Assembly: GCA_025360125.1 (NCBI GenBank)
Contig: JANYCU010000011.1
Span: 124,001 to 188,000 of the forward strand
DNA: 64,000 nt
Direction of reading: 5' to 3'
From: Armatimonadota bacterium
GTDB taxonomy: Bacteria; Armatimonadota; Fimbriimonadia; Fimbriimonadales; Fimbriimonadaceae
Made by a program: the position numbers and the translations under genes. Position 1 is the first letter of the stretch. Each line of letters begins with the position of its first letter. Under the pieces are notes generated by a model, which saw only the letters and a list, made by a program, of their open reading frames with translations, did no database searches and was not told where the DNA came from. This document shows, piece by piece, positions 1 through 64,000 of the stretch.

Positions 1-1
1 T

Positions 2-262
2 TCGATGCCTCTAGCGGTCGTCACATTCCTCTTCAAAGACAGCAATTACTCATTGTCAAAAACCGTCGACGGACTAAAGCATGGCGAGTTCCCGAAGCGG
101 TTCATGCCCCTCCTCGTGACTTGTTGGATGTACTTTGGCCCGGTGACTATTGCGATGTACAGCTTGCCCGTGGCACTGAACTTCCCTCTCGCCATGGCGG
201 CCCAAGCCGCGTGGGGAATCATCGTGGTTGCGGTAGGATCACATGAGGAGCCAACACCGTGA
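2..262 (+). CDS. C-terminal end of a membrane protein (partial)
   Basis: The frame is open to the left edge, so only the last ~87 residues are present. Two hydrophobic segments are visible, one around RFMPLLVTCWMYFGPVTIAM and one near the end starting NFPLAMAAQ, followed by a short polar tail. The protein is therefore an integral membrane protein, possibly a transporter. The end of a sodium:neurotransmitter symporter-type protein is one possibility, but I cannot confirm the family from this fragment. Its TGA stop overlaps the GTG start of the DUF554 gene (GTGA), which implies translational coupling and a shared transcript. Confidence 0.6.
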   Translation, partial: SMPLAVVTFLFKDSNYSLSKTVDGLKHGEFPKRFMPLLVTCWMYFGPVTIAMYSLPVALNFPLAMAAQAAWGIIVVAVGSHEEPTP

Positions 263-978
263 AAGGAACTTATTTGAATACCGCGACCGTTGCCACGGGT
301 TCGCTCATTGGCCTGGCGATTGGAAAGCTCATCCCGGAAGCTGCCCAAAATATCGCGCTCAACGGGCTCGGACTAGTAACCCTTGGCATCGGCGTCAAGA
401 TGTTTTTGGGTTCAAAGAATGTCCTGATCGTTGCAGCATCCATTGCAATTGGTGGAGTGCTTGGCCTGCTTTTGGGAATTCATGTCGGCCTAGTTCACCT
501 CGCTGATTGGGTCAAACACTCGGTCGGAGGAGCCGGAACGTTTAGTGAAGGATTCGTAGCCTCGTGCGTGCTGTTCTGCATCGGCCCGATGACCTTGCTA
601 GGCTGCATTCAGGACGGATTAGAAGGACGCAGCGAACTTCTGCACCTGAAGTCAACCATGGACGGAGTTGCGGCGGTTTTCTTCGCCGCTTCGCTCGGCA
701 TTGGAGTTCTCTTTTCCGCCGCATTTGTCCTCATTTTCCAAGGTCTGATCACGCTTGCCGCCAAACCGTTGGCCCCGCTACGAAACGACGAAAGCCTGTT
801 AGCAGAATTAACAGGCACAGGTGGCCCGATCATGATGGCGATCGGTTTGAACCTTTTGAAAATCAAAGAAATTCCGACCGCAAACTACTTGCCTGCGCTT
901 GCGCTTGCGCCGCTGATCGTGGTTGGCTCTCGGCGAATTAGCGCAGCTATGGAAGCAAGAAAAAATCCAGCCGTCTAG
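259..978 (+). CDS. DUF554 family integral membrane protein
   Basis: This 239-residue, very hydrophobic protein matches the DUF554 (YdfK/YqgA-like) family in length and pattern. It has an N-terminal Gly-rich region (ATVATGSLIGLAIGKLIPE), a run of membrane helices, the central CIGPMTLLGCIQDG stretch typical of the family, and a late TGTGGPIMMAIGLNLL segment. The molecular role of the family is not established; a transport function is often supposed. The GTG start at 259 overlaps the stop of the upstream membrane protein gene. The stop converges on the lspA stop: the two TAG codons share a CTAG palindrome at 975-978, so the convergent genes overlap by four bases. Confidence 0.85.
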   Translation: MKGTYLNTATVATGSLIGLAIGKLIPEAAQNIALNGLGLVTLGIGVKMFLGSKNVLIVAASIAIGGVLGLLLGIHVGLVHLADWVKHSVGGAGTFSEGFVASCVLFCIGPMTLLGCIQDGLEGRSELLHLKSTMDGVAAVFFAASLGIGVLFSAAFVLIFQGLITLAAKPLAPLRNDESLLAELTGTGGPIMMAIGLNLLKIKEIPTANYLPALALAPLIVVGSRRISAAMEARKNPAV

Positions 979-1532
979 ACTGCCGGGTTTTCAACCGTCG
1001 CGTCTCCAAGAGCTTCTTCTTTTTCTTTTTCCTTTTCGGTTGCGCCCTGCTTTGACCAAGTGATGAGCAACATGACCATGGCGATGCTGATGCAGGAATC
1101 CGCGACGTTAAACACCGGAAAGTCATTCAACTTCCCGTGAGTGATGTTATTCAGCCGCAAAAGGAACATGTCGGTAACGCCCTCTTTGCTGTTAAAGAGC
1201 CGGTCGATCAGATTTCCCAGTGCCCCGCTTGCCAAAAGGGCCAACGCGACACTTCCCCATCGCGATTCATTGGGGTTCTTGTAAATGGTTCGAATGGCCA
1301 TTCCGGCAATGATGAGGGCAATTGGGGTCATGATGAGCCCGCCGCCCTGCAGCATTCCAAAGGCGATTCCTTTGTTAAAGGTTTTCGTGATTTCGAAAAC
1401 GCCAAACCATGGTCCACCGTGCCAACTCTCGCCCACTCTTAGGTTGTTTCGCACCCAGAGTTTGAGCCATTGATCAAACACAATCGTCCCGACCATCACG
1501 ATCCAGAACGTTGTCAGCCTTCTTGAATTCAT
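975..1532 (-). CDS. lspA: Lipoprotein signal peptidase (signal peptidase II)
   Basis: LspA is the inner-membrane aspartyl protease that cleaves prolipoprotein signal peptides ahead of the lipidated cysteine. Both family aspartates are present: D110 in SGALGNLIDRL and D145 in FPVFNVADS. Four hydrophobic segments and 185 residues fit the family, and the charged tail rich in Lys/Glu is an ordinary variation. The ATG overlaps the ileS stop (ATGA), so the pair is co-transcribed and translationally coupled; ileS-lspA adjacency is common in bacteria. The window encodes several lipoproteins that would be substrates, including those starting at 21917, 27702, 34694 and 43480. Confidence 0.95.
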   Translation of the reverse strand: MNSRRLTTFWIVMVGTIVFDQWLKLWVRNNLRVGESWHGGPWFGVFEITKTFNKGIAFGMLQGGGLIMTPIALIIAGMAIRTIYKNPNESRWGSVALALLASGALGNLIDRLFNSKEGVTDMFLLRLNNITHGKLNDFPVFNVADSCISIAMVMLLITWSKQGATEKEKEKEEALGDATVENPAV

Positions 1533-4309
1533 AGACCGATCGCCTCTCGGTCACGCTGACTCAAATAGACTTTTTCACCATCAACTTCGATCTCGCTAAC
1601 ATCGGGTCGTCGAATACGCGACCGCACGCACTCGTAGTACGGTGACCGTTCAAATCGAACTTCAGAATCTCCCACGAAATACTCAACCCAACTGACCTTC
1701 AAATAGTTCGCAAGATCGGCCCGTGAAAAGGTTTCCAGCACGTCAAACGTGTCTTGATCCGTCGTGATGTAAACCACCACTTCTTGAGAATTCTTAATCC
1801 CGTCGGTCCCTTTGTGCAGTTCAAACGCGCCATTGACTTCTTGCCGAACTGACTGCAGCTCCGCGAAACGGACTTGAATATCTGATCCCTCAATCTCTTG
1901 CAGCCTTGACGAATCTGGTCGGGCGAAGACCGAAGTGTGGATGGATTCGTTGGTTAATCCCATCGTTTCGTGCATCTTCGTCCAAGTCTCCTCGGCGGTG
2001 TGAGCAAGCACAGGTGCAACAAGTTGGGTCAACGTTTTCGCCGCGTAATAGCAAGCCTGCTGGCCGCTGCGTCGCCGAACGCTATCCTCGCGATCGCAGT
2101 ACATAAAGTCCTTGATTGCATCAGAATAGAATGCTGACAGCTGCTGGCGGCAGAAATTATGCACCGAAGTCATCACCGCCCCAAAATCAAATCCTTCGTA
2201 GGATGAAACGCAGTCGTCTACTAACAGATCAACCTGCTCGACCAGCCACTCGTCCAGCTCTTCAAGCTTCGCCGGAGCCATGCTCGGGTTAAAGCCCTTC
2301 AAGTTGCCAATAAGGAACCGCATCGCGTTTCGGACGTTTCGATAGCTCTCACCAAACTGCTTGAGAATCGCATCCGAGCAAGGTACGTCATTCACGTAAT
2401 CCGTCCCCGCGACCCAATATCGCAAGACGTCAGCACCATATTGGTCCGACGCCACAACTGGGTCAATCACGTTGCCAAGCCGCTTCGACATCTTTCGACC
2501 TTCCCCGTCGGTGACAAAGCCGTGAGTCACAACCGCTTTGTAAGGGGCTTGATCGCGAATCGCCTGACTCAAAATGAGCGATGAGTTAAACCAGCCTCTA
2601 TGCTGGTCCGATCCTTCCAAATAGAGGTCAGCCGGAAGGGTCTCGCCCCATTCTGCATGCACATTTCCTTCGAGTACGCACATCGAAGTAGAACCAGAAT
2701 CGAACCAAACGTCCAACACATCGGTTTCCTTGGTAAATTCGGTTTCACCTGTTTCCGGATGCTGATATCCCTTTGGCAAAATGTCAGAAGCATCCTTGAT
2801 GAACCACGCATCCGAGCCTTCCTTTTCAATCAGTTGGGCCACGGATTCAATCGCGACCGCATCAAGCACGGGAATTCGTGACTTCGCGCCGTAAAAAATT
2901 GGGATACCGACTCCCCAAGGTCGCTGCCGTGAGATGCACCAATCAGGTCGATTGCGGATCATCGATTCGATTCGAGTTTGGCCCTGAGCGGGGTGCCACT
3001 CCACTTTTTGAATACTCGCGAGCATTCTCGATCGAAGATCGTCATGTTCGAGGGAAACAAACCACTGTTCGGTGGCGCGGTAAATGATTGGCTGGCCGTC
3101 CCGCTCTGCGTATGGATAGCTGTGCGAGTAGTCGTAGGCCTTGAGCAACATTCCGAGTTCGCTCAGGCGGTCAACGACAACTTCGTCACACTTTTTATAG
3201 AAGGTGCCTTCAAATTCTCCCGCTTCGTGGGTGAGCACTCCCTTCTCATCGACCGTGTTTGGCACCGGAAGTCCGTAGGCTTGCCCGGTAAAGAAGTCGT
3301 CGCGACCGTGGCTTGGCGCAGTATGAACGACACCCGTACCGTCCTCGGTGGTGACGTAAGTCGCCATGACGGCAATGCTCGGCCGATCGAAGATTGGATG
3401 TTTGAAGGTCATGTTCTCGAAATTGATGCCTTCCATCGTCTTGACCACTTCGATGTCTTCCCAACCAAGTGCTTCCGAAATCTTTGGCACCAAGTCTTGA
3501 AGCACCAGATAGTGGTTCTGACCTACTTTTACTAAGTCGTAGTTGAACTCAGGATGAAAAGCGCATGCCAGGTTCGCCGGAATCGTCCAAGGAGTCGTCG
3601 TCCAGATGATCGTGAAAACATTGGGAATGCCTTCGAAGAGTTGATTCGGATCATCGAGTAACGGAAACCGGACGTAGATCGCTTTGCTCACATGGTCGTG
3701 GTATTCGATTTCCGTGTCGGCTAAGGCGGTTCGGCTCGTCGGGCTCCAAAGGGTCGGTCGAAGGCCTTTGTAAACGTATCCACCCTCGGAAAGTCGCTTA
3801 AAGACGCGAACAATTTCGGCCTCAAATTTGAACTCCATCGTGGTGTAAGGCAAGTCCCACATTGCGAACACGCCGAGCCGCTTAAACTGCTCGGTCTGGA
3901 CTCCCAGGTAGTGGGCCGCATGTTCGCGACAGGCTTGTCGAAGCTCGGGAATCGTCGGCGTGATCTTCTTCTCGGCGAACTTCTTCATCACCGCTTGCTC
4001 GATCGGCAATCCGTGATTGTCAAAACCAGGAACGAACGGCACACGGTAGCCCATCATCGTTCGGCTCTTGACGCAAAAATCTTTGAGGATCTTGTTCATC
4101 GCCGTACCCAGATGGATCGGTGAGTTGGTGTACGGCGGCCCGTCGTGATATACGTAAACCGGAGCGGTTGCGCGCGATTTTTGAATGGTGTTGTAAATCG
4201 AACCTTTTTTCCAAGTTTCTTGAATCGCTGGCTCCAACGAAGGCAGATTTGCCTTCATCGGGATAGTCGCCTCGGCGTCCGGCAGATGGAGGGTAGATTT
4301 GAAGTCCAT
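1529..4309 (-). CDS. ileS: Isoleucyl-tRNA synthetase
   Basis: This 926-residue class I aminoacyl-tRNA synthetase charges tRNA-Ile in the cytoplasm. The ATP-binding HIGH motif appears as the variant SPIHLGTAMNK (about residues 63-73) and the KMSKS loop as GRKMSKRLGN (about residue 604). The CP1 editing domain lies between, with the family-typical TIIWTTTPWTIPANLA and GTGVVHTAPSHG motifs, and the DVWFDSGST signature follows. The C-terminal segment, where many bacterial IleRS carry a four-cysteine zinc ribbon, keeps recognisable spacing but only one cysteine (YYECVRSRIRRPDVSE), so zinc binding there is probably lost. The gene overlaps lspA by four bases. Confidence 0.97.
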   Translation of the reverse strand: MDFKSTLHLPDAEATIPMKANLPSLEPAIQETWKKGSIYNTIQKSRATAPVYVYHDGPPYTNSPIHLGTAMNKILKDFCVKSRTMMGYRVPFVPGFDNHGLPIEQAVMKKFAEKKITPTIPELRQACREHAAHYLGVQTEQFKRLGVFAMWDLPYTTMEFKFEAEIVRVFKRLSEGGYVYKGLRPTLWSPTSRTALADTEIEYHDHVSKAIYVRFPLLDDPNQLFEGIPNVFTIIWTTTPWTIPANLACAFHPEFNYDLVKVGQNHYLVLQDLVPKISEALGWEDIEVVKTMEGINFENMTFKHPIFDRPSIAVMATYVTTEDGTGVVHTAPSHGRDDFFTGQAYGLPVPNTVDEKGVLTHEAGEFEGTFYKKCDEVVVDRLSELGMLLKAYDYSHSYPYAERDGQPIIYRATEQWFVSLEHDDLRSRMLASIQKVEWHPAQGQTRIESMIRNRPDWCISRQRPWGVGIPIFYGAKSRIPVLDAVAIESVAQLIEKEGSDAWFIKDASDILPKGYQHPETGETEFTKETDVLDVWFDSGSTSMCVLEGNVHAEWGETLPADLYLEGSDQHRGWFNSSLILSQAIRDQAPYKAVVTHGFVTDGEGRKMSKRLGNVIDPVVASDQYGADVLRYWVAGTDYVNDVPCSDAILKQFGESYRNVRNAMRFLIGNLKGFNPSMAPAKLEELDEWLVEQVDLLVDDCVSSYEGFDFGAVMTSVHNFCRQQLSAFYSDAIKDFMYCDREDSVRRRSGQQACYYAAKTLTQLVAPVLAHTAEETWTKMHETMGLTNESIHTSVFARPDSSRLQEIEGSDIQVRFAELQSVRQEVNGAFELHKGTDGIKNSQEVVVYITTDQDTFDVLETFSRADLANYLKVSWVEYFVGDSEVRFERSPYYECVRSRIRRPDVSEIEVDGEKVYLSQRDREAIGL

Positions 4310-4379
4310 TTGAACCTACCAGTCTACCTTTTGCTTCAGCATGGACCGCGGGCATCTTGCCGGCATTCCTTTGCCAATC

Positions 4380-4649
4380 CTAAGTGTTTAACTTATCCAG
4401 CAAACTTGTCACTTCCCATTGCGTCATCAGCTTTTCACCTTCGTTTGTGGCCTCTTGGTACGCCGTTTTCACCGCATTCTTGTAACACTCCAGCGCACTC
4501 AAGGTGTCTTTGCAACCACCACAAGACTGGGCATGCTTTCGCACGTACCACTTGAACAAGCCGCCTCTGGAGTTGTCGAAGGCGATCTTTTCGAGCATCG
4601 AGACGAACATGGCGCAGGGGTTGAGTTGAGTAGTTGATCGAGTTTTCAT
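4380..4649 (-). CDS. Small ZAS-type (zinc-binding) anti-sigma factor, putative
   Basis: This 89-residue protein contains HAQSCGGC, an H-x3-C-x2-C motif that is the core of the ZAS anti-sigma domain (zf-HC2 type). It follows an ECF sigma gene directly, as such anti-sigma factors usually do. No membrane segment is evident, so it would be a soluble regulator that binds the sigma factor and may respond to redox or zinc state. I chose the ATG at 4649 because it overlaps the sigma stop as ATGA; an ATG three codons earlier is also possible. The assignment rests on the motif and context, since the domain is too short for certainty by eye. Confidence 0.7.
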   Translation of the reverse strand: MKTRSTTQLNPCAMFVSMLEKIAFDNSRGGLFKWYVRKHAQSCGGCKDTLSALECYKNAVKTAYQEATNEGEKLMTQWEVTSLLDKLNT

Positions 4650-5209
4650 CGGGAGCACGTTCCGGAATTATTGAGGGAATGGAGGCGAGAGGCAAGCTTC
4701 ATCCTTGCCCGAGAAAGACGAGATCGTACGGTTCCGATTGGAACTTGAAGAATCTTTGCGGCTTCGTCGTAATCGAATTCATTGATGTCGATGAGGACCA
4801 CACATTCGCGTTGGTCAAGCGGCAATTCCTCGATCGCGTGCTGAATGACGTCGCGGAGACCCGCATTTTCGAACTCCTTTCGTCCGTCGGTTCCGACCTG
4901 CTGATCGTCGATTTCTCCGGCCAGCCGTTTATTCTTTCGCTTTACCATGAGAAATTCGTTGCGGATAACCGTTGCGAACCATGCTTTCGATTGGTCATTG
5001 AGGATCAATCCGCCGTTCATGAAGGCCTGGAACCCCTTGATGACAGCTTCTTGAACTAAGTCTTTGGCGAGGTCATGATCGGGTCTCGAGAAGCAGTAAG
5101 CAAGCGAGTTTAGCTTGGGCAAAAGGTTTGAAATGTACTCCTCGTACACTTCCCTTTGCTTTGGGCTAGAAACCTGGAGGGCAGGTTTTGCAAGGGCGAC
5201 TTGAATCAT
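4646..5209 (-). CDS. ECF-family RNA polymerase sigma factor
   Basis: The 187-residue protein has the two-domain layout of sigma-70 group 4. Region 2 lies near residues 25-95 (HDLAKDLVQEAVIKGFQAF, then the tail of region 2.4), a short acidic linker follows, and region 4 lies near residues 120-175, with LPLDQRECVVLIDINEFDYD leading into the helix-turn-helix around IGTVRSRLSRARMKL. It would direct RNA polymerase to a small regulon. It is coupled by an ATGA overlap to a putative ZAS anti-sigma gene. Sixty bases upstream the methyltransferase gene diverges, and the space holds an inverted repeat containing GGGAAC that could be an autoregulated ECF -35 element. Confidence 0.92.
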   Translation of the reverse strand: MIQVALAKPALQVSSPKQREVYEEYISNLLPKLNSLAYCFSRPDHDLAKDLVQEAVIKGFQAFMNGGLILNDQSKAWFATVIRNEFLMVKRKNKRLAGEIDDQQVGTDGRKEFENAGLRDVIQHAIEELPLDQRECVVLIDINEFDYDEAAKILQVPIGTVRSRLSRARMKLASRLHSLNNSGTCSR

Positions 5210-5231
5210 GTTGAGTCAAGAATGCGGCAAC

Positions 5232-5249
5232 CAGGGAAACAGTTCCCTG
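5232..5249. promoter_or_regulatory. Inverted repeat in divergent promoter region, possible ECF promoter/operator
   Basis: A perfect 7-bp inverted repeat with a 4-base spacer (CAGGGAA-ACAG-TTCCCTG) lies between the divergent ECF sigma and methyltransferase genes. Read on the minus strand it includes GGGAACT, which resembles the GGAAC-type -35 element of many ECF promoters. It could therefore be the self-recognised promoter of the sigma gene, an operator, or a small hairpin. This is inference from position and sequence only. Confidence 0.3.
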
Positions 5250-5269
5250 AATTAAGCTAGAATCTTTCG

Positions 5270-5995
5270 TTGCAAAGCGCAGAATACGAACGAATGTACG
5301 AGCTTGAGGACACCTATTGGTGGTTCGTCGCTCGGCGCGAACTCGCTCTGCAGTTCCTCAACGAGGTCACTCCGCCCAACGCTTTGATCCTCGATGTTGG
5401 TTGTGGCACGGGCAAAGGACAAGAGTCATTTGGCAAGCTCGGCACCGTGTTTGGAGTCGATTTTAGTCAAGACGCGTTGATGTTCTGTCATGAGCGTGGC
5501 CTTGAGAGAATCGCACGCGCTAACGCCGAAGCCCTGCCACTCCAATCCGCAAAATTTGATGTCGTCATCACGCTCGACACCATCGAACACATTCCCGACG
5601 ACAAAGCAGCGGTCTCCGAAATATCCAGAATCCTCAAGCCTGGAGGAGTCATTTTGCTCAACGTTCCCGCCTACCAATGGCTGTGGGGACCCCACGACGT
5701 GGCTCTGATGCATCAGCGACGGTACACCCGTACCCAAGTTCGTAACCTCCTCGAATCGAACGGATTTACCGTCGAACGGCTCTCGTATCACATCTTCTTT
5801 CTCTTTCCACTGGTCGCTCTCTCCCGGTTCATGAGCAAATTCAAGAAGGGCGAACCAGACGCAAAACTGCCGTCGATTCCCGGTTGGGTTGAAGGCATTT
5901 TCAAAATCGTCCAACGAGGCGAGGCCGCGATCATCACTCGCTCAAACCTCCCTTGGGGCAGCAGCATCGTGGCCGTTGCGCGAAAAAGAAAATAA
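5270..5995 (+). CDS. Class I SAM-dependent methyltransferase
   Basis: The 241-residue protein has a Rossmann-type methyltransferase fold. Motif I is ILDVGCGTGKG (about residues 43-53), the acidic ribose-binding strand is VFGVDFS, and the later motif is VVITLDTIEHIPDD followed by ILKPGGVILLNVP, which fits the Methyltransf_11/UbiE-like group. The N-terminus with YERMYELEDTYWWFVARRE supports the TTG start at 5270, because a downstream ATG would cut this conserved-looking part. A hydrophobic patch near residues 175-190 suggests membrane contact or a lipid-linked substrate. The substrate is not identifiable. The gene is flanked by two unrelated ECF sigma modules. Confidence 0.85.
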   Translation: MQSAEYERMYELEDTYWWFVARRELALQFLNEVTPPNALILDVGCGTGKGQESFGKLGTVFGVDFSQDALMFCHERGLERIARANAEALPLQSAKFDVVITLDTIEHIPDDKAAVSEISRILKPGGVILLNVPAYQWLWGPHDVALMHQRRYTRTQVRNLLESNGFTVERLSYHIFFLFPLVALSRFMSKFKKGEPDAKLPSIPGWVEGIFKIVQRGEAAIITRSNLPWGSSIVAVARKRK

Positions 5996-6034
5996 TTCCG
6001 CCAACAAATCGACGTCGAGATCGCATTAGTAAGT

Positions 6035-6553
6035 GTGGGGCAAAAACTAAGGACCGATGAGAAGCGAATTCTTGCCGAGAAACTTTTCAAAGAACACGGC
6101 TCTGCGATCTTTCGTTTTGCCCTCCGGCTATCAGGAAACCGGGCCATTGCCGAAGACATAACGAGCGATACGATTCTTGTCGCGCTTGAAAAGGTACAGC
6201 GAAACGAAGACATCGACCTGACCCGAAACTATCTCTTTGGGATTACGCTGAACAAGTGGCGCCGAACTCGAAGATCGCCTACTCAATCGATTTCGGATAT
6301 GGTGGCGGCTGACGCAACCAATCTGGACCAACTCCTCGACCTCGAACGGGCGTTCCGAACGTTGCCGCGAGCCTTGCAAGAGGCTTTTGTCTTAGTCAAA
6401 GCCGAAGGCCTGACGTCGAAAGAAGCGGCCGGAATCCTCAAAATTCCGCAGGGCACCGTACAATCTCGGGTTCACGATGCCGTTCATCATATGCGAAATG
6501 TCCTCCACGAACCCCTTGCACCCACAAATATTTTCAGTGAAGTAAAGCCATGA
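6035..6553 (+). CDS. ECF-family RNA polymerase sigma factor (second copy)
   Basis: A 172-residue group 4 sigma factor. Region 2 spans roughly residues 20-75 (GNRAIAEDITSDTILVALEK, then YLFGITLNKWRR), and region 4 spans 105-160 with FRTLPRALQEAFVLVKAEGL and the helix-turn-helix EAAGILKIPQGTVQSRVHDA. It begins with GTG and lacks an obvious strong ribosome-binding site. Its stop overlaps the ATG of the next gene (ATGA), whose product has the topology expected of a membrane anti-sigma factor. It is not closely similar to the ECF factor at 4646-5209, so this is not a recent duplication. Confidence 0.92.
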   Translation: MGQKLRTDEKRILAEKLFKEHGSAIFRFALRLSGNRAIAEDITSDTILVALEKVQRNEDIDLTRNYLFGITLNKWRRTRRSPTQSISDMVAADATNLDQLLDLERAFRTLPRALQEAFVLVKAEGLTSKEAAGILKIPQGTVQSRVHDAVHHMRNVLHEPLAPTNIFSEVKP

Positions 6554-7785
6554 ACAACTACGAATTTCCAACTGACGGCTGGCGCGACCTTTCGGTCGAT
6601 TCAGCCTTAAAAACCAAGTTTTTGCTTAATCTCGATCGCCATGAACGCTCCCGAACGAAGCTCTTTGTTGGTCTAGGGTTTCTTTCGACTGGCCTTGGTG
6701 CAGCCGCTCTCTCCACCTTTTTCCTATTTGGAACACCAACGACCACGCTCGCCCAAGTGATCGAGGCTGGATCGAAGGTTTCGTCCTTCACCTGGACGAA
6801 TCGAAGAATTATGGGGCCCGAGAAGGGAGGAGGCTTCACCACCATCTCTCGAGTTTCAGGCGATGTTATTCTTTCCGAGCACAAAGAATCCATGCCGAGT
6901 CGCAACGACGGAACGTTCAATTACTCCGATTCGAATCAACAGATTTATTATTTCGGGCGGTTCAAATTAGCTCTGATTGACGGGCCCGAAAAAAAGCGGG
7001 AAATTATCAACCAAATTCCAAAAATGTCTAACTTCCTCAAGGACTTCAAATCCTCGAAAGTCGAAAAGAATTACGATTGGAACGGTCGCAAAGTCAACCG
7101 ATTTACGTTTAAGAACAAGAATCACGACTACGACATTGATGAAGAACTATTAGCTGACCCCAAAACGAATTTGCCAATCAAATTCATTTGTATGAGGGAC
7201 AACCGAAGTTGGGGCGATGAATGGACTTTCGACTATTCTCCAATTGACAAGAAGACCTTAAAGCCGACTATTCCACCCGAAGCAAAACTCGTTGACCTTC
7301 GTCCTCAACGTCAAAAACTGGTAGCTAATTTGAGCCATTCGAAATCGGATGTTCCGACTTGGTTGTCGTCGTCATTATTTGAATCTGTTTTGCTTGTAAA
7401 GAAATCCGCTGCGGTCAAAAACCAATTCATGGTATTTGAGGCAGACGTAACTTCGGAGCTAGCGAAGAAGAAGATTCACTTCAGAGGAAACGTGGACCCA
7501 ATTTACCAGCCGTGCATCAAGGTCAATGGTCAAGACTATTGGCAATTTAACCTTGTTCGGCAAGAAGATCTGCTGAAAAATACCTTTGATTCTGCCGATC
7601 ACTTGAGCGGATCAATCACTTTTCATCCCGCTGAGTACCAGTCCAAGAGTGCGATGCAGCCAAAAACAATCACCTTTCGGGATGTCGCGGCGACTCAGGT
7701 GGGATACGTCGATTTCTTGGTTGAACCATTCAAAGTCCCATATGCCCGACCACAACTCGGCGGGCAAAAAGAAAAGTCGAAGTAA
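6550..7785 (+). CDS. Membrane-anchored regulator with extracytoplasmic LolA/RseB-like region, probable anti-sigma partner
   Basis: This 411-residue protein has a short cytoplasmic N-terminus (about 35 residues), one membrane helix near residues 38-60, and a large extracytoplasmic part. After the helix, TTLAQVIEAGSKVSSFTWTN begins a beta-rich region resembling the LolA/RseB (outer-membrane lipoprotein carrier-like) fold, ending around residue 245 (DEWTFDYSPID). A second region of unknown type follows. Translational coupling to an ECF sigma gene and this topology suggest that the N-terminal segment binds the sigma factor and the outer part senses lipoprotein or envelope state. There is no ZAS motif, so the anti-sigma role is inferred. 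Confidence 0.6.
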   Translation: MNNYEFPTDGWRDLSVDSALKTKFLLNLDRHERSRTKLFVGLGFLSTGLGAAALSTFFLFGTPTTTLAQVIEAGSKVSSFTWTNRRIMGPEKGGGFTTISRVSGDVILSEHKESMPSRNDGTFNYSDSNQQIYYFGRFKLALIDGPEKKREIINQIPKMSNFLKDFKSSKVEKNYDWNGRKVNRFTFKNKNHDYDIDEELLADPKTNLPIKFICMRDNRSWGDEWTFDYSPIDKKTLKPTIPPEAKLVDLRPQRQKLVANLSHSKSDVPTWLSSSLFESVLLVKKSAAVKNQFMVFEADVTSELAKKKIHFRGNVDPIYQPCIKVNGQDYWQFNLVRQEDLLKNTFDSADHLSGSITFHPAEYQSKSAMQPKTITFRDVAATQVGYVDFLVEPFKVPYARPQLGGQKEKSK

Positions 7786-7847
7786 GCAGATTCTTGGATT
7801 TTTCGGTTCCTCGAATTCATTTATGGTACGTTCGTAGAACAGAAGAT

Positions 7848-8786
7848 ATGGCGCAATTTCGAGTTGGATGTGTTCCCTACGTCAATGCCCGTCCCCTCGT
7901 CGCCGCGTTCGACCAACCCAACGACTTTGTCGAGGTCATTTACGAAGTTCCGTCGAAACTTCCTGCACTTCTCGATTCTGGCGAAGTCGATGCCATCCTG
8001 GTTTCAAGCATTGAACTCCTTCGGCGCAATGACTTGCTCATGGTGGCGGACGTAGGGATCATGAGCTACGGACCGGTCAAAAGTGTTCGCCTGCTGTCCA
8101 AAGTTCCCCTTACCGAAATCAAATCGCTGGCCCTCGACCAAAGCAGCATGACGAGCAATATCCTTGCCCAAATCATCTTGGCTGAGAATGGGGTCTTTCC
8201 GATCTGCGATACAGTACCGCCCGACCAATCAAACATGCTAGATAGCCACGATGCATGCGTCATCATTGGCGACAATGGGTTTAAAGCGGATGGAACCGGG
8301 CTTGTCGATATCGATCTCGGCGAGGCTTGGACGGACATGACCGGACTTCCTTTCGTTTGGGCGTTATGGCTCGGAAAAAAGGATCATCGGCTCGATGCAC
8401 AAAAGCTTTCCGTATCTCTCTACCTGGCATTCGAGGCCAGTGGATTCAATTCAATTCACAGCTCTCTCGATCTCGAACGTCCTATTTTGTCCAGGGTGAA
8501 GCGTCTTCGCAAAGAGCTCACTCATGAAACACTCCGAAAGGAGGTTAAAAGTGACGAACCTAGGCGCAAATACGTGTGCGAGACGGCAGCGAAAAATTCT
8601 GGCTGGACCCCAGAAGAAGCAATGGAGTACTTGACGAACAATGTTCGATACAAATTCTTGGATAGCCGAAAGGGACTTGGCACCTTTAAAAAACTTATCG
8701 AAAAGCATTCCCTCGGCAAGATCTGCCCGGCCGAACCGAATTATTTAGAAATGAGGAAGGAAATCTATGGTTTGATTCCAAGCTGA
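7848..8786 (+). CDS. mqnA: Chorismate dehydratase MqnA-like protein (futalosine pathway)
   Basis: MqnA converts chorismate to 3-[(1-carboxyvinyl)oxy]benzoate, the first step of the futalosine route to menaquinone. The N-terminal FRVGCVPYVNARPLVAAF matches the family signature, and later segments (SGEVDAILVSSIELL, IGDNGFKADG, GLPFVWALWLGK) have the pattern of this periplasmic-binding-protein-like fold. The length is 312 residues. I use the ATG at 7848; the frame stays open upstream but without family-like sequence. The related MqnD enzyme is an alternative, but the N-terminal motif and length favour MqnA. The C-terminal 70 residues (from KSDEPRRKY) are rich in charge and may be lineage-specific. 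Confidence 0.85.
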   Translation: MAQFRVGCVPYVNARPLVAAFDQPNDFVEVIYEVPSKLPALLDSGEVDAILVSSIELLRRNDLLMVADVGIMSYGPVKSVRLLSKVPLTEIKSLALDQSSMTSNILAQIILAENGVFPICDTVPPDQSNMLDSHDACVIIGDNGFKADGTGLVDIDLGEAWTDMTGLPFVWALWLGKKDHRLDAQKLSVSLYLAFEASGFNSIHSSLDLERPILSRVKRLRKELTHETLRKEVKSDEPRRKYVCETAAKNSGWTPEEAMEYLTNNVRYKFLDSRKGLGTFKKLIEKHSLGKICPAEPNYLEMRKEIYGLIPS

Positions 8787-8817
8787 ATCACCAATAATTC
8801 TGTAAAGCCCGGAATTG

Positions 8818-9369
8818 TCAGATTCCTAAGATTATTTCAAGCTTGTCATTTCTGACTTTGACCGACTTTACTGCTAAGTGGATCAGAAAAAATCTAGCGT
8901 CGTTTTCACTCAATTTGTAAACCGGAGTCTTGGCTAAATACTCTTGCAGAGCACTCCCAATAAGATCACCCGCAACATTTCGATATTTCACTGGCAACCC
9001 ACTCATTTCAAAGCCCGTTACATCAATTTTTGGTGAGTCCAAAAAGAGCTCTCCGGTCGAAGGCTCGTAGCGAACCACCCCCGAGCCCTCGGTATGACCC
9101 GACGCGGCACTCATTCCCAGCGCCGTGACCGTCGTCGAGAAGCCGATTCGAACTCGATCTGTACCCGGCTCGATCTGAACCGTCGGATCGGTGAATTTGG
9201 CCGATACGATCAATTCTCGCTTCTCAAACGGAAATTTCTTCGACACTTCAGTTTGAATCTCGCCCGCGCTTAACCGAATCGTACGCATGGCTCCGCCCGT
9301 TGCGACGAATGCACCGACACCAACGACCACCAAAACCGCACCACCTATGAGCCAATTACGAGACTTCAT
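8818..9369 (-). CDS. DUF1439 (YceB-like) family secreted/membrane-anchored protein
   Basis: The 183-residue product starts with Lys/Arg and a hydrophobic stretch (NWLIGGAVLVVVGVGAFVAT), then has a mature part beginning TIRLSAGEIQTEVSKKFPFE, typical of the DUF1439/YceB family of envelope lipid-binding-like (tubular beta) proteins. There is no lipobox cysteine, so it is probably anchored by the uncleaved helix or secreted. I chose the ATG at 9369 because the hydrophobic segment then sits at the N-terminus; a longer frame to 9408 exists. It converges on mqnA with a 31-base gap. The family role is unknown. Confidence 0.7.
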   Translation of the reverse strand: MKSRNWLIGGAVLVVVGVGAFVATGGAMRTIRLSAGEIQTEVSKKFPFEKRELIVSAKFTDPTVQIEPGTDRVRIGFSTTVTALGMSAASGHTEGSGVVRYEPSTGELFLDSPKIDVTGFEMSGLPVKYRNVAGDLIGSALQEYLAKTPVYKLSENDARFFLIHLAVKSVKVRNDKLEIILGI

Positions 9370-9452
9370 TGATTCATGATAACGCGAACGCGACCTTGCC
9401 CGATCCAATTATTTTAGGATTCGACTCAAATTCTCATCAAATGGACCGCGGG

Positions 9453-11321
9453 CTAAAAACGTCGTGGCTTATCAAACTTCTTTCGCTTCGCAAAACCCGA
9501 ATCCGGACGGCCACCGCCGCCGCCATCCCGGTTATATCCGCCATCACGCGATGGACGAGAAGGCTCGTTGTTACCCCCGAAAGCGGGTTGCGCCAACTGA
9601 ATCTTGACCCGCTGGTTTCGAATTTTAGAGTTGCTCAAGGCATCAATGACCCGCTGACCTTCGCTTGCCGGAACTTCCACAAACGCGGAACGATCGAGGA
9701 TATCGATGACGCCAATTTGGCGGCCATCAAGTCCAGATTCGTTCGAAATCGCACCAACCAAGTCACCAGGTCGCAATCCGTCTTGTCGACCCATGCCAAC
9801 GAAGATTCGAACCATGCCCGTTTCGGGTTGCTCGAAGTCGGCAAAACCTTCGTTTTCGTCTTCCTTGTGCTCGCTCTGGTGTCGTTCTTTCCACAGCATT
9901 TGCAAAGCAGCAGCGGCAATTTCCAAGGCATCAAAGTCCTCAGCAAGATCGGTCACCGCAGGCAACATTGACTCAAAATCGCCGCCCGACAAGGTCTCTC
10001 GAAGTGACTCGACAAAGGCTTCTTTTCGTCGGAACGCGATGTCCGCGACGGTTGGAATTCGGGCGGGTTGGATTCGCGACCCAATTTCTCGCTCGATATT
10101 CTCAAGTTTTCGTCGCTCTTTGTGATAAATCAGGGTGATCGCATCGCCAGTTCGCCCCGCTCGGCCCGTTCGACCGATTCGGTGAATATACTGCTCGGCG
10201 TCAAACGGAACGTCGTAGTTGATGACGTGGGTAACGTGGTCAATATCCAGTCCTCTCGCCGCAACGTCGGTGGCGATCAGCAAGTCGGTCAGACCCTCTC
10301 GGAACCGTCGCAGAACCCGCTCTCGGTCGCTTTGGCCCATGTCGCCATGGATCGGCTCCGCACTGTAGCCATGGAAGCTTAATGATTCGCTCAACTCCGC
10401 TGTCTCTAGCCGAGTCCTGCAGAAAACGATGGTTGAACCCGGAGTCTCCATGTCGAGCACTCGGGCGAGTGCTTCTTGCTTTTTGCCCGGGGCAACTTCG
10501 TAATAAGTCTGATTGGTGGTTTCGAGCGTTCGTTGCTTGGCAATGATCTCAATTCGCTTCGGATCACGAAGAAACTTCTTGGTAATTGACAGAACTCGCG
10601 GAGCCATCGTTGCCGAGAAGAAAGCAAGTTGTCGAGTGTCGGGAAGCTCGGATAAAATGGCTTCCAAGTCCTCGGTAAAGCCCATCGCCATCATTTCGTC
10701 GGCTTCGTCAAGAACGCAGAAGCTAACATTATCGAGTCGAAGCGAACCTCTTCTAAGGTGATCAAGCACTCGGCCAGGGGTTCCGACGACAATGTGCGCT
10801 CCCGCCTTAAGAGCCCTAAATTGTCGGTCGATCGGTTGGCCACCATACACAGGCACCACGCGCAGACCGCCGTGCTTAGCAAAGTCATGAATTCCCTTGG
10901 CGACTTGGATGGCAAGTTCGCGCGTTGGAGCAAGAACGAGCGCCTGGGTTGTGTGGTTCGAAAGATCGAGCTTCTCGATCAATGGCAATCCAAAGGCTGC
11001 CGTCTTCCCTGTTCCGGTTTGAGCAAGGCCAATAAGGTCGCAACCGGTCAACAATACCGGGATCGCGAGGGCTTGAATCGGCGTGGGAGTCTCGAAACCA
11101 AGATCCGTGATCGACTTGAGCGTGCTGGCTTGGAGGCCTAATTCGGCAAAGGTCGTTGCCTCTACTACGGTTGGCTCAGGCTTTGGAGGTGAGTGAAATG
11201 TGGGTTTGTCCCGACCCGGCTTTGGCCGTTTCGGGCTCCAAGAATTATTAGCCTTGGCGTTTGACGCCGAGGACGATGGTTTGCGGTTCGGCGGGAATGA
11301 ATCGTTGTTTTTTTTGGGCAT
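9453..11321 (-). CDS. deaD: DEAD-box ATP-dependent RNA helicase with DbpA-type RNA-binding domain
   Basis: A 622-residue helicase for RNA unwinding in ribosome assembly, mRNA decay or cold adaptation. Visible motifs in order are the Q motif region (FAELGLQASTLKSITDLGF), motif I AQTGTGKT, Ia PTRELAIQV, II DEAD, III SAT, and VI HRIGRTGRAGR. After the two RecA-like domains comes a helical linker, then a DbpA-type RNA-binding fold (MVRIFVGMGRQDGLRPGDLV, near residues 510-585), then a Gly/Arg-rich tail ending KKFDKPRRF. The N-terminal ~50 residues are basic and low complexity. This layout is that of DeaD/CsdA. A separate 5' region of about 200 bases carries no gene. Confidence 0.93.
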   Translation of the reverse strand: MPKKNNDSFPPNRKPSSSASNAKANNSWSPKRPKPGRDKPTFHSPPKPEPTVVEATTFAELGLQASTLKSITDLGFETPTPIQALAIPVLLTGCDLIGLAQTGTGKTAAFGLPLIEKLDLSNHTTQALVLAPTRELAIQVAKGIHDFAKHGGLRVVPVYGGQPIDRQFRALKAGAHIVVGTPGRVLDHLRRGSLRLDNVSFCVLDEADEMMAMGFTEDLEAILSELPDTRQLAFFSATMAPRVLSITKKFLRDPKRIEIIAKQRTLETTNQTYYEVAPGKKQEALARVLDMETPGSTIVFCRTRLETAELSESLSFHGYSAEPIHGDMGQSDRERVLRRFREGLTDLLIATDVAARGLDIDHVTHVINYDVPFDAEQYIHRIGRTGRAGRTGDAITLIYHKERRKLENIEREIGSRIQPARIPTVADIAFRRKEAFVESLRETLSGGDFESMLPAVTDLAEDFDALEIAAAALQMLWKERHQSEHKEDENEGFADFEQPETGMVRIFVGMGRQDGLRPGDLVGAISNESGLDGRQIGVIDILDRSAFVEVPASEGQRVIDALSNSKIRNQRVKIQLAQPAFGGNNEPSRPSRDGGYNRDGGGGGRPDSGFAKRKKFDKPRRF

Positions 11322-11520
11322 GTCTATCTCGGTTACGTCCTCCTCAATCTCAGTCCATCGCCAGGCAGTTATGTGCGCACTGAATCGATGAAAGAGGAAA
11401 CGAAACTCGAATCCGGTCGGGAGAGGGGTCGATCAAATCGACCATAACCCCCACAGTCTACCGTTTTGGGCAAAATCAACTCGCTGAAACGTGACAGAAC
11501 TGGTAGATTGAACCTATACC

Positions 11521-12915
11521 ATGCTGTTGACTTCCATCGCGGCTCTTATGCAACTCCCCCTTTTTCGCGACGTCGCGCCGGACATGAAGATCCCTCTGGC
11601 CAACGACGAAGCTTGCTTTATCGACGTTGACCAGGATGGTTGGACCGACCTTATTGCCGGAGGCATTATTTGGCATAACGACCACGGCAAAGGGTTCACC
11701 AAACTAGCAGATGGTTTTGGCGCAGTAATTGCCGCCGATTTTGACAACGATGGCTTTCCCGACCTCTTTTCCTGGTCGAAAATGAAGATATTTCACAACG
11801 AAGGAGGCAAGAAATTTACAGAAATTCTGATGCCAAAATTGCCGCAAATGAATTCTCGCGGAGCCTGCTGGGGCGATTTTAACAACGACGGCCTCGTTGA
11901 CCTCTACATTGGCGGGTACGAGGACTGGGACAGAAACATCACCTTTCCAAGCGCGATCCTCATGAACCGAGGCGGCAATCGATTCCAAGTGACTTGGATT
12001 GACCAAAAATTCCGAACTCGAGGAGTCACGGCTTGCGACTTTAATCGCGATGGTGCTCTTGACGTCTATGCATCGAATTATCGCCTGCAACCCAACGAGC
12101 TTTGGCACAACGACGGCAAAGGAGTCTTCACCGATAAAGCAAAAGAATACAACGCACTCGCAACATCCACTGGTTTTGATGGCGGCCACTCGATCGGAGC
12201 TGCCTGGGCCGACTTCGACAATGACGGCGAGTTCGACCTTTTTGCGGGAAACTTTGCCCACGTCGACGATCGCGGTGATCAACCCAAGTCTCGATTTTTG
12301 CGAAACCAGGGTCCAAAATTAGGGTTCAAATTTGAAGATCTCGGCACGTGTGGTGTCTTCTACCAAGAGTCATATGCTTCTCCTGCCGCAGGAGACATTG
12401 ACAACGACGGAAACGTCGATCTCTTTTTCACCACCGTCTACGGCGTGGGGTCGTTCAGCAAACCAAACTTCCCCGTCCTGTATCATAACGACGGCAAATT
12501 TAAGTTTTCCGACGTTACTGCACCATACGGCATGGACAAACTACCACCAACCTACCAGGCCGCCTTTGCCGACATCGCCAACAACGGGCAGTTATCCCTT
12601 TCTTCAGGCGGAAAGCTCTTTTCCACCACCGAAAAGCTCCATCACTGGCTCGAAGTCAGACTTCAAGGCGACGGCAAGACCGTCAATCGAAGCGCAATCG
12701 GCGCCCAGGTTCGCATCAAGATCAAGGACCAAACCTTCAGCCGACAAGTTGAAGCCGGAACGGGCGAAGGCAACCAAAACGACCTCAAACTCCACTTTGG
12801 TCTTGGCGAGTATCGAGGCAAACTAAGCCTCGATATCACCTGGCCCGGTGGCAAAAAGCAAACCGTTCGTTCCGTCAAAATGGATCAAATTGTTGACGTC
12901 AAATTTCGGGCGTGA
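11521..12915 (+). CDS. Secreted VCBS/FG-GAP repeat protein with ASPIC/UnbV C-terminal domain
   Basis: The 464-residue product has a short hydrophobic start and then at least five calcium-loop repeats of FG-GAP/VCBS type: DVDQDGWTDL, DFDNDGFPDLFS, DFNNDGLVDLYIGG, DFNRDGALDVYASN, DFDNDGEFDLFAGN and DIDNDGNVDLFFTT. These form an integrin-alpha-like beta-propeller that binds Ca2+. The last ~110 residues (GAQVRIKIKDQ to LSLDITWPGGKKQTV) match an ASPIC/UnbV domain, the CRTAC1-like architecture. It is the first gene of an apparent five-gene operon with a secreted fucosidase 43 bases downstream. A role in carbohydrate or surface binding is inferred. Confidence 0.85.
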   Translation: MLLTSIAALMQLPLFRDVAPDMKIPLANDEACFIDVDQDGWTDLIAGGIIWHNDHGKGFTKLADGFGAVIAADFDNDGFPDLFSWSKMKIFHNEGGKKFTEILMPKLPQMNSRGACWGDFNNDGLVDLYIGGYEDWDRNITFPSAILMNRGGNRFQVTWIDQKFRTRGVTACDFNRDGALDVYASNYRLQPNELWHNDGKGVFTDKAKEYNALATSTGFDGGHSIGAAWADFDNDGEFDLFAGNFAHVDDRGDQPKSRFLRNQGPKLGFKFEDLGTCGVFYQESYASPAAGDIDNDGNVDLFFTTVYGVGSFSKPNFPVLYHNDGKFKFSDVTAPYGMDKLPPTYQAAFADIANNGQLSLSSGGKLFSTTEKLHHWLEVRLQGDGKTVNRSAIGAQVRIKIKDQTFSRQVEAGTGEGNQNDLKLHFGLGEYRGKLSLDITWPGGKKQTVRSVKMDQIVDVKFRA

Positions 12916-12958
12916 CATCCAACAAACCCGCCAGCATGTTAAAGTAAAGCCATCTATC

Positions 12959-14728
12959 ATGAAATTCAAAGCGTCATTTCTTGCATTGTCCGTTCTCGCG
13001 ACGACCGCCGTCTTTGCCCAGCAGAAAACTTCAGTCGACCCCCACGCCAATGAAACCGGAGCCGAGCGCGACGCCCGGATGAAATGGTGGCGAGAAGCCC
13101 GATTCGGAATGTTCATCCACTGGGGCGTCTATTCGGTGCCCGCCGGAACCTATGACGGCAAACGAATTGGTGGAATCGGCGAATGGATCATGCGGAGTGC
13201 GAACATTCCGGTCGCAACGTACGCAAATTATGCCAAGCAATTTAACCCCGAAAAATTCAACGCAACCGAATGGGTCAGCTACGCCAAGGCGGCCGGAATG
13301 AAGTACATCGTCATGACCGCAAAGCACCACGACGGATTTTGCATGTTCCCCACCAAAGTCGACGACTGGAACATCACCGCCCGGTCGCCGTTCAAGCGAG
13401 ATCCGGTTGGCGAAATGGCCGCCGCCTGCAAGAAAGCTGGCATCAAGTTCGGTGTTTACTACTCGCAAAACCTTGATTGGCACCATGCGGGCGGTGGAAC
13501 CGCGGGCCAGGCTTGGGACGATGCCCAGAAAGGCGATTTCCACAAATATGTCGTCAATGTCTCGGCTCCACAAGTGAAAGAACTGCTCGAAACCTACCAC
13601 CCAGCGGTTCTGTGGTGGGATATCAACGGCCCGTTCGATGCCGCAGAAGTGAAAGCCTTGACCGAATCATTCAGCAAGGTGCCAGGGCTCATTGCAAACA
13701 ACCGACTCGGTGGCGGAGTTCCGGGTGATACCGAAACTCCCGAGCAGTTCATTCCCGCGACCGGATACAAGGGCCGCGATTGGGAGACTTGCATGACCAT
13801 GAACGATACCTGGGGATATAAGAGCTACGACCACAACTTTAAATCGACGACCACGCTCGTGCAAAACCTCATCGATATCGCCTCGAAGGGCGGAAACTAC
13901 TTGCTCAACGTCGGTCCAACTTCCGAGGGATTGATCCCCGAGGAAGAAGTATCGCGACTCAAAGAAGTCGGCCAATGGATGCGGGCAAATGGCTCCAGCA
14001 TTTACGCCACAACCGCGAGCCCTTACAAGCGGCTTCCTTTCGAGGGCAGGGCAACGGTGAAAGGAAATACGCTGTATCTCAACGTTTTCGATTGGCCATC
14101 GACGGGCTTGATTTTGCCCGGATTGCAAACGAAAGTGATGTCAACAAAAGTTGTTTCGACGGGAGAAAAGCTGACGGTTACAAAGAATGTCGACGGATCC
14201 CTATTGATCAGCCGACCGAAAATCATGACTCCGATTTCGACCGCTATCGCTCTTTCATTGGAAGGCAAGCCAGTAGTAGTCGAACCAGAGGTTTTGATTG
14301 AGCCAAATCGATCCGGGACGCTGGCGCTGACAGCAAACAATGCCGAGTTAGTCGGCGACGAGATCAAAGTTCAGGATAGCGGTGACAATGCTAACGTCGG
14401 ATTCTGGACGAATCCTAAGGACTCCGTCTTGTGGAAGTTCCAAATTCCGGGCAAAGAAGCCAACGCTTTTCAATGCCGCATTACTTTTGCCTGTCCGAGA
14501 GGGGTTGAGGGAAGCAGTTTTACTCTTGTACTTGATGGAAAGGACACAGATATTCATGGGATCGTTATGCCGACAACTGGTTGGAACGACTTTACGACCA
14601 TGTCACTTCTCGGCCAAGTCACAATCAGTCCCGGCAAGCATGTCTTACGAGTTCGCGTCGATAAGATGGCAGGATACGCGGTCATGAACCTAAAGAGCCT
14701 AATGGTCACGCGAATTTCGACGAAATAG
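12959..14728 (+). CDS. Secreted alpha-L-fucosidase (GH29) with C-terminal carbohydrate-binding-like domain
   Basis: GH29 enzymes remove terminal L-fucose from glycans by a retaining mechanism. The start at 12959 gives a clear signal peptide (MKFKASFLALSVLATTAVFA, cleavage near AQQ). Family landmarks are EARFGMFIHWGVYSVPAGTY, AKHHDGFCMFPTKVDDWNI and PAVLWWDINGPF, in which D221 is the expected nucleophile. After about residue 450 a beta-rich domain (NAELVGDEIKVQDSG to the end) resembles a sugar-binding module placed after the usual small GH29 C-terminal domain. Gene spacing (43 bases upstream, 4 downstream) puts it in the same operon as the VCBS and cytochrome c/DUF1549 genes. Confidence 0.93.
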   Translation: MKFKASFLALSVLATTAVFAQQKTSVDPHANETGAERDARMKWWREARFGMFIHWGVYSVPAGTYDGKRIGGIGEWIMRSANIPVATYANYAKQFNPEKFNATEWVSYAKAAGMKYIVMTAKHHDGFCMFPTKVDDWNITARSPFKRDPVGEMAAACKKAGIKFGVYYSQNLDWHHAGGGTAGQAWDDAQKGDFHKYVVNVSAPQVKELLETYHPAVLWWDINGPFDAAEVKALTESFSKVPGLIANNRLGGGVPGDTETPEQFIPATGYKGRDWETCMTMNDTWGYKSYDHNFKSTTTLVQNLIDIASKGGNYLLNVGPTSEGLIPEEEVSRLKEVGQWMRANGSSIYATTASPYKRLPFEGRATVKGNTLYLNVFDWPSTGLILPGLQTKVMSTKVVSTGEKLTVTKNVDGSLLISRPKIMTPISTAIALSLEGKPVVVEPEVLIEPNRSGTLALTANNAELVGDEIKVQDSGDNANVGFWTNPKDSVLWKFQIPGKEANAFQCRITFACPRGVEGSSFTLVLDGKDTDIHGIVMPTTGWNDFTTMSLLGQVTISPGKHVLRVRVDKMAGYAVMNLKSLMVTRISTK

Positions 14729-14732
14729 GGTT

Positions 14733-17700
14733 ATGAATCTACGGCGCGGCACATCAAACATATTCCTCTTGGCGGGGATGGCCACTTTTCTGGTTTCCGC
14801 ATTGGTCGCGCCTGCCCAAAAATCTAAGGTTAAGCCTGTCAAGGTTGAATCCGTCAACTTTTCCCGCGACATCCTGCCCTTGCTCAGCGACAAGTGCTTC
14901 AAGTGCCATGGCCCGGATTCGGGAACCCGAATGGCTAGCATGCGACTCGATACCTCCGAAGGAGCGTTCGTATCCCGAGGCGGAAAGTTTCCCATCGTGC
15001 CCAAGCGACCGGATCATAGCATGGTGGTTGCGCGAATCAATGGCAAAGAGGGCCCGATGCCCCCGAAGGACAGTGGAAAATTCCTCAGCAAAACCGAAAT
15101 CGCCTTGATCACTCGCTGGATCTCCGAAGGAGCCCACTACAGCAAGCTTTGGTCGTTCGAACCTTTGCCCCTGACCGTGGCAGTTCCGAAAGTCTCGGGC
15201 ACATGGGCCAGCGATGACCTCGATAAATTCGTTTTGGCGAGACTGATGCAGGCTAAATTGACTCCTTCAGCACCCGCTTCTCGAACCCGATGGTTGCGAC
15301 GAGTCACTCTCGATTTGACTGGCCTGCCGCCTGCCGAAGCCGAAATTTCATCGTTCGCAAATGACAACAAGCCAGGGTCATTCGAGCGCGTGGTTGACCG
15401 ATTGTTAGCCAGCCCACACTTTGGCGAACGCGTGGCCATAGACTGGCTCGATGCGGCTCGATATTCCGACAGTTACGGCTATCAGTCCGACTTGCTGATG
15501 CCAACTTGGCCGTATCGAGACTGGGTGGTGCGCGCGTTTAATCAGAATCTGCCCTATGATCAGTTCTTGACCGATCAAATCGCGGGAGATTTGATTCCAA
15601 ACTCCACTCGCGACCAAAAACTCGCGACCGCGTTCAGTCGACTTCACCGCCAATCCAATGAAGGAGGCTCGATCGCTGAGGAATATCGCACGACGTATGC
15701 CTCGGACCGAGTGGAAACGTTTGGCACGTCCGTTCTCGGACTCACCGTCGGATGCGCCAAATGCCATGACCATAAGTTCGACCCAATTACTCAGAAGGAC
15801 TATTACCAACTCTTTGCCTACTTCAACAACATCAACGAATACGGACTACTGCTCAGCACCGAGATCGTTCCAACCCCTTCCCTTCTGCTACCAAACCCCG
15901 CTCAAGATGAGCAACTCACAAAGTTAAAGGCTGCCGATGCAGCCGCTAAAGCGAACCTGGACAAAGTCAAAAGTGAAGCTACATTGCGGTACGCAACGTG
16001 GCTGGCGACCAAGCCCACCAAGGCCGAGATTCCTGGCCTCATCGGGAAGTTCTCATTTGAGAATTTCAAGGATAACAAGTTTACGAACCAAGTTCCCGGC
16101 GACGCGTTTGCGGCCAAGCTTGGCGACGTCAACATTCTCAGCGGCCACTACGGCACCATGGCGATGCTGGACGGTGACAACGGAATCGTCGTTCGAAAGC
16201 TTCCCGGCAAGGAGCGATTCGAGCCTTTCACTTGGTCCTTCCAAGTTATCGATCCTCGCACCACCAAGGCTCCCATCGTCCTCCTCCATCGCTCGGGCGG
16301 CACCGATGTCGGCTTCTGTGGGTACGACCTGATCCTCGAAAATGGATTCCTCACCGCCCGAATCATGCGGCACTGGCCTGGCAACGCAGTCGCCGTTCGC
16401 ACGAAGGCACCATTTGCCAAAGGCGAACTGACCACCATCGGTTGGTCATGGGACGGTACTGGTCGAGCCAGTGGACTGAAGCTCTACCTTAACGGCAAAC
16501 CTGCAGCCATCACTGTTGTGGTTGATAAACTTTGGAAGAAGGTCAACGCTTACGGCGATCTCGCCGGAAGCGGCGGCGACTGGGCGTTCGGTCAGCGGTT
16601 TCGCGAACTCGGATTTAAAGGCGGACAAATTGCCAACCTTGCTTTCGCTAATCGAAACCTCAGCGACCTCGAAGTGGCTCAGATCAACGACGGCATGAGC
16701 TTGACTGACAGTCTGACAAAGCCAAACGATGGCTTGCGCGATTACTATGTTGGCTCGATCGACCCGGAAGTTACCAAGGCAATGGCCGCAGTCCGAAAAA
16801 CTCAGGCCGACCTCGCAAACTTCGAAGAAGGAATCTACGAAATATCCGTGATGGAAGAAGCGAATCCGCCAATTCCTGCATACATCCTTGCTCGCGGCGC
16901 CTACGATGCTCCCAAAACCGACAAGAACAGAGTTTCTCGCGGAACACCGAAAGCCCTGCCCGCAATAGCGACGACCGCCGTCAATAACCGATTGGCTCTT
17001 GCTAAGTGGACCACTCAACCGAACCATCCGCTCACATCCCGTGTGGCAGTCAATCGGGTTTGGCAAATGCTGTTTGGCACTGGCTTAGTCGAAACCAGCG
17101 AAAACTTTGGCGTGCAAGGATCACGCCCCTCAAACCCCGAACTACTTGACTTCTTGGCGCGTCGATTTGTCAATTCCGGTTGGAACCTCAAGCAGTTGAT
17201 GCGCTCGGTGGTCCTTTCAAGCACGTATCGACAAGATTCCCTACGAAGCGCGAAGTCAACGAAACTTGATCCTGACAACCGACTTTTTTCCCGGGGACCC
17301 AGTGTTCGACTCCCCGCCGAAATGGTTCGCGACACCGTCCTCGCCGCTTCTGGCCTGCTCGACCAAAGGATCGGCGGTACACCCGTCAATCCATATCAAC
17401 CCGCCGGAATATGGCAAGAGTTCAATGGAATGAGCCCCGGCTTCGTGCAGAGCAAAGGAACGGATCTGTACCGCCGGAGCCTTTATTCGACTTGGAAGCG
17501 CACGACGCCCGTGCCAAGCATGATGACCTTCGACGCAACTTCGCGAGAAGCGTGTACGATCCGACGACCGTCCACAAATACTCCGCTCCAAGCGCTTGTT
17601 TTGCTGAACGATATACAGTTCGTTGAAGCGGCCCGAGTGCTGTCAGAAAAGGTGATTCACCTGTATGGCACCGACGCGGAACGAATCAAGTCGGCGTTCA

Positions 17701-17924
17701 GGCGACTTGCCGCTCGTGAGCCCGACGCCCGAGAACTTGCGATTCTCACTCAGGTCGTCAACGAGCAGCGCGCAGAATTCTCGAAGACTCCGGAAGAAGC
17801 CAAGAAATTGGCGAAAGTCGGCGAATCGAAACCCGACCTCAACCTCAATCCGGTCGATGTTGCGGCGATGACGATGGCCGTACAAACGATCCTCAACTCC
17901 GACTCGGTAATTTGGAAACGATAA
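14733..17924 (+). CDS. Planctomycete-type cytochrome c (PSCyt1)-DUF1549-LamG-DUF1553 protein
   Basis: This 1063-residue exported protein has a signal-like N-terminus and then VNFSRDILPLLSDKCFKCHG, where C55-x-x-C58-H59 is a haem c site of the PSCyt1 type. DUF1549 follows (KFVLARLMQAKLTPSAPASR to CAKCHDHKFDPITQKDYYQL, which includes another CxxCH). A concanavalin/LamG-like beta insert (about residues 430-660, from IPGLIGKFSFEN) comes next, and then DUF1553 (NRVWQMLFGTGLVETSENFG to the end). Such proteins are abundant in Planctomycetes, Verrucomicrobia and Armatimonadota and are usually paired with a DUF1501 gene, as here. The biochemical role is unproven. The gene sits 4 bases after the fucosidase gene. 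Confidence 0.9.
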   Translation: MNLRRGTSNIFLLAGMATFLVSALVAPAQKSKVKPVKVESVNFSRDILPLLSDKCFKCHGPDSGTRMASMRLDTSEGAFVSRGGKFPIVPKRPDHSMVVARINGKEGPMPPKDSGKFLSKTEIALITRWISEGAHYSKLWSFEPLPLTVAVPKVSGTWASDDLDKFVLARLMQAKLTPSAPASRTRWLRRVTLDLTGLPPAEAEISSFANDNKPGSFERVVDRLLASPHFGERVAIDWLDAARYSDSYGYQSDLLMPTWPYRDWVVRAFNQNLPYDQFLTDQIAGDLIPNSTRDQKLATAFSRLHRQSNEGGSIAEEYRTTYASDRVETFGTSVLGLTVGCAKCHDHKFDPITQKDYYQLFAYFNNINEYGLLLSTEIVPTPSLLLPNPAQDEQLTKLKAADAAAKANLDKVKSEATLRYATWLATKPTKAEIPGLIGKFSFENFKDNKFTNQVPGDAFAAKLGDVNILSGHYGTMAMLDGDNGIVVRKLPGKERFEPFTWSFQVIDPRTTKAPIVLLHRSGGTDVGFCGYDLILENGFLTARIMRHWPGNAVAVRTKAPFAKGELTTIGWSWDGTGRASGLKLYLNGKPAAITVVVDKLWKKVNAYGDLAGSGGDWAFGQRFRELGFKGGQIANLAFANRNLSDLEVAQINDGMSLTDSLTKPNDGLRDYYVGSIDPEVTKAMAAVRKTQADLANFEEGIYEISVMEEANPPIPAYILARGAYDAPKTDKNRVSRGTPKALPAIATTAVNNRLALAKWTTQPNHPLTSRVAVNRVWQMLFGTGLVETSENFGVQGSRPSNPELLDFLARRFVNSGWNLKQLMRSVVLSSTYRQDSLRSAKSTKLDPDNRLFSRGPSVRLPAEMVRDTVLAASGLLDQRIGGTPVNPYQPAGIWQEFNGMSPGFVQSKGTDLYRRSLYSTWKRTTPVPSMMTFDATSREACTIRRPSTNTPLQALVLLNDIQFVEAARVLSEKVIHLYGTDAERIKSAFRRLAAREPDARELAILTQVVNEQRAEFSKTPEEAKKLAKVGESKPDLNLNPVDVAAMTMAVQTILNSDSVIWKR

Positions 17925-17926
17925 TC

Positions 17927-19426
17927 ATGAACTCCTACGATCCTGACCACCCGATTAGCAAAGTGCTCGGCCTTACTCGCCGTGAGTTCTTTGGCAACGC
18001 CGCCAAAGGCATCGGCTCGGTAGCGATGGCGTCGCTCCTGCCCAGTTGGGCATTTGGCGAAAAAGACGGCCAAGTTACGCTCGGAAAGTATCACCATCCA
18101 CCCAAAGCCAAGCGCATCATCTACCTGTTCCAAGCGGGAGGCCCCGCCCAGCAGGACCTTTTCGACTACAAACCCCTGCTCAACAAGCTCCACGGGGAGC
18201 CACTTCCCGAAAGTGTTCGCCATGGTCAGCGACTGACCGTCATGAGTGCCAACCAAGGCGTCATTCAACTCGCGGGTTCGCCCTTCAAATTTGCCCAGCA
18301 TGGCCAAAGCGGAGCCTGGATGAGCGAAGCGCTTCCCCACCTCTCCACCGTCGCGGACGAAATCTGCTTCATCAAGTCGATGTTCACCGAGGCGATCAAC
18401 CACGATCCTGCCATCACTTTTTTCCAAACCGGAAGTCAAATCGCGGGACGTCCATCCTTTGGCTCCTGGCTATCGTACGGCCTCGGTTCAATGAACCAAG
18501 ACCTTCCCGCGTTCGTGGTGCTTGCCAGCGTTGGTAAGGGCGACCAGCCACTCTACGCCCGTTTGTGGGGCAACGGCTTCCTTGACTCTCGCTACCAAGG
18601 AGTTCGTTTCCGTGCGGGTAAAGAACCCGTGCTCTACCTTTCGAACCCCGATGGCGTTTGTGGCTCTGGTCGCCGGGCCATGCTCGACCGACTCAGTGAA
18701 CTCAATCGGCACCAGTACGAAAAGGAACTCGACCCCGAAATCGAGAGCCGAGTCGCCCAATACGAGATGGCCTACCGAATGCAGACCAGCGTGCCCGACA
18801 TCATGGATATCTCCAAAGAGACCCAGGAAACGTTCGACCTGTACGGCCCCGACTCTAAGCGTCCCGGAACCTTTGCCGCCAACTGCCTTCTTGCACGGAG
18901 ACTCGCCCAAAAAGGCGTTCGCTTCATCCAACTCTATCACCAAGGTTGGGATCAGCACGGCGACATCAAAGGCGGAATCGGCACTCAATGCCGCGACACC
19001 GACCAACCGACCACGGCGCTCATCAAAGACCTCAAACGGCTCGGAATGCTCGAAGACACCCTCATCGTTTGGGGCGGAGAATTTGGCCGAACCAGTTACT
19101 CGCAAGGCTCCAACGATCCGAATAATTTCGGGCGCGACCACCATCCTCGCTGCTTCAGCGTGTTCATGGCGGGCGGCGGCTGCAACGCGGGAACGACGTA
19201 CGGTCGCACCGATGACTACGGCTACAACATTGCCGACGCCAGCGGAAACCCCCTTCAGCCTACCAAAGAAGAATTCACCGAAGGCGCGGTCCACGTACAC
19301 GACCTCCAGGCCACCATTCTATGGTTGATGGGCGTTGACCACAAACGGCTCACCTTCCCGCTCCAGGGCCGCGACTACCGACTCACCGACGTCCATGGCC
19401 ACGTAGTTCAAAAGCTGATGAAGTGA
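17927..19426 (+). CDS. DUF1501 (sulfatase-fold-like) Tat-exported protein
   Basis: The 499-residue protein has a twin-arginine signal (LTRREFFGNAAKGIGSVAM), which implies folded export. The DUF1501 family is visible from IIYLFQAGGPAQQDLFDYKP, VRFIQLYHQGWDQHGDIKGG and LIVWGGEFGRTSYSQGS. The family belongs to the alkaline phosphatase/sulfatase superfamily, but no catalytic assignment is made here. It starts 2 bases after the DUF1549/DUF1553 gene, the standard gene pair. I chose the ATG at 17927 rather than an upstream TTG in the same frame because it lies just after the preceding stop and keeps the Tat motif near the N-terminus. Confidence 0.93.
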   Translation: MNSYDPDHPISKVLGLTRREFFGNAAKGIGSVAMASLLPSWAFGEKDGQVTLGKYHHPPKAKRIIYLFQAGGPAQQDLFDYKPLLNKLHGEPLPESVRHGQRLTVMSANQGVIQLAGSPFKFAQHGQSGAWMSEALPHLSTVADEICFIKSMFTEAINHDPAITFFQTGSQIAGRPSFGSWLSYGLGSMNQDLPAFVVLASVGKGDQPLYARLWGNGFLDSRYQGVRFRAGKEPVLYLSNPDGVCGSGRRAMLDRLSELNRHQYEKELDPEIESRVAQYEMAYRMQTSVPDIMDISKETQETFDLYGPDSKRPGTFAANCLLARRLAQKGVRFIQLYHQGWDQHGDIKGGIGTQCRDTDQPTTALIKDLKRLGMLEDTLIVWGGEFGRTSYSQGSNDPNNFGRDHHPRCFSVFMAGGGCNAGTTYGRTDDYGYNIADASGNPLQPTKEEFTEGAVHVHDLQATILWLMGVDHKRLTFPLQGRDYRLTDVHGHVVQKLMK

Positions 19427-20262
19427 TCCTTTCCTTCCTTCTGCTGACTCAATCCTCGACGACCATCTATTCGGTGTACATGCCTACAAATCATGTTGCG
19501 GTGATCGAGAGAAGGAGTGTCCAGAACGGAGCGATCAAAGTTGAAGCGTCGATGGAGCTTCCTCAATCTCAAAATTACCGTCTAATTGACCTCAAGATTG
19601 CGCCAAAAGGCAACTATGCCTTGGTTTGGGGGCACCGAAAGAAGGGTGTTTCATCCTGTACTTGGATATTCAACTCAAAGTTGACCAAATTAATCGCAAG
19701 ATTTGCTTTTGAAGACCCATATACGCTGCCGTTGTGGAAGACGGCAAATGTTCTGTGCTACATTGGCGCTGGAAGACCGGGACGAAGCTTAAATGTAAGG
19801 CTCTCTGGCGAAAGCGTGGCAAGCAAGGATTTTGTCCCACACCAGAAAAATCCACATAAAATCCCTACTCATGCAGCCGAAGCAAATGAATTCATGTTGC
19901 ATCGCGGATACGGCCCTCTCTCTGGCCCTCACTCTTCAGGAGAGTACTATTTTGGATCACACAAAGAAAATGCCCTGGTTTCTGAGTCAGGAGACACGAT
20001 ATGCGCGAGCACTCGGATCTCGAATACTTCGCCATTTTCTCAAGTTCGACTCTTGACTCGAAAAGGCACCCAGTGGACCGATAGGGTGCTAGCCGAAGTC
20101 TACGGTCATCCTATGCTGATCCTAACTGACCCTATTCTTAGCGTGCTCTCAACCAAGGATGATGTGGGTGAACTATCGGTCTTTGATATCAATAGTGTCA
20201 AATCGATCGGCAAATTTCGAGCCGACGCCGCCGACTCGGCCCAAATACTGTTTGGACGCTAA
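19423..20262 (+). CDS. Hypothetical secreted protein, possible beta-propeller
   Basis: A 279-residue protein of no recognised family. The first ~13 residues are hydrophobic (MILSFLLLTQSST), so it may be exported. Strand-like segments separated by Gly and aromatic turns (IAPKGNYALVWGHRKKG, ISNTSPFSQVRLLTRKG, DDVGELSVFDINSVKSIGKF) suggest a propeller, but repeat units are too weak to assign. The GTG start overlaps the DUF1501 stop (GTGA), so it closes the five-gene operon. After its stop there is no obvious terminator before the RAYT element. Confidence 0.65.
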   Translation: MILSFLLLTQSSTTIYSVYMPTNHVAVIERRSVQNGAIKVEASMELPQSQNYRLIDLKIAPKGNYALVWGHRKKGVSSCTWIFNSKLTKLIARFAFEDPYTLPLWKTANVLCYIGAGRPGRSLNVRLSGESVASKDFVPHQKNPHKIPTHAAEANEFMLHRGYGPLSGPHSSGEYYFGSHKENALVSESGDTICASTRISNTSPFSQVRLLTRKGTQWTDRVLAEVYGHPMLILTDPILSVLSTKDDVGELSVFDINSVKSIGKFRADAADSAQILFGR

Positions 20263-20443
20263 CAGTGCGAATCAGTAATCGTCTTCTCCAAACTCTTTCC
20301 ATGCCAAATGTCGTTGTCGAGGCAGTCGGAGGATAGGCAGCCTGCCCGCCGAAGCGCCTTGGCGAAGGCTGGGTCCTCGCCTATATCACCGATTTCTAAA
20401 CGCCAAAACACAAGGTATTGCTTCCCTTTTCACCCGGGTCGAC

Positions 20444-20492
20444 TACCGCGAAGCGGTTACACCCAAGTAGCCGTGGGTGCGTGCACCCACGG
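20444..20492 (+). repeat. Left inverted terminal palindromic repeat of the RAYT element
   Basis: Begins TACCGCGAAGCGGTTACACC and includes the perfect 10-bp-arm palindrome at 20471-20492. It is the inverted partner of 21040-21088, differing at three positions, one of which lies in the 2-base loop. Each half could fold as a hairpin recognised by the transposase. Confidence 0.85.
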
Positions 20493-20534
20493 ATAGTTCT
20501 TCAATCTTCCGACCCCGAAGCGGGTCGCACCGTT

Positions 20535-20972
20535 CTAATCCAAATACCTTGGATCATAGTCAATGGCTGCCAACTTAAGGATTTCTAATCGTTCCTCCTC
20601 GAACGTCACTTCGTGATGATGTTCGGCTTGGTTCAAAATATAGTTCGAAATCATGTTCAGATCACTCGGACTGACCGCAATGGCCGCATATCCATCTTGC
20701 CAGGCAAACGAAGGAACTCTTTCCCGCATCCAATGGCTGCTCGATTTCTTTAACTCCTGTACGAAGTTGGAAACGTTCTGAGTCGATTTGATTCTGACCA
20801 AAATGTGGACATGATCGGCCACGCCACCAACTTTGATGGAAACCGCGCCTAATCCTACGATGGTGCCGACGATGTATCTCAGCAATTGATCCAAGAGGCC
20901 GTCGGTCAGAAATGGCGTTCGATTCTTCGTACTGAAAATGATGTGAATATTAAGAGCGAGGTAGGTGGACAC
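20535..20972 (-). CDS. REP-associated tyrosine transposase (IS200-like Y1 family)
   Basis: The 146-residue HUH endonuclease resembles TnpA of IS200/IS605 and RAYT proteins. Its N-terminus is STYLALNIHIIFSTKNRTPF, the HUH metal site is GGVADHVHILVRIK, and a helix with the candidate catalytic tyrosine is SNYILNQAEHHH. The EEERLEILKLAAIDYDPRYL tail is also typical. I take the GTG at 20972 as start because it places the family N-terminus correctly; the same frame continues upstream through the palindrome at 21040-21061, which would be translated as a meaningless leader. It is intact and therefore possibly active. It lies between the inverted palindromic ends. Confidence 0.88.
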   Translation of the reverse strand: MSTYLALNIHIIFSTKNRTPFLTDGLLDQLLRYIVGTIVGLGAVSIKVGGVADHVHILVRIKSTQNVSNFVQELKKSSSHWMRERVPSFAWQDGYAAIAVSPSDLNMISNYILNQAEHHHEVTFEEERLEILKLAAIDYDPRYLD

Positions 20973-21039
20973 GTTCAAACCATCATATCTGAAAAGGTCT
21001 TGTGCGACCCACTTCGGGGTCGTTATTTTACGTTCTCGA

Positions 21040-21088
21040 CCGTGGGTGCAAGCACCCACGGCTATATGGGTGTAACCGCTTCGCGGTA
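21040..21088 (-). repeat. Right inverted terminal palindromic repeat of the RAYT element
   Basis: Inverted copy of 20444-20492, containing the 22-bp palindrome at 21040-21061 and the outer GGGTGTAACCGCTTCGCGGT sequence. It lies upstream of the transposase start, so it may also affect transposase expression. Confidence 0.85.
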
Positions 21089-21107
21089 AGGATGATTAAA
21101 ATCAAAA

Positions 21108-21335
21108 CTACGCTTTTTTCACCAACTCAACCTTCGAAATTGAACCGTTCTTGCTCAAATCCTTGCCGTAAATCACCGTCGCCACCGCCTTAATCTCCGG
21201 ATGACCCGCAACCGAAATGGTCGGCACCGAGCTATAGCCCGCTCCGCCGTCAACCACCTTAAACCCGGTGATCGCGCCTTCACTCTTAACCACTTCAATC
21301 ACCGCCGCATTCGTCCGCCAGTAGTCCCAGACAAA
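21108..21335 (-). pseudogene. C-terminal fragment of a secreted protein
   Basis: The frame encodes about 75 residues. It includes ITGFKVVDGGAGYSSVPTIS, a motif of the repeated Gly-x-Gly-Tyr type found at the ends of some secreted or adhesin-like proteins, and closes with VELVKKA. Upstream, protein-like sequence (VWDYWRTNAAVIEVV) continues past the only available start (a GTG at 21302) and then meets a TAA at 21336-21338. It therefore looks like the end of a once longer gene rather than a complete small gene. It lies 20 bases beyond the RAYT element, so its truncation may be linked to the insertion. Confidence 0.5.
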
Positions 21336-21431
21336 TTACACGGCCTAATAATATTAATGGTTTGCATTTTTCATTTTCTTAATTCTCATCTAAATCTGAT
21401 CTCACATGGTCCGGTCAGCACAGCAGATGCT

Positions 21432-21917
21432 CTAACGCGGGCGTGAATTGGCACCTGATCCGCCTGAGCCGTCATTTATCAATTTGTATTCACCCAAGTT
21501 TTGCAGCGCAACAATTTGGGTATCCCGATCCTTATCTTTTGACATCTCCTTAGTAAAGGCAATCCCCAATTGAGTTTTGGGCCGGCCGATAATATACAAA
21601 TACAGTCGGCGAACAGTTGCGCTCTTTTCCAAGCCAGCTTTCTCAACCACCCAAGATTCTCGATCAGCATTAATTTGCTTGTGTAAATCTAGAGCAGCGT
21701 GGTACTTATCCAAACTTGTTGCCATATTCTCTCCGACGCTAAGCTGATTCACCCCTCTCTTAAATTCAGCATCGGTCACCTTCGTCACAAGCACTTTTGG
21801 TGGTACCCAGGATGTAATTGGTTTTTCATGCTTGATCCAATTACATCCGGAGCAAAGCAACAAGACTACCGTTACGCCAGCCAATCCACCTTGCCAACTT
21901 GAACTCACTGTAGCCAT
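21432..21917 (-). CDS. Hypothetical lipoprotein
   Basis: A 161-residue protein with a hydrophobic N-terminus and lipobox LCSGC (about residues 21-25), so a lipid-anchored envelope protein. The mature part is charged and mainly helical, with EFKRGVNQLSVGENMATSLD and LGIAFTKEMSKDKDRDTQIV, and a low-complexity GGSGANSRPR end. No family is recognised. It begins 10 bases after the stop of the Gly/Ser-tailed fragment at 21927, which suggests the two were once in one transcript. Confidence 0.7.
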   Translation of the reverse strand: MATVSSSWQGGLAGVTVVLLLCSGCNWIKHEKPITSWVPPKVLVTKVTDAEFKRGVNQLSVGENMATSLDKYHAALDLHKQINADRESWVVEKAGLEKSATVRRLYLYIIGRPKTQLGIAFTKEMSKDKDRDTQIVALQNLGEYKLINDGSGGSGANSRPR

Positions 21918-21926
21918 ATTAATATT

Positions 21927-22091
21927 TTACATCCCTCCGACTGAGCCGCCACTGGAATCATCACTTGGGCTTGGACCACTAGAGGAACCTCCACTTGAAC
22001 TTCCGCTTGAACCTCCGCTCTTGGGAGCTGCGCCACCCGTCTGAAACGGCCAGGCCGTCCACATTTGCCCATCGCCCTGACGGAGCTTGCT
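21927..22091 (-). pseudogene. Fragment of a gene with a Gly/Ser-rich tail
   Basis: An open stretch of 54 codons between a TAG (22092-22094) and a TAA. It reads like a real protein end: RQGDGQMWTAWPFQTGGAAP followed by a Gly/Ser tail ending SGGSVGGM. No credible start or ribosome-binding site precedes it, so it is probably the 3' remnant of a degraded gene, although a 45-residue peptide starting at the internal ATG cannot be excluded. A different frame across the same bases gives an Arg/Val-rich sequence with no protein-like character. Confidence 0.4.
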
Positions 22092-22271
22092 CTAGCCAGC
22101 CTCATCGCCAGTTATCTCTTTTTGAAGAGAGATAGGTGAATCAAATCCAATTGAGAGACCGAAGCCGTTTGATGAACCTTGAGAAAGGTCCCCTCCACAA
22201 ATGCCCTCGACAAATAATCAAAACATGCTAGGCCCTCTAGGAAAAATTAAGGTAGCGTTTTGGAAATCGTT
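22092..22271. other. Intergenic region upstream of the M1 peptidase
   Basis: No gene is evident. A short hairpin (TATCTCT with AGAGATA) lies near 22112-22133. The rest is AT-leaning sequence that should contain the promoter of the M1 peptidase gene, but I could not pick a convincing -35/-10 pair. Confidence 0.4.
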
Positions 22272-24440
22272 ATGATCAAGACTTCCTCCGCTATTGTTCT
22301 CTCCCTCGCAATGGTTGCCAGCGCCAACGCGCAAGGCGGACGCCAACGACAAAATCCGTTCGCTCCTCCGCTCGCATCCATTCACTATGCTTTGGATCGA
22401 ACTTGCGACCTCCAAAATGTCGACATTAATATCGATATCGATTATCCGAATCGAATGTTTGCCGGAACGGTGGTCAACACCCTCAGTCCGCTTCGAAGTG
22501 GCCTCCACGAAGTCATGTTAATGGCCGGAGTTCCGCTCGTCATCACTTCGGTAAAAGTAGACGGCGTCGAAGCAAAGTATCGTCGCGATGGTCGATTAAT
22601 GTTCATTACCGTCCCTTCAACGACACGCGGAAAAGCAATGAAAATTGCCATCGATTACAACGCGAAAAACACCACGGCACGACCTTTCGGCGGCGGCGGT
22701 GGCGGATTCCACTGGATTGAAGCAACTGCAAACAACCCAACCCACGCCGGATTCTGGACTCAAGGCGAGGCCGAAACCAACTGCGAATGGTGTCCAACTT
22801 GGGACTACCCCAACGACATGACGACCAGTGAGACCCACTGCACGGTGCAATCCGACTGGGACATGATCGGCAACGGCGCGTTGATCGACACCAAGCTCAG
22901 TGCCGACAAGAAGAAGAAAACTTTTCACTGGAAGATGACCCAGCCCCACGCGACGTACCTTCTGACTCTGGTTGGCGGACCGCTTGACATCAAAAAAGAC
23001 ACGTGGGAAGGGGTGGATCTTTGGTATGTCACGCCTCGCGGCGAAGGCTACATGATCGACAATTCGTTCGGTCACACCAAAGACATGCTCAGTTTCTACT
23101 CGAAGGTGTTTGGCGTGAAATATCCCTGGCCGAAATACGCCCAGAACGCGATGTACGACTTTGGCGGCGGAATGGAGAATGTCTCGGCGACCACACTTGG
23201 CGAAGGCAGCCTCAGCGAAGCACGCGACGGCTACTTCCGAATGGATAGCCTCAATTCGCACGAGCTCGGCCATCAATGGTTCGGCGACTTTGTCACCTGC
23301 AAAGACTGGAGCGACACCTGGCTGAACGAGAGTTTCGCCACAATCCTCCAAATTCTTTACTTCGAACACAGCCGAGGCAAAGACGCTTATGCTTGGGAAA
23401 TCGACGATGCGATGCGGAGTTACTTCAACGAAGCTCGCCAATATAAGAGACCTATTTCGTCGAAAATGTACACCAACGGCGATGCAATGTTCGACTCCCA
23501 TACCTATCCAAAAGGAGGTTCGGTTCTCCACACCCTGCGTAAGATGCTCGGGGACGAAGCATTTTTCGGGGGATTGAATTACTACCTAACCAAATGGGCT
23601 CACACTCCAGTCGAGAGCGCACAGCTTCGACGGGCATTTACCGAGTATTCAGGCATCAACGTTGAACCGTTTTGGGCTCAATGGTTCGATAAACCCGGTC
23701 ACCCAGTCATTGACTACACGTGGAGCTACGACGCAGGAAAAGTAAACTTGACCGTCAAGCAAACCCAAGACACGTCCGACGGAACCCCAGTCTACGATGT
23801 GATGACCTCGGTCGACATGATCGGCGCCAACGGTCAACACACAATGATGCCAATTCACATGACCAAGACGGAAGAAATCTTTAGTTTCCCGGCTTCCAAC
23901 AAGCCCGGAGCGGTCGTATTCGACCCCGAGCATGTGTTCCTTCGCGAGATTCCGAAGCTGAATTGGAGCGCTGAAGAGCTTCCTTACATCCTAAGATTCG
24001 GCAAGAACGCACCGGACCGCCAGGAAGCAATGCGACAACTGATGCAGAAGCCAAGCGACGAAACGGTGAAGATGGTTGCCGACGTGATCGCCGCCGACAA
24101 CACCCAGTTCCTGACTTTCCGAAACATCAACGCCTTGGTCAACTTGGCCAAGGCGGAGATGCGAAGTTACTGGATGAAGATGCTTGAGCACCCTAGTTTC
24201 GATCGTCGAGCCAACGCGGTGACCGCGCTTGCGAAGTTGCCTGCCGACCCGGCGACTACTGCCATGTTCAAATCACTGGTCAATGACAAGGCACCCATTC
24301 AAGTCGTTGTCGGGTGCATCGGAGCCTTGGCGAATTGGGACAAGGAAGGTAATCATGCGCTTTTCGTAAAAGCCCAGGAAATAAAAGATCGGCGCGGACG
24401 CATTAAAGCCGCCGCCGACCGAGCCTTGGCCAAAGAGTAA
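22272..24440 (+). CDS. Secreted M1-family zinc metallopeptidase (aminopeptidase N-like)
   Basis: The 722-residue gluzincin has a signal peptide (IKTSSAIVLSLAMVASANA). The exopeptidase signature is GGGMENVSATT, and the zinc site is H330-E-L-G-H334 with E353 eighteen residues later in DTWLNESFATI. Its N-terminal beta domain precedes the catalytic domain, and a helical HEAT-like end (RQEAMRQLMQKPSDETVKM onward) follows. M1 enzymes remove N-terminal residues from peptides, here probably in the periplasm or outside. I chose the ATG at 22272 over an upstream TTG because it gives a clean signal peptide. The CHY zinc-finger gene starts 2 bases after its stop. Confidence 0.92.
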   Translation: MIKTSSAIVLSLAMVASANAQGGRQRQNPFAPPLASIHYALDRTCDLQNVDINIDIDYPNRMFAGTVVNTLSPLRSGLHEVMLMAGVPLVITSVKVDGVEAKYRRDGRLMFITVPSTTRGKAMKIAIDYNAKNTTARPFGGGGGGFHWIEATANNPTHAGFWTQGEAETNCEWCPTWDYPNDMTTSETHCTVQSDWDMIGNGALIDTKLSADKKKKTFHWKMTQPHATYLLTLVGGPLDIKKDTWEGVDLWYVTPRGEGYMIDNSFGHTKDMLSFYSKVFGVKYPWPKYAQNAMYDFGGGMENVSATTLGEGSLSEARDGYFRMDSLNSHELGHQWFGDFVTCKDWSDTWLNESFATILQILYFEHSRGKDAYAWEIDDAMRSYFNEARQYKRPISSKMYTNGDAMFDSHTYPKGGSVLHTLRKMLGDEAFFGGLNYYLTKWAHTPVESAQLRRAFTEYSGINVEPFWAQWFDKPGHPVIDYTWSYDAGKVNLTVKQTQDTSDGTPVYDVMTSVDMIGANGQHTMMPIHMTKTEEIFSFPASNKPGAVVFDPEHVFLREIPKLNWSAEELPYILRFGKNAPDRQEAMRQLMQKPSDETVKMVADVIAADNTQFLTFRNINALVNLAKAEMRSYWMKMLEHPSFDRRANAVTALAKLPADPATTAMFKSLVNDKAPIQVVVGCIGALANWDKEGNHALFVKAQEIKDRRGRIKAAADRALAKE

Positions 24441-24442
24441 AG

Positions 24443-24775
24443 TTGGTTTTCGTTGGCACAACCCCTTGTTTCGGCGTCGACCTCGACGCCGAAACGAGGT
24501 GCAAACATTACCATTCCGATCTCGACCGAATTGCCATCAAGTTTCCATGCTGCGGTCAATATTACGCGTGCATTGAATGCCATCAGGAGACTGCAGACCA
24601 CCCGGCGCACGTCTGGCCGAAAGAGGAATTCGAGGCCAAAGCAATCCTGTGTGGCGCGTGTGGCACCGAACTCACGATAACGGAATACTTACAATGCGAT
24701 TCAAACTGCCCGAAGTGCCAGGCGCAGTTCAATCCCGGCTGTAAGAATCATTGGCACCTCTACTTTGAGAGGTGA
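24443..24775 (+). CDS. CHY zinc-finger protein
   Basis: The 110-residue protein is almost all zinc finger. It runs from TRCKHYHSDLDRIAIKFPCC through YYACIECHQETADHPAHVW and AILCGACGTELTITEYL to CPKCQAQFNPGCKNHWHLYF, the CHY-type finger fold shared with Hot13/RCHY1 N-terminal regions. It probably binds several zinc ions; the bacterial role is unknown, with metal handling or redox protein maturation suggested. The TTG start at 24443 lies 2 bases after the M1 peptidase stop. The 3' end overlaps the convergent isomerase gene by 16 bases. Confidence 0.88.
   Translation: MVFVGTTPCFGVDLDAETRCKHYHSDLDRIAIKFPCCGQYYACIECHQETADHPAHVWPKEEFEAKAILCGACGTELTITEYLQCDSNCPKCQAQFNPGCKNHWHLYFER
24468..24495. repeat. 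Perfect 28-bp palindrome inside the 5' end of the CHY gene
   Basis: Two 13-base arms (GTTTCGGCGTCGA and its exact reverse complement) flank a CC spacer. They encode GVDLDAET, a sequence usual at this place in CHY proteins, so the palindrome may arise from codon choice, but as RNA it would form a strong hairpin close to the start codon. Confidence 0.7.
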
Positions 24776-25299
24776 TCATCGATCATGCCCGAGTCAAGAA
24801 TGACTTTAAGCCATGGCGCAAATTCGGCAGGATTCCGCGAGATCTCTTGCCTCAGGGCGGCAATCTCGATCCATCGCGTTTCGGAGACCTCGTCCTGGTT
24901 GGGAGACACCAAACCATCGAATCGGCCAACCAGAACATGATCATGCTCCCTTTCTGTCATCCCACTCAACGAATCAAAGGCTTCGTACCGAACGACGCCA
25001 ACTTCTCGAACGAGTGCCGCCACACCAAGCTCAACCATCATCGCTCGCTCGGCAGCTTCAACTGGTGTCTCAAAGGCCCCTGGATGCGAGCAACAACTGT
25101 TGGCCCATAGTCCCGCGAAATGATATTTCGATTTCGCTCGTTGCTGAATCAGTAACCGCCCTTCGGAGTTAAACAAAAACACTGAAATCGCTCGATGCCA
25201 GACGCCCCCGTTTTCATGGGCCGCCACCTTGTCAATCTCGGCAATCGTGTTTCCCTGATCGTCAACTTCTTGAATTCTCATTGTTTTCTGCCAAGCCAT
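24760..25299 (-). CDS. idi: Isopentenyl-diphosphate delta-isomerase, type 1 (Nudix fold)
   Basis: The enzyme interconverts IPP and DMAPP for isoprenoid (quinone, undecaprenyl) synthesis. Type 1 hallmarks are RLLIQQRAKSKYHFAGLWAN, the catalytic-cysteine segment NSCCSHPGAFETPVEAAERA that overlaps the Nudix box, and EREHDHVLVGRFDG. At 179 residues it is close to the E. coli size. An alternative ATG six codons in (25281) would begin with MRIQEVDDQGN and also fits. A general Nudix hydrolase is less likely because the WAN-CC-HPG pattern is isomerase-specific. Confidence 0.85.
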   Translation of the reverse strand: MAWQKTMRIQEVDDQGNTIAEIDKVAAHENGGVWHRAISVFLFNSEGRLLIQQRAKSKYHFAGLWANSCCSHPGAFETPVEAAERAMMVELGVAALVREVGVVRYEAFDSLSGMTEREHDHVLVGRFDGLVSPNQDEVSETRWIEIAALRQEISRNPAEFAPWLKVILDSGMIDDHLSK

Positions 25300-25339
25300 T
25301 CAGGTTACTGCCTTCGTTCGACGTATATTAAGAAGTCTT

Positions 25340-26107
25340 ATGGCCTCCGCAACAAAAGTCCTGCTTGTCAGAATTGCCCGGTGGCCATCCTGCGCCTGGA
25401 ACTGGCGTCACTGTGCCAACACTCACAATGAACCGCTCGCATTCCCGATAACGGAACATCAAACGCCTCTTCGCCGATCCGCCGTCGTCAAAGATGAAAA
25501 TCTCCAACGAGGCAAAGAAACCAACGTCAAGGTAGCCGCATCTAGGCTCAACGGTATTATCATTACACCCGGTGAGACCTTCTCCTACCACCGTTCCATA
25601 GGAATTCCGAGCCGAACCAAAGGCTTTGTCGAAGGGCTTGAACTTCGCTCTGGGCACGAAGCTTCTGGGATTGGTGGCGGCTGTTGCTCCGTTTCAAACC
25701 TTCTCTTTTTACTAGCGATCAAATCTGGCCTTGAGATTGTCGAGCGACATCGCCATGGGCTCGACCTCTTTCCTGACCACGGTCGTAGCGTTCCGTTTGG
25801 CTGTGGCGCAACGATTTTCTTTCCCTATGCGGACCTCAAAATCCGAAACCCGCATAACTTCCCGGTCCGAATCTCCCTCGAGGTAAACGAAACTCACTTG
25901 GTTGGACAAATTCAATGCGATACAGACCCAGGCTGGCGAGTTGATCTCGTGGAGCGCGACCACAAATTTGAGAAGAAAGGAGAAATCTGGACTCGTGAGA
26001 ACCGAATCTGTCGACAATACTTTGACCCCAATGGCGAAATGCTGAGGGAAGAAGAAGTCGTCCACAATGTTGGCAAATGCCTCTACGACCCAGAATCTTC
26101 GGGCTAG
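25340..26107 (+). CDS. VanW family protein
   Basis: A 255-residue protein. The VanW core is clear: IITPGETFSYHRSIGIPSRT, GHEASGIGGGCCSVSNLLFL and PFGCGATIFFPYADLKIRNP. VanW is named from glycopeptide-resistance clusters, but its biochemical role is unknown and most homologues lie outside such clusters; no van genes are near here. The N-terminal ~45 residues (arginine- and tryptophan-rich) lack a signal peptide. Its 3' end faces the damaged glyoxalase-like gene. Confidence 0.85.
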   Translation: MASATKVLLVRIARWPSCAWNWRHCANTHNEPLAFPITEHQTPLRRSAVVKDENLQRGKETNVKVAASRLNGIIITPGETFSYHRSIGIPSRTKGFVEGLELRSGHEASGIGGGCCSVSNLLFLLAIKSGLEIVERHRHGLDLFPDHGRSVPFGCGATIFFPYADLKIRNPHNFPVRISLEVNETHLVGQIQCDTDPGWRVDLVERDHKFEKKGEIWTRENRICRQYFDPNGEMLREEEVVHNVGKCLYDPESSG

Positions 26108-26115
26108 TAAAATGA

Positions 26116-26472
26116 TCAAATCGGATCGGTTTTATCTCTTCGCCAACTGCCGAGTCAAGAAAAATTGCGTACTCATCCGGGTCCACCAGGCCCGCTGAGT
26201 TACCTTTTACATTGATCTTTGGCCCACTGGCAAGTGCAATTCCCTTTGCTTCTAATTCAGTACAGATCGCTTGAATATCTCCGTCGCGAAAATTCAACGA
26301 GAGCTCAGTTGCCATGAATTCTTGAATAAACAGACCAAGTCTCAACTGACCATTCGTTATAACAGCCCAGCCTTCCTCATCTAAGCCTTCGACGCGCCAA
26401 AAGCCGATGGCGTGATAAAAATGCACCAACATCTTTCACTCTCAAACATACATCGCACCAGCCAAGATTCAT
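26116..26472 (-). pseudogene. Glyoxalase/bleomycin-resistance-fold gene with frameshift(s)
   Basis: The main frame reads FYHAIGFWRVEGLDEEGWAV and continues to NSAGLVDPDEYAIFLDSAVG, a vicinal-oxygen-chelate (glyoxalase) domain. The expected N-terminal strand, NLGWCDVCLRVKDVGA, is present just upstream but in another frame, from an ATG at 26472. The two join if one T is removed from the T5 run near 26417-26421 (minus strand). At the 3' end the main frame runs into the VanW gene without a stop, while another frame gives a prompt TGA at 26116. So the gene is either a pseudogene or affected by a sequence error. Confidence 0.55.
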
Positions 26473-26481
26473 CTCGCAGCC

Positions 26482-27702
26482 CTAGGGTATCAATCGAATA
26501 ATCGTGCCGTTGTTGAGATCGCAGATGATGATTTCTCCATTTGAGTCTGGAGTTACCGACACCGGACCCGAAATCGCATCGGCTCCCAGCGAGCTATTAA
26601 TCGTAGATGAATGATTGGTCATAGAACTGGAACCAACCGAATTTGCTTCACCAGACCCGTCCAATGAAAACGGAATCGAGAATATCTTTGGATTGGTATA
26701 GTCGGCAAAAAAGTATCGACCCTTAAACGACGCGTCCAGCACATTTCCTCGGTAGATAAAGCCGCCGATGACCGTTTCTCCAATGCTGTGTCCGTACTCC
26801 AAAAACGGATCCTTGAGGGGTGTAAAGTATGCTGGCCCAGAGTTCCCCGAAGCGTGCAAAGCTTCTCGCATATTCCAGCCGTAATTGCGATGTCCATGCC
26901 CTGCTGGTTCAAAATCAAGCTCTTCGAAAGCGTCCTGACCAACATCCGCAATCAGCAACCCACCAGTGACCGGATCAACCGACCATCGGAAAGGGTTTCG
27001 CATGCCAAAACCCCAAATTTCTGGATTCACACCCGCTACTCCAACAAATGGATTCGAGGCCGGAATGCCGTAGTTTTGCGTTATATCCCCTGGGAAGTCA
27101 TCGGTCGTCACGTCAATTCTTAATATCTTGCCAAAGAACGAATTGGGAGTCTGGGCAAAATTGTTTGGGTCATTACCACCCCCGCCGTCTCCGGTCATGA
27201 TGTAAAGCTTGCCATCGGCGCCAAAATTGATTGCACCGCCCTTATGGTTCGTCTCAGTTGTTTGCTGGAATGAGAAGATCGGAAAGGCACTGGTAAGCGC
27301 AGTTCCTGCACCGTTCATCGTATAGCGTACGAAGCGGGTTTCGACCGGGCTGCCCGCGTTGTAGTGAAGATACACAAACCGGTTCGTTGCGAAATTCGGG
27401 TCGAATGCCATTCCAAGAAGACCACATTCGCCCGCCGTTACGACCGTGCCAGTTATATCTAAGACTGGAGTCGTTTGAAGGGCTCCGTTGACCAGCAATC
27501 GAACTTTCCCGGGCAATTCTAAAACAAATGCCTGAGTCGAATCTGCGGGATTCGTAAGATACAAAACTGGCTGGTTCAATCCTCTGGCCACGACTTGAGC
27601 GTGGATTGCGGGCCCAGGACCAACTGGAGAGCCTGATCCACCACACGAAGCCAAAATCATAAGAAGACCAATTGAAACCAAGCACATCGGGCCGCGAAAC
27701 AT
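26482..27702 (-). CDS. PQQ-dependent sugar dehydrogenase-like lipoprotein (GSDH family)
   Basis: The 406-residue protein is a glucose/sorbosone dehydrogenase-type six-bladed propeller. Characteristic parts are GECGLLGMAFDPNFATNRFV, ETNHKGGAINFGADGKLYIM, EIWGFGMRNPFRWSVDPVTG and DVGQDAFEEL. The GSDH family uses PQQ and Ca2+ to oxidise sugars or aldehydes outside the cytoplasm. The start at 27702 gives a lipoprotein signal with lipobox LASC; a longer frame to 27750 would put extra residues ahead of it. The electron acceptor is not evident, but cytochrome c genes lie nearby. Confidence 0.88.
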   Translation of the reverse strand: MFRGPMCLVSIGLLMILASCGGSGSPVGPGPAIHAQVVARGLNQPVLYLTNPADSTQAFVLELPGKVRLLVNGALQTTPVLDITGTVVTAGECGLLGMAFDPNFATNRFVYLHYNAGSPVETRFVRYTMNGAGTALTSAFPIFSFQQTTETNHKGGAINFGADGKLYIMTGDGGGGNDPNNFAQTPNSFFGKILRIDVTTDDFPGDITQNYGIPASNPFVGVAGVNPEIWGFGMRNPFRWSVDPVTGGLLIADVGQDAFEELDFEPAGHGHRNYGWNMREALHASGNSGPAYFTPLKDPFLEYGHSIGETVIGGFIYRGNVLDASFKGRYFFADYTNPKIFSIPFSLDGSGEANSVGSSSMTNHSSTINSSLGADAISGPVSVTPDSNGEIIICDLNNGTIIRLIP

Positions 27703-27767
27703 GAAAATAGTATACAGGGGACGACAAAGCCTGATATACTCACAGGGCACGATCAGGATTCTGAATC

Positions 27768-29771
27768 ATGAATATGCTTTCAAAAACATTAATTTCTGCG
27801 GTTGCCGCAGCATCGCTTGGCGCGATATCTCAAGGACAAGTTAAGTCTCTTGGAGTTGGAAAATCAGTCAAGGCTGTCACTCTTGACCCTAAGTCGTTCA
27901 GTCCAATGATCGATACTTCCTTTAGGCCAAAGCAAGTTCAAAAAGAACATGAGATGATGTTCAATTATCCTGCTGGCTTGCCAAATAATTTGACTGCTGG
28001 CGGACTGCTCATCAATCCAAGAATTACACCAGGATTTGCATCACAATTCCCAGGCATTTCTGCGACAGGATATGAGCCACCAGATCCAGACCTTGCCGTT
28101 GGACCAAATCACATTGTAGAAGTTGTCAACTCAAATATTGCTTTTTACAAGAAAGACGGTACGAAACTTTTGGAACAGACAGAGCAGAACTTTTTCAAAT
28201 CTGTCAGCCCCGAAGCGTTCGACTTTGACCCCAAAGTTATTTATGACCAAGTCGCAAAGCGATTCATCGCCCTTGATCTAGGTCTCAATGACGCCGCATC
28301 CGGCGGAACTGCAAGCCTCATTATAGGCGTTTCCAACACGCCAGACCCAACCGGAACTTGGAAGCTTTACAAAGTCGATGTTAAGCAAACTTCTGGTTCT
28401 AATAATTACTGGTGGGACTATCCAGGACTTGGATACAACAAGGACATGATTGTCATGAGTGGCAACATGTTCGCCATGCAAGGAAGCTCAGGATTCAACG
28501 GCGTACAGCTTGTCGTCTTTGATAAGGCAACCCTTTATGGTGGAACTGCCACCCCAAACAAGTTCCAGGTCGCCGACGGATTCACTGTTCAACTTGCGAA
28601 GACCGAAGATGCCACGTCACCATCGGTCTATGGAGTCGAAACGGATTCTGATACTTCAATGCGATTGACCGCAATTACAAAATCAGGTTCTACGTTTACG
28701 GTGAGTCAAGCTGTTGTTCCAGTGCCATCATGGCAACGAGACAGTGGTTCCATCACTGGCCCAGGTGGCGTCGTTGTCCAAACCAACGACCCGCGAACTC
28801 TTGTCGCTGCATCGGCTTCAGGGCGAGTTTTGGCTACCCATACAGTTGCGGTTTCGGGTTCTGATTCTCGGCCATCGGCTCGATGGTACGACTTTAAGAC
28901 CAACAATTGGCCCGCGTCAGGAAGTCCTACGTTGTTCCAATCGGGTCAAGTTGATCCGCCGGCTGGTCACGGCTACTCCTTCCCTGCCATCAATATTGAT
29001 AACAAGGGAGGCATCGGAATGGTCTTCTCAAAAATTGGTTCATCAACACCCGGTCAACTCATGGCAACGGGTCGAAAACCAACTGATCCAGCTGGAACTA
29101 TGGGGCTCCCCGTTGTTATCGGGAATTCAACCTCTGGACAATACAGCGGATTCTCGACCCGATGGGGCGACTACCATGATGTTGAAGTTGACCCGACGGA
29201 TTCAAAAACGTTTTGGGCCGTCGGAATGGGTGCTGGAACTGGCGGAAAATGGCTGACTTTGATTAATAGTTTCAAAGTCTCGGCTACTGATGCAGAATTG
29301 GTACGCGTTAATCCAAATTCAATTGCAATCGTTGCCGGAACCCTGGTTACCGGAAACAAAATTAGCCTTACCACGACAGATTCTAATAACCTTGGAATTC
29401 AAACAGTGCCAGTCACTGGGTTGGGGCAAGTTGCTGGCTTCATGGCCGCATATCAACTTCCGTTTACTGGCGCAGTTGATACGCTTCGAGTGAGCCTCCA
29501 AGTTGCTGGATCATCAGGTTCGTCGGCTCTCATTTCACTTTTGAATAAGAATACGGGCAGGTACGATCAGGTTACAACTCTCGGACTTTCACCCCTGGGC
29601 GTTGCTAAGGTTCTCGACTTGACGCCAAGTCAAATTGCGTTGTATGTCAACAGCAGCAACCAAGTTAGCTTGATTGTTCGTGCGGTCAATCCAAATCGAT
29701 CTGGCGCGGCACCCGTGCCGTTCCAATTCAATACGGATCAAGCGGTCCTTCTGACCGCGCCTTCCCAATAA
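27768..29771 (+). CDS. Secreted propeller-like protein of unknown function with lineage-specific C-terminal domain
   Basis: A 667-residue protein with a signal peptide (SKTLISAVAAASLGAISQGQ). The centre has GYEPPDPDLAVGPNHIVEVV, DFDPKVIYDQVAKRFIALDL and WDYPGLGYNKDMIVMSGNMF, a pattern seen in large secreted proteins of unknown function with sialidase- or propeller-like folds. The last ~130 residues end with VSLIVRAVNPNRSGAAPVP and DQAVLL and resemble the end of the kelch protein at 31611-33584. No catalytic motif is recognised. It is divergent from the GSDH gene, with 65 bases between the starts, and has a terminator at 29794. Confidence 0.7.
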   Translation: MNMLSKTLISAVAAASLGAISQGQVKSLGVGKSVKAVTLDPKSFSPMIDTSFRPKQVQKEHEMMFNYPAGLPNNLTAGGLLINPRITPGFASQFPGISATGYEPPDPDLAVGPNHIVEVVNSNIAFYKKDGTKLLEQTEQNFFKSVSPEAFDFDPKVIYDQVAKRFIALDLGLNDAASGGTASLIIGVSNTPDPTGTWKLYKVDVKQTSGSNNYWWDYPGLGYNKDMIVMSGNMFAMQGSSGFNGVQLVVFDKATLYGGTATPNKFQVADGFTVQLAKTEDATSPSVYGVETDSDTSMRLTAITKSGSTFTVSQAVVPVPSWQRDSGSITGPGGVVVQTNDPRTLVAASASGRVLATHTVAVSGSDSRPSARWYDFKTNNWPASGSPTLFQSGQVDPPAGHGYSFPAINIDNKGGIGMVFSKIGSSTPGQLMATGRKPTDPAGTMGLPVVIGNSTSGQYSGFSTRWGDYHDVEVDPTDSKTFWAVGMGAGTGGKWLTLINSFKVSATDAELVRVNPNSIAIVAGTLVTGNKISLTTTDSNNLGIQTVPVTGLGQVAGFMAAYQLPFTGAVDTLRVSLQVAGSSGSSALISLLNKNTGRYDQVTTLGLSPLGVAKVLDLTPSQIALYVNSSNQVSLIVRAVNPNRSGAAPVPFQFNTDQAVLLTAPSQ

Positions 29772-29793
29772 GGCACGGACAAAAAGTAATTGA

Positions 29794-29830
29794 TGCCGTC
29801 TATCCAGCAGGATAGGCGGCATTTTCTTTT
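29794..29830 (+). terminator. Rho-independent terminator of the secreted protein gene
   Basis: A 12-base-arm stem (TGCCGTCTATCC and GGATAGGCGGCA, one G-T wobble) with loop AGCA is followed by TTTTCTTTT. It lies 22 bases after the stop and also faces the 3' end of the convergent di-haem peroxidase gene. Confidence 0.85.
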
Positions 29831-29850
29831 GGCGAAATTCCAGCAAGATT

Positions 29851-31263
29851 CTATCGTCTAAAGTAACCGTCGCTGAGGCACTTCAGAAACGCCACGATGG
29901 CATTCTCTTCACGTTCGGTTAGTCTAAGATTGCCGATCTGCATCGCGTCAGGGTCCAATACTTTGTTGGAATTTGAGGAGGGAGCACCACGCAGGGCACT
30001 GGTGCCAGTAGGATTTATGAGCGTGTTCGCATCGAGATATTCCGGCGGTGGAAACAACGGCTTACCCTTTAGTGACCCATAAGGATCTGGTTTGGTGTAG
30101 TCGATCAACTCGCCCCGAACATCAGTCAGATTGCGTGCATTATAGAAGTGCACTACATCCTTTAAGCTCTTAAAGTAACCGTTGTGCATGTAACTTTTTA
30201 CAAATTCTGGATAGGGTCGCTTGTCAACATTGCGCAACGTTGGCGCCCGAAAGGTACCGATCAATCGCAAAGGATCTGGACCATGAGGCTTGCGCACAGA
30301 CCAGCCATAATAGTTGTAAAGAAAGCCCGCCATACCCAAGTCGATGTAATCCTTACCATCAACATTGTAACCGTCCGGGTTGCCCAGTCGATCGGTCATG
30401 TTGAAGTAGGGACTGGAGTCGTTTCGGGGCACTCCTAAATTCGCATAGCAGCTATTGGTCCAAAGGTCTGGCCCTTTGTGGAGGTCGGTACTCTCACCAT
30501 GGCAGTCCATGCAGTGGGCTGACTTTCTAAATGGAAACCCTCCCGGCCGGCCCCTCAATGTGCCAGTCGTCAGCCGTAACCCGAGTAATTCATCTGGTGT
30601 CAAATCCGCTTTGCCTTCGAGATATGCGTCGTACTTCGATGTGAAAGGCGAAACTTCGGGCGAAGCTTCGTAAGCCACGATGGCCTCGGCAACTTTATCG
30701 AATAATTTGTCCGGTGAAAGAGTGAAGACATTGGATCCGTATGCTTTCTTGAACAATCTCGCAAGGTGGCCGGACCTCAATTTCTTTGCCACGACTTCGG
30801 GGCGCCCGACATTGTGGATTTGGTTGTTCATTTCGTTCGGATTGTAGAACGGAAACCGAACTTGATCAAACGCATTTTTTGCCCGGCCGTCCCAAAAGAG
30901 GCCGCCTACCCAGGCAACGGCATTGTTGTCATAATAAGGGATGCCCTTCTTCATGAATGGCGCATAGGCGATCGACGGAGGCTTTCGATTCCCATAGCGT
31001 CCCTTCATTGCTCCGGGAGCAATGCCCGAAGTCTTATTCACGGTTGAATCGGGAAAAGTGAACCCGGTTGAAGGATCATGGCAGCTAATGCATGCTTGGC
31101 CAACTGGGTTCGAAAGGGTCTTATCGCGAAAGAGTTCTCGCCCGAGAGCGATTACGTCTTTGGAATTTTGGTTATTTGGCAGGCGGACAACAGGTTCATC
31201 GGATTTTAACGCGGCGAACCCAGGAATCAAGCTCAAAACAAAAAAGGCGAGACGAGAGTTCAT
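29851..31263 (-). CDS. Di-haem cytochrome c peroxidase (CcpA/MauG family)
   Basis: The 470-residue exported protein has an N-terminal hydrophobic segment and two haem c sites, QACISCHDPSTGF and HCMDCHGEST, as in bacterial cytochrome c peroxidases and MauG. Family-like parts include RYGNRKPPSIAYAPF, GGLFWDGRAKNAFDQ and GTFRAPTLRNVDKRPYPEFV, the last resembling the conserved region before the second axial ligand. Members reduce H2O2 or carry out protein-radical oxidations such as cofactor maturation. Located among oxidases and dehydrogenases, it may help activate or discharge them; that is inference. Confidence 0.88.
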   Translation of the reverse strand: MNSRLAFFVLSLIPGFAALKSDEPVVRLPNNQNSKDVIALGRELFRDKTLSNPVGQACISCHDPSTGFTFPDSTVNKTSGIAPGAMKGRYGNRKPPSIAYAPFMKKGIPYYDNNAVAWVGGLFWDGRAKNAFDQVRFPFYNPNEMNNQIHNVGRPEVVAKKLRSGHLARLFKKAYGSNVFTLSPDKLFDKVAEAIVAYEASPEVSPFTSKYDAYLEGKADLTPDELLGLRLTTGTLRGRPGGFPFRKSAHCMDCHGESTDLHKGPDLWTNSCYANLGVPRNDSSPYFNMTDRLGNPDGYNVDGKDYIDLGMAGFLYNYYGWSVRKPHGPDPLRLIGTFRAPTLRNVDKRPYPEFVKSYMHNGYFKSLKDVVHFYNARNLTDVRGELIDYTKPDPYGSLKGKPLFPPPEYLDANTLINPTGTSALRGAPSSNSNKVLDPDAMQIGNLRLTEREENAIVAFLKCLSDGYFRR

Positions 31264-31610
31264 AACTGAGTGGCAAATTGACCGTTTCTCAATTTTAAAT
31301 TATAGCAAATAGGCATATGAACAACTTGACCTTTGCACTCAGTTCGGGACGAGACGCACTATCTGTACTCCAGAAGTCCTGTCCTGAAACAATTTCTGCA
31401 ATAGAAAATTGTAAGAAAGCTACAACCCAGGAATGGAGCCAAATCTTCGCCGGGTAGTTCAAATTCTAAACCGTAAAACGCAATTGAGTTCAAAAACGAA
31501 TAGGCGAAGATGACATTGAGAAACTTGAACGCAGTTCGAAGCCCATTTGAATCGCAAAAACCCTAACTTGACCATGTTCAATCAGGAAATCTATGGTTTA
31601 TAATTCGGTC
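31264..31610. other. Divergent intergenic region between the peroxidase and kelch protein genes
   Basis: About 350 bases without a supported gene. It is AT-rich and should carry both divergent promoters. A candidate for the rightward gene is TTGACC (31568-31573), an 18-base spacer and TATGGT (31592-31597). A loose inverted repeat (CAATTTCT with AGAAAATTG) lies near 31390-31411. Nothing else was recognised. Confidence 0.35.
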
Positions 31611-33584
31611 ATGCGTCACTTGTTCATTAAGGCCGTCAGCGTTAGCTGCACTTTACTTCTGGTTGGGTTCATCAGCGCAAAACAAGCCAGCTCAAAAACT
31701 CAGGTGGGCCCCGGACCTGTGCTTAAAGTTCGCCCTAAGTCTGCAGCCTCAGGTACTTGGCAACGAAGTGTGAATAGTCCGCCAGGATCGGTTGGTATGC
31801 CACTCCTGTTGACTGACGGCACCGTACTTTGTCACGGTCCTCTAACAAATCAGTGGTACAAGCTCACTCCGACCTCGTCGGGCTCATATCAACAGGGCAC
31901 TTGGACATCAATCGCGCCGATGCAAGCCGACTATGGGCCGCTGTACTATGCGTCTTCCGTACTATCTGATGGCAGAGTCGTCGTGATCGGCGGCGAATAT
32001 AATCTTGACCAAGGTGGAGTTTGGACGGCAAAGGGCGCGATTTATAACCCAGTCAGCGACAAGTGGAATTTTTTGCCTCCTCCAACTGGCTGGACCAATA
32101 TTGGCGACGCTCAATGCAATGTTATGCCTGACGGTACCTTCTTGCTTGCAAACCTCTTCGATACACGCATGGCGAGCCTCAATCCAAAGACCTTGGTATG
32201 GACAGAACATCCAGGAACTGGTAAATTGGATCGACAGGACGAAGAGGGCTGGGTGCTTCTTCCTGACGGGTCAATTCTAACGCTCGATGCTATCAACGCA
32301 CCGCACGCTGAGCGATATATACCGTCACTTGACAAATGGATTTCGGCAGGCGACACTCCTCAGAGTCTAGCTGACGCGTCAAGTCAAGAACTTGGCCCAA
32401 TGCTCCTTATGCCCGACGGAAAGGTGTTTGCGTTTGGCGCGACCGGACACAATGCCATTTACACTCCAGGTACGAACTCAAGCGATCCTGGTACATGGAC
32501 GGCAGCTCCTGACTTTCCAAACATAGGTGGTCAATTAGATATTGCGGACGGGCCAGCCGTTCTTTTGCCCAACGGTAAGCTTCTAGCCTATGCGAGTCCA
32601 GGCGTTTTCAACTCGCCAAGCCACTTCTACGAATGGGACGGAACGGCGTTACTTGAGATTTCCAATGTGCCAAATTCGAGTAACAATCCTTCCTTTGTCG
32701 GAAACTTCTTGGTATTGCCGAACGGGCAAGTGATGTTCACCGATTTCTCGGGTGACGTTGAATTCTACTCCCCTGGTGGTGTACCAAAAGATTCTTGGAG
32801 ACCAACCATTTCGGCTGTCCCGACAGTCCTTAACCTTGGGAAAACTGCGGTACTAAAGGGAACCCAACTGAACGGCCTATCTGCTGGTAGCGCCTATGGC
32901 GATGACTCAACGAACAATACCAACTACCCCTTGGTTCGCGTTACCTATAAGACATCTCATCACGTGACCTTCTTCCGAACTCACGATCATAGCACGATGG
33001 CAGTCGCAACTGGTTCGAAGCAAGTTTCGACGAACTTTGATATCCCGATCAACGCAGAAACTGGCAAGGCAACTCTCGAAGTGGTTGTGAATGGGATATC
33101 TTCACTTCCGGTTGATGTAACCGTCACGAAGGATTCTTTGAAGGCAGACTCAGTTGGAATGTTTGAAGGGTCAGGTAGCTCAGGTTCATTGGCAAGTATC
33201 TTAGCATCAGACGATAACTACTTCACAGTCAACTCAACGTTGATCCAGGGTACCGGACAAGTAGCTTCAGCATTTGCAACGTTCACCATTCCTGGTGGAT
33301 CAGCTTCATCGCTTCAATACTCGTTTGAGTCAAGCACAACAGTGCCATTGCAGGTTCTGTTCTTTGGATACAACTACACGACAGGAAAGTACGATAACTT
33401 TGGTGCCACGTCTCAAACGACAACCGATAAGATCACAACCTTCCAGATTCCAAACGCAGCCAATTATATTGGCCCAGGTGGAGTCACAAAGGTCATGATT
33501 CGAGCGGTGAATCCGTCACGGGCTAATCGAAGCGCAGTACCAATGACCTTGAAACTGGACCAAGTTACCTTCGTCCCTGGCTAA
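31611..33584 (+). CDS. Secreted galactose oxidase-like kelch protein with DUF1929-like and unique C-terminal domains
   Basis: The 657-residue protein has a signal peptide (HLFIKAVSVSCTLLLVGFIS), then kelch/propeller blades with repeated motifs such as ASSVLSDGRVVVIGGEYN, NVMPDGTFLLAN, VLLPDGSILTLD and LLMPDGKVFAFG. After the propeller an Ig-like DUF1929-type domain follows (PTISAVPTVLNLGKTAVLKG, HHVTFFRTHDHSTM). This is the galactose/glyoxal oxidase architecture. Copper-radical residues could not be assigned with certainty. The end, with NYTTGKYDNFG, VMIRAVNPSRANRSAVP and DQVTFVPG, resembles the end of the 27768-29771 protein. I chose the ATG at 31611 for the better signal peptide. Confidence 0.8.
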   Translation: MRHLFIKAVSVSCTLLLVGFISAKQASSKTQVGPGPVLKVRPKSAASGTWQRSVNSPPGSVGMPLLLTDGTVLCHGPLTNQWYKLTPTSSGSYQQGTWTSIAPMQADYGPLYYASSVLSDGRVVVIGGEYNLDQGGVWTAKGAIYNPVSDKWNFLPPPTGWTNIGDAQCNVMPDGTFLLANLFDTRMASLNPKTLVWTEHPGTGKLDRQDEEGWVLLPDGSILTLDAINAPHAERYIPSLDKWISAGDTPQSLADASSQELGPMLLMPDGKVFAFGATGHNAIYTPGTNSSDPGTWTAAPDFPNIGGQLDIADGPAVLLPNGKLLAYASPGVFNSPSHFYEWDGTALLEISNVPNSSNNPSFVGNFLVLPNGQVMFTDFSGDVEFYSPGGVPKDSWRPTISAVPTVLNLGKTAVLKGTQLNGLSAGSAYGDDSTNNTNYPLVRVTYKTSHHVTFFRTHDHSTMAVATGSKQVSTNFDIPINAETGKATLEVVVNGISSLPVDVTVTKDSLKADSVGMFEGSGSSGSLASILASDDNYFTVNSTLIQGTGQVASAFATFTIPGGSASSLQYSFESSTTVPLQVLFFGYNYTTGKYDNFGATSQTTTDKITTFQIPNAANYIGPGGVTKVMIRAVNPSRANRSAVPMTLKLDQVTFVPG

Positions 33585-33600
33585 CCAGGAGAAGCGGGAC

Positions 33601-33639
33601 AAAAAAGAGCCTTTCTCTACGAGGAAGGCTCTTTTTTTG
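33601..33639. terminator. Bidirectional rho-independent terminator
   Basis: A perfect stem AAAAGAGCCTT / AAGGCTCTTTT with a 10-base loop has A-runs on the left and T-runs on the right, so it can stop both the rightward kelch gene and the leftward L,D-transpeptidase gene. Confidence 0.9.
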
Positions 33640-33650
33640 TTACAATGGGA

Positions 33651-34562
33651 CTAGTGCTTTCGGTGCTTTCGCTTTGTCCGGCGGACGTTCCAATCGTAGG
33701 TGCCAAAGATTCTGACTTCGATTCCACGATTCACCCAACCGAAAAGATATTTTGCTGGACTCTTCCGCCCCAGCGGGATCCGTACACACCCGTGAGATGC
33801 CGGATAATGGGGAACCGACGGGTAACCATGTAGAAACACGTCACCGTGCACCTGAATGGCGTAAGGCATCTCCGCATCGTTATATTTGTGCGAATAATGC
33901 ATTCGTTCTTTCGGCCCAGTCAAGAAATCTCCATTTGGAGTTCCATGCCCTGGTTTGCCCGTGCTGATATTTGTCTTCAGCACTACCATGTCGCCTTGAT
34001 AAGCGGTTAGTTCCTGCAGGGCTTTGCTTACTTCAATCCGTTTTGGACCGATCGTAATATCAAACTTATAAACGTTGCTCTGAACCGTAAACTTACTCTG
34101 GTCAGCCACTGGCTCGAGGGTTGCACCAAACTTGGTAATTTCTCGGATTGGAATGAGCGCATCTCCGGCAAAAAGTCGATGAATATCGCCAAACTCATGT
34201 CCGCCAATCGTGATGGTATTTTTCTTTTCGTCAAATTCGAGATCAAGGCTCAACCGACTTGCGAGCATTCTCGCTGGAACATAAATCGTGCCTTGGTCGG
34301 CAAAGGTCATTCCCGGCAAAGGCTCAAGTATCGCCTGCTGAGGCGGAACAGGTTTGACAACTTGCGCCGGGGGAATTGTCCCTTGCTTCACGCCTGGCTT
34401 GGGTGGCGGCTCACCTTGATCGACCGAGTGAGGTGGACTCGCAGTTGCGGCGGTCACCAAACCCCCACCCACGACAAAGATTGCGCTCAAAAAAAGTGGA
34501 ATGAGACCACCCCATTTTCCCGCTTCGACAAGACCTGCATCAGAATGTTCAAGTGACGACAA
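33651..34562 (-). CDS. L,D-transpeptidase (YkuD) with copper amine oxidase-like N-terminal domain
   Basis: The 303-residue protein has an N-terminal membrane segment (LIPLFLSAIFVVGGGLVTAA), a Pro-rich linker, and a copper-amine-oxidase-N-like domain (GTIYVPARMLASRLSLDLEF to LIPIREITKFGATLEP), a module seen on many wall-active proteins. The YkuD catalytic domain holds HGYPSVPHYPASHGCVRI with catalytic C259. Such enzymes make 3-3 crosslinks in peptidoglycan or attach proteins to it. The basic tail RRTKRKHRKH is unusual and may bind wall polymers. The gene is monocistronic, between a terminator and a divergent promoter region. Confidence 0.92.
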   Translation of the reverse strand: MSSLEHSDAGLVEAGKWGGLIPLFLSAIFVVGGGLVTAATASPPHSVDQGEPPPKPGVKQGTIPPAQVVKPVPPQQAILEPLPGMTFADQGTIYVPARMLASRLSLDLEFDEKKNTITIGGHEFGDIHRLFAGDALIPIREITKFGATLEPVADQSKFTVQSNVYKFDITIGPKRIEVSKALQELTAYQGDMVVLKTNISTGKPGHGTPNGDFLTGPKERMHYSHKYNDAEMPYAIQVHGDVFLHGYPSVPHYPASHGCVRIPLGRKSPAKYLFGWVNRGIEVRIFGTYDWNVRRTKRKHRKH

Positions 34563-34616
34563 TTTAACTCCGCTAAACTAATCAAAAATCTACAATACTC
34601 GCTGAGCCCTGTCAAG

Positions 34617-34676
34617 TACAAGTTATCTATTCGAACCAAACTATAACTTGTAAGAAATTGTGAAGTCAGCTAGAAT
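34617..34676 (+). promoter_or_regulatory. Sigma-70-like promoter with overlapping 10-bp inverted repeat (putative operator)
   Basis: A perfect inverted repeat, TACAAGTTAT (34617-34626) and ATAACTTGTA (34643-34652), has a 16-base spacer. Its right arm overlaps a -35-like TTGTAA (34648-34653), which is 17 bases from a -10-like TAGAAT (34671-34676). The start codon of the binding-protein gene is at 34694. Such placement fits a repressor operator controlling the sugar transporter operon; the regulator is not in this window. Confidence 0.5.
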
Positions 34677-34693
34677 GGATTCACCGCGAGAAT

Positions 34694-35980
34694 ATGAACG
34701 TCCATCGCCTTTGCATTGCGCTCATCACCCTATTCGCCTGCGGTTGCTCAACCGAATTGGGAGCCGGAAAGATTAATATTCGCTATATGGCTTGGGGGAA
34801 CCCCGAGCAAATGGCACTCGAAGAGCAGCTCTGCGAGAAATTCAACCTCGAAAACCCCGACATCCATGTCAAATTCCTCAAAGTCCCCGGCACTGCCTAT
34901 CTCAATAAGTCCATCGTCATGTTGGCATCGGATACCGCCGCCGATGTCATGCGGGTTGACCACTACAATTTTGCAAACCTCCAAAAGAAGGGGTTTTTCC
35001 TCGACTTGACCGACCTGACCAAGGCAGATCCTGACTGGAATGAATCCGACTTCTTTCCTCAAACCATTGATGAATGTAAGGTGAATGGCCACGTCTATGG
35101 CTTAAATGTCCTTTTCGGCGGAACCGTTATTTATTACAACAAAACGATGATGGCTAGGGCCGGAGTCGAAGATCCCTATGTCTCATGGTCAAAAGGGCGT
35201 TGGAATTATGACCGATTTGTCGATATCGCCACGAAGCTCACCAAAAAAGACGGAAACGGAAAATATATACAATTCGGCACGGCCATTCCCGTATTTCCTT
35301 CCTGGACGCCTATGCTATACGGCTTTGGCGGTGACTTCCTTAATTCTTCCCATACCAAGTCAGCCCTCAGTGACCCTGCCGCTGTCGCAGGCCTTCAATT
35401 CATCTCCGATCTTCGCTACAAATATGCCTGCGCTCCGACGCTCGCCCAAAGCTCAAACTCGGCCTTCACGTTCGAGAGCGGCAAACTCGGGATGAGCTTT
35501 GATTGGATGGGAATGACTCCGCGCTATCGGAAAGCGGTCAAAGACTTTGAATGGGATGTGGTGCCAATCCCGACTGGACCAGTTTCAGGACAAACCATCG
35601 TTAAAGGGAACCAACTCGTCATCCCAAGCCATTGCAAAAACCCAAAAGCCGCCTGGCGCTTCGCCCGCTTCATTACCAGCGCCAAGATCGAACAGCTCCT
35701 TTATGTGAAAAATCGACGATGCTTTCCAACTCGAATCGAAGTCGCAAGCAGCAAAGAATTTTCCGATGGCACTTTGCCGCCAAGTCAAATCCATACCTTT
35801 ATTGGCGCAGTACAAGGCGGAAAGCAATTACCAATCGACAACCGCTGGGCTGAATGGACTACCGCCATGAACAATGAGCTCGACTTACTTTGGAATGGTC
35901 GAGAAAAAAATGCAAAGGTCGTTGCCGACCGGGCAACCAAAGTTATCGACAAAGTTTTGACCGAGGAACCCGGATGGTAA
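34694..35980 (+). CDS. Sugar ABC transporter substrate-binding lipoprotein (family 1, UgpB/MalE-like)
   Basis: A 428-residue solute-binding protein with a lipobox FACGC (about residues 14-18), anchoring it to the envelope. The mature part begins with INIRYMAWGNPEQMALEEQL and has the typical domain closures FNLENPDIHVKFLKVPGT, YGLNVLFGGTVIYYNK and NPKAAWRFARFITS. This is the SBP_bac_1 type for oligosaccharides. The stop overlaps the start of the first permease gene. No ATPase gene is in the operon, so a shared MsmK/UgpC-type ATPase elsewhere is expected. Confidence 0.92.
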   Translation: MNVHRLCIALITLFACGCSTELGAGKINIRYMAWGNPEQMALEEQLCEKFNLENPDIHVKFLKVPGTAYLNKSIVMLASDTAADVMRVDHYNFANLQKKGFFLDLTDLTKADPDWNESDFFPQTIDECKVNGHVYGLNVLFGGTVIYYNKTMMARAGVEDPYVSWSKGRWNYDRFVDIATKLTKKDGNGKYIQFGTAIPVFPSWTPMLYGFGGDFLNSSHTKSALSDPAAVAGLQFISDLRYKYACAPTLAQSSNSAFTFESGKLGMSFDWMGMTPRYRKAVKDFEWDVVPIPTGPVSGQTIVKGNQLVIPSHCKNPKAAWRFARFITSAKIEQLLYVKNRRCFPTRIEVASSKEFSDGTLPPSQIHTFIGAVQGGKQLPIDNRWAEWTTAMNNELDLLWNGREKNAKVVADRATKVIDKVLTEEPGW

Positions 35981-36882
35981 AGAAGCCATCCAAAAAGAGG
36001 CTAATTGACCGCCAAGAATTTTGGGGGTTCCTGTTTATTTGCCCTTGGCTCATTGGGTTTCTCATCTTCACCGTTGGACCGATGATCTCCTCCCTTGTGC
36101 TTTCGTTGTACAAATACGACCTCGCAAACGCGAAGTTCGTAGGATTCGAAAATTACCGACGCCTCTGCACCGAAGACCCCCTCTTTTGGAAGTCACTCAA
36201 GAACACCGCCCTCTACGCTCTCTTAACTGTTCCTCTCGGCATCTTTGGCTCCCTGCTCGTAGCCCTGCTTCTCAATCAACCGGTCAAAGGAGTCCGCCTT
36301 TTTCGCACCCTGTTCTATTTGCCATCGATGGTGCCAGCCGTAGCCTCGGCCCTTGTTTGGCAATGGGTCTTCAATGCCGATAACGGAATTCTTAACCAAG
36401 CCCTCGCATTCATCGGACTACCCAACATCGAATGGCTTCAAAACGAGAAGTTCACCCTCTATGCCTTCGTAATCATGTCGCTATGGGGCATCGGCGGCCA
36501 ACGCATGATCATTTTCCTCGCCGGACTTCAGGGCATCCCTGAAAGCTATTACGAAGCCGCCCGCTTAGACGGAGCCGGAACGCTCGCTCAATTCCGTCAC
36601 ATTACGCTCCCGTGCCTGTCACCCGTGATGTTCTTCAACTTGGTGCTTGGCCTCGTCGGCGCATTCCAGGTCTTCACAAGCGCCTATATCATGACCAGCG
36701 GCGGCCCCAATAATGCGTCCCTTTTCTATTCCCTTTATATCTTCCGCAACGGGTTCGAATACTTCAAATTAGGCAAAGCCAGCGCAATGGCTTGGATTCT
36801 CTTTGCAATTCTCCTCGGCTTCACCCTCATCCAATTTGCCCTTTCCAAGAAATGGGTCCACTACGAAGGTGAAGCGAAGTGA
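35974..36882 (+). CDS. Sugar ABC transporter permease, MalF/UgpA-like
   Basis: The 302-residue permease has six hydrophobic segments (first: FWGFLFICPWLIGFLIFTVG). The EAA loop that contacts the ATPase is YEAARLDGAGTLAQFRHITL, and the middle has FYLPSMVPAVASALVWQWVF, typical of MalF/UgpA. I chose the ATG at 35974, which overlaps the substrate-binding protein stop by seven bases and precedes a basic KKPSKKR segment and the first helix. Its TGA stop (36880-36882) lies inside a tandem repeat of GTGAAGCGAA. Confidence 0.93.
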   Translation: MVKKPSKKRLIDRQEFWGFLFICPWLIGFLIFTVGPMISSLVLSLYKYDLANAKFVGFENYRRLCTEDPLFWKSLKNTALYALLTVPLGIFGSLLVALLLNQPVKGVRLFRTLFYLPSMVPAVASALVWQWVFNADNGILNQALAFIGLPNIEWLQNEKFTLYAFVIMSLWGIGGQRMIIFLAGLQGIPESYYEAARLDGAGTLAQFRHITLPCLSPVMFFNLVLGLVGAFQVFTSAYIMTSGGPNNASLFYSLYIFRNGFEYFKLGKASAMAWILFAILLGFTLIQFALSKKWVHYEGEAK

Positions 36883-36898
36883 AGCGAAGTGAAGCGAA
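36869..36898 (+). repeat. Three tandem copies of a 10-bp unit at a gene junction
   Basis: GTGAAGCGAA occurs three times in perfect tandem (36869-36878, 36879-36888, 36889-36898). The second copy carries the stop of the first permease gene and the third carries the GTG start of the second permease gene. With one fewer copy, stop and start would overlap as GTGA, so a 10-bp duplication appears to have separated them. Confidence 0.9.
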
Positions 36899-37707
36899 TT
36901 CCAACCTATATTCTCCTCATCTTAGGGTCGATCACCTTCTCGATTCCGTTCATCTGGACCATTTCGACCGCGCTGAAATCGTCGTCCGAGTACGCCAAAG
37001 AGCCGAGTCGACTCATCCCCGCCCATCCCGATTTCTCCAATTTCGCCAAAGCGTGGACCGCGCTACCCTTCCCGACCTTTGTCTGGAACACGATCTTCGT
37101 CACCGTAATATGTACCATCGCCCAGGTGGTGACCGGGTCGCTCGTCGCCTACGGCTTCTCTCGATTCACGTTCAAATGGCGAAATTTCTTATTCTTCACT
37201 ATGCTCGCGACGATGATGTTGCCCGGCCAGGTCACTCAAATTCCCGTCTTTCTGGTGTGGCGAAAACTGCACGCCATCGACACATTCTTCCCACTCATCG
37301 TTCCCGCCTTCTTTGGCGGCGGCGCGTTTAATATCTTCCTTCTCCGTCAGTTCTTCCTCTCAATCCCGCGAGAACTCGACGAGGCAGCGATGCTCGATGG
37401 GGCCGGATTTGTTCGGATCTGGTGGAGAATACTTATGCCACTTTCGGGCCCTGCTGTAGCCTCTGTGGCACTTTTCTCCTTCCTGAGTCATTGGGACGCA
37501 TTCGAAGCGCCTCTCATCTATTTAAACTCGCCAGAAAAGTACACCGTAAGCATTGGTCTTCGCATGTTTCAAGATTCATACGGCACAAACTTCGAGCAAG
37601 TCATGGCCGCATCCCTAGTCCACATTCTTCCTACGATCTTGCTATTCTTCGTCTGTCAACGATATTTCCTCAAAGGGATCACCCTGAGTGGAATGGGCGG
37701 AAAGTAA
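36889..37707 (+). CDS. Sugar ABC transporter permease, MalG/UgpE-like
   Basis: A 272-residue inner-membrane permease of the MalG/UgpE group. It has six helices (first: ILLILGSITFSIPFIWTIST), the cluster PGQVTQIPVFLVWRKL, and the EAA loop LDEAAMLDGAGFVRIWWRIL. It pairs with the preceding MalF-like protein. The GTG start sits in the third copy of the GTGAAGCGAA repeat, 6 bases after the upstream stop. It converges on the RbsC-type permease gene with a 1-base gap, so two sugar transport loci meet here. Confidence 0.93.
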   Translation: MKRIPTYILLILGSITFSIPFIWTISTALKSSSEYAKEPSRLIPAHPDFSNFAKAWTALPFPTFVWNTIFVTVICTIAQVVTGSLVAYGFSRFTFKWRNFLFFTMLATMMLPGQVTQIPVFLVWRKLHAIDTFFPLIVPAFFGGGAFNIFLLRQFFLSIPRELDEAAMLDGAGFVRIWWRILMPLSGPAVASVALFSFLSHWDAFEAPLIYLNSPEKYTVSIGLRMFQDSYGTNFEQVMAASLVHILPTILLFFVCQRYFLKGITLSGMGGK

Positions 37708-37708
37708 T

Positions 37709-38686
37709 TTACGCTTCAGGAGCAATCTTGGGTGGTCGGGACATTCGGTATCGGTCTAGCGCAACCGCCACCACAATAATCAATCCGGTAATGATTTCTT
37801 GAATCCAGTTGGCAATACCAAGCTGAGTTGATCCCATATTGATCGTCGTCATGATCAGTGTCCCAAATGCTGCGCCAATAAGGTTGCCTTCGCCGCCCAA
37901 CAAACTGCCTCCGCCGATAACCACCGCAGCGATCATTTTCAGCTCATCGCCAGCGGCGATGGTAGGATCACCAATTCCAACCCGAGAAACTTGCATCAAA
38001 CCCGCAATTCCTGCAAACAAGCCACCGATCGAGTAGACCCCGATCTTGACCATGTTCACGTTGATTCCGCAGAGTCGAGCCGTTTTCTCGTTAGAGCCGA
38101 CCGCAACCACGTTCCGACCGAACACCGTCCGATTCAAAACCAGCGTCATGATGACCAACAAGGCGAGCCAAACCCAAGCGCCCTTAGGGATAATTTGCCA
38201 AGTCTCACTTTTGCCCAGGGCGGCCGTAAATGACTCTATCCAAGTGCTCGGTACGCTTCCAACCGTCTGTTCGTGGGCAAATCCCTTAGCTACCCCCCGA
38301 AAGATTAGCATAGTTGCCAACGTGACAATAAAAGCCCCGACCTTGAGCTTTGCTACCAAGATTCCGTTGATCATGCCTGCGATAAGTCCAACAACTAGAC
38401 TAGCTAAAATTCCCAACCAAGGGTTATTGGTTGCCTTGAGCGTAAGGCCAACCACAACGGTAGTCAAAGCAATTGTCGAGCCTGGGCTGAGGTCAATTCC
38501 TCCGGTCATGATCACATAAGACATACCGATGGCTCCGAGGCCAACAATGACCGCTTGGCGCATCATCAATTCAAAATTGTCTGGAGTTAAGAATGGCTTT
38601 CCTTGAAAATGGCCGATCAAAAAGACAAAGATGAGATAGACAACGACCCACGCAATGAATACTCCGACAACGCCTTTCGCTTTCAT
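37709..38686 (-). CDS. Ribose-type ABC transporter permease (RbsC-like)
   Basis: A 325-residue permease of the BPD_transp_2 family. Visible parts are PDNFELMMRQAVIVGLGAIG, SYVIMTGGIDLSPGSTIALT and LGGEGNLIGAAFGTLI, classic RbsC-type sequences, with about eight to ten helices. The ATG at 38686 overlaps the stop of the ATPase gene (ATGA), which decides the start over an ATG four codons earlier. With the ATPase and the binding protein at 42470-43480 it would form a monosaccharide importer. Confidence 0.95.
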   Translation of the reverse strand: MKAKGVVGVFIAWVVVYLIFVFLIGHFQGKPFLTPDNFELMMRQAVIVGLGAIGMSYVIMTGGIDLSPGSTIALTTVVVGLTLKATNNPWLGILASLVVGLIAGMINGILVAKLKVGAFIVTLATMLIFRGVAKGFAHEQTVGSVPSTWIESFTAALGKSETWQIIPKGAWVWLALLVIMTLVLNRTVFGRNVVAVGSNEKTARLCGINVNMVKIGVYSIGGLFAGIAGLMQVSRVGIGDPTIAAGDELKMIAAVVIGGGSLLGGEGNLIGAAFGTLIMTTINMGSTQLGIANWIQEIITGLIIVVAVALDRYRMSRPPKIAPEA

Positions 38687-40137
38687 GATTGGACACACAG
38701 CTCCATAAGTTTCTCTTGACTAGTCTGGGCTACTGGCACGAAATCGGTCAAAACCCCTCGGGTCATCACCGCGATCCGATCACAAATCCCCAATAATTCT
38801 GGCAGGTAAGAACTCACAATAAGTACTGCTTTTCCATCTTGCGCCAATCCATCAATTAATTCGTATATCTCGGCTTTGCTGCCGATGTCGATTCCCCGAG
38901 TCGGTTCGTCCAAAATCAGCACTTCGCAACCCGAATGAAGCAAGCGGGCGATCGCAACTTTTTGCTGATTGCCCCCTGAAAGCTCGCTGATGCTTTGTTG
39001 GACCGTCCGGGCCTTCACACGGAGCTTCTTCGCAAATTCAGTGGCAGTTGCTTCATTCTCTTTCGACGAGAAACGCCAGCCAACTCGCCCGGGGAAAGTC
39101 AGGTTTTCGGCAATCGACATCGTCAGGGCCAAGCCTTCTTCTTTCCGATCTTCCGAAACAAACCCCGCACCTAATTGCCACGCATTTCGAATACTAACTG
39201 GTGCCGAAGATCCAATACTGACCTGACCCGACTTGACCGAATCCAAATTGAATATGGCTCGAAGGAGCTCGGTTCTGCCCGCCCCGTTTAAGCCCGCAAC
39301 TCCACAGACTTCTCCCCGCCGAAGTTCAAAGCTCGTATCCTTCGGTTTGTTGTTCTCACCAACGATATGAGAAGCTGACAAAATCACTTCGCCCAACTTA
39401 CGCTCAGACCGAGGAAATAATTCGTTCATCTCCCGGCCAACCATAAAGTGAATGATCTCCGGTTCTGTGATGTCGCTCATCATCCCTTGGTGTACAAGTT
39501 CGCCGTCGCGGAGGATCGCAATCCGATCGGCAACTTCGCGAACTTCATCAAGAAAGTGTGAAATATAAACGATCGCCTTTCCTTGGGCTTTCAATCGGCC
39601 AATCAGCTCAAACAACTTCCGAATGTCGCCCTTCGTCAACGAACTCGTCGGTTCATCCAACAAAACATAATTGGAATTTACAGCCTGAGTTCGCGCGATC
39701 TCCACTACCTGTTGCAGCGAAATCGATAGCTCTCTCACCAACTTATTCGGATTCAAATTGGGATAGCCCAAGAGCTCGAGGATCGGTCTGGCTTTCTCCT
39801 CCGCCACTTTCGGAGAAAACTTGGTGCTTCCCATTTGCCCAAGAAAGATGTTCTCCGCCACCGTCATGTGAGGGCACAGGGCCAACTCTTGGTGTACCAG
39901 AGAAACCCCATTCGCAAGAGCCTCCTGTGGATTCCGTGGGTGATACGGTTTACCGCTGAGGATGAGCGCACCAGAATCCTGAACTTCTTCACCCGACAGC
40001 AGTCGCATTAGCGTGCTCTTGCCACTACCGTTTTCGCCTGCAATCGCCAAAACTTCACCCGGACGAATCTGCAATGAGACATTGATCAGTGCTCGGGTCA
40101 AGCCATAACTTTTGTGAATTCCTGTTGCCTCAAGCAT
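38683..40137 (-). CDS. Sugar ABC transporter ATPase with two cassettes (RbsA/MglA-like)
   Basis: A 484-residue tandem ATPase. The first cassette has Walker A GENGSGKST and DEPTSSLT. The second has the usual degenerate Walker A GLNGAGRTE, signature ISELSGGNQQKVAIARLL and Walker B LILDEPTRGIDIG. The signature of the first cassette is weak (RELSISLQQVVEIARTQ), as is common. It energises the RbsC-type permease next to it by an ATGA overlap. It begins 21 bases after the Gfo/Idh/MocA gene. Confidence 0.95.
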   Translation of the reverse strand: MLEATGIHKSYGLTRALINVSLQIRPGEVLAIAGENGSGKSTLMRLLSGEEVQDSGALILSGKPYHPRNPQEALANGVSLVHQELALCPHMTVAENIFLGQMGSTKFSPKVAEEKARPILELLGYPNLNPNKLVRELSISLQQVVEIARTQAVNSNYVLLDEPTSSLTKGDIRKLFELIGRLKAQGKAIVYISHFLDEVREVADRIAILRDGELVHQGMMSDITEPEIIHFMVGREMNELFPRSERKLGEVILSASHIVGENNKPKDTSFELRRGEVCGVAGLNGAGRTELLRAIFNLDSVKSGQVSIGSSAPVSIRNAWQLGAGFVSEDRKEEGLALTMSIAENLTFPGRVGWRFSSKENEATATEFAKKLRVKARTVQQSISELSGGNQQKVAIARLLHSGCEVLILDEPTRGIDIGSKAEIYELIDGLAQDGKAVLIVSSYLPELLGICDRIAVMTRGVLTDFVPVAQTSQEKLMELCVQS

Positions 40138-40158
40138 GGTTCTATTGAGTTTTACCCC

Positions 40159-41409
40159 TTATTGAGCGTCCAACTCATTCAACTGTATAACTCGACCTTC
40201 GCGCCTCGAACGCTCCGCAGCAAAGACAATTTTATGGCTTTCTAATGAGTTCTTCAAGTTCGTGGTGACCAGGGCTGGATTATTGGTTTCAATCGCTTCG
40301 ATCAATGATCGCATAACCAACGGGTCGGCTCCGCCATGACCGCCTTCTCGGGCCGGAACTTCAATAGTCTCATGCTTCTTCTCGCCCCAGAACTCATGAA
40401 TATCTATAATTCTTGTTTCCGTCGCCGCCTCCAAATAGCCTTTCGTGCCATGAATGCGGATTCGTCGACCTCCAAACGGTGTGAACGCCGTCATAGTAAA
40501 GGTAACCGTCTGACCTTTCGCAAATTCCATCGAAACAACCTGGTGATCCACAACATCGTTGTCGGTTTGAAACACGCACTTTCCGTAAGGGCCATCCTGA
40601 AGCGCCTGTTTAAGAGCATCGCCAGGCATAGTTAAGCCAACCGACCGCCCCCACCCTTTCTCCGGATTTCCGTAGACTTTCCAAGCATGATACGGGCACT
40701 CGGGCTCGGCCGGACATCCGTCGAGACATCGCTTAGGAGCCCCTACAGGCGCGTTCTCTTTGCGGAAAAATGACAATGACCCAAACGAATTGACTCGCAT
40801 ACAATTGTCATGAACCAGGTCAAACAAGATATCGATGTCGTGGCAACTCTTCGCCAAGAGCATGAAAGCGCTGCGTCCCTCGTTGCCCCAATTCCCTCGA
40901 ACGAATGAGTGCGATTGATGGATATGCTCAACCGCCTCCAACTGGTCAACGCTCACAATGTCGCCAATTCGCCCCGATCGTAAGACTTCTCGAACCGCGG
41001 TATAAACATCATTGTAGCGTAGGCTATGACAAACACTCGCAACCTTTCCTGCTGCATCAGCCGCATTGGCAATTTGAATGCAGTCGGCCAAGTTGCTCGC
41101 CATTGGCTTTTCCAACAGCATGTGATAGCCCAATTTGAACGCCGCAACCGCCGAACCAACGTGGTCTCTGTCCATTGTGGTGTTAACCACAACGTCGGCA
41201 AGCTTCGGTCGCGCCAATGCTTCTTCCCACGTTGAAAATTGCATTTTAATTGGAATGTTGTGTAATTCAGCAATCTTTGTCCGACGCTCTTCATTCGGTT
41301 CTGCTACCGCAACCAGAGTTCCCGGACCATATTCTTCGGCCAAAATTTCAGCAAACATGGTCCCTCGCGAACCAGCGCCCAACAACAGGAAAGTCAAATT
41401 CGTATTCAT
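40159..41409 (-). CDS. Gfo/Idh/MocA family NAD(P)-dependent oxidoreductase
   Basis: A 416-residue dehydrogenase for sugars, inositols or their derivatives. The Rossmann nucleotide site is FLLLGAGSRGTMFAEILAEE, and the DVVVNTTMDRDHVGSAVAAF and MLLEKPMASNLADCI segments follow, the EKP being the family landmark. A C-terminal alpha/beta sheet domain contains FVRGNWGNEGRSAFMLLAKS and CHDIDIL, a likely catalytic Lys/His region. An insert around residues 225-245 holds several cysteines (RCLDGCPAEPECPYH) and might bind a metal. The substrate is probably that of the adjacent transporter. I chose the ATG at 41409. Confidence 0.93.
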   Translation of the reverse strand: MNTNLTFLLLGAGSRGTMFAEILAEEYGPGTLVAVAEPNEERRTKIAELHNIPIKMQFSTWEEALARPKLADVVVNTTMDRDHVGSAVAAFKLGYHMLLEKPMASNLADCIQIANAADAAGKVASVCHSLRYNDVYTAVREVLRSGRIGDIVSVDQLEAVEHIHQSHSFVRGNWGNEGRSAFMLLAKSCHDIDILFDLVHDNCMRVNSFGSLSFFRKENAPVGAPKRCLDGCPAEPECPYHAWKVYGNPEKGWGRSVGLTMPGDALKQALQDGPYGKCVFQTDNDVVDHQVVSMEFAKGQTVTFTMTAFTPFGGRRIRIHGTKGYLEAATETRIIDIHEFWGEKKHETIEVPAREGGHGGADPLVMRSLIEAIETNNPALVTTNLKNSLESHKIVFAAERSRREGRVIQLNELDAQ

Positions 41410-41502
41410 CGAGTCCGTTAATCCTAGCATATACAAAATTCTAACTTAAATCCCTGTAAACTAAACGCGCAACAAAGCGTTCAAATATAGAGGCGTTATT
41501 AT

Positions 41503-42387
41503 ATGAAACTTATTCTTCTCTCATCCTCATTGGCGGTTATGGCTGGCGGCCTTGTCATCCAATCCGAATTGCCTGGCCCAGTCAAGGCTCACCTCAATCT
41601 TCTCCAAGATGCAAAATCCCTCAAAACTGATTTTATAATTCAGAAACTCGGTGGAGGAGTCGAAAAGGCAAGCATTCTTTACGCGAAAGGCGGAATGTTC
41701 AAAATTGATACGGCCACCACAATGACCGAGTCAGACGGCAAAACAATTTGGATCTTCAACAAAGGAGCAAACACCTACTCAGAAATTCCTGCGTCACTCG
41801 CACCGACCAAAGAAAATTTTGTTTGGGCATGGGCAGCATTTTTTAATCCTGATGCCCTCAAAGGCACTAAAGAATATGTGATGAAAGGCTCGCGAACCCT
41901 TCGAGGTGCTGCAGTCTCCGAATTCTCCGCCAAAATGGCCAACAACAAAGAATTCACGTTGTACCTTGACACGAAAACAGGGGTCGCACGCGGTTTCGGA
42001 AACTCAGAAGCAATCATTTTAGCTACTGGCGACATTGTCATTGGCAAAACCGCCATGGAAGCAAAGGACTTCATGTTCGTGGCTCCGGCGGGCGTAACCA
42101 AAGTTGAGCCTCCAGTTCCTGACAAGGTTACATTTAAGATGGTCAAAGCCATTCTCCAAGCAAATTGTCTCCCTTGCCACAGCTCAAGCAACATGAAAGC
42201 AAACCTTTCGGTTGACACCTACGACGGCGTCATGCGGAAAGTGAAAGAAGGTATGCCAGCAATGAGCGGACTTTTCACTAGCGTCACTGGAACAAAGCCA
42301 AGCATGCCTCAGGGCCGTGCTCCTCTCTCCAAAGACGATGTTGATAACATTGAAATATGGATCAAAGCTGGCGCGAAGGACAACTAA
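41503..42387 (+). CDS. Secreted LolA-like domain fused to a cytochrome c (PSCyt1-like) domain
   Basis: The 294-residue exported protein has a signal-like start (ILLSSSLAVMAGGLVI). Residues ~25-195 follow the LolA/LppC-like lipoprotein-carrier pattern: SLKTDFIIQKLGGGVEKASI, GGMFKIDTATTMTESDGKTI, IFNKGANTYSEIP. The C-terminal ~90 residues carry a single haem c site, C222-L-P-C-H226, then MPQGRAPLSKDDVDNIEIWI, as in planctomycete-type cytochrome c domains. The combination is unusual and its role is unknown. The gene lies on the opposite strand inside the RbsABC-type locus and ends at a strong terminator. Confidence 0.75.
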   Translation: MKLILLSSSLAVMAGGLVIQSELPGPVKAHLNLLQDAKSLKTDFIIQKLGGGVEKASILYAKGGMFKIDTATTMTESDGKTIWIFNKGANTYSEIPASLAPTKENFVWAWAAFFNPDALKGTKEYVMKGSRTLRGAAVSEFSAKMANNKEFTLYLDTKTGVARGFGNSEAIILATGDIVIGKTAMEAKDFMFVAPAGVTKVEPPVPDKVTFKMVKAILQANCLPCHSSSNMKANLSVDTYDGVMRKVKEGMPAMSGLFTSVTGTKPSMPQGRAPLSKDDVDNIEIWIKAGAKDN

Positions 42388-42410
42388 GCCTTCGGCTGAC
42401 CGTAAAAACG

Positions 42411-42442
42411 AAAAGGCTCCCCAGTTTTTGGGGAGCCTTTTT
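42411..42442. terminator. Bidirectional rho-independent terminator
   Basis: A perfect stem AAAAGGCTCCCC / GGGGAGCCTTTT with a 7-base loop, flanked by A- and T-runs. It serves the rightward LolA-cytochrome gene and the leftward sugar-binding protein gene. Confidence 0.92.
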
Positions 42443-42469
42443 CATTTCGGTTAATTCTAATTAGTGAAC

Positions 42470-43480
42470 CTATTTCTTGCCCAGCAAGGCTTTGACTTCA
42501 TCCGAGGTCATGTTGGCCTTGTCAACCAACTTTGCTCCAGTGTCAATTCGCGCGTCAATCTTCTCGCCTTTCAAAACCTTAACCATGTTTTCGACTGCGA
42601 GTTTGCCCATGTTCGATGGGTTTTGAAGCACAAGACCTTCAATATCGCCCGAGGCCACACCATCAAGCAATTCTTTCGATGAGTCGAATCCAACAAACTT
42701 GACTTTGCCCATGTATTTGTTGTTCTGTAGCGCTTTCATCATTCCGAATGCGGTTGATTCGTTTGGACAGAAAATGCCTTGAATACTCAAGCCATCGCCC
42801 ACCTTAAACGTTTGCAACAGGCTTTCACTGGCAGACTGAGCTGATTCGCGAGTCGCACCACCATGCTGATTCTCGCTGACCACTTCAAGGCCACCTTTCT
42901 TGGCCGCTTCTAAGAAGCCCTTTTCGCGAGCCATAGTGCTGGCCGATCCTTCTGCATACCGAAGCATGATAACCTTTCCTTTTCCGCCAAGAGCTTGAGC
43001 CAATCGTTCGCCGCCCATGTAGCCTGCTTTCTCATTGTCAGTAGCAATGAAGCTCTCGGTCGCAACGTCCTTCAGGCCGCTGTCTACGATGATCATCTTG
43101 ATACCCTTTGCAATTGCTTCTTTCGAAGGATTCTTCAATGCTTCTTCATCAAGTGGCGCAAGCACGATCCCATCAACCTTTTCTGTCGTAAAGTTCTCGA
43201 CGATCTTGCCTTGGTCGGCTTTGTCATCCTCTTTCAGAGGAGCTTTCCAAATCAAATCTACATTGTTCGCTTTTGCAGCCTCCTCAGCTCCGGCTTGCAT
43301 AGCCTTCCAAAATTCGTGTGTCGATCCTTTAGGAATAAAGGCAATTCGGAATTTCTTTGCGGTGTTTCCGCCATTAGAAGCCGACGTGTTCGACGATGAG
43401 TTGTTAGCGTCTGGAGTGCCAGGATTACAGCCAACAATGGATAGCGCCAAGAACGCTAAAAGAAAAAGACTACGTTGCAC
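42470..43480 (-). CDS. Ribose-type sugar ABC transporter substrate-binding lipoprotein
   Basis: A 336-residue periplasmic-binding protein of the RbsB/Peripla_BP_4 type. The lipobox is SIVGC (about residues 14-18), followed by a Ser/Asn-rich tether. The fold begins FRIAFIPKGSTHEFWKAMQA and continues with VDGIVLAPLDEEALKNPSKE and FIATDNEKAGYMGGERLAQA. It lacks its own adjacent ATPase and permease genes; the RbsA- and RbsC-like genes lie downstream on the same strand past the opposite-strand LolA-cytochrome gene. The three are likely one transporter but not one transcript, because of the terminator at 42411. Confidence 0.92.
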   Translation of the reverse strand: MQRSLFLLAFLALSIVGCNPGTPDANNSSSNTSASNGGNTAKKFRIAFIPKGSTHEFWKAMQAGAEEAAKANNVDLIWKAPLKEDDKADQGKIVENFTTEKVDGIVLAPLDEEALKNPSKEAIAKGIKMIIVDSGLKDVATESFIATDNEKAGYMGGERLAQALGGKGKVIMLRYAEGSASTMAREKGFLEAAKKGGLEVVSENQHGGATRESAQSASESLLQTFKVGDGLSIQGIFCPNESTAFGMMKALQNNKYMGKVKFVGFDSSKELLDGVASGDIEGLVLQNPSNMGKLAVENMVKVLKGEKIDARIDTGAKLVDKANMTSDEVKALLGKK

Positions 43481-43621
43481 CCTTTCGTTTTACCAACTTT
43501 GAAACTTTTCGGCAATACTAAATGGTGGTAACTTCGTGTTTATTGCGATGCAACCGCCTTTGGTACTTTGAACTTCAACGACCGCAAAAACCAAACTCAC
43601 GATCAATTCGGCCCAGCCACG

Positions 43622-43993
43622 ATGGACGTGGATGCCAAGGAAGCGATTCAGCAACGGGAGATTGCCACGGCCTGGCTCTTCCTCTCGGCCCCAATTGTCG
43701 GGTTCGTGACCTATTTGGTTCAATTCGCGAACTTCAAAGTCGGCGACACCAACACCTTACTTTTCCTCGCGGTGGCCCTCACCGTACTGTGCCTCTTCTT
43801 TCTATCCTGGACCTTCATCATTTATACCGATGCCGACTGGCGCAAGACCGCTCGATTCATTGCGGCCGGACTCCTATTCGAAGGAATCGTCCTCATTGCC
43901 ACCCGCTCATCTGGGCATGAAGCCTCGCTCTATTTCGGGTTCGGCTCAATCGTATTTGGTCTCTTAATCCTCTTTGGTGCTAAAAAGAACTAG
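43622..43993 (+). CDS. Hypothetical four-helix membrane protein
   Basis: A 123-residue protein with four predicted hydrophobic segments (ATAWLFLSAPIVGFVTYLVQ, LLFLAVALTVLCLFFLSWTF, a segment near AAGLLFEGIVLIA and the final FGFGSIVFGLLILF). No family is recognised. The ATG at 43622 is used; a TTG at 43568 would add 18 polar residues. It ends directly against the stop of the M16 peptidase gene (convergent, no gap). Confidence 0.65.
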   Translation: MDVDAKEAIQQREIATAWLFLSAPIVGFVTYLVQFANFKVGDTNTLLFLAVALTVLCLFFLSWTFIIYTDADWRKTARFIAAGLLFEGIVLIATRSSGHEASLYFGFGSIVFGLLILFGAKKN

Positions 43994-46660
43994 TCAAGGC
44001 TTCACAAACTCCGGAGTCGGAAGTCCAAGTCCTTCAATCTGCTTCAAAATCTGTGCTTTATCTCCAACCATAACAATCAAGGCATTCGATCGTCGCAGGT
44101 ACTTCCCGGCCACTTCATTAAGCCGCTCAGCCTTAAACCCTTGAACCCTCGAAATCGTTCGGTCAATATCACTCAGGGAAACCCCTGTGTCCAAAACAGA
44201 CGCTCCTACCGCAACGATGCTATTCAGCGACGTAAACTCAGTCACGAAATCCGTTCGCATGATTTGAGCCGCCTTCTTCGCTTCCACATCCGAAATGTCG
44301 CCCGATTCCAACCGAGCAAGTTCGCTCATGAATTCTTTGATTGAAGCACCAGTTACGTCTGCCCGCACGGACGACGCCATCGTAAACCAACTCAAATAAG
44401 GGTCCGACGGAAGCCTCGAACCCGCCCCGTAGGTATATCCCTTATCCTCTCGTAGGTTTTGATTCAACCGACTAGTAAAGCTCCCCCCAGTCACAACTCG
44501 AACTCCGTCCAAGTCTATAAAGTCTCCATTCTTTACGACAACCGCGGGGAAAAGGATATTGATGTTCGTCTGAACCGCATTGGGTCGATCCACAATCACC
44601 AATCGGCTCGCACTCGCAGGAATCGCAAGAATCTTGAATTGAGTCATGCCCGCCTGGGTACCCTGATGCCCCTTCCCTATGGTGGTTACCAAGAGCGGAG
44701 CAACCGAATCCCGAGTCATGCCAGATGCGACAAAGAACTCAGGACGAAGGTTCTGAATCCTCTTAACCATTGCCACCACTTCATCATAGGTAATCGTTTT
44801 AACGCTCTCAATCGTGCCATTAACTGGCTTGGCGTAAGGGTGTCCCGCGCCAAGCAGTTCCCTTCGTGCAACTCTCGAAGCCACTGCGTTCGGATTGTCG
44901 TTCTCCTGTTCCAACTGGCCAATCAACTCGGCTTTATACTGGTTAAAGTCGCTCTTGGCCAAGGTGGGCTGGGATAGAACTGATTGGAACAAATCCAATG
45001 CCTTTGCCGCGTTCGAAACGGGCGTCTGTAAACTGAATGCCGAGCCCCTTAGCCCGGTACTGCCCGAGACGGTCGCACCATAAAGGTCTAATTGGGCCGC
45101 AAATTGCGCTCCAGTAAGCTTGTTCGCTCCCCGTTGCATCAACTCAACTGCCATCGAAATCAAACCCGGCTTAGGATCTTCGATCGCCCCAATATTAAGG
45201 TGAGCTTGTAACGAAAGCATCGGAACGCCTGGTCGGCTCCAATACGAAACTTTGACCCCGTTCGGCATCTTCAAGTCCGTTGGCTTTGGTGTCAGGAAGG
45301 CCGTAGAGGGTTCATTTGCTGGTTTCTCATCTCGCGGATTTTGTGGTGCCTGTTTTGATTCTGGAATGACTCGCAAAGTGAGGTGGTTCCCCGTCAAATA
45401 CCGTTGAACCGCCGCCTTCACCGATGCTGGAGTTGCGGCCCGATACGCATTAATCTCTCGCTGAAATGAGTCAGGATTTCCATAATAGAACTCGTACTCA
45501 TTCATTTTGTCTGCTTTCTGTTCAATGCTCTGCAGCGTCGTCGCAACACGAGCCTCTTCTTTGGCCGCTACTCGTTTCAATTCGTTCACCGTTGGACCAT
45601 TCTTAGCCAAATCGTTAATCACCGTTTGAATCGCCCGCTCAAGGTCGTCCTGCTTTTTGCCGGGAGCCAAAGTCGCATCGACATAAAACATGGAGCTTAA
45701 ATACTTGCTGTCCGAGGACGAATTCACTTCCGTCGCTAATCCTAGCTTGTTGATCAACGCTTCCTGCAGTCGACTCGCCAAGCCATCGCCCAGCACACTG
45801 GCCGCCATCGTGAGTTCAATGTCTCCGGACTTCGTGGCCGCTGGCGTATGCCAAACCATGAGGGACTTTGCGGCCGACACCGTGTCAACCATCGTCAACT
45901 TCGCACCAGGATAGGTAAAAGGCTGAACCTGCTTCCTCGGCACATCGTTGGATCGAGGCAAAGTGCCAAACAACTTATTGATGAGAGGCTTAATCTTGGC
46001 TGGGTCAAAGTCACCTGCAACCACCAGCGAGGCATTATTTGGAACATAGAATGTTGAGAAGAACGCTTGAACGTCCCCAACCACGGCCGCGGTTAAATCT
46101 TCATGCGAACCAATAACCGACGTTGAATAAGGATGGCCTTTGGGAAACATCAAGCCATTAATCATCTCAAATGCTTTCCCATAAGGAGTGTTCTCCGTAT
46201 TCTGACGTCGCTCATTCTTCACTACGTCACGCTGCAAATCGAGCTTCTTTAGCGTCATCGCCTTCCCAAGATCCTCCAGACGATCGGCGTCGAGCCACAG
46301 CAAAGTGGGCAATAGGTTGGCTGGACCAAACGAATAGTAGTTGGTGCGATCCTCTGCAGTAGAGGCGTTGTTCTGACCGCCAGCTTGCTCCATAATCTGG
46401 TCAAATTGCCCGGTCGGAACCCGGTTCGTACCCATAAACATCAAGTGCTCGAACAAGTGGGCAAAACCGCTGCGACGCTCCGGCTCATCCTTCGACCCAA
46501 CGTAGAACCAGGTGTTGATGGTGGCGACCGGCAAAGTCTTGTCAACGTGCAGAATCACCTTCAGCCCGTTCGACAACGTGTATTTTTCGTAAGGAACCTT
46601 AATCGGTGTTTCCCCACCAGACAACACTGAGAGGAAGGCTGCCGTCGCCAAAATAGTCAT
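43994..46660 (-). CDS. Secreted M16-family zinc metallopeptidase (insulinase-like, two-domain fusion)
   Basis: An 888-residue pitrilysin-type protease. The inverted zinc motif H68-L-F-E71-H72 is in GFAHLFEHLMFMGTN, with the downstream glutamate in VVKNERRQNTE (about residue 149). The second half repeats the fold without the motif (KLPNGVKVSYWSR-like start near residue 460, then PGLISMAVELMQRGANKLTG), as in full-length members of the family. A hydrophobic N-terminus (TILATAAFLSVLSGG) suggests export. It degrades peptides, possibly together with the M1 enzyme at 22272. The gene is alone on its strand. Confidence 0.92.
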   Translation of the reverse strand: MTILATAAFLSVLSGGETPIKVPYEKYTLSNGLKVILHVDKTLPVATINTWFYVGSKDEPERRSGFAHLFEHLMFMGTNRVPTGQFDQIMEQAGGQNNASTAEDRTNYYSFGPANLLPTLLWLDADRLEDLGKAMTLKKLDLQRDVVKNERRQNTENTPYGKAFEMINGLMFPKGHPYSTSVIGSHEDLTAAVVGDVQAFFSTFYVPNNASLVVAGDFDPAKIKPLINKLFGTLPRSNDVPRKQVQPFTYPGAKLTMVDTVSAAKSLMVWHTPAATKSGDIELTMAASVLGDGLASRLQEALINKLGLATEVNSSSDSKYLSSMFYVDATLAPGKKQDDLERAIQTVINDLAKNGPTVNELKRVAAKEEARVATTLQSIEQKADKMNEYEFYYGNPDSFQREINAYRAATPASVKAAVQRYLTGNHLTLRVIPESKQAPQNPRDEKPANEPSTAFLTPKPTDLKMPNGVKVSYWSRPGVPMLSLQAHLNIGAIEDPKPGLISMAVELMQRGANKLTGAQFAAQLDLYGATVSGSTGLRGSAFSLQTPVSNAAKALDLFQSVLSQPTLAKSDFNQYKAELIGQLEQENDNPNAVASRVARRELLGAGHPYAKPVNGTIESVKTITYDEVVAMVKRIQNLRPEFFVASGMTRDSVAPLLVTTIGKGHQGTQAGMTQFKILAIPASASRLVIVDRPNAVQTNINILFPAVVVKNGDFIDLDGVRVVTGGSFTSRLNQNLREDKGYTYGAGSRLPSDPYLSWFTMASSVRADVTGASIKEFMSELARLESGDISDVEAKKAAQIMRTDFVTEFTSLNSIVAVGASVLDTGVSLSDIDRTISRVQGFKAERLNEVAGKYLRRSNALIVMVGDKAQILKQIEGLGLPTPEFVKP

Positions 46661-46801
46661 AGTCTTAGTTTACGGGGAATTACCGTAAAATAGTGCCGAC
46701 CGCAATCGCTGTCGCTCGATTCAATCCGTCGAAAATGCCAGAATTTAGACCATGGATCCGAATCGGCCAAAACAACCACCAAGATCGGGCAAACTAAAAG
46801 A

Positions 46802-47401
46802 GTGATTCTCGTCATCGATAACTACGATTCCTTCACTTACAACTTGGTCCAGTACCTCGGCCAGTGCGGGGCGGACGTCGTAGTCAAGCGAAACGATGAA
46901 ATAACCCTCGACGAAGTAAGAGCGCTATCGCCTGATGGCATTATGCTTTCACCGGGACCATGTACTCCAAAAGATTCCAAAATCTGCCTCGATATTCTTT
47001 CCGCAGCCTTAAACCAAGAACAAGGCTTCCGGGTCCCAATCTTTGGCGTATGTCTCGGCCACCAAGCCATCGGAGAGGTCACCGGAGCCCCGGTCGTTGT
47101 CGCCGAGAAAATCATGCACGGAAAGGCTTCCATGATCAATCACGATGGCAAAGGCGTGTTTACAGGAATGCCCTTCCCGTTCAGCGCGATTCGATATCAT
47201 AGCCTCGTTATCGCAAAAGAACATCCACCAGTAGGATTCATCGTAACCGCTCGATCCGTTGACGATGACGAAATTATGGGAATTCGGCACTCTTCCTTGC
47301 CCATCGAAGGCGTCCAGTTCCACCCCGAGTCAGTTCTAACCCAAGAAGGGTTCACGATCGTGGAAAATTTCTATAACTCGACTACTGCAAATGTTTCTTA
47401 A
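46802..47401 (+). CDS. trpG: Glutamine amidotransferase of anthranilate/aminodeoxychorismate synthase
   Basis: The 199-residue class I glutaminase supplies ammonia for anthranilate (TrpG) or 4-amino-4-deoxychorismate (PabA). The catalytic triad is C84 in FGVCLGHQAIG and H174/E176 in VQFHPESVL, and the N-terminal NYDSFTYNLVQYLGQCGADV and SPGPCTPKD are classic. It starts with GTG. The synthase subunit is not in this window, so tryptophan versus folate cannot be decided; amphibolic use is common. The 3' end overlaps the convergent membrane protein gene by 20 bases. Confidence 0.93.
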   Translation: MILVIDNYDSFTYNLVQYLGQCGADVVVKRNDEITLDEVRALSPDGIMLSPGPCTPKDSKICLDILSAALNQEQGFRVPIFGVCLGHQAIGEVTGAPVVVAEKIMHGKASMINHDGKGVFTGMPFPFSAIRYHSLVIAKEHPPVGFIVTARSVDDDEIMGIRHSSLPIEGVQFHPESVLTQEGFTIVENFYNSTTANVS

Positions 47402-47861
47402 GCTCTCGCTTAAATGACTGCCGCTCAGTAATCCCGTCCACCCAGAAGGCGCCAACGATTTTTGGGCTCGAACCATCGTTACGAACCCGAATAGTATAGG
47501 TCTTGTATCCCTTTTCAAACTGGACCGGAAGGTTATAACTCAGCTCTCGTCCATGATTCAAAACATCCGAAACATTGGGAATTGTGTCGGCCGTCTCAAC
47601 CGCAACCAGTTTGCCCATCTGTTTCGAGCCACCGTCGATACTTTCAAGAACCGAGGGTCTCGCCGAGTCGATAATCAACTGGTCAATATTTCCGCCAGCT
47701 AGTCTATCCTTGACCGCATTTGAAATCATGAACTTATTACTACCTATCTTGGTCGCAAGGTCATTCATGACCGACTTGCCGACCACCGCGCCAGTCGCAA
47801 GCAGGAACGATAGGATCCCCAAAGTCCAAGCGAGCCAATGTTTTCGTTTTCGAAGTTTCAC
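47382..47861 (-). CDS. Hypothetical membrane-anchored protein
   Basis: A 159-residue protein with a basic start (KLRKRKHWLAW) and one N-terminal helix (TLGILSFLLATGAVVG), then an extracytoplasmic part with VSDVLNHGRELSYNLPVQFE and YTIRVRNDGSSPKIVGAFWV. No family is recognised. It is 42 bases downstream of another single-helix protein gene, which follows a histidine kinase gene, so all three may be one operon. Confidence 0.65.
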   Translation of the reverse strand: MKLRKRKHWLAWTLGILSFLLATGAVVGKSVMNDLATKIGSNKFMISNAVKDRLAGGNIDQLIIDSARPSVLESIDGGSKQMGKLVAVETADTIPNVSDVLNHGRELSYNLPVQFEKGYKTYTIRVRNDGSSPKIVGAFWVDGITERQSFKRELKKHLQ

Positions 47862-47903
47862 TAGCGATTGAGAACAATCCTGCTAGTCAAAGAGTTCCAG
47901 AGC

Positions 47904-48386
47904 CTACGGAGCGGTCGAGCCCTTATCCGGGTTCAAGCCAATCGAGTAAATCTTCGTCTGATTCTGGTAGTTCTTGACCGTCACAGAAAAGACACCATTT
48001 CCTTTCGCAAACTTTGCCTTGGCCGTAAACGAAACGAAAAATCCCTTTTCAACGCCAGTATTATTCGCCCGCAATGCCTTCATATCCTGAACGACCTCAC
48101 CCAAACTGACCAATGGGCCCAAGTTTTTGTTTAGGGTCTCAAACTGCTTGCGAGTTTCCTCTCGTTTTTCCGGTGTATTAAAAGAATCATCTGCATACGG
48201 GGAAAAAGTGCTTTCATCCCATTTGGAGGCAGTGGCCTTCAAAACCGTCGCAACAAATTTTTGGTCGCTGACGACAGCCTCGTTGACCTTGGTCATCACA
48301 TTCTTCATGAATAAGAACGTGCCAGAGCAACAAAGTAAGGCGATAAAGACAATTACCGCGAGAATGATGCCAGTTTTCTTGCTCAT
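47904..48386 (-). CDS. Hypothetical membrane-anchored protein
   Basis: A 160-residue protein with an N-terminal helix (GIILAVIVFIALLCCSGTFL) and an outer part that starts KVNEAVVSDQKFVATVLKAT and has a cystatin- or NTF2-like alpha/beta pattern (GFFVSFTAKAKFAKGNGVFS, VTVKNYQNQTKIYSIGL). The family is not identified. I use the ATG at 48386, since the helix then follows a short MSKKT start. It begins 20 bases after the histidine kinase stop and may be its sensory or accessory partner, which is inference. Confidence 0.65.
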   Translation of the reverse strand: MSKKTGIILAVIVFIALLCCSGTFLFMKNVMTKVNEAVVSDQKFVATVLKATASKWDESTFSPYADDSFNTPEKREETRKQFETLNKNLGPLVSLGEVVQDMKALRANNTGVEKGFFVSFTAKAKFAKGNGVFSVTVKNYQNQTKIYSIGLNPDKGSTAP

Positions 48387-48406
48387 GATGGCTGATGCCA
48401 AACGGA

Positions 48407-50104
48407 TTAATCCGTTACTCTTTTAGCTTCCTCAATGTTAATGTTTGAAGGAATTCGGAAAATAAAGTCCGACCCTTTATTCAATTCAGACTCTGCCCAA
48501 ATCTTGCCAAAGTGAACATTTTCAACAAGGTGCTTAACCAAGAACAAACCAAGGCCCGTTCCATAAATCTTTCGATTGTCTTCGTTATTCACTCGATGGA
48601 ATCGTTCAAAAACCTTTAGGAGATGATCTTTCGGAATACCAAGGCCCTGGTCCTTGACTCCAATCACCAATGACTCACCCTCAGCCTTAGCGTGAATAAT
48701 AATATCTCCGCCGTTTGGTGAATACTTGATCGCGTTGTTGAGCAAGTTGGTCAGGATCTGATCCATCTTGTCCTCGTCTCCAACGATGAGAGCGGGAAGT
48801 TCACCCTGTATATCAAGCTTAATAATGTGCTTATGAGTGGCTTGCTGCTGAACCTTTTGTGCCTTATCAAGCAAAGTCCTGATATCGACGTGAGTGTAGT
48901 TCGGCTTCAGCGATTCACCCGCTTCAATTCGGCTGGTGTTCAGCAAGTCGTCGATCAAACGGCGAAGTCGGTCGCACTCGCCAACCACAATCCCAAGGAA
49001 TTCGCGTTGATCGGCTTTATCAAATAATTCGTCATCCAGTCCATCAAGCAGAGTGCTTGAGAAACCCTTGATCGCGGTCAACGGAGTTCGGAGTTCGTGA
49101 GAAGCCATGGCCACGAAGCTCGACTTCATTCGGTCAATATTTCGAATTTCCGTAACGTCAGCTAAAATTGCGACAACACCGATACCCTTGCCATCTTGGC
49201 CTAATACCGACGCAAATTGCGACTCGTAAATTCTTTCGTGCCCTCCAATAGTCAAGTGAGTTTCGACCTTTCCTGGCTCGGCTCCATCCAATGACTTTTC
49301 TATCGCCCCTAAGAACGCAGTGTCTTTCACGATGTCTTCTACATTCTTACCAAGGCTGTCTTGCGGAGCTTGGAAGATGGCTCGCGCCGTAGCGTTGATC
49401 TGCAACAATCGTCGATCCGTTGAAACCAGCAAAAGTCCAGCGGTCAATGATTCGAAAGTCTGGGCCAGCTCTTCCTTCTCTTCGACAATCTCCCGATACA
49501 TCTGAAGGTTGGCAATGATCGAACCAACATTTCGAGCCATTCGCTCGAGCAAGCGAACATCCTCGTCATTAAATTCCTCGTTATGCTTCTTGTTGAAAGC
49601 GTGCAAAACGCCAATCGTGCTCTTCTCGACGACTCGATTCTCTTCGTCTCGTCTTTCAATAATGAGTGGAACACAAACGCCGTTTTTTACGTGCATCAAA
49701 CCAAACGGCTCTTCGCGGGCCTCTTCTAGCTTTTCAATGTCTTGGTAAATAATTGGGTCGCCTTCGCGAAATACTTTTCCAGAAACACCGTGCGTGGCGC
49801 GAACCTTAAATGCGTTAAGGTGGATTTCATCAACACCAAATGCGGGTGGAATTCCTTTCAGGTCACCCATTTCTCGATCGTGAAACATAATGACGATCTT
49901 TTCGGCTTGGAGAATCATCGCGATTCGCTGAACTAGCCTTCGAAGCGTTACATCAGCTTGGTCGATGGGAGTAACGTCAACTTGCTGCTCCATCTTTGAA
50001 GCCGATGGGAGATTCTTGTCGGTTTCAAGTTCGCTGATGCGCTGCTTGAGTCTTTCGATCTCCGCATGAAGCTCACGATTTTTGTCTTGAAAATCTTCCG
50101 CCAT
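48407..50104 (-). CDS. Cytoplasmic sensor histidine kinase (coiled coil-GAF-PAS-HisKA-HATPase)
   Basis: A 565-residue kinase without membrane segments. An N-terminal coiled coil (RELHAEIERLKQRISELETD) is followed by a GAF domain (about residues 50-200, with GVSGKVFREGDPIIYQDIEK and IGVLHAFNKKHNEEFNDEDV), a PAS domain (about 210-325), a phosphoacceptor domain with H336 in MASHELRTPLTAIKG, and an ATPase domain with N box DQILTNLLNNAIKYSPNGG, DQGLGIPKD and GTGLGLFLVKHLV. It resembles PhoR/WalK kinases. No response regulator gene is adjacent, so it is an orphan kinase here. It is followed by two membrane-anchored protein genes. Confidence 0.94.
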   Translation of the reverse strand: MAEDFQDKNRELHAEIERLKQRISELETDKNLPSASKMEQQVDVTPIDQADVTLRRLVQRIAMILQAEKIVIMFHDREMGDLKGIPPAFGVDEIHLNAFKVRATHGVSGKVFREGDPIIYQDIEKLEEAREEPFGLMHVKNGVCVPLIIERRDEENRVVEKSTIGVLHAFNKKHNEEFNDEDVRLLERMARNVGSIIANLQMYREIVEEKEELAQTFESLTAGLLLVSTDRRLLQINATARAIFQAPQDSLGKNVEDIVKDTAFLGAIEKSLDGAEPGKVETHLTIGGHERIYESQFASVLGQDGKGIGVVAILADVTEIRNIDRMKSSFVAMASHELRTPLTAIKGFSSTLLDGLDDELFDKADQREFLGIVVGECDRLRRLIDDLLNTSRIEAGESLKPNYTHVDIRTLLDKAQKVQQQATHKHIIKLDIQGELPALIVGDEDKMDQILTNLLNNAIKYSPNGGDIIIHAKAEGESLVIGVKDQGLGIPKDHLLKVFERFHRVNNEDNRKIYGTGLGLFLVKHLVENVHFGKIWAESELNKGSDFIFRIPSNINIEEAKRVTD

Positions 50105-50200
50105 TTTCCGAGTTTTTCCTCTAAAAAAGTCACTGAACGTGGTTCAATGAATAACCCTATAAGTATGACCACTTCTCGATCATAAATGTTGTGACTTACG

Positions 50201-50866
50201 ATGGCATCCGAACGCGAACTTCTGCCTTTATTCCCGCTGAACACGGTTCTCTTTCCCCATTCGCGAACTCAGCTCCATATTTTTGAGCCGAAATATCGCC
50301 AGATGATTCAATTTTGCCTCGATATGGGTTGCCCCTTCGGAATTGCACTCATTCGCTCTGAAGGGGATACTCAGATTCAAACTGAGCCATATTTGGTAGG
50401 TACAAAGGTCAGGATCGTCGAATCGTTTCTATATGAGGATGGCAGAATGGACATCACCGTTGAAGGAGTCGAGCGATTTCGGATTCGTGACTTTAACGAA
50501 GAACTGCCCTATCTTCGAGGGGTTATCGAAAATCTATATGAAATTCCGGAAGAAGACCAAGATCGGCTTTTTGAACTCTCTACCGAGGCCCGTGCCATGG
50601 CCGAAATGCTCATCAAAGAACACGTCGACAACCAAGAATTCGCAATCAAAGTCCTCTTCCCCGATGATCCCGAACATCTTTCGTTCGCGATCGCGAACAT
50701 GCTCGAATTCTCTCCAATCCGAAAGCAGTTCTTCCTTGAACTCGTTGAAACCTCAGTCAGACTCGAATACCTCATCGAAGTCTTGAGTGAACTCTCGAGA
50801 AACGTAAGCAGCCCACTCCGAAAACTCACTGCTATCGATCTTCGAGATTGGGTAACCCCAAATTAA
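50201..50866 (+). CDS. LON substrate-binding-domain protein
   Basis: The 221-residue protein is a stand-alone LON N-terminal domain: LLPLFPLNTVLFPHSRTQLH, IFEPKYRQMIQFCLDMG, MDITVEGVERFRIRDF, and helical FLELVETSVRLEYLIEVLSE near the end. It has no AAA+ or protease domain, so it is not a protease itself. Such proteins may act as adaptors or peptide-binding modules. It is divergent from the histidine kinase gene (96 bases between starts). The gene begins with ATG; no operon is evident. Confidence 0.9.
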   Translation: MASERELLPLFPLNTVLFPHSRTQLHIFEPKYRQMIQFCLDMGCPFGIALIRSEGDTQIQTEPYLVGTKVRIVESFLYEDGRMDITVEGVERFRIRDFNEELPYLRGVIENLYEIPEEDQDRLFELSTEARAMAEMLIKEHVDNQEFAIKVLFPDDPEHLSFAIANMLEFSPIRKQFFLELVETSVRLEYLIEVLSELSRNVSSPLRKLTAIDLRDWVTPN

Positions 50867-50959
50867 GATTCTTAGGCATACTGCCATTAATTTTTTCCTA
50901 TAATTTTGAGAATTTGATTTCTTGCCTAATTACTGATCATTCAAATCAATAATTACACT

Positions 50960-52135
50960 ATGAATCGTAACTTCGAACATTTCGGATTGGGTCACGTCAA
51001 CCCGCCCATTTCCGATTCAGCCATGTACGAATTTGAGTCCGGTGTCGAAATGACCGAGATGTTCGAAGTCGGGATCCCCGGGCGATACCTCTATGGTCGC
51101 CACCTCAGCCCTTCAAATCATCTCTTGGCCCAAGAACTTGCCAAACTTGAAGGAACCGAGTCAGCTTGCGTCATGGCAACCGGAATGGGAGCAATCACAT
51201 GCGCCATCATGCAGATTTGCTCCGCAGGCGATGAAATCATCGCCAGTCGAACAGTCTACGGTGGCACCTATGCTCTGCTTGCAAATCTCATGCCCAAGTT
51301 CGGACTCACTACTTCGTTTGTCAACATGAACGATCTCGATGAAGTGAAGCGAAATATCACTCCAATGACGAAGGTTCTTTATTGCGAAACCCTCAGCAAT
51401 CCGCTATTAGCATGCCCTGACCTGGCCAGCCTTGTGGCGCTTTGCAAAGAACAAAACATCAAGCTCATCGTCGACAACACCTTCACTCCTCTCATCGTCC
51501 AGCCACACTCAATCGGAGCTGATATCGTAGTTCACAGCCTGACTAAATACATCAACGGAATGGGGGATCACCTCGGTGGAGCGGTCTGTGCTTCGAACGA
51601 TTTTATTAGTTCCTTGCTTGACGTCAATACCGGAACCTCAATGCTCTTGGGCCCAACGATGGACGCTCAAATTTCGGCATCAATTCGCAAAAACCTTCAA
51701 ACCCTCCCCGTCCGAATGAAGCAACATTCCCAAAATGCTTCTGCAGTTACCATCGCACTGCAATCAAGTGGGTTTTCGGTTGTCTACCCCGGAATTGCCT
51801 CCCATCCCGACCATCGCCGTTTCATGGCCATGGCAGACCCCCACTACGGTTTCGGTGGAGTTTTCACCCTTGACTGTGGCACCCGCGAAGTTGCCGACAA
51901 ATTGATGCAAGAGCTGGTCAAAGAGGACGTAGGGCACCTCGCCGTCTCACTCGGATTTGTCCAAACCCTCTTTTCAATGCCAGCATGCAGTACTTCTTCC
52001 GAAATCCCTGAAGCAGAACGAAAGAGAATGGGGCTCAGCACTGGATGCGTACGATTCTCAATCGGCGTCGAACCGGACAGCGAAGCTCTGGCAACCAAAA
52101 TCGTTGGAATCGCGAAGAAGATTATTAGCCGCTAA
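50960..52135 (+). CDS. Cys/Met-metabolism PLP-dependent enzyme (cystathionine gamma-synthase/methionine gamma-lyase family)
   Basis: A 391-residue fold-type I PLP enzyme. The PLP lysine is K196 in VVHSLTKYINGMGDHLGG. Other marks are YGRHLSPSNHLLAQELAKLE, the GMGAITCAIMQICSAGDEII region, and VDNTFTPLIVQPHSIGADIV. The C-terminal GLSTGCVRFSIGVEPDSE is usual. It may make cystathionine or homocysteine from an activated homoserine, or cleave methionine or homocysteine; sequence alone does not separate these. A -10-like TATAAT lies at 50899-50904, with start at 50960. The 3' end is followed by the TTGCAC hexamer repeats. Confidence 0.88.
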   Translation: MNRNFEHFGLGHVNPPISDSAMYEFESGVEMTEMFEVGIPGRYLYGRHLSPSNHLLAQELAKLEGTESACVMATGMGAITCAIMQICSAGDEIIASRTVYGGTYALLANLMPKFGLTTSFVNMNDLDEVKRNITPMTKVLYCETLSNPLLACPDLASLVALCKEQNIKLIVDNTFTPLIVQPHSIGADIVVHSLTKYINGMGDHLGGAVCASNDFISSLLDVNTGTSMLLGPTMDAQISASIRKNLQTLPVRMKQHSQNASAVTIALQSSGFSVVYPGIASHPDHRRFMAMADPHYGFGGVFTLDCGTREVADKLMQELVKEDVGHLAVSLGFVQTLFSMPACSTSSEIPEAERKRMGLSTGCVRFSIGVEPDSEALATKIVGIAKKIISR

Positions 52136-52170
52136 CAGAACGATCCAAGCAAGAAACCTTTGATTGGAGT

Positions 52171-52218
52171 TTGCACTTGCACTTGCACTTGCACTTGCAC
52201 TTGCACTTGCACTTGCAC
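52171..52218 (+). repeat. Tandem hexanucleotide repeat (TTGCAC) x8
   Basis: Eight perfect TTGCAC units run between the stops of the PLP enzyme gene and the J-domain-WD40 gene. The last base of the array is also the last base of the TAG stop of the J-domain gene. The array is short and uniform, so copy number may vary between strains by slippage. It is not a CRISPR because there are no spacers. Confidence 0.95.
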
Positions 52219-53414
52219 TAACCCGGCATAACCGCCGTAACTTCAAACAACCGGACTACTTTGTCCTGTCCACTCGCGGCAAGTCTTGTCCCGTCCGCAC
52301 TAAACGCAACGCAACTAATCGGTCGACTACTCGCCTCAAGCCGAACGTTGCCAATGCCTTTCGCCGCATTCCACAGTCCAATGGTGCCATCTCTTGAGGC
52401 GGAAGCAAAGAGCCAGCCATTCGGGTGGAAAGCAATCGCCTCGATCGGTCGTTCATGGCCATAAAGCATCTTGATCAACTGACCCGTATCCAAATTGAAG
52501 ACGCGGATGCTCAAGTCAACTCCGGCAACCGCCAAATAGCGATTGTCCGAGCTAAACGCAATCGCCGTCACCACCGATCGAAGCTTTTCAATCGTCCGAA
52601 TCCATTTGCCCGTCTTCGCTTCCCGAATGGCGACCTTTGCGTCAGCCGTTCCCGAGGCCAAAAACTGCCCATCAGGGCTAAACGCGACCGCCGTAACGCT
52701 CGAATTCTCGGTCCGAAGGGAGAACCGCGCCGAACCAGTCACCGAGTCGCAAACCCGCAGGTGGTGATGAATCGAGCCCGCCGCCACCGAATTTCCGTCA
52801 CCCGAAATCGCCAAGCAACTCACCCACTCTTCATGAACACCTCGCCAAGACGTGACCTGTTCCTGGTCAAGGCACCAAACATTGACCTGGCTCTCATTGC
52901 TGCCCGCCGCAACGACTTTGTCCTCGGCAAACGCCTTCAGAACCGAGACACTGCCCGACTCAAGTTTCGCCTGGCGAGACTTCTCGCCCGTCTCCGCCCA
53001 CCAAATAAGTTCGTTGTCAAATCCGACCGAAATCAAATGACCGGAATCAGGCGCAAACGAAACCGCATACACCGGAGTCTTATGGCCGTATAACCGCTTG
53101 ACCAACTTGATGCGGACCGGATTCTTGGGGGAATGTTCTTGGATCGTCTCGCGGACCGCGCCCGCCAGCATGGCGTCGTACTCTTCCCGCCGCGCCTCAT
53201 CCATCAACGTTTCAAACGCATCGTTGATGCGCGTCATATCGTCGTGAGCGTCGGGTGAGTCGCTTACGTCAGGATGGTGTTTATGGGCAAGCCGACGATA
53301 CGCCTTTCGAATCGTGTTAGTATCGGCGGATGACCCAACACCAAGAACTTCATAGTGGGTTGGAGCCAGAGTAATCAAAAGACAAGTGATCGAATAACTC
53401 GATCTTAGGTTCAA
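52218..53414 (-). CDS. J-domain (DnaJ-like)-WD40 repeat fusion protein
   Basis: A 398-residue protein. The J domain spans about residues 19-82 and carries the HPD motif H47-P48-D49 in HKHHPDVSD, so it can in principle stimulate a DnaK ATPase. A basic linker (PKNPVRIKLVKRLYGHKTPV) leads to about seven WD40 blades, for example VSFAPDSGHLISVGFDNELI, AVAFSPDGQFLASGTADAKV, IAFHPNGWLFASASRDGTIG and VAFSADGTRLAASGQDKVVR. The start is a TTG at 53414, with no ATG nearby. J-WD40 fusions are uncommon; the propeller could present clients to Hsp70. No DnaK gene is near. Confidence 0.85.
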   Translation of the reverse strand: MNLRSSYSITCLLITLAPTHYEVLGVGSSADTNTIRKAYRRLAHKHHPDVSDSPDAHDDMTRINDAFETLMDEARREEYDAMLAGAVRETIQEHSPKNPVRIKLVKRLYGHKTPVYAVSFAPDSGHLISVGFDNELIWWAETGEKSRQAKLESGSVSVLKAFAEDKVVAAGSNESQVNVWCLDQEQVTSWRGVHEEWVSCLAISGDGNSVAAGSIHHHLRVCDSVTGSARFSLRTENSSVTAVAFSPDGQFLASGTADAKVAIREAKTGKWIRTIEKLRSVVTAIAFSSDNRYLAVAGVDLSIRVFNLDTGQLIKMLYGHERPIEAIAFHPNGWLFASASRDGTIGLWNAAKGIGNVRLEASSRPISCVAFSADGTRLAASGQDKVVRLFEVTAVMPG

Positions 53415-53429
53415 TTATGGCCGAAAAGA

Positions 53430-53466
53430 AGGCAAAAAATAAAGCCCCAAGCAATGCTTGGGGCTT
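53430..53466 (-). terminator. Rho-independent terminator of the PEP-CTERM protein gene
   Basis: A perfect stem AAGCCCCAAGC / GCTTGGGGCTT with a 3-base loop is followed on the minus strand by TTTATTTTTT. It stands 25 bases after the stop and separates the PEP-CTERM gene from the downstream J-domain gene. Confidence 0.92.
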
Positions 53467-53490
53467 ATTGTTACAAGTGAACCAGTAGGC

Positions 53491-54255
53491 TTACTTGCTT
53501 GACTTGCGTCGTCGTCGAGCGACGAGGCCAACGAGTCCAAGTCCGAGAACTGCAAGTGATGCAGGCTCAGGAACGGCGGTTCCGTAAACTCGGACGCCAA
53601 CGCTCTGATTCGTAAGACCGATTGATCGCAAAGACGAGGTGAAGTTACCATTAGTCTCGCCAGCGGCGTTCCGATAGTAACCGTTGAACACGTTGGAACC
53701 AGTCGTTGCAGGTACTCCAGCTGAAATGATCGAAGTAAGGCTGTTAACGCTGTTGTACGTAACTCCACCGTCCGTCGAACCCTGATAGTTGAACGTCATG
53801 CCGATTTGGCTATCCGAAACCGCAAGAGGAGTTCCAAGAGTAACTCCAGGTGTCAAACCTGGATCGCCAGTTTGGAATGGGAAGTAGAAACCAGTGGTAA
53901 ACGTTCCCGCTACATCCAACGTGTAGGCACCAAGCAGATTGCTGAAAGCTGGTGTCGTTGCGTTGACGGTACCGGACGTGTTAACGGTATCCCAAACCCA
54001 GATATTGATTCTCAAGTGATCGAAGTTCGTACCACTCAGGTTCACCGGGTAAATGTCAAATCCTGTGATGGAAGTCGCACCTGGAATGAGGTTGTATCCA
54101 TCGCCCATAAACGTATTTGGCGTAGAAGAAGTCGAAGTAAGTGTCGTACCGGCATTACCGAGACGACCAGCCGTCATGTTGTCGAAGAGGAGATCCGCGT
54201 TCGCGAAACTCGCTCCAACAGCCAAAATGGCCGTAGTTAAAATAAGTTTTTTCAT
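53491..54255 (-). CDS. PEP-CTERM sorting-signal protein
   Basis: A 254-residue secreted protein with a signal peptide (KKLILTTAILAVGASFANA) and a C-terminal PEP-CTERM tripartite end: VPEPASLAVLGLGLVGLVA then RRRRKSSK. Such tails are recognised by an exosortase/archaeosortase-like system and the protein is retained at the cell surface or in exopolymer. The middle is a Ser/Thr/Gly-rich beta domain with no recognised enzyme motif. A good ribosome-binding site (GGAGGG, minus strand 54261-54266) precedes the ATG. No exosortase gene is in the window. Confidence 0.92.
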   Translation of the reverse strand: MKKLILTTAILAVGASFANADLLFDNMTAGRLGNAGTTLTSTSSTPNTFMGDGYNLIPGATSITGFDIYPVNLSGTNFDHLRINIWVWDTVNTSGTVNATTPAFSNLLGAYTLDVAGTFTTGFYFPFQTGDPGLTPGVTLGTPLAVSDSQIGMTFNYQGSTDGGVTYNSVNSLTSIISAGVPATTGSNVFNGYYRNAAGETNGNFTSSLRSIGLTNQSVGVRVYGTAVPEPASLAVLGLGLVGLVARRRRKSSK

Positions 54256-54323
54256 AATTGCCCTCCAAATAGCGGATCGGTAGCCCTACCAATTCGCAAA
54301 ATAGACTCATTGAGTATAACAAT

Positions 54324-54350
54324 AACCTCACAAAACAGGTGAGGTTTTTT
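54324..54350. terminator. Hairpin with T-run, weak terminator candidate
   Basis: An 8-bp stem AACCTCAC / GTGAGGTT with a 7-base loop is followed by TTTT on the plus strand, yet no plus-strand gene ends here. It lies between the end of the phosphomannomutase gene and the start of the PEP-CTERM gene, both on the minus strand, where it could still weaken read-through. Confidence 0.45.
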
Positions 54351-54398
54351 CAAATTCGGTGCAATAGTGCCACTAACTAGCAAAATTACTGGCAAAAA

Positions 54399-55745
54399 TT
54401 AGGCTCGAATGATCGAAAGGAGTTCGGCGGTCTTTGCTTTCATCATTTCCGCGTCGCCCCGAGTCTCAACATTCAGCCGAATAACTGGCTCCGTATTCGA
54501 CCCTCTCAGGTTAAATCGCCACTCAGGATATTCAATCGAGAGGCCATCGATTCGATCGATGGTGCCGCCTTGGGCATAAAGACCTTCAACTCGCTGGAGA
54601 ACCGTCGGCACGTCCGTCACCGTCGAGTTCACCTCACCCGAACAAGGATAATTGGCAACCATTTCGCGAACCAAGTCACCCAATGATCTCCCGGAATCCG
54701 ACACCAATTTCGCAATCAGCAAGAACGGGATCATTCCGCTGTCGCAATACCAATGTTGCTTGAAGTAGTGATGAGCACTCATCTCTCCCCCGTATGTCGC
54801 ATCCACTGCGCGCATCTTCTCTTTGATGAAGGCGTGGCCACTCTTACACATCACCGCCGTTCCGCCCAGCTTCTCAACGATGTCCAACGTATTCCAAGTC
54901 AGCCGAGGGTCATAAACAATCGTATGGTTCGGGTCATCCTTCAAGATCGACTGAGCCAGAAGCCCAACTATGTAGTAGCCCTCAATAAAGTCGCCGTGCT
55001 CGTCAAAGAAGAAGCAGCGATCGTAGTCGCCATCCCACGCAACTCCAAAATCAAAACTCTCGCGGTGCATCAATGCCACCGTCTCCGCGCGCGACTCCTC
55101 AAGGATCGGATTCGGTACGCCGTTGGGGAAATTGCCGTCTGGTTCAAAAAGTCGACGAGTGACCTCAAGCGGAAGATGAGGCAGCAACTGCTCCAACGCG
55201 ACCCCTGCGGCACCATTCCCAACGTCGCAAAGCACCCTCAACGGCCGCAAGGACGAAGGAGCGACAATACCCAGCAAATGCTTGACGAAGTCTTCGTAAA
55301 CATCTTGATTGACCCTCGTCCCCGTGCCCGACTTCTCCCAATTTTTTTCGAACGCTCGCCGCTCCATTTCGAGGAGTCCGGTGTCAGACGAAACCGGGCG
55401 ACTTTCTTGGCGAACCATTTTCAAGCCGTTATATTGCGGCGGGTTGTGGCTGGCGGTGATCATGCATCCGCCGTCGTAGCCATAAAAAGCGGTGGCGAAG
55501 TACACCATCTCGGTGCCAACCATTCCGAGGTGGACCACATCCACTCCGGCATCGTTGAGGCCACGAGCAAACGCATCGTAAAGGTCCGGACCTGACAGGC
55601 GAATATCGTAACCGATGCAAACCGTCTTGGGACTCAATTCATCTGCGTAAGCGCGGCCGATGTTATATGCAAGCTCTGGGTTCAACTCCGTGGGTACAAC
55701 ACCCCGAACGTCGTAAGCTTTGAACGCAGGAAAATACTTGCCCAT
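54399..55745 (-). CDS. manB: Phosphomannomutase/phosphoglucomutase
   Basis: The 448-residue alpha-D-phosphohexomutase interconverts hexose 6- and 1-phosphates for sugar-nucleotide synthesis. The phosphoserine is S99 in GGCMITASHNPPQYNGLKM, the metal loop is AWDGDYDRCFFFDEHGDFIE, the sugar-binding loop is YGGEMSAHHYFKQ, and the phosphate-binding end is LRGSNTEPVIRLNVETRG. The short length and HPPQYNG context resemble AlgC/ManB. It may supply precursors for exopolysaccharide, for which an export gene is at 60520. The gene is monocistronic and divergent from nfo (76 bases). Confidence 0.94.
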   Translation of the reverse strand: MGKYFPAFKAYDVRGVVPTELNPELAYNIGRAYADELSPKTVCIGYDIRLSGPDLYDAFARGLNDAGVDVVHLGMVGTEMVYFATAFYGYDGGCMITASHNPPQYNGLKMVRQESRPVSSDTGLLEMERRAFEKNWEKSGTGTRVNQDVYEDFVKHLLGIVAPSSLRPLRVLCDVGNGAAGVALEQLLPHLPLEVTRRLFEPDGNFPNGVPNPILEESRAETVALMHRESFDFGVAWDGDYDRCFFFDEHGDFIEGYYIVGLLAQSILKDDPNHTIVYDPRLTWNTLDIVEKLGGTAVMCKSGHAFIKEKMRAVDATYGGEMSAHHYFKQHWYCDSGMIPFLLIAKLVSDSGRSLGDLVREMVANYPCSGEVNSTVTDVPTVLQRVEGLYAQGGTIDRIDGLSIEYPEWRFNLRGSNTEPVIRLNVETRGDAEMMKAKTAELLSIIRA

Positions 55746-55821
55746 GAATACCGTAAGTTTAGCACTTCGGTCACCGCATCGCTTTTCGACAGCGCTATTC
55801 CGACCCGTTCATAATGAGTTC

Positions 55822-56661
55822 ATGATTGCAAAGCTCGTCGGTGTCCACATGCCGATCAAGAACGGACTCGGAGGCGCGATTCGCCAGGGACATAAAATCG
55901 GATGCACCGCGGTGCAGGTCTTTACCAAGAGCCCACAGCTCTGGAAAGCCAAGCCGATCTCCGACGAGATGGTCGCCGACTACAAATTAGCCTGCTCCGA
56001 GACCGGAATCTCTTCGGTCATGTGTCACGATTCCTACCTCATCAATCTCGCTGCCGCCGGAGAAGAATTGCGGGAGAAGTCCATCGCGGGATTGACCGAT
56101 GAAATGAATCGGTGCGCTCAATATGGGATCACCCTTTTGAATTCTCACATGGGTGCGCACGTTGGGCAAGGCGTCGATGAAGGCATCAGACTCCTCATCA
56201 AAGGGGCCAAATCGGCGCTTGAAAACTCCGACCCCTCCGTCATGCTCGTTATGGAAACCACCGCCGCTACAGGAACGTCACTGGGAGCCACATTTGAACA
56301 GCTTCGAGCAGTTCTCGATGGCCTCCACGGAGATAAACGGGTCGCCGTCTGTATTGACACCTGCCACATCTTCGCAGCCGGGTACGACATCCGTACCGCC
56401 GAAACATTTAATCAAACCTTCACCAAATTTGACGAAATCGTCGGATTTGATCGGCTGGTCGGAGTCCACTGCAACGACTCGATTGGTGGGCTCGGCAGCA
56501 AAAAAGACCGCCACGCGCACGTCGGCGAAGGCGAAATCGGAGAGGAAGGCTTCCGGATACTCGTCAACGACAAGCGCTTCGAATTCATCCCGATCATGCT
56601 CGAAACCCCCATCGAAAACGAAGGGCACGAGAGAGACTTGGCCAAACTGAAGAGCTTTTGA
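55822..56661 (+). CDS. nfo: Deoxyribonuclease IV (AP endonuclease, TIM-barrel)
   Basis: A 279-residue Nfo-type endonuclease for abasic-site repair. The AP-endonuclease-2 landmarks are visible in VGVHMPIKNGLGGAIRQGHK, HMGAHVGQGVDEGI, VMLVMETTAATGT, VAVCIDTCHIFAAGYD, LVGVHCNDSIGGLGSKKDRH and HVGEGEIGEEGF, which contain the tri-zinc ligands. I use the ATG at 55822; the frame extends upstream into the divergent region but without family-like sequence. It is divergent from manB. The 3' end is followed directly by a large hairpin. Confidence 0.94.
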   Translation: MIAKLVGVHMPIKNGLGGAIRQGHKIGCTAVQVFTKSPQLWKAKPISDEMVADYKLACSETGISSVMCHDSYLINLAAAGEELREKSIAGLTDEMNRCAQYGITLLNSHMGAHVGQGVDEGIRLLIKGAKSALENSDPSVMLVMETTAATGTSLGATFEQLRAVLDGLHGDKRVAVCIDTCHIFAAGYDIRTAETFNQTFTKFDEIVGFDRLVGVHCNDSIGGLGSKKDRHAHVGEGEIGEEGFRILVNDKRFEFIPIMLETPIENEGHERDLAKLKSF

Positions 56662-56666
56662 TATGA

Positions 56667-56727
56667 AGGGGAGGAGCGAGAGTTCCCAAGCTGACGGCGG
56701 GACGCTTGGGAACTTCGTTCCTCCCCT
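56667..56727. repeat. Large imperfect hairpin after nfo
   Basis: Two ~25-base arms (AGGGGAGGAGCGAGAGTTCC and on; GCTTGGGAACTTCGTTCCTC and on) pair with few mismatches around a 12-base loop. It stands between the convergent nfo and DUF3472 genes and may stop transcription from both or be a REP-like element. There is no T-run typical of a terminator. Confidence 0.7.
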
Positions 56728-56736
56728 CCATGAAGA

Positions 56737-57912
56737 CTAATCCCTCGGAAAATCGATCGGCGGCTTCGTCGCCGTATTGATCCGATTAAACTTGTCGCCA
56801 AACTTGACCCCGTTGGCAACCGCTCCGCCGTTGCTCAGGAACCAATGGTCGCCCTTCGGCCCCGCCGCATAGTCGAATCGATCGTTCTTCCCGGTTGCAT
56901 CGCACGAAAACTGAGCCTCCAAATGCTCCTTCCACTTCCCGTCGTGGCCAGCGACAAACACCGGACCAAACTCCGCCATCCGCTGCAAGTCCCCATTACT
57001 ACCGCCAAAATTCTCGTTGAATGAATACAGCCCCTTCATATACGAGCCGTCCTTCGGTGCCCGGAACTGCGCAATCAATCCCCAAGACTTCTTCTCATTA
57101 AAATAGTAATAGCCTGAATAAATCGTCGCATCACCATCGGGTTTGGCGTGAACCAAGAAGCGATGGACCGCATTGGTTTTCCAGTTGTAAACCATGTGGC
57201 TGTGTCCACCCGTGCCCTCGTTGCCAAAGTCACCCGCAAAAACACCCTCTCCTTTTTTCAACAGCTTCACCCGGTTGTCGTCACCCACGCGATTCCGATC
57301 CACGGCTTCCTTGCCTGCATCCCAAACCGAGAAGATGATGCGCCTTTCGGTCGGAGAATTCACTTGAATTCCAAAATAACCTCGATGCCATCCGCACGCC
57401 TCGTAATAGGTGTATTTCGGATTGGTCTTTGGCCGAACCTCATTGTAAAACCACTCAGCCTCTTCATCCGCCGCCAGCGGATACTTCAAATGGACGCTGG
57501 CACAGTTGCGCCGCTCTTTCATGTTGAATCGCGCACCGACCGTCGACGAACCCGTCAGTTGCAGTCCGCCAATGGTGCCGTTGTCAACCAAGACAGTAGC
57601 TGGCTGAACGCTCACCGTGATTTTCTTATAACCCGGCTGTCGAATCAAAAACTGAGCCACGTTGGTTCCAGTAATCGTCTCACGGTCGCTGTCAACCTGA
57701 ACCGTATATCGCCGACTTGCAAGCCCACCCTTCAGCTCCAAGCTCAAATTCCCGCGTTGCAATTCACCGATCCAAACCAATTTTTGCTTGCTGTCGTTCC
57801 ACGGTCCTGCTCCTGCCTGAGAAATAGGAATCCCCTCATCATTCGGCTCAGAATAAGCCGTGTACGCGGGAACAAACAAGGTCGGAGCGAAGACAAGGGC
57901 AGCGAGAAACAT
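56737..57912 (-). CDS. DUF3472-domain secreted protein
   Basis: A 391-residue protein with a signal-like N-terminus (FLAALVFAPTLFVPAYTAYS). An N-terminal beta domain (about residues 25-130, DUF5077-like) precedes a DUF3472-like region with WFYNEVRPKTNPKYTYYEAC, GWHRGYFGIQVNSPTERRII and FSVWDAGKEAVD, all typical of that domain, and it ends around NRINTATKPPIDFPRD. The family occurs on secreted proteins of Bacteroidetes, Planctomycetes and related phyla and is of unknown function, possibly carbohydrate-binding. It stands alone on its strand, and the upstream hypothetical gene is 70 bases away. Confidence 0.82.
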   Translation of the reverse strand: MFLAALVFAPTLFVPAYTAYSEPNDEGIPISQAGAGPWNDSKQKLVWIGELQRGNLSLELKGGLASRRYTVQVDSDRETITGTNVAQFLIRQPGYKKITVSVQPATVLVDNGTIGGLQLTGSSTVGARFNMKERRNCASVHLKYPLAADEEAEWFYNEVRPKTNPKYTYYEACGWHRGYFGIQVNSPTERRIIFSVWDAGKEAVDRNRVGDDNRVKLLKKGEGVFAGDFGNEGTGGHSHMVYNWKTNAVHRFLVHAKPDGDATIYSGYYYFNEKKSWGLIAQFRAPKDGSYMKGLYSFNENFGGSNGDLQRMAEFGPVFVAGHDGKWKEHLEAQFSCDATGKNDRFDYAAGPKGDHWFLSNGGAVANGVKFGDKFNRINTATKPPIDFPRD

Positions 57913-57982
57913 GGTGATAGTTTACTGACGAAGTCACACGCGAAACGTTCCTTGCTTTAAGAAAAATCGTTTGAAGCCTAAG

Positions 57983-58516
57983 CTACCAACCACTGTACGG
58001 GCCCGGAATTGGCTTCCAATCTTTGGTGAAGTAAATGGAATTTTTCACCTGCCTATTGTCGAGATGCTTGCCGTTCTCATAGTGGGCGGGAATTACAAGC
58101 AACTCTTCAATGTAGAATCGACCTTTTCGGTTCCACTTTGGCTGAGTCCAAACTCTACCAACGTCAGCATAGTAAATTTTTTGCACCGACTTACCGTCGA
58201 ACTTGAGAAGGCCAGAAATAATGCGCTGATGATAGACAGACACGAAAACTTGCCGAACAGACTTACCCAGAAATCGACCAACCTTGAAACAGTAAGGAGG
58301 CTTCTGGGTTGACATTCCCACTGGCCATTCGATTCTTTTGACCCTGCGCCCGTTTTTACTAGCAATAAACACGAGGCTTACGTAGCTACTCTTGCTACTA
58401 ACTGGCCCTTCATAAACTGGACGAACTGACAAATCTAAATTGTGCTGAGATCCAAGGTGGCAGGTGGGTCCGTAGCTAAGTGTTGCACCAATAGCTACCG
58501 AAATCGGACTGACCAT
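57983..58516 (-). CDS. Hypothetical protein
   Basis: A 177-residue protein of no recognised family, rich in aromatic and basic residues (KNGRRVKRIEWPVGMSTQKP, FVSVYHQRIISGLLKF, VQKIYYADVGRVW). It has no clear signal peptide, although the first 15 residues are weakly hydrophobic. It lies between lepA and the DUF3472 gene on the same strand; no evidence links it to either. Confidence 0.6.
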   Translation of the reverse strand: MVSPISVAIGATLSYGPTCHLGSQHNLDLSVRPVYEGPVSSKSSYVSLVFIASKNGRRVKRIEWPVGMSTQKPPYCFKVGRFLGKSVRQVFVSVYHQRIISGLLKFDGKSVQKIYYADVGRVWTQPKWNRKGRFYIEELLVIPAHYENGKHLDNRQVKNSIYFTKDWKPIPGPYSGW

Positions 58517-58579
58517 GGTTGCATGTTACATCAGAAATTAAAGAGTTCCTATGACCTTTCTGCAAACTGCCAACTGTCT

Positions 58580-60376
58580 TTACTCAGCGACCTTGAGGAC
58601 GCTCAAGAACGCTTCTTGAGGCAGTTCGATCGAACCGATTTGCTTCATTCGCTTCTTACCCGCCTTCTGCTTTTCAAGCAACTTGCGCTTTCGACTAATA
58701 TCGCCGCCATAGCATTTCGCAATAACGTTCTTTCGATACGGCTTTACCGTATCCGCTGCGATGACTTTCGATCCAATCGCGGCCTGAATTCGAACTTCAA
58801 ATTGCTGCCGAGGAACAACCTTCCGAAGTTGCTCAACCACTCCGCGTCCGCGATTGTACGAGAATGTGCGATGGACGATGAAGCTAAGCGCGTCGACGAT
58901 ATCGCCGTTCAGGAGGATATCGAGCTTGATCAGGTCGGACGGTTGATACTCGTCGAGGTCATAGTCAAACGAAGCATATCCGCGAGTGCCCGACTTAAGC
59001 TTGTCGAAGAAGTCCATGAGGATTTCCCCAAGCGGCAACATGTAATACAAAATGACTCGCTGAGGGGTCGGATACTCGGTCTTCATGTACGTACCTCGAC
59101 GCTCTTGGCACAGGTTCATAACCGCGCCAACATACTCAACGGGAACCATGATCGTCGCCTTCACCATCGGCTCGTCAATCGAGGCAATTTCGTTCGCCTC
59201 CGGGAATTCGCTTGGGTTCGAGATGTGTATCGTTTCACCGTTCTTCTGGTGAACGATGTAATCAACGCTCGGGGCCGTGAGGATCAGGTCAAGGTTGAAT
59301 TCTCGCTCCAATCGCTCTCGAGCAATCTCCATGTGGAGGAGGCCCAAGAATCCACAGCGAAACCCAAAGCCGAGTGCAGCCGATGTTTCTGGTTCAAATT
59401 GAAGCGAAGCATCGTTAAGTTTGAGCTTGCCTATCGCGTCTCGTAGATCTTCGTATTGGTCACCGTCGGTCGGATACAGTCCGCAGAAGACCATGCTCAG
59501 AGCCTGGCGATAGCCAGGCAGCGCCTCGGTCGAAGGATTATCTTTAAGGGTAACCGTGTCGCCGACTTGGGCGTCGCCGATGGATTTCATGGCGGCGGCG
59601 ATGAAGCCAACTTCTCCGCTCCCTAAACCGTCGTTGACGGTTAGGCCGGGGCCAAAGTGGCCAGTGGCATCGATAACATAGTCCCGACCTGACGCCATCA
59701 TCATGATTCGGTCGCCTTTCTTGATCGAGCCATCGAGGATCCGAACATAGGCAACTGCACCTTGGTAGGCGTCGAAGTGACTGTCGTAAATAAGGGCTCT
59801 CAGCGGCTTATTAGGATCGCCTTTTGGACATGGAATTCGCGCGACAATCGCTTCAAGGATCTCGTCGATTCCGATTCCAGCCTTGGCGGAGCAAGGAATC
59901 GCATCGGATGCGTCAATCGCGACCGCATTCTCGATCTCTCGTCGAGCGTGTTCGACGTCGGCGTGCGGGAGATCAATCTTGTTAATAACTGGGACTATTT
60001 CTAAATTCTGAGTCATCGCCATGCTAGCATTGGCGATGGTCTGGGCTTCAACACCTTGACTGGCATCGACTACGAGCAGGGCGCCTTCGCAGGCAGCGAG
60101 GGCACGAGAAACTTCGTAAGTAAAGTCGACGTGGCCGGGAGTGTCAATCAGGTTAAGCTCGTATTCAATCCCATCATTGGCGATGTAAAGCAGCCGGACG
60201 GCGGCCATTTTGATCGTGATTCCCCGTTCGCGCTCAATATCCATTGAGTCGAGCATCTGCTCTTGCGCGATGCCTCGAATGGCTCCGCACCGCTCAATAA
60301 GGCGGTCGGCAAGCGTGCTCTTGCCATGATCGATATGCGCGATGATGCAGAAATTGCGGATGCGCGATTGATCCAT
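58580..60376 (-). CDS. lepA: Elongation factor 4 (LepA), ribosomal back-translocase GTPase
   Basis: A 598-residue translational GTPase. The P-loop is [14 protein letters not shown], followed by [29 protein letters not shown] (G3) and [17 protein letters not shown] (G4). Domain V and LepA-specific parts include [20 protein letters not shown] and the C-terminal [20 protein letters not shown] and [20 protein letters not shown] with the basic GKKRMKQIG. The true start is the ATG at 60376, since the upstream residues in the frame lie in a structured intergenic region. LepA is nearly universal in bacteria and binds stalled ribosomes. Confidence 0.97.
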
Positions 60377-60467
60377 AAGGGATGTCCCGTGGAGGAGCCT
60401 ATAGTGTACCTTTCGCCGAAGGCAGGCCATCGCTTCGCTGGGGGCCCGATACGCTAGGGACAGGGCG

Positions 60468-60502
60468 ACAAAAAAAGGAGATAGGTTTCACTATCTCCTT
60501 TT
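60468..60502 (-). terminator. Rho-independent terminator of the polysaccharide export gene
   Basis: Stem AAAAGGAGATAG / CTATCTCCTTTT with a 6-base loop, then a T-run on the minus strand. It follows the stop at 60520 and insulates lepA. Confidence 0.9.
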
Positions 60503-60519
60503 CTTTAATTGGTGGTTGT

Positions 60520-61503
60520 TTATTGGCCCGGAATCAATCTGAGTCCGAACAGCTTGCTGAACGAGTTCAACAAGAAGACCGAGTTGAAAATGGAAGACAA
60601 CTGTGTGGCATCCGGCGTGTTCGTCTCCGGAATATAAACCAAGTCGCCCGGCATCAGCTTAACGTTTTGAGAGAAGTCCCCACCCTTGATGTATTTTACA
60701 AAGTTGGCATTGATTCGCATAAATTCGTTTGGTCGGCCAGGCAGTTCACGAATGATGTAGCATTTCGAAAACATCGAAAGGTACCGAATTTCGCCACCCG
60801 CAATGGCAATCGCATCCTGCAATCGCATCGTTTCTCGGTATGGGTAAAGTCCCGGACCCTTGACCGCGCCAAGAACCACAATTCGGTTCTTTTGTTCACG
60901 AGGGATGTTCAAAATGTCGCCGTCACGCAATTCATAGTTTTGCGAGTTATCGCCTAAAACCGTCATTGCGTAAAGATCTATCGGAATCAATTCAATCGAA
61001 CCCTGTCGTCTCAACGTTGCTCGTCGAAGATCGCTCTGATCTGGAACTTCACCACCGCTGGCGCTGTAAAGCGTCATGATCGTGTCACCTGGTCGAAAGA
61101 AAAATTCACTGGACCGCTGAACTGTGCCCGTTACGTTAGCCTTGAGCTTTCGATATGAAATGATCGAGACAGAAACAATCGGGTCACGAAGCTTTAATTT
61201 GGAAACGTAGAGCTGATAGAGTTCAGCTTCAACTTCGGTAATCGTTTTGCCTTCAACCCTCAGGTTGCCTACAAACGGGGCGCCAATATAGCCGTCAATT
61301 CCAACTGGAATGTCAGCACCAATCTGCTGTTGGTTAAAGACTTGGACGCGAAGAATATCCTCGGGCTTGATCTTATAGGTCTTCTCGTCAAATGAGCCTT
61401 GGGCAACGGCATTGCCAACCAGTGCCCCCAGCAAAAGTACTAAAAATCCAATCTTCCCTAAAATATTTCTAACCACTTCGACCTTGAACTTAGATATTAA
61501 CAT
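60520..61503 (-). CDS. Polysaccharide export outer-membrane protein (Wza-like)
   Basis: A 327-residue exported protein with a signal peptide (LGKIGFLVLLLGALVGNAVA). The Poly_export domain starts YKIKPEDILRVQVFNQQQIG and includes GYIGAPFVGNLRVEGKTITE. Two SLBB domains follow, the first with LKANVTGTVQRSSEFFFRPG and the second with VLGAVKGPGLYPYRETMRLQ. Such proteins form the outer-membrane channel for capsule or exopolysaccharide export. The start overlaps the rsmI end by 14 bases. No other export genes (Wzc-like) are next to it. Confidence 0.92.
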   Translation of the reverse strand: MLISKFKVEVVRNILGKIGFLVLLLGALVGNAVAQGSFDEKTYKIKPEDILRVQVFNQQQIGADIPVGIDGYIGAPFVGNLRVEGKTITEVEAELYQLYVSKLKLRDPIVSVSIISYRKLKANVTGTVQRSSEFFFRPGDTIMTLYSASGGEVPDQSDLRRATLRRQGSIELIPIDLYAMTVLGDNSQNYELRDGDILNIPREQKNRIVVLGAVKGPGLYPYRETMRLQDAIAIAGGEIRYLSMFSKCYIIRELPGRPNEFMRINANFVKYIKGGDFSQNVKLMPGDLVYIPETNTPDATQLSSIFNSVFLLNSFSKLFGLRLIPGQ

Positions 61504-62176
61504 ATTTCTGCCTTTCAAGTTTCTTCCGACGCCCCTCAATTACGATTGTAAATTCACCTTTTGCAGGCACGTCGGTCTCATTAGGAATTGTCGGCAATTC
61601 AGAACGGAAAACTTGTTGATTTCTTTTCGTGATTTCTCTACAGATCGCGTACCGCCTGTTTCCGAGCACTTCGCCTGCTGCTTCTAGAAGTTTTTTAAAC
61701 CGAAAAGGAGACTCGAAAATTACCAATGTATAAGGCGAATCGGCAAACACTTCCATCTCTTTTTTCATATCACCAGCTGATCGACCCAAAAACCCTAAGA
61801 ATGCAAATCGCTGAGCGTAAAATCCCGACAACATCAATGCGTTGATCACCGCACTCGGTCCCGGTATGCCATCAACTTCAATCCCCCGACTATGCGCCAA
61901 ATCAACGATACGTGCCCCAGGATCACTAACTCCGGGAGCTCCGCCATCCGTTAATAAGACGGCCCGCTTGCCCAATTGGATTTCATCAAGTAACTTATCG
62001 AGCTGTGAATCTTCAGAATGGTCGTGCGCAACGCGCATCGTCTTTCTCAATTCCAAGTGAAACGCCAATTTGGCGCTAATGCGAGTGTCTTCGACAATCC
62101 AGAAATCGGCCTCGGCTAATGCCGCAGAAGTCCTCGGGGAAATATCCCCGAGGTTTCCAATCGGTGTTGCAACCAA
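61490..62176 (-). CDS. rsmI: 16S rRNA (cytidine-1402-2'-O)-methyltransferase
   Basis: RsmI 2'-O-methylates C1402 of 16S rRNA. Landmarks of the tetrapyrrole-methylase-like fold are ATPIGNLGDISPRTSAAL, DFWIVEDTRISAKLAFHL, VLLTDGGAPGVSDPGARIVD and GIPGPSAVINALMLSGF. The start is uncertain: the in-frame codons after the upstream stop (62191-62193) are only CTG (62182) and TTG (62176), and no ATG or GTG precedes the family motif there. The longer frame to 62368 reads the end of the upstream gene in another frame (Lys/Glu-rich) and is unlikely. Translation is probably coupled to the PpiC gene. Confidence 0.9.
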   Translation of the reverse strand: MVATPIGNLGDISPRTSAALAEADFWIVEDTRISAKLAFHLELRKTMRVAHDHSEDSQLDKLLDEIQLGKRAVLLTDGGAPGVSDPGARIVDLAHSRGIEVDGIPGPSAVINALMLSGFYAQRFAFLGFLGRSAGDMKKEMEVFADSPYTLVIFESPFRFKKLLEAAGEVLGNRRYAICREITKRNQQVFRSELPTIPNETDVPAKGEFTIVIEGRRKKLERQKYVNI

Positions 62177-62190
62177 AGTCAGCTTTGGCG

Positions 62191-63963
62191 TTACTTTTTC
62201 GGCTCGTTCGATCCCGTCGGCGCTAACGTCGATCCGGTGGACTTTCCGTTCTTCTTGGCTTCTTCCGCTGCCTTTTTCGCTGCTTCCGCTTGTTTCTTGT
62301 CGTCCTCTGCCTTTTCCTTTTTCAGTCTTTCCTGATCCAGGTCGTACTGCTTTTTGTCTTTTGTCCATTGGTCTTGTTTGGTTCGGAACTGCTTTTCCTG
62401 TTCCGCAGATACTAACCCGGCCGTCTTAATTTCAGTAAATTTCGCAGACATGTCGCCGAAGGTCGATTGCCCCGTTCCATCAAACTTATAGTTCTTCTCA
62501 AGGCCAGTCAGCAAAAGGTCAAATGTCTTGGTCTTGTCGCCTTTTTCTTTATAAGCGTCAATGACTTCCTTGCGGTATGCCCAGTTTTCCGTAAAGCCAA
62601 TATAATTCTCAAGCGCGCCGATTCGATCAGCTTTGAGTTTCGGTTTGTCGGCTGTTGGCTGGTCATAGAGGTGCTGGATCGTGATGATCTGAACCATCGC
62701 CGCAATTTCAGGCTTTTCTTCTGAAGACGTAACTGATTTGGCAAGGTCAAAAATAGCTCGGAACTCTTGTTCTTGGGCTGGTCCAGGTGTCATCGCCATC
62801 GCTTTTTGATAGCGGTATGCCGCTTCATAAGACTTCACTTCAAAGGTTGGTTTGATATCTTTCTCAACCTTCTCAATTTCGGCCTTGAACAGCTTTTGAA
62901 CCTGTTGACTGATGTTCTGTTGACGATATTGGGACTTCTTTGCTTCGTAGTCTTTCGGAATGTCGACCTTCTTGCCAACATATTTCAAGATCTCGTACCC
63001 TTCTGTCACCTTCTCAGGCTCGCTGAAAGTGCCCGGCTGGAGCTTCAAAACGGTCTTAAAATCAGGGAGCGATTCAACTTGAGTTTGGCTCAAATTCAAA
63101 ACATTCTCGCTCTTCTTCTTCTTTGGGTCGCGCTGCATGTCATCCGTATAGGCATCCATCACGTCCTCAAAACTCTTGCCCGCTTTCAACTCTGCATAAG
63201 CCTTGTCGGCCTTTGCCTTCGCCGCAGCATCGCCCGATGGGCCAGTCGTCTTCGAGAGGATCCGTTTGATCTCATAAGTTTCAAATCCCTTCTTAACTTC
63301 TTCGTCAGTTGGGTTGATTCCTTGTTGAAACTTGTCAGCAACAAAAAACTGTGCAGCATAAAGCAAAATTTCCATTCGCTTCTTGCCGTCCTTGAGCGCG
63401 GAATTGACTTCCTTCACTTGATCAGCATAGGCATCCTTCAAGGTCTTGCCTTTAAGGTCGGACTTTACTAGCTCTTCAAAATCTTTGATCGTGGCACTTT
63501 CCTTCAACTGACCACCCTTCTTGGCTCGAGAAAGCAGATAATTCTCAAAGTCAGTCTGTGAAGTGTAGTGAAGAGTCTTCATCAAAAAGTCATCGTCATT
63601 CTTGAACCCTTGACGCTTGGCGACTTCATAAACTTCCCCAGCTTGGACAGTTTGGAACACGCCGCTCGAAATTCCTTGCAGCCGGTACTCAGGCGGCAAA
63701 GAAGCCAAAACGTCGGGTGGGATTTGCGAATTAGAGTTTGCTCGGTCAATTTCGGTTTCAACCATCGATACCGGAATTTCAACGTCGCCAACCGTTGCGA
63801 AAACGCGCTCTTTGTTTCCTTTGATATCGGTTGCGCTGACCTTCGATGCACGATTGCAATTCGAAAATGCCATACCAATGACCATCGCGCCGCCACAAAA
63901 AAGTAAGACGAACTTTCCACAGCCGCCTTTTATGAATTTCTCTTGGAATGAACTAATAGACAA
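62191..63963 (-). CDS. Membrane-anchored PpiC-type peptidyl-prolyl isomerase/foldase (SurA/PrsA-like)
   Basis: A 590-residue foldase with an N-terminal membrane segment (GCGKFVLLFCGGAMVIGMAF). A SurA-N-like region begins about residue 45 (RVFATVGDVEIPVSMVETEI). A parvulin domain lies near residues 235-345 (EIKRILSKTTGPSGDAAAKA, KAYAELKAGKSFEDVMDAYT, SLPDFKTVLKLQPGTFSEPE, GYEILKYVGKK). A helical region and a Lys/Glu/Ala coiled tail follow, ending in a Ser/Gly/Thr linker. It would assist folding of exported proteins. The gene is the first of a likely transcript PpiC-rsmI-export protein. The start is about 37 bases from the window edge. Confidence 0.88.
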   Translation of the reverse strand: MSISSFQEKFIKGGCGKFVLLFCGGAMVIGMAFSNCNRASKVSATDIKGNKERVFATVGDVEIPVSMVETEIDRANSNSQIPPDVLASLPPEYRLQGISSGVFQTVQAGEVYEVAKRQGFKNDDDFLMKTLHYTSQTDFENYLLSRAKKGGQLKESATIKDFEELVKSDLKGKTLKDAYADQVKEVNSALKDGKKRMEILLYAAQFFVADKFQQGINPTDEEVKKGFETYEIKRILSKTTGPSGDAAAKAKADKAYAELKAGKSFEDVMDAYTDDMQRDPKKKKSENVLNLSQTQVESLPDFKTVLKLQPGTFSEPEKVTEGYEILKYVGKKVDIPKDYEAKKSQYRQQNISQQVQKLFKAEIEKVEKDIKPTFEVKSYEAAYRYQKAMAMTPGPAQEQEFRAIFDLAKSVTSSEEKPEIAAMVQIITIQHLYDQPTADKPKLKADRIGALENYIGFTENWAYRKEVIDAYKEKGDKTKTFDLLLTGLEKNYKFDGTGQSTFGDMSAKFTEIKTAGLVSAEQEKQFRTKQDQWTKDKKQYDLDQERLKKEKAEDDKKQAEAAKKAAEEAKKNGKSTGSTLAPTGSNEPKK

Positions 63964-64000
63964 TCAATTTCACCTTGTTATTTAATGCTCTGTTATTATG

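Follow-up and report, generated by a model that had tools for sequence, protein, structure and literature searches.

A candidate hairpin substrate flanking a subclass 1.2 TnpA-Y1 transposase gene in Armatimonadota and its counterpart in the Acido-Lenti-1 family

A 645-bp unit at positions 20444–21088 of the window, the whole 64,000-nucleotide stretch analyzed here, consists of two mirror-image 87-bp arms facing each other around an intact tnpA gene. This arrangement is probably a REPtron-like unit, in which a single-stranded DNA HUH transposase of subclass 1.2 would be encoded between inverted copies of its own substrate of about 87 nt and would mobilize hairpin units. Elements of the same layout were found as solo arms in the source genome, beside related tnpA genes in other genomes of the genus, and beside tnpA relatives in other phyla, where one half of the element coincides in part of the loci with the Rfam family Acido-Lenti-1 (RF01687) read on the opposite strand.

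Anatomy of the unit and its transposase

The left arm (20444–20530, plus strand) carries a small hairpin, H1 (ACCGC-GAA-GCGGT, 20445–20457), a GTAG tag at the foot of H2 (20467–20470), H2 itself, which is a 22-bp palindrome (20471–20492), a variable linker (20493–20509), and a second small hairpin, H3 (CGACCC-CGAAGC-GGGTCG), followed by CAC (20510–20530). Five solo copies have the same layout. Inverted-repeat search and arm alignment placed the right arm at 21002–21088 on the minus strand, with H1 at 21075–21087, ATAG at 21062–21065, H2 at 21040–21061, the linker at 21023–21039, H3 at 21005–21022, and CAC at 21002–21004. Alignment of nine arms gave the order T, H1, approximately nine bases ending in CA-n, GTAG, H2, a linker of 16–18 nt, H3 (CGACCC-6-GGGTCG), and CAC. 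The H2 palindrome of each outer arm reads CCGTGGGTGC-nn-GCACCCACGG. The GCGAAGC inside the H1 of the window is a motif known to form an extraordinarily stable DNA mini-hairpin.

The earlier note had described a 645-bp unit with 49-bp inverted ends, palindromes, and an inner inverted pair, and the inverted-repeat search and shuffle control confirmed this description. The outer pair (20444–20492 and 21040–21088) spans 49 nt at 94% complementarity, and the inner pair (20510–20530 and 21002–21022) spans 21 nt at 95%. The longest exact inverted repeat in 20200–21400 was 22 nt, versus at most 13 nt in 200 base shuffles of the region. Folded as single-stranded DNA, the two arms of the window gave z-scores of −4.09 and −4.40, within a span of −3.3 to −4.4 for the arms examined. 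Elsewhere in the window, a long hairpin at 56652–56741 matched several animal miRNA models below threshold on both strands; it is probably a mere inverted repeat, and the matches were taken as chance hairpin matches. Apart from these, the window gave no Rfam match at E ≤ 1.

The tnpA gene (20535–20972, minus strand) encodes a Y1 HUH transposase of 145 aa, with its stop at 20535 and a likely GTG start at 20972. The open frame extends to 21059; in the second copy of the unit (contig C40 of the same genome, 44138–44783, 87% identical), a TGA lies just upstream of the same GTG. The two encoded proteins are 86% identical, and with dN of approximately 0.07 against dS of 0.36–0.47, both copies have therefore been kept under purifying selection. 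TnpA matched Pfam Y1_Tnp (E = 3.5e-23) and passed the NCBIfam transpos_IS200 model (60 bits, cut-off 55). A sequence search of solved structures found only ISDra2- and IS608-type transposases, with a best E of 4e-5. The AlphaFold2 model, built with 62 relatives, had a pLDDT of 90.5 and a pTM of 0.82; this predicted fold superposed on ISDra2 TnpA with Z = 14.1 (rmsd 1.6 over 104), on IS608 with Z = 13.6, and on the E. coli RAYT 4er8 with Z = 10.0 (rmsd 3.5 over 121).

The relatives used below comprise home proteins and a foreign set, the latter being 80 of the 158 TnpA relatives from a scan of named genomes. An alignment of 62 relatives, composed of 60 of the 79 stop-free foreign proteins and two home proteins, showed H54 and H56 of the HUH motif H-V-H (residues 54–56, 20805–20813, minus strand) to be invariant. 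Tyr111 (codon at 20640–20642, minus strand) was likewise invariant in these 62 and is the presumed nucleophile, as judged from the family. The window TnpA contains DHVH, WQ, and YILNQAEHH. Among the 80 relatives, WQ occurred in 80, Y..Q..HH in 79, and DH[IV]H in 67, while Y-x-x-N-P occurred in none. By motifs and length, the protein fits TnpA-Y1 subclass 1.2 and not a classical RAYT. The earlier note had named it a RAYT, an assignment that was not supported as worded: the score of 22.1 bits with the NCBIfam REP_Tyr_transpos (RAYT) model is below its cut-off (80), and the protein has Y-x-x-N-Q-x-x-H-H, not Y-x-x-N-P. Its other claim for the gene, one intact HUH-Y1 transposase between inverted GTAG-tagged hairpin elements, was supported. 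TnpA relatives were found in 2 of 72,556 plasmid records.

Distribution of the elements and their association with tnpA

The palindrome occurred at nine sites in the 4.13-Mb source genome when up to three mismatches were allowed (six exact, three with one mismatch), and a reversed-pattern control gave no matches. It is thus not unique to the ends of the unit in the window. Four of the nine belong to the two tnpA units and five to solo arms with unrelated flanks; the gene-less copies seen in this genome are single arms. The linkers of the two tnpA units are unalike, and their hairpins are nearly identical. The genome-wide family predicted in the earlier note, with the core it had named, therefore exists at low copy. 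It is multi-copy, but it amounts to nine arms of the window sequence and at least 26 elements of the wider kind, not hundreds. The copies are dispersed, as scattered short palindromes would be, but the part that appears to move is the three-hairpin arm of about 87 bp, more than the 22-bp palindrome. The earlier note had suggested checking whether the copies are intergenic. Of ten frames of at least 100 aa chosen beside the solo arms, five scored above the cut-off of a Pfam family, and no solo arm lay inside any of the ten. The solo arms are only apparently intergenic, since two of them also overlap further frames, open from stop to stop, of 118 and 123 codons.

Other element families of the source genome were seen at L124 598–713, L141 566–680, L142 552–661, and L143 505–612, in which the loop of H2 holds tens of additional bases with a sequence of its own. 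At another locus, L106, two elements (522–609 and 1060–1147) lie 538 bp apart and have approximately 25 nt of left flank, and no right flank, in common.

A covariance model (R2) built from the nine arms found elements in 8 of 20 genomes of the genus. The 57 matches at E ≤ 1e-5 formed an alignment (A5), from which a further model (R3) was built; 74 of the 89 R2 matches were listed, and A5 includes a few poor ones (L112, L113, and the second match of L110). Across the 1160 cells of A5, 96.5% were paired, versus 81.2% when shuffled and 30–52% when slid, and 16 of 21 pairs changed on both sides, figures that are favored because A5 was fitted to the structure. All five pairs of H1 covary over the 57 elements, and H1 and H2 vary in sequence yet keep pairing. 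G-T pairs were rare, barely above A-C mismatches (13 and 7 of the 1160 cells, respectively). The tag was TTAG in 28 elements, GTAG in 22, ATAG in three, and other in four, and most of the 57 have CA plus one base after H3. A GNA triloop closes H1 in 49 of the 57; since its complement is UNCG-like in RNA, the loop cannot separate a DNA from an RNA reading. In genome G007, the elements listed (0.3–4.4 Mb) had no orientation bias (approximately 14 plus, 19 minus), and GC skew at 20 sampled points was too weak to place the origin and terminus.

The association with tnpA was assessed in 38 neighborhoods out of 56 tnpA rows in 61 relatives. With a limit of 300 bp, R3 elements were present on both sides of 21 genes, on one side of eight, and on neither side of nine, and in all 21 two-sided loci the elements were inverted. 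Without the ten genes whose arms had helped build the model, the counts were 14, 5, and 9 of 28, respectively. None of 17 other Y1 loci, nine of which have a readable Y-x-x-N-P, had an R3 element, a weak control because these loci come from four genomes with almost no elements. Co-occurrence was evaluated by Fisher tests whose p-values overstate the significance because the compared genomes are related and not independent: among the 61 relatives, 14 had both element and TnpA, six TnpA only, two the element only, and 39 neither (p = 1.6e-7); within the genus the corresponding R3 counts were 11, 3, 1, and 5 (p = 0.018), and by RF01687 p was 0.14; among 78 genomes of the Algoriphagus yeomjeoni family, 23 had RF01687 and TnpA, 16 TnpA only, one RF01687 only, and 38 neither (p = 3.8e-8).

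The nine of 38 home genes without an element within 300 bp count against the REPtron-like reading. Strict dependence on tnpA is opposed by genome G005 (locus L248), whose elements occur without a detectable Y1 transposase. G005 has at least 52 RF01687 matches, and the one element read has the full layout; searches of this genome for TnpA at 1e-10 and for PF01797 at 0.001 both came back empty. Many of its RF01687 matches have equal scores, and a Y1 transposase may have been lost, missed, or supplied from outside. Five further genomes (G016, G021, G023, G031, and G146) contain elements with TnpA-1.2 undetected.

The foreign relatives come from Verrucomicrobia, Bacteroidetes, Planctomycetes, Acidobacteria, Chlamydiae, Hydrogenedentota, Armatimonadetes, and others. 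Two of the 80 loci had too little flank for comparison; in 44 of the remaining 78, the left and right flanks were mutually inverted at a score of at least 50, versus at most 26 in 156 shuffles. Elements lay within approximately 1.5 kb of tnpA in 53 of the 80 loci (R3 at E < 0.001 in 48, RF01687 over gathering in 23). RF01687 gave 41 matches over its gathering threshold of 37 bits in these 23 loci, at a density that was 1.08 per kb in the 100 bp next to the gene and did not exceed 0.07 per kb at distances above 400 bp. The nearest RF01687 match, weaker ones included, was on the minus strand in 22 of 27 cases on the left and on the plus strand in 20 of 24 on the right. In the genomes holding foreign TnpA loci, RF01687 was present in 27 of 32 (21 over the cut-off), versus none of 14 control genomes.

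Twenty-five of the 41 RF01687 matches overlap R3 matches, all 25 in antisense, with an offset of 0 in 24 and −1 in one; the other 16 have no R3 match. RF01687 is therefore the reverse complement of H1-spacer-TAG-H2, and it spans only two of the three hairpins. The arms of the window gave no RF01687 match at E ≤ 1, and their tie to Rfam runs through R3.

Gene-less inverted dimers were observed in three genomes, where pairs were chosen because two matches were close and inverted. In G085 (Pirellulales), 14 of 14 pairs were perfect inverted dimers of approximately 186–220 bp, and ten further pairs in G063 and G089 were alike (24 of 24). No target duplication was visible by eye at the G085 dimers. 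Among the 25 of 28 arms that could be parsed, mean pairwise identity was 0.89 for H1 and spacer, 0.91 for TAG-H2, and 0.84 for H3, and linker identity was 0.50 versus 0.45 when shuffled. At a Chitinophagaceae locus (L241, 1–1064), 16.2 tandem copies of a 65-bp module of small hairpin and TAG hairpin form an array that ends approximately 200 bp from tnpA.

A similar tandem array, with alternating small and TAG hairpins at a period of approximately 70 bp, lies near tnpA at L213 (approximately 280–1360). Three G085 elements (L276 1–130, L301 250–365, and L304 240–345) carry tandem duplications of their outer ends, with junctions at the base of H2 that follow TTAGCCAG in two and TTAGCC in one; in two of the three, the repeated stretch begins 14 nt outside H1. 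These duplications could mark TnpA cut sites or replication slippage. In L282, L299, and L303, G085 dimers are found just within a different inverted-repeat element, whose ends read TGAGTTTTG(C/G)ATAAG, an arrangement that looks like the capture of one mobile element by another. By coordinates, none of 13 matches to the end pattern was a clear empty copy of this host element.

Proposed mechanism and competing readings

The substrate element would be H1-[G/T]TAG-H2-linker-H3, about 87 nt long. In a single-stranded state, for example on the lagging-strand template, H1, H2, and H3 would fold, and a TnpA dimer would bind the TAG-H2 hairpin. The TAG would then serve as a guide and direct cleavage to a CA or CT next to the small hairpins; the element itself ends in CA after H3. 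Cutting and rejoining by the tyrosine would excise a single unit or an inverted dimer, or copy it elsewhere, without target duplication, and the tnpA-bearing unit would be an inverted dimer that carries the gene at its center. Corneloup et al. (2021, PMC8266576) show that, with a class 2 enzyme, the GTAG tag helps choose CA/CT cut sites, the choice being made by T2/G4 and A3/G4. The elements described here conserve TAG, which holds the positions named in that work, and CA after H3. We infer from this correspondence that TnpA-1.2 may bind TAG-H2 and make its cuts next to the small hairpins.

Besides this REPtron-like reading, four others were considered. In a rather unlikely one, Acido-Lenti-1 would not be an RNA gene but the DNA on which a TnpA-1.2 system acts across phyla, with units built module by module. 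Small-hairpin and TAG-hairpin modules would be moved or copied singly, each step leaving a fresh stretch of approximately 16–24 nt between them, which would explain the near-random linkers between near-identical hairpins and the arrays growing beside tnpA. The element might instead be a structured RNA, as Rfam files Acido-Lenti-1, such as a regulatory RNA or terminator that tnpA merely uses or adjoins. Strong covariation is compatible with such an RNA, as is the UNCG-like loop of the small hairpin on the RNA strand. RNA helices usually favor G-U pairs, but G-T is barely above A-C here (13 vs 7 of 1160 cells); the inverted arrangement around tnpA in each of the 21 home loci with elements on both sides, the perfect inverted dimers, and the tandem arrays also count against an RNA, and no fixed gene context was seen at the five solo sites. 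Rfam types RF01687 (Acido-Lenti-1 RNA), an orphan family, as sRNA; Weinberg et al. (2010) rated it a probable RNA; a 2026 paper states that its function is little known and suggests a regulatory role; and a 2023 paper lists it. We consider the RNA reading unlikely.

The two remaining readings place the unit within known transposon classes. Were the 645-bp unit simply an IS200/IS605 insertion sequence accompanied by MITEs, it would move as an IS and the solo arms would be deletion relics. TnpA passes the NCBIfam IS200 model, its nearest folds are ISDra2 and IS608, and H1 and H3 are like-oriented hairpins, as the ends of IS200/IS605 elements are. To our knowledge, those elements end in a single hairpin on the left and a single one on the right and lack inverted repeats, whereas here whole inverted arms flank the gene; solo arms also outnumber tnpA units, of which there are only two copies at 87% identity, and this reading is quite unlikely. 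A classical RAYT/REPIN system with a merely diverged class 2 TnpA-REP would account for the GTAG-tagged palindrome, the inverted flanking repeats, and the gene-less inverted dimers. It is very unlikely for this protein, given Y-x-x-N-P in 0 of 80 relatives and Y-x-x-Q-x-x-H-H in 79, 22 bits against the cut-off of 80 for the NCBIfam RAYT model, and closest solved structures of the IS200 type.

Relation to known systems

Table 1 of Quentin et al. (2018, PMC6006769) gives "no" for REPs in subclass 1.2, and their text describes it as without the properties of an IS. TnpA agrees with that account in DHVH, WQ, Y-x-x-N-Q-x-x-H-H, length (approximately 148 aa there, 145 aa here), and low copy. It departs from the same account in that multi-hairpin TAG elements flank the gene, and the type occurs here in many more phyla than the Cyanobacteria and Bacteroidetes given there.

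With REPtrons and REPINs, the system shares GTAG at the palindrome foot, inverted elements around the gene, and a palindrome sequence particular to each gene. Inverted dimers lacking tnpA, as in REPINs, were seen among the pairs selected in G085, G063, and G089, and the gene-less copies seen in the source genome are single arms. As in class 2 RAYT systems, the gene is flanked by tagged palindromes (GTAG left, ATAG right), with nine arms in the genome. The protein class is different, every arm carries an additional two small hairpins as well as a variable linker, and the tag is more often TTAG than GTAG (28 vs 22 of 57). With IS608 and ISDra2 of the IS200/IS605 family, it shares the Y1 HUH fold (Z of 13–14 for the predicted model), like-oriented end hairpins, and no target duplication seen by eye. 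Unlike that family, it has inverted 87-bp arms, non-autonomous single arms and dimers predominate, and no tnpB was found between the arms. The correspondence with RF01687 as the reverse complement of H1-spacer-TAG-H2 is in exact register, but Rfam files a small RNA covering two of the three hairpins, and its model misses the family of the window.

GTAG-tagged stem-loops occurring as singles, dimers, and clusters, in the PVC superphylum among others, were reported by Di Nocera et al. (2013, PMC3733652), and some of those families may therefore overlap the present elements. The consulted portion of that study describes single tagged stem-loops tied to RAYTs and contains neither the three-hairpin arm, nor subclass 1.2, nor Acido-Lenti-1. 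Parts of the system may thus have been seen before without the link to subclass 1.2. In the literature searched, with subscription papers and preprints outside its scope, no paper tied subclass 1.2 to such repeats.

Subclass 1.2 TnpA-Y1, a branch between IS transposases and RAYTs that has been filed as repeat-less, hereby gains a candidate substrate. An orphan Rfam family that is still annotated and discussed in genome papers as a regulatory RNA would be reinterpreted as part of this substrate. Our results suggest that both class 1 and class 2 gave rise to REP-like systems.
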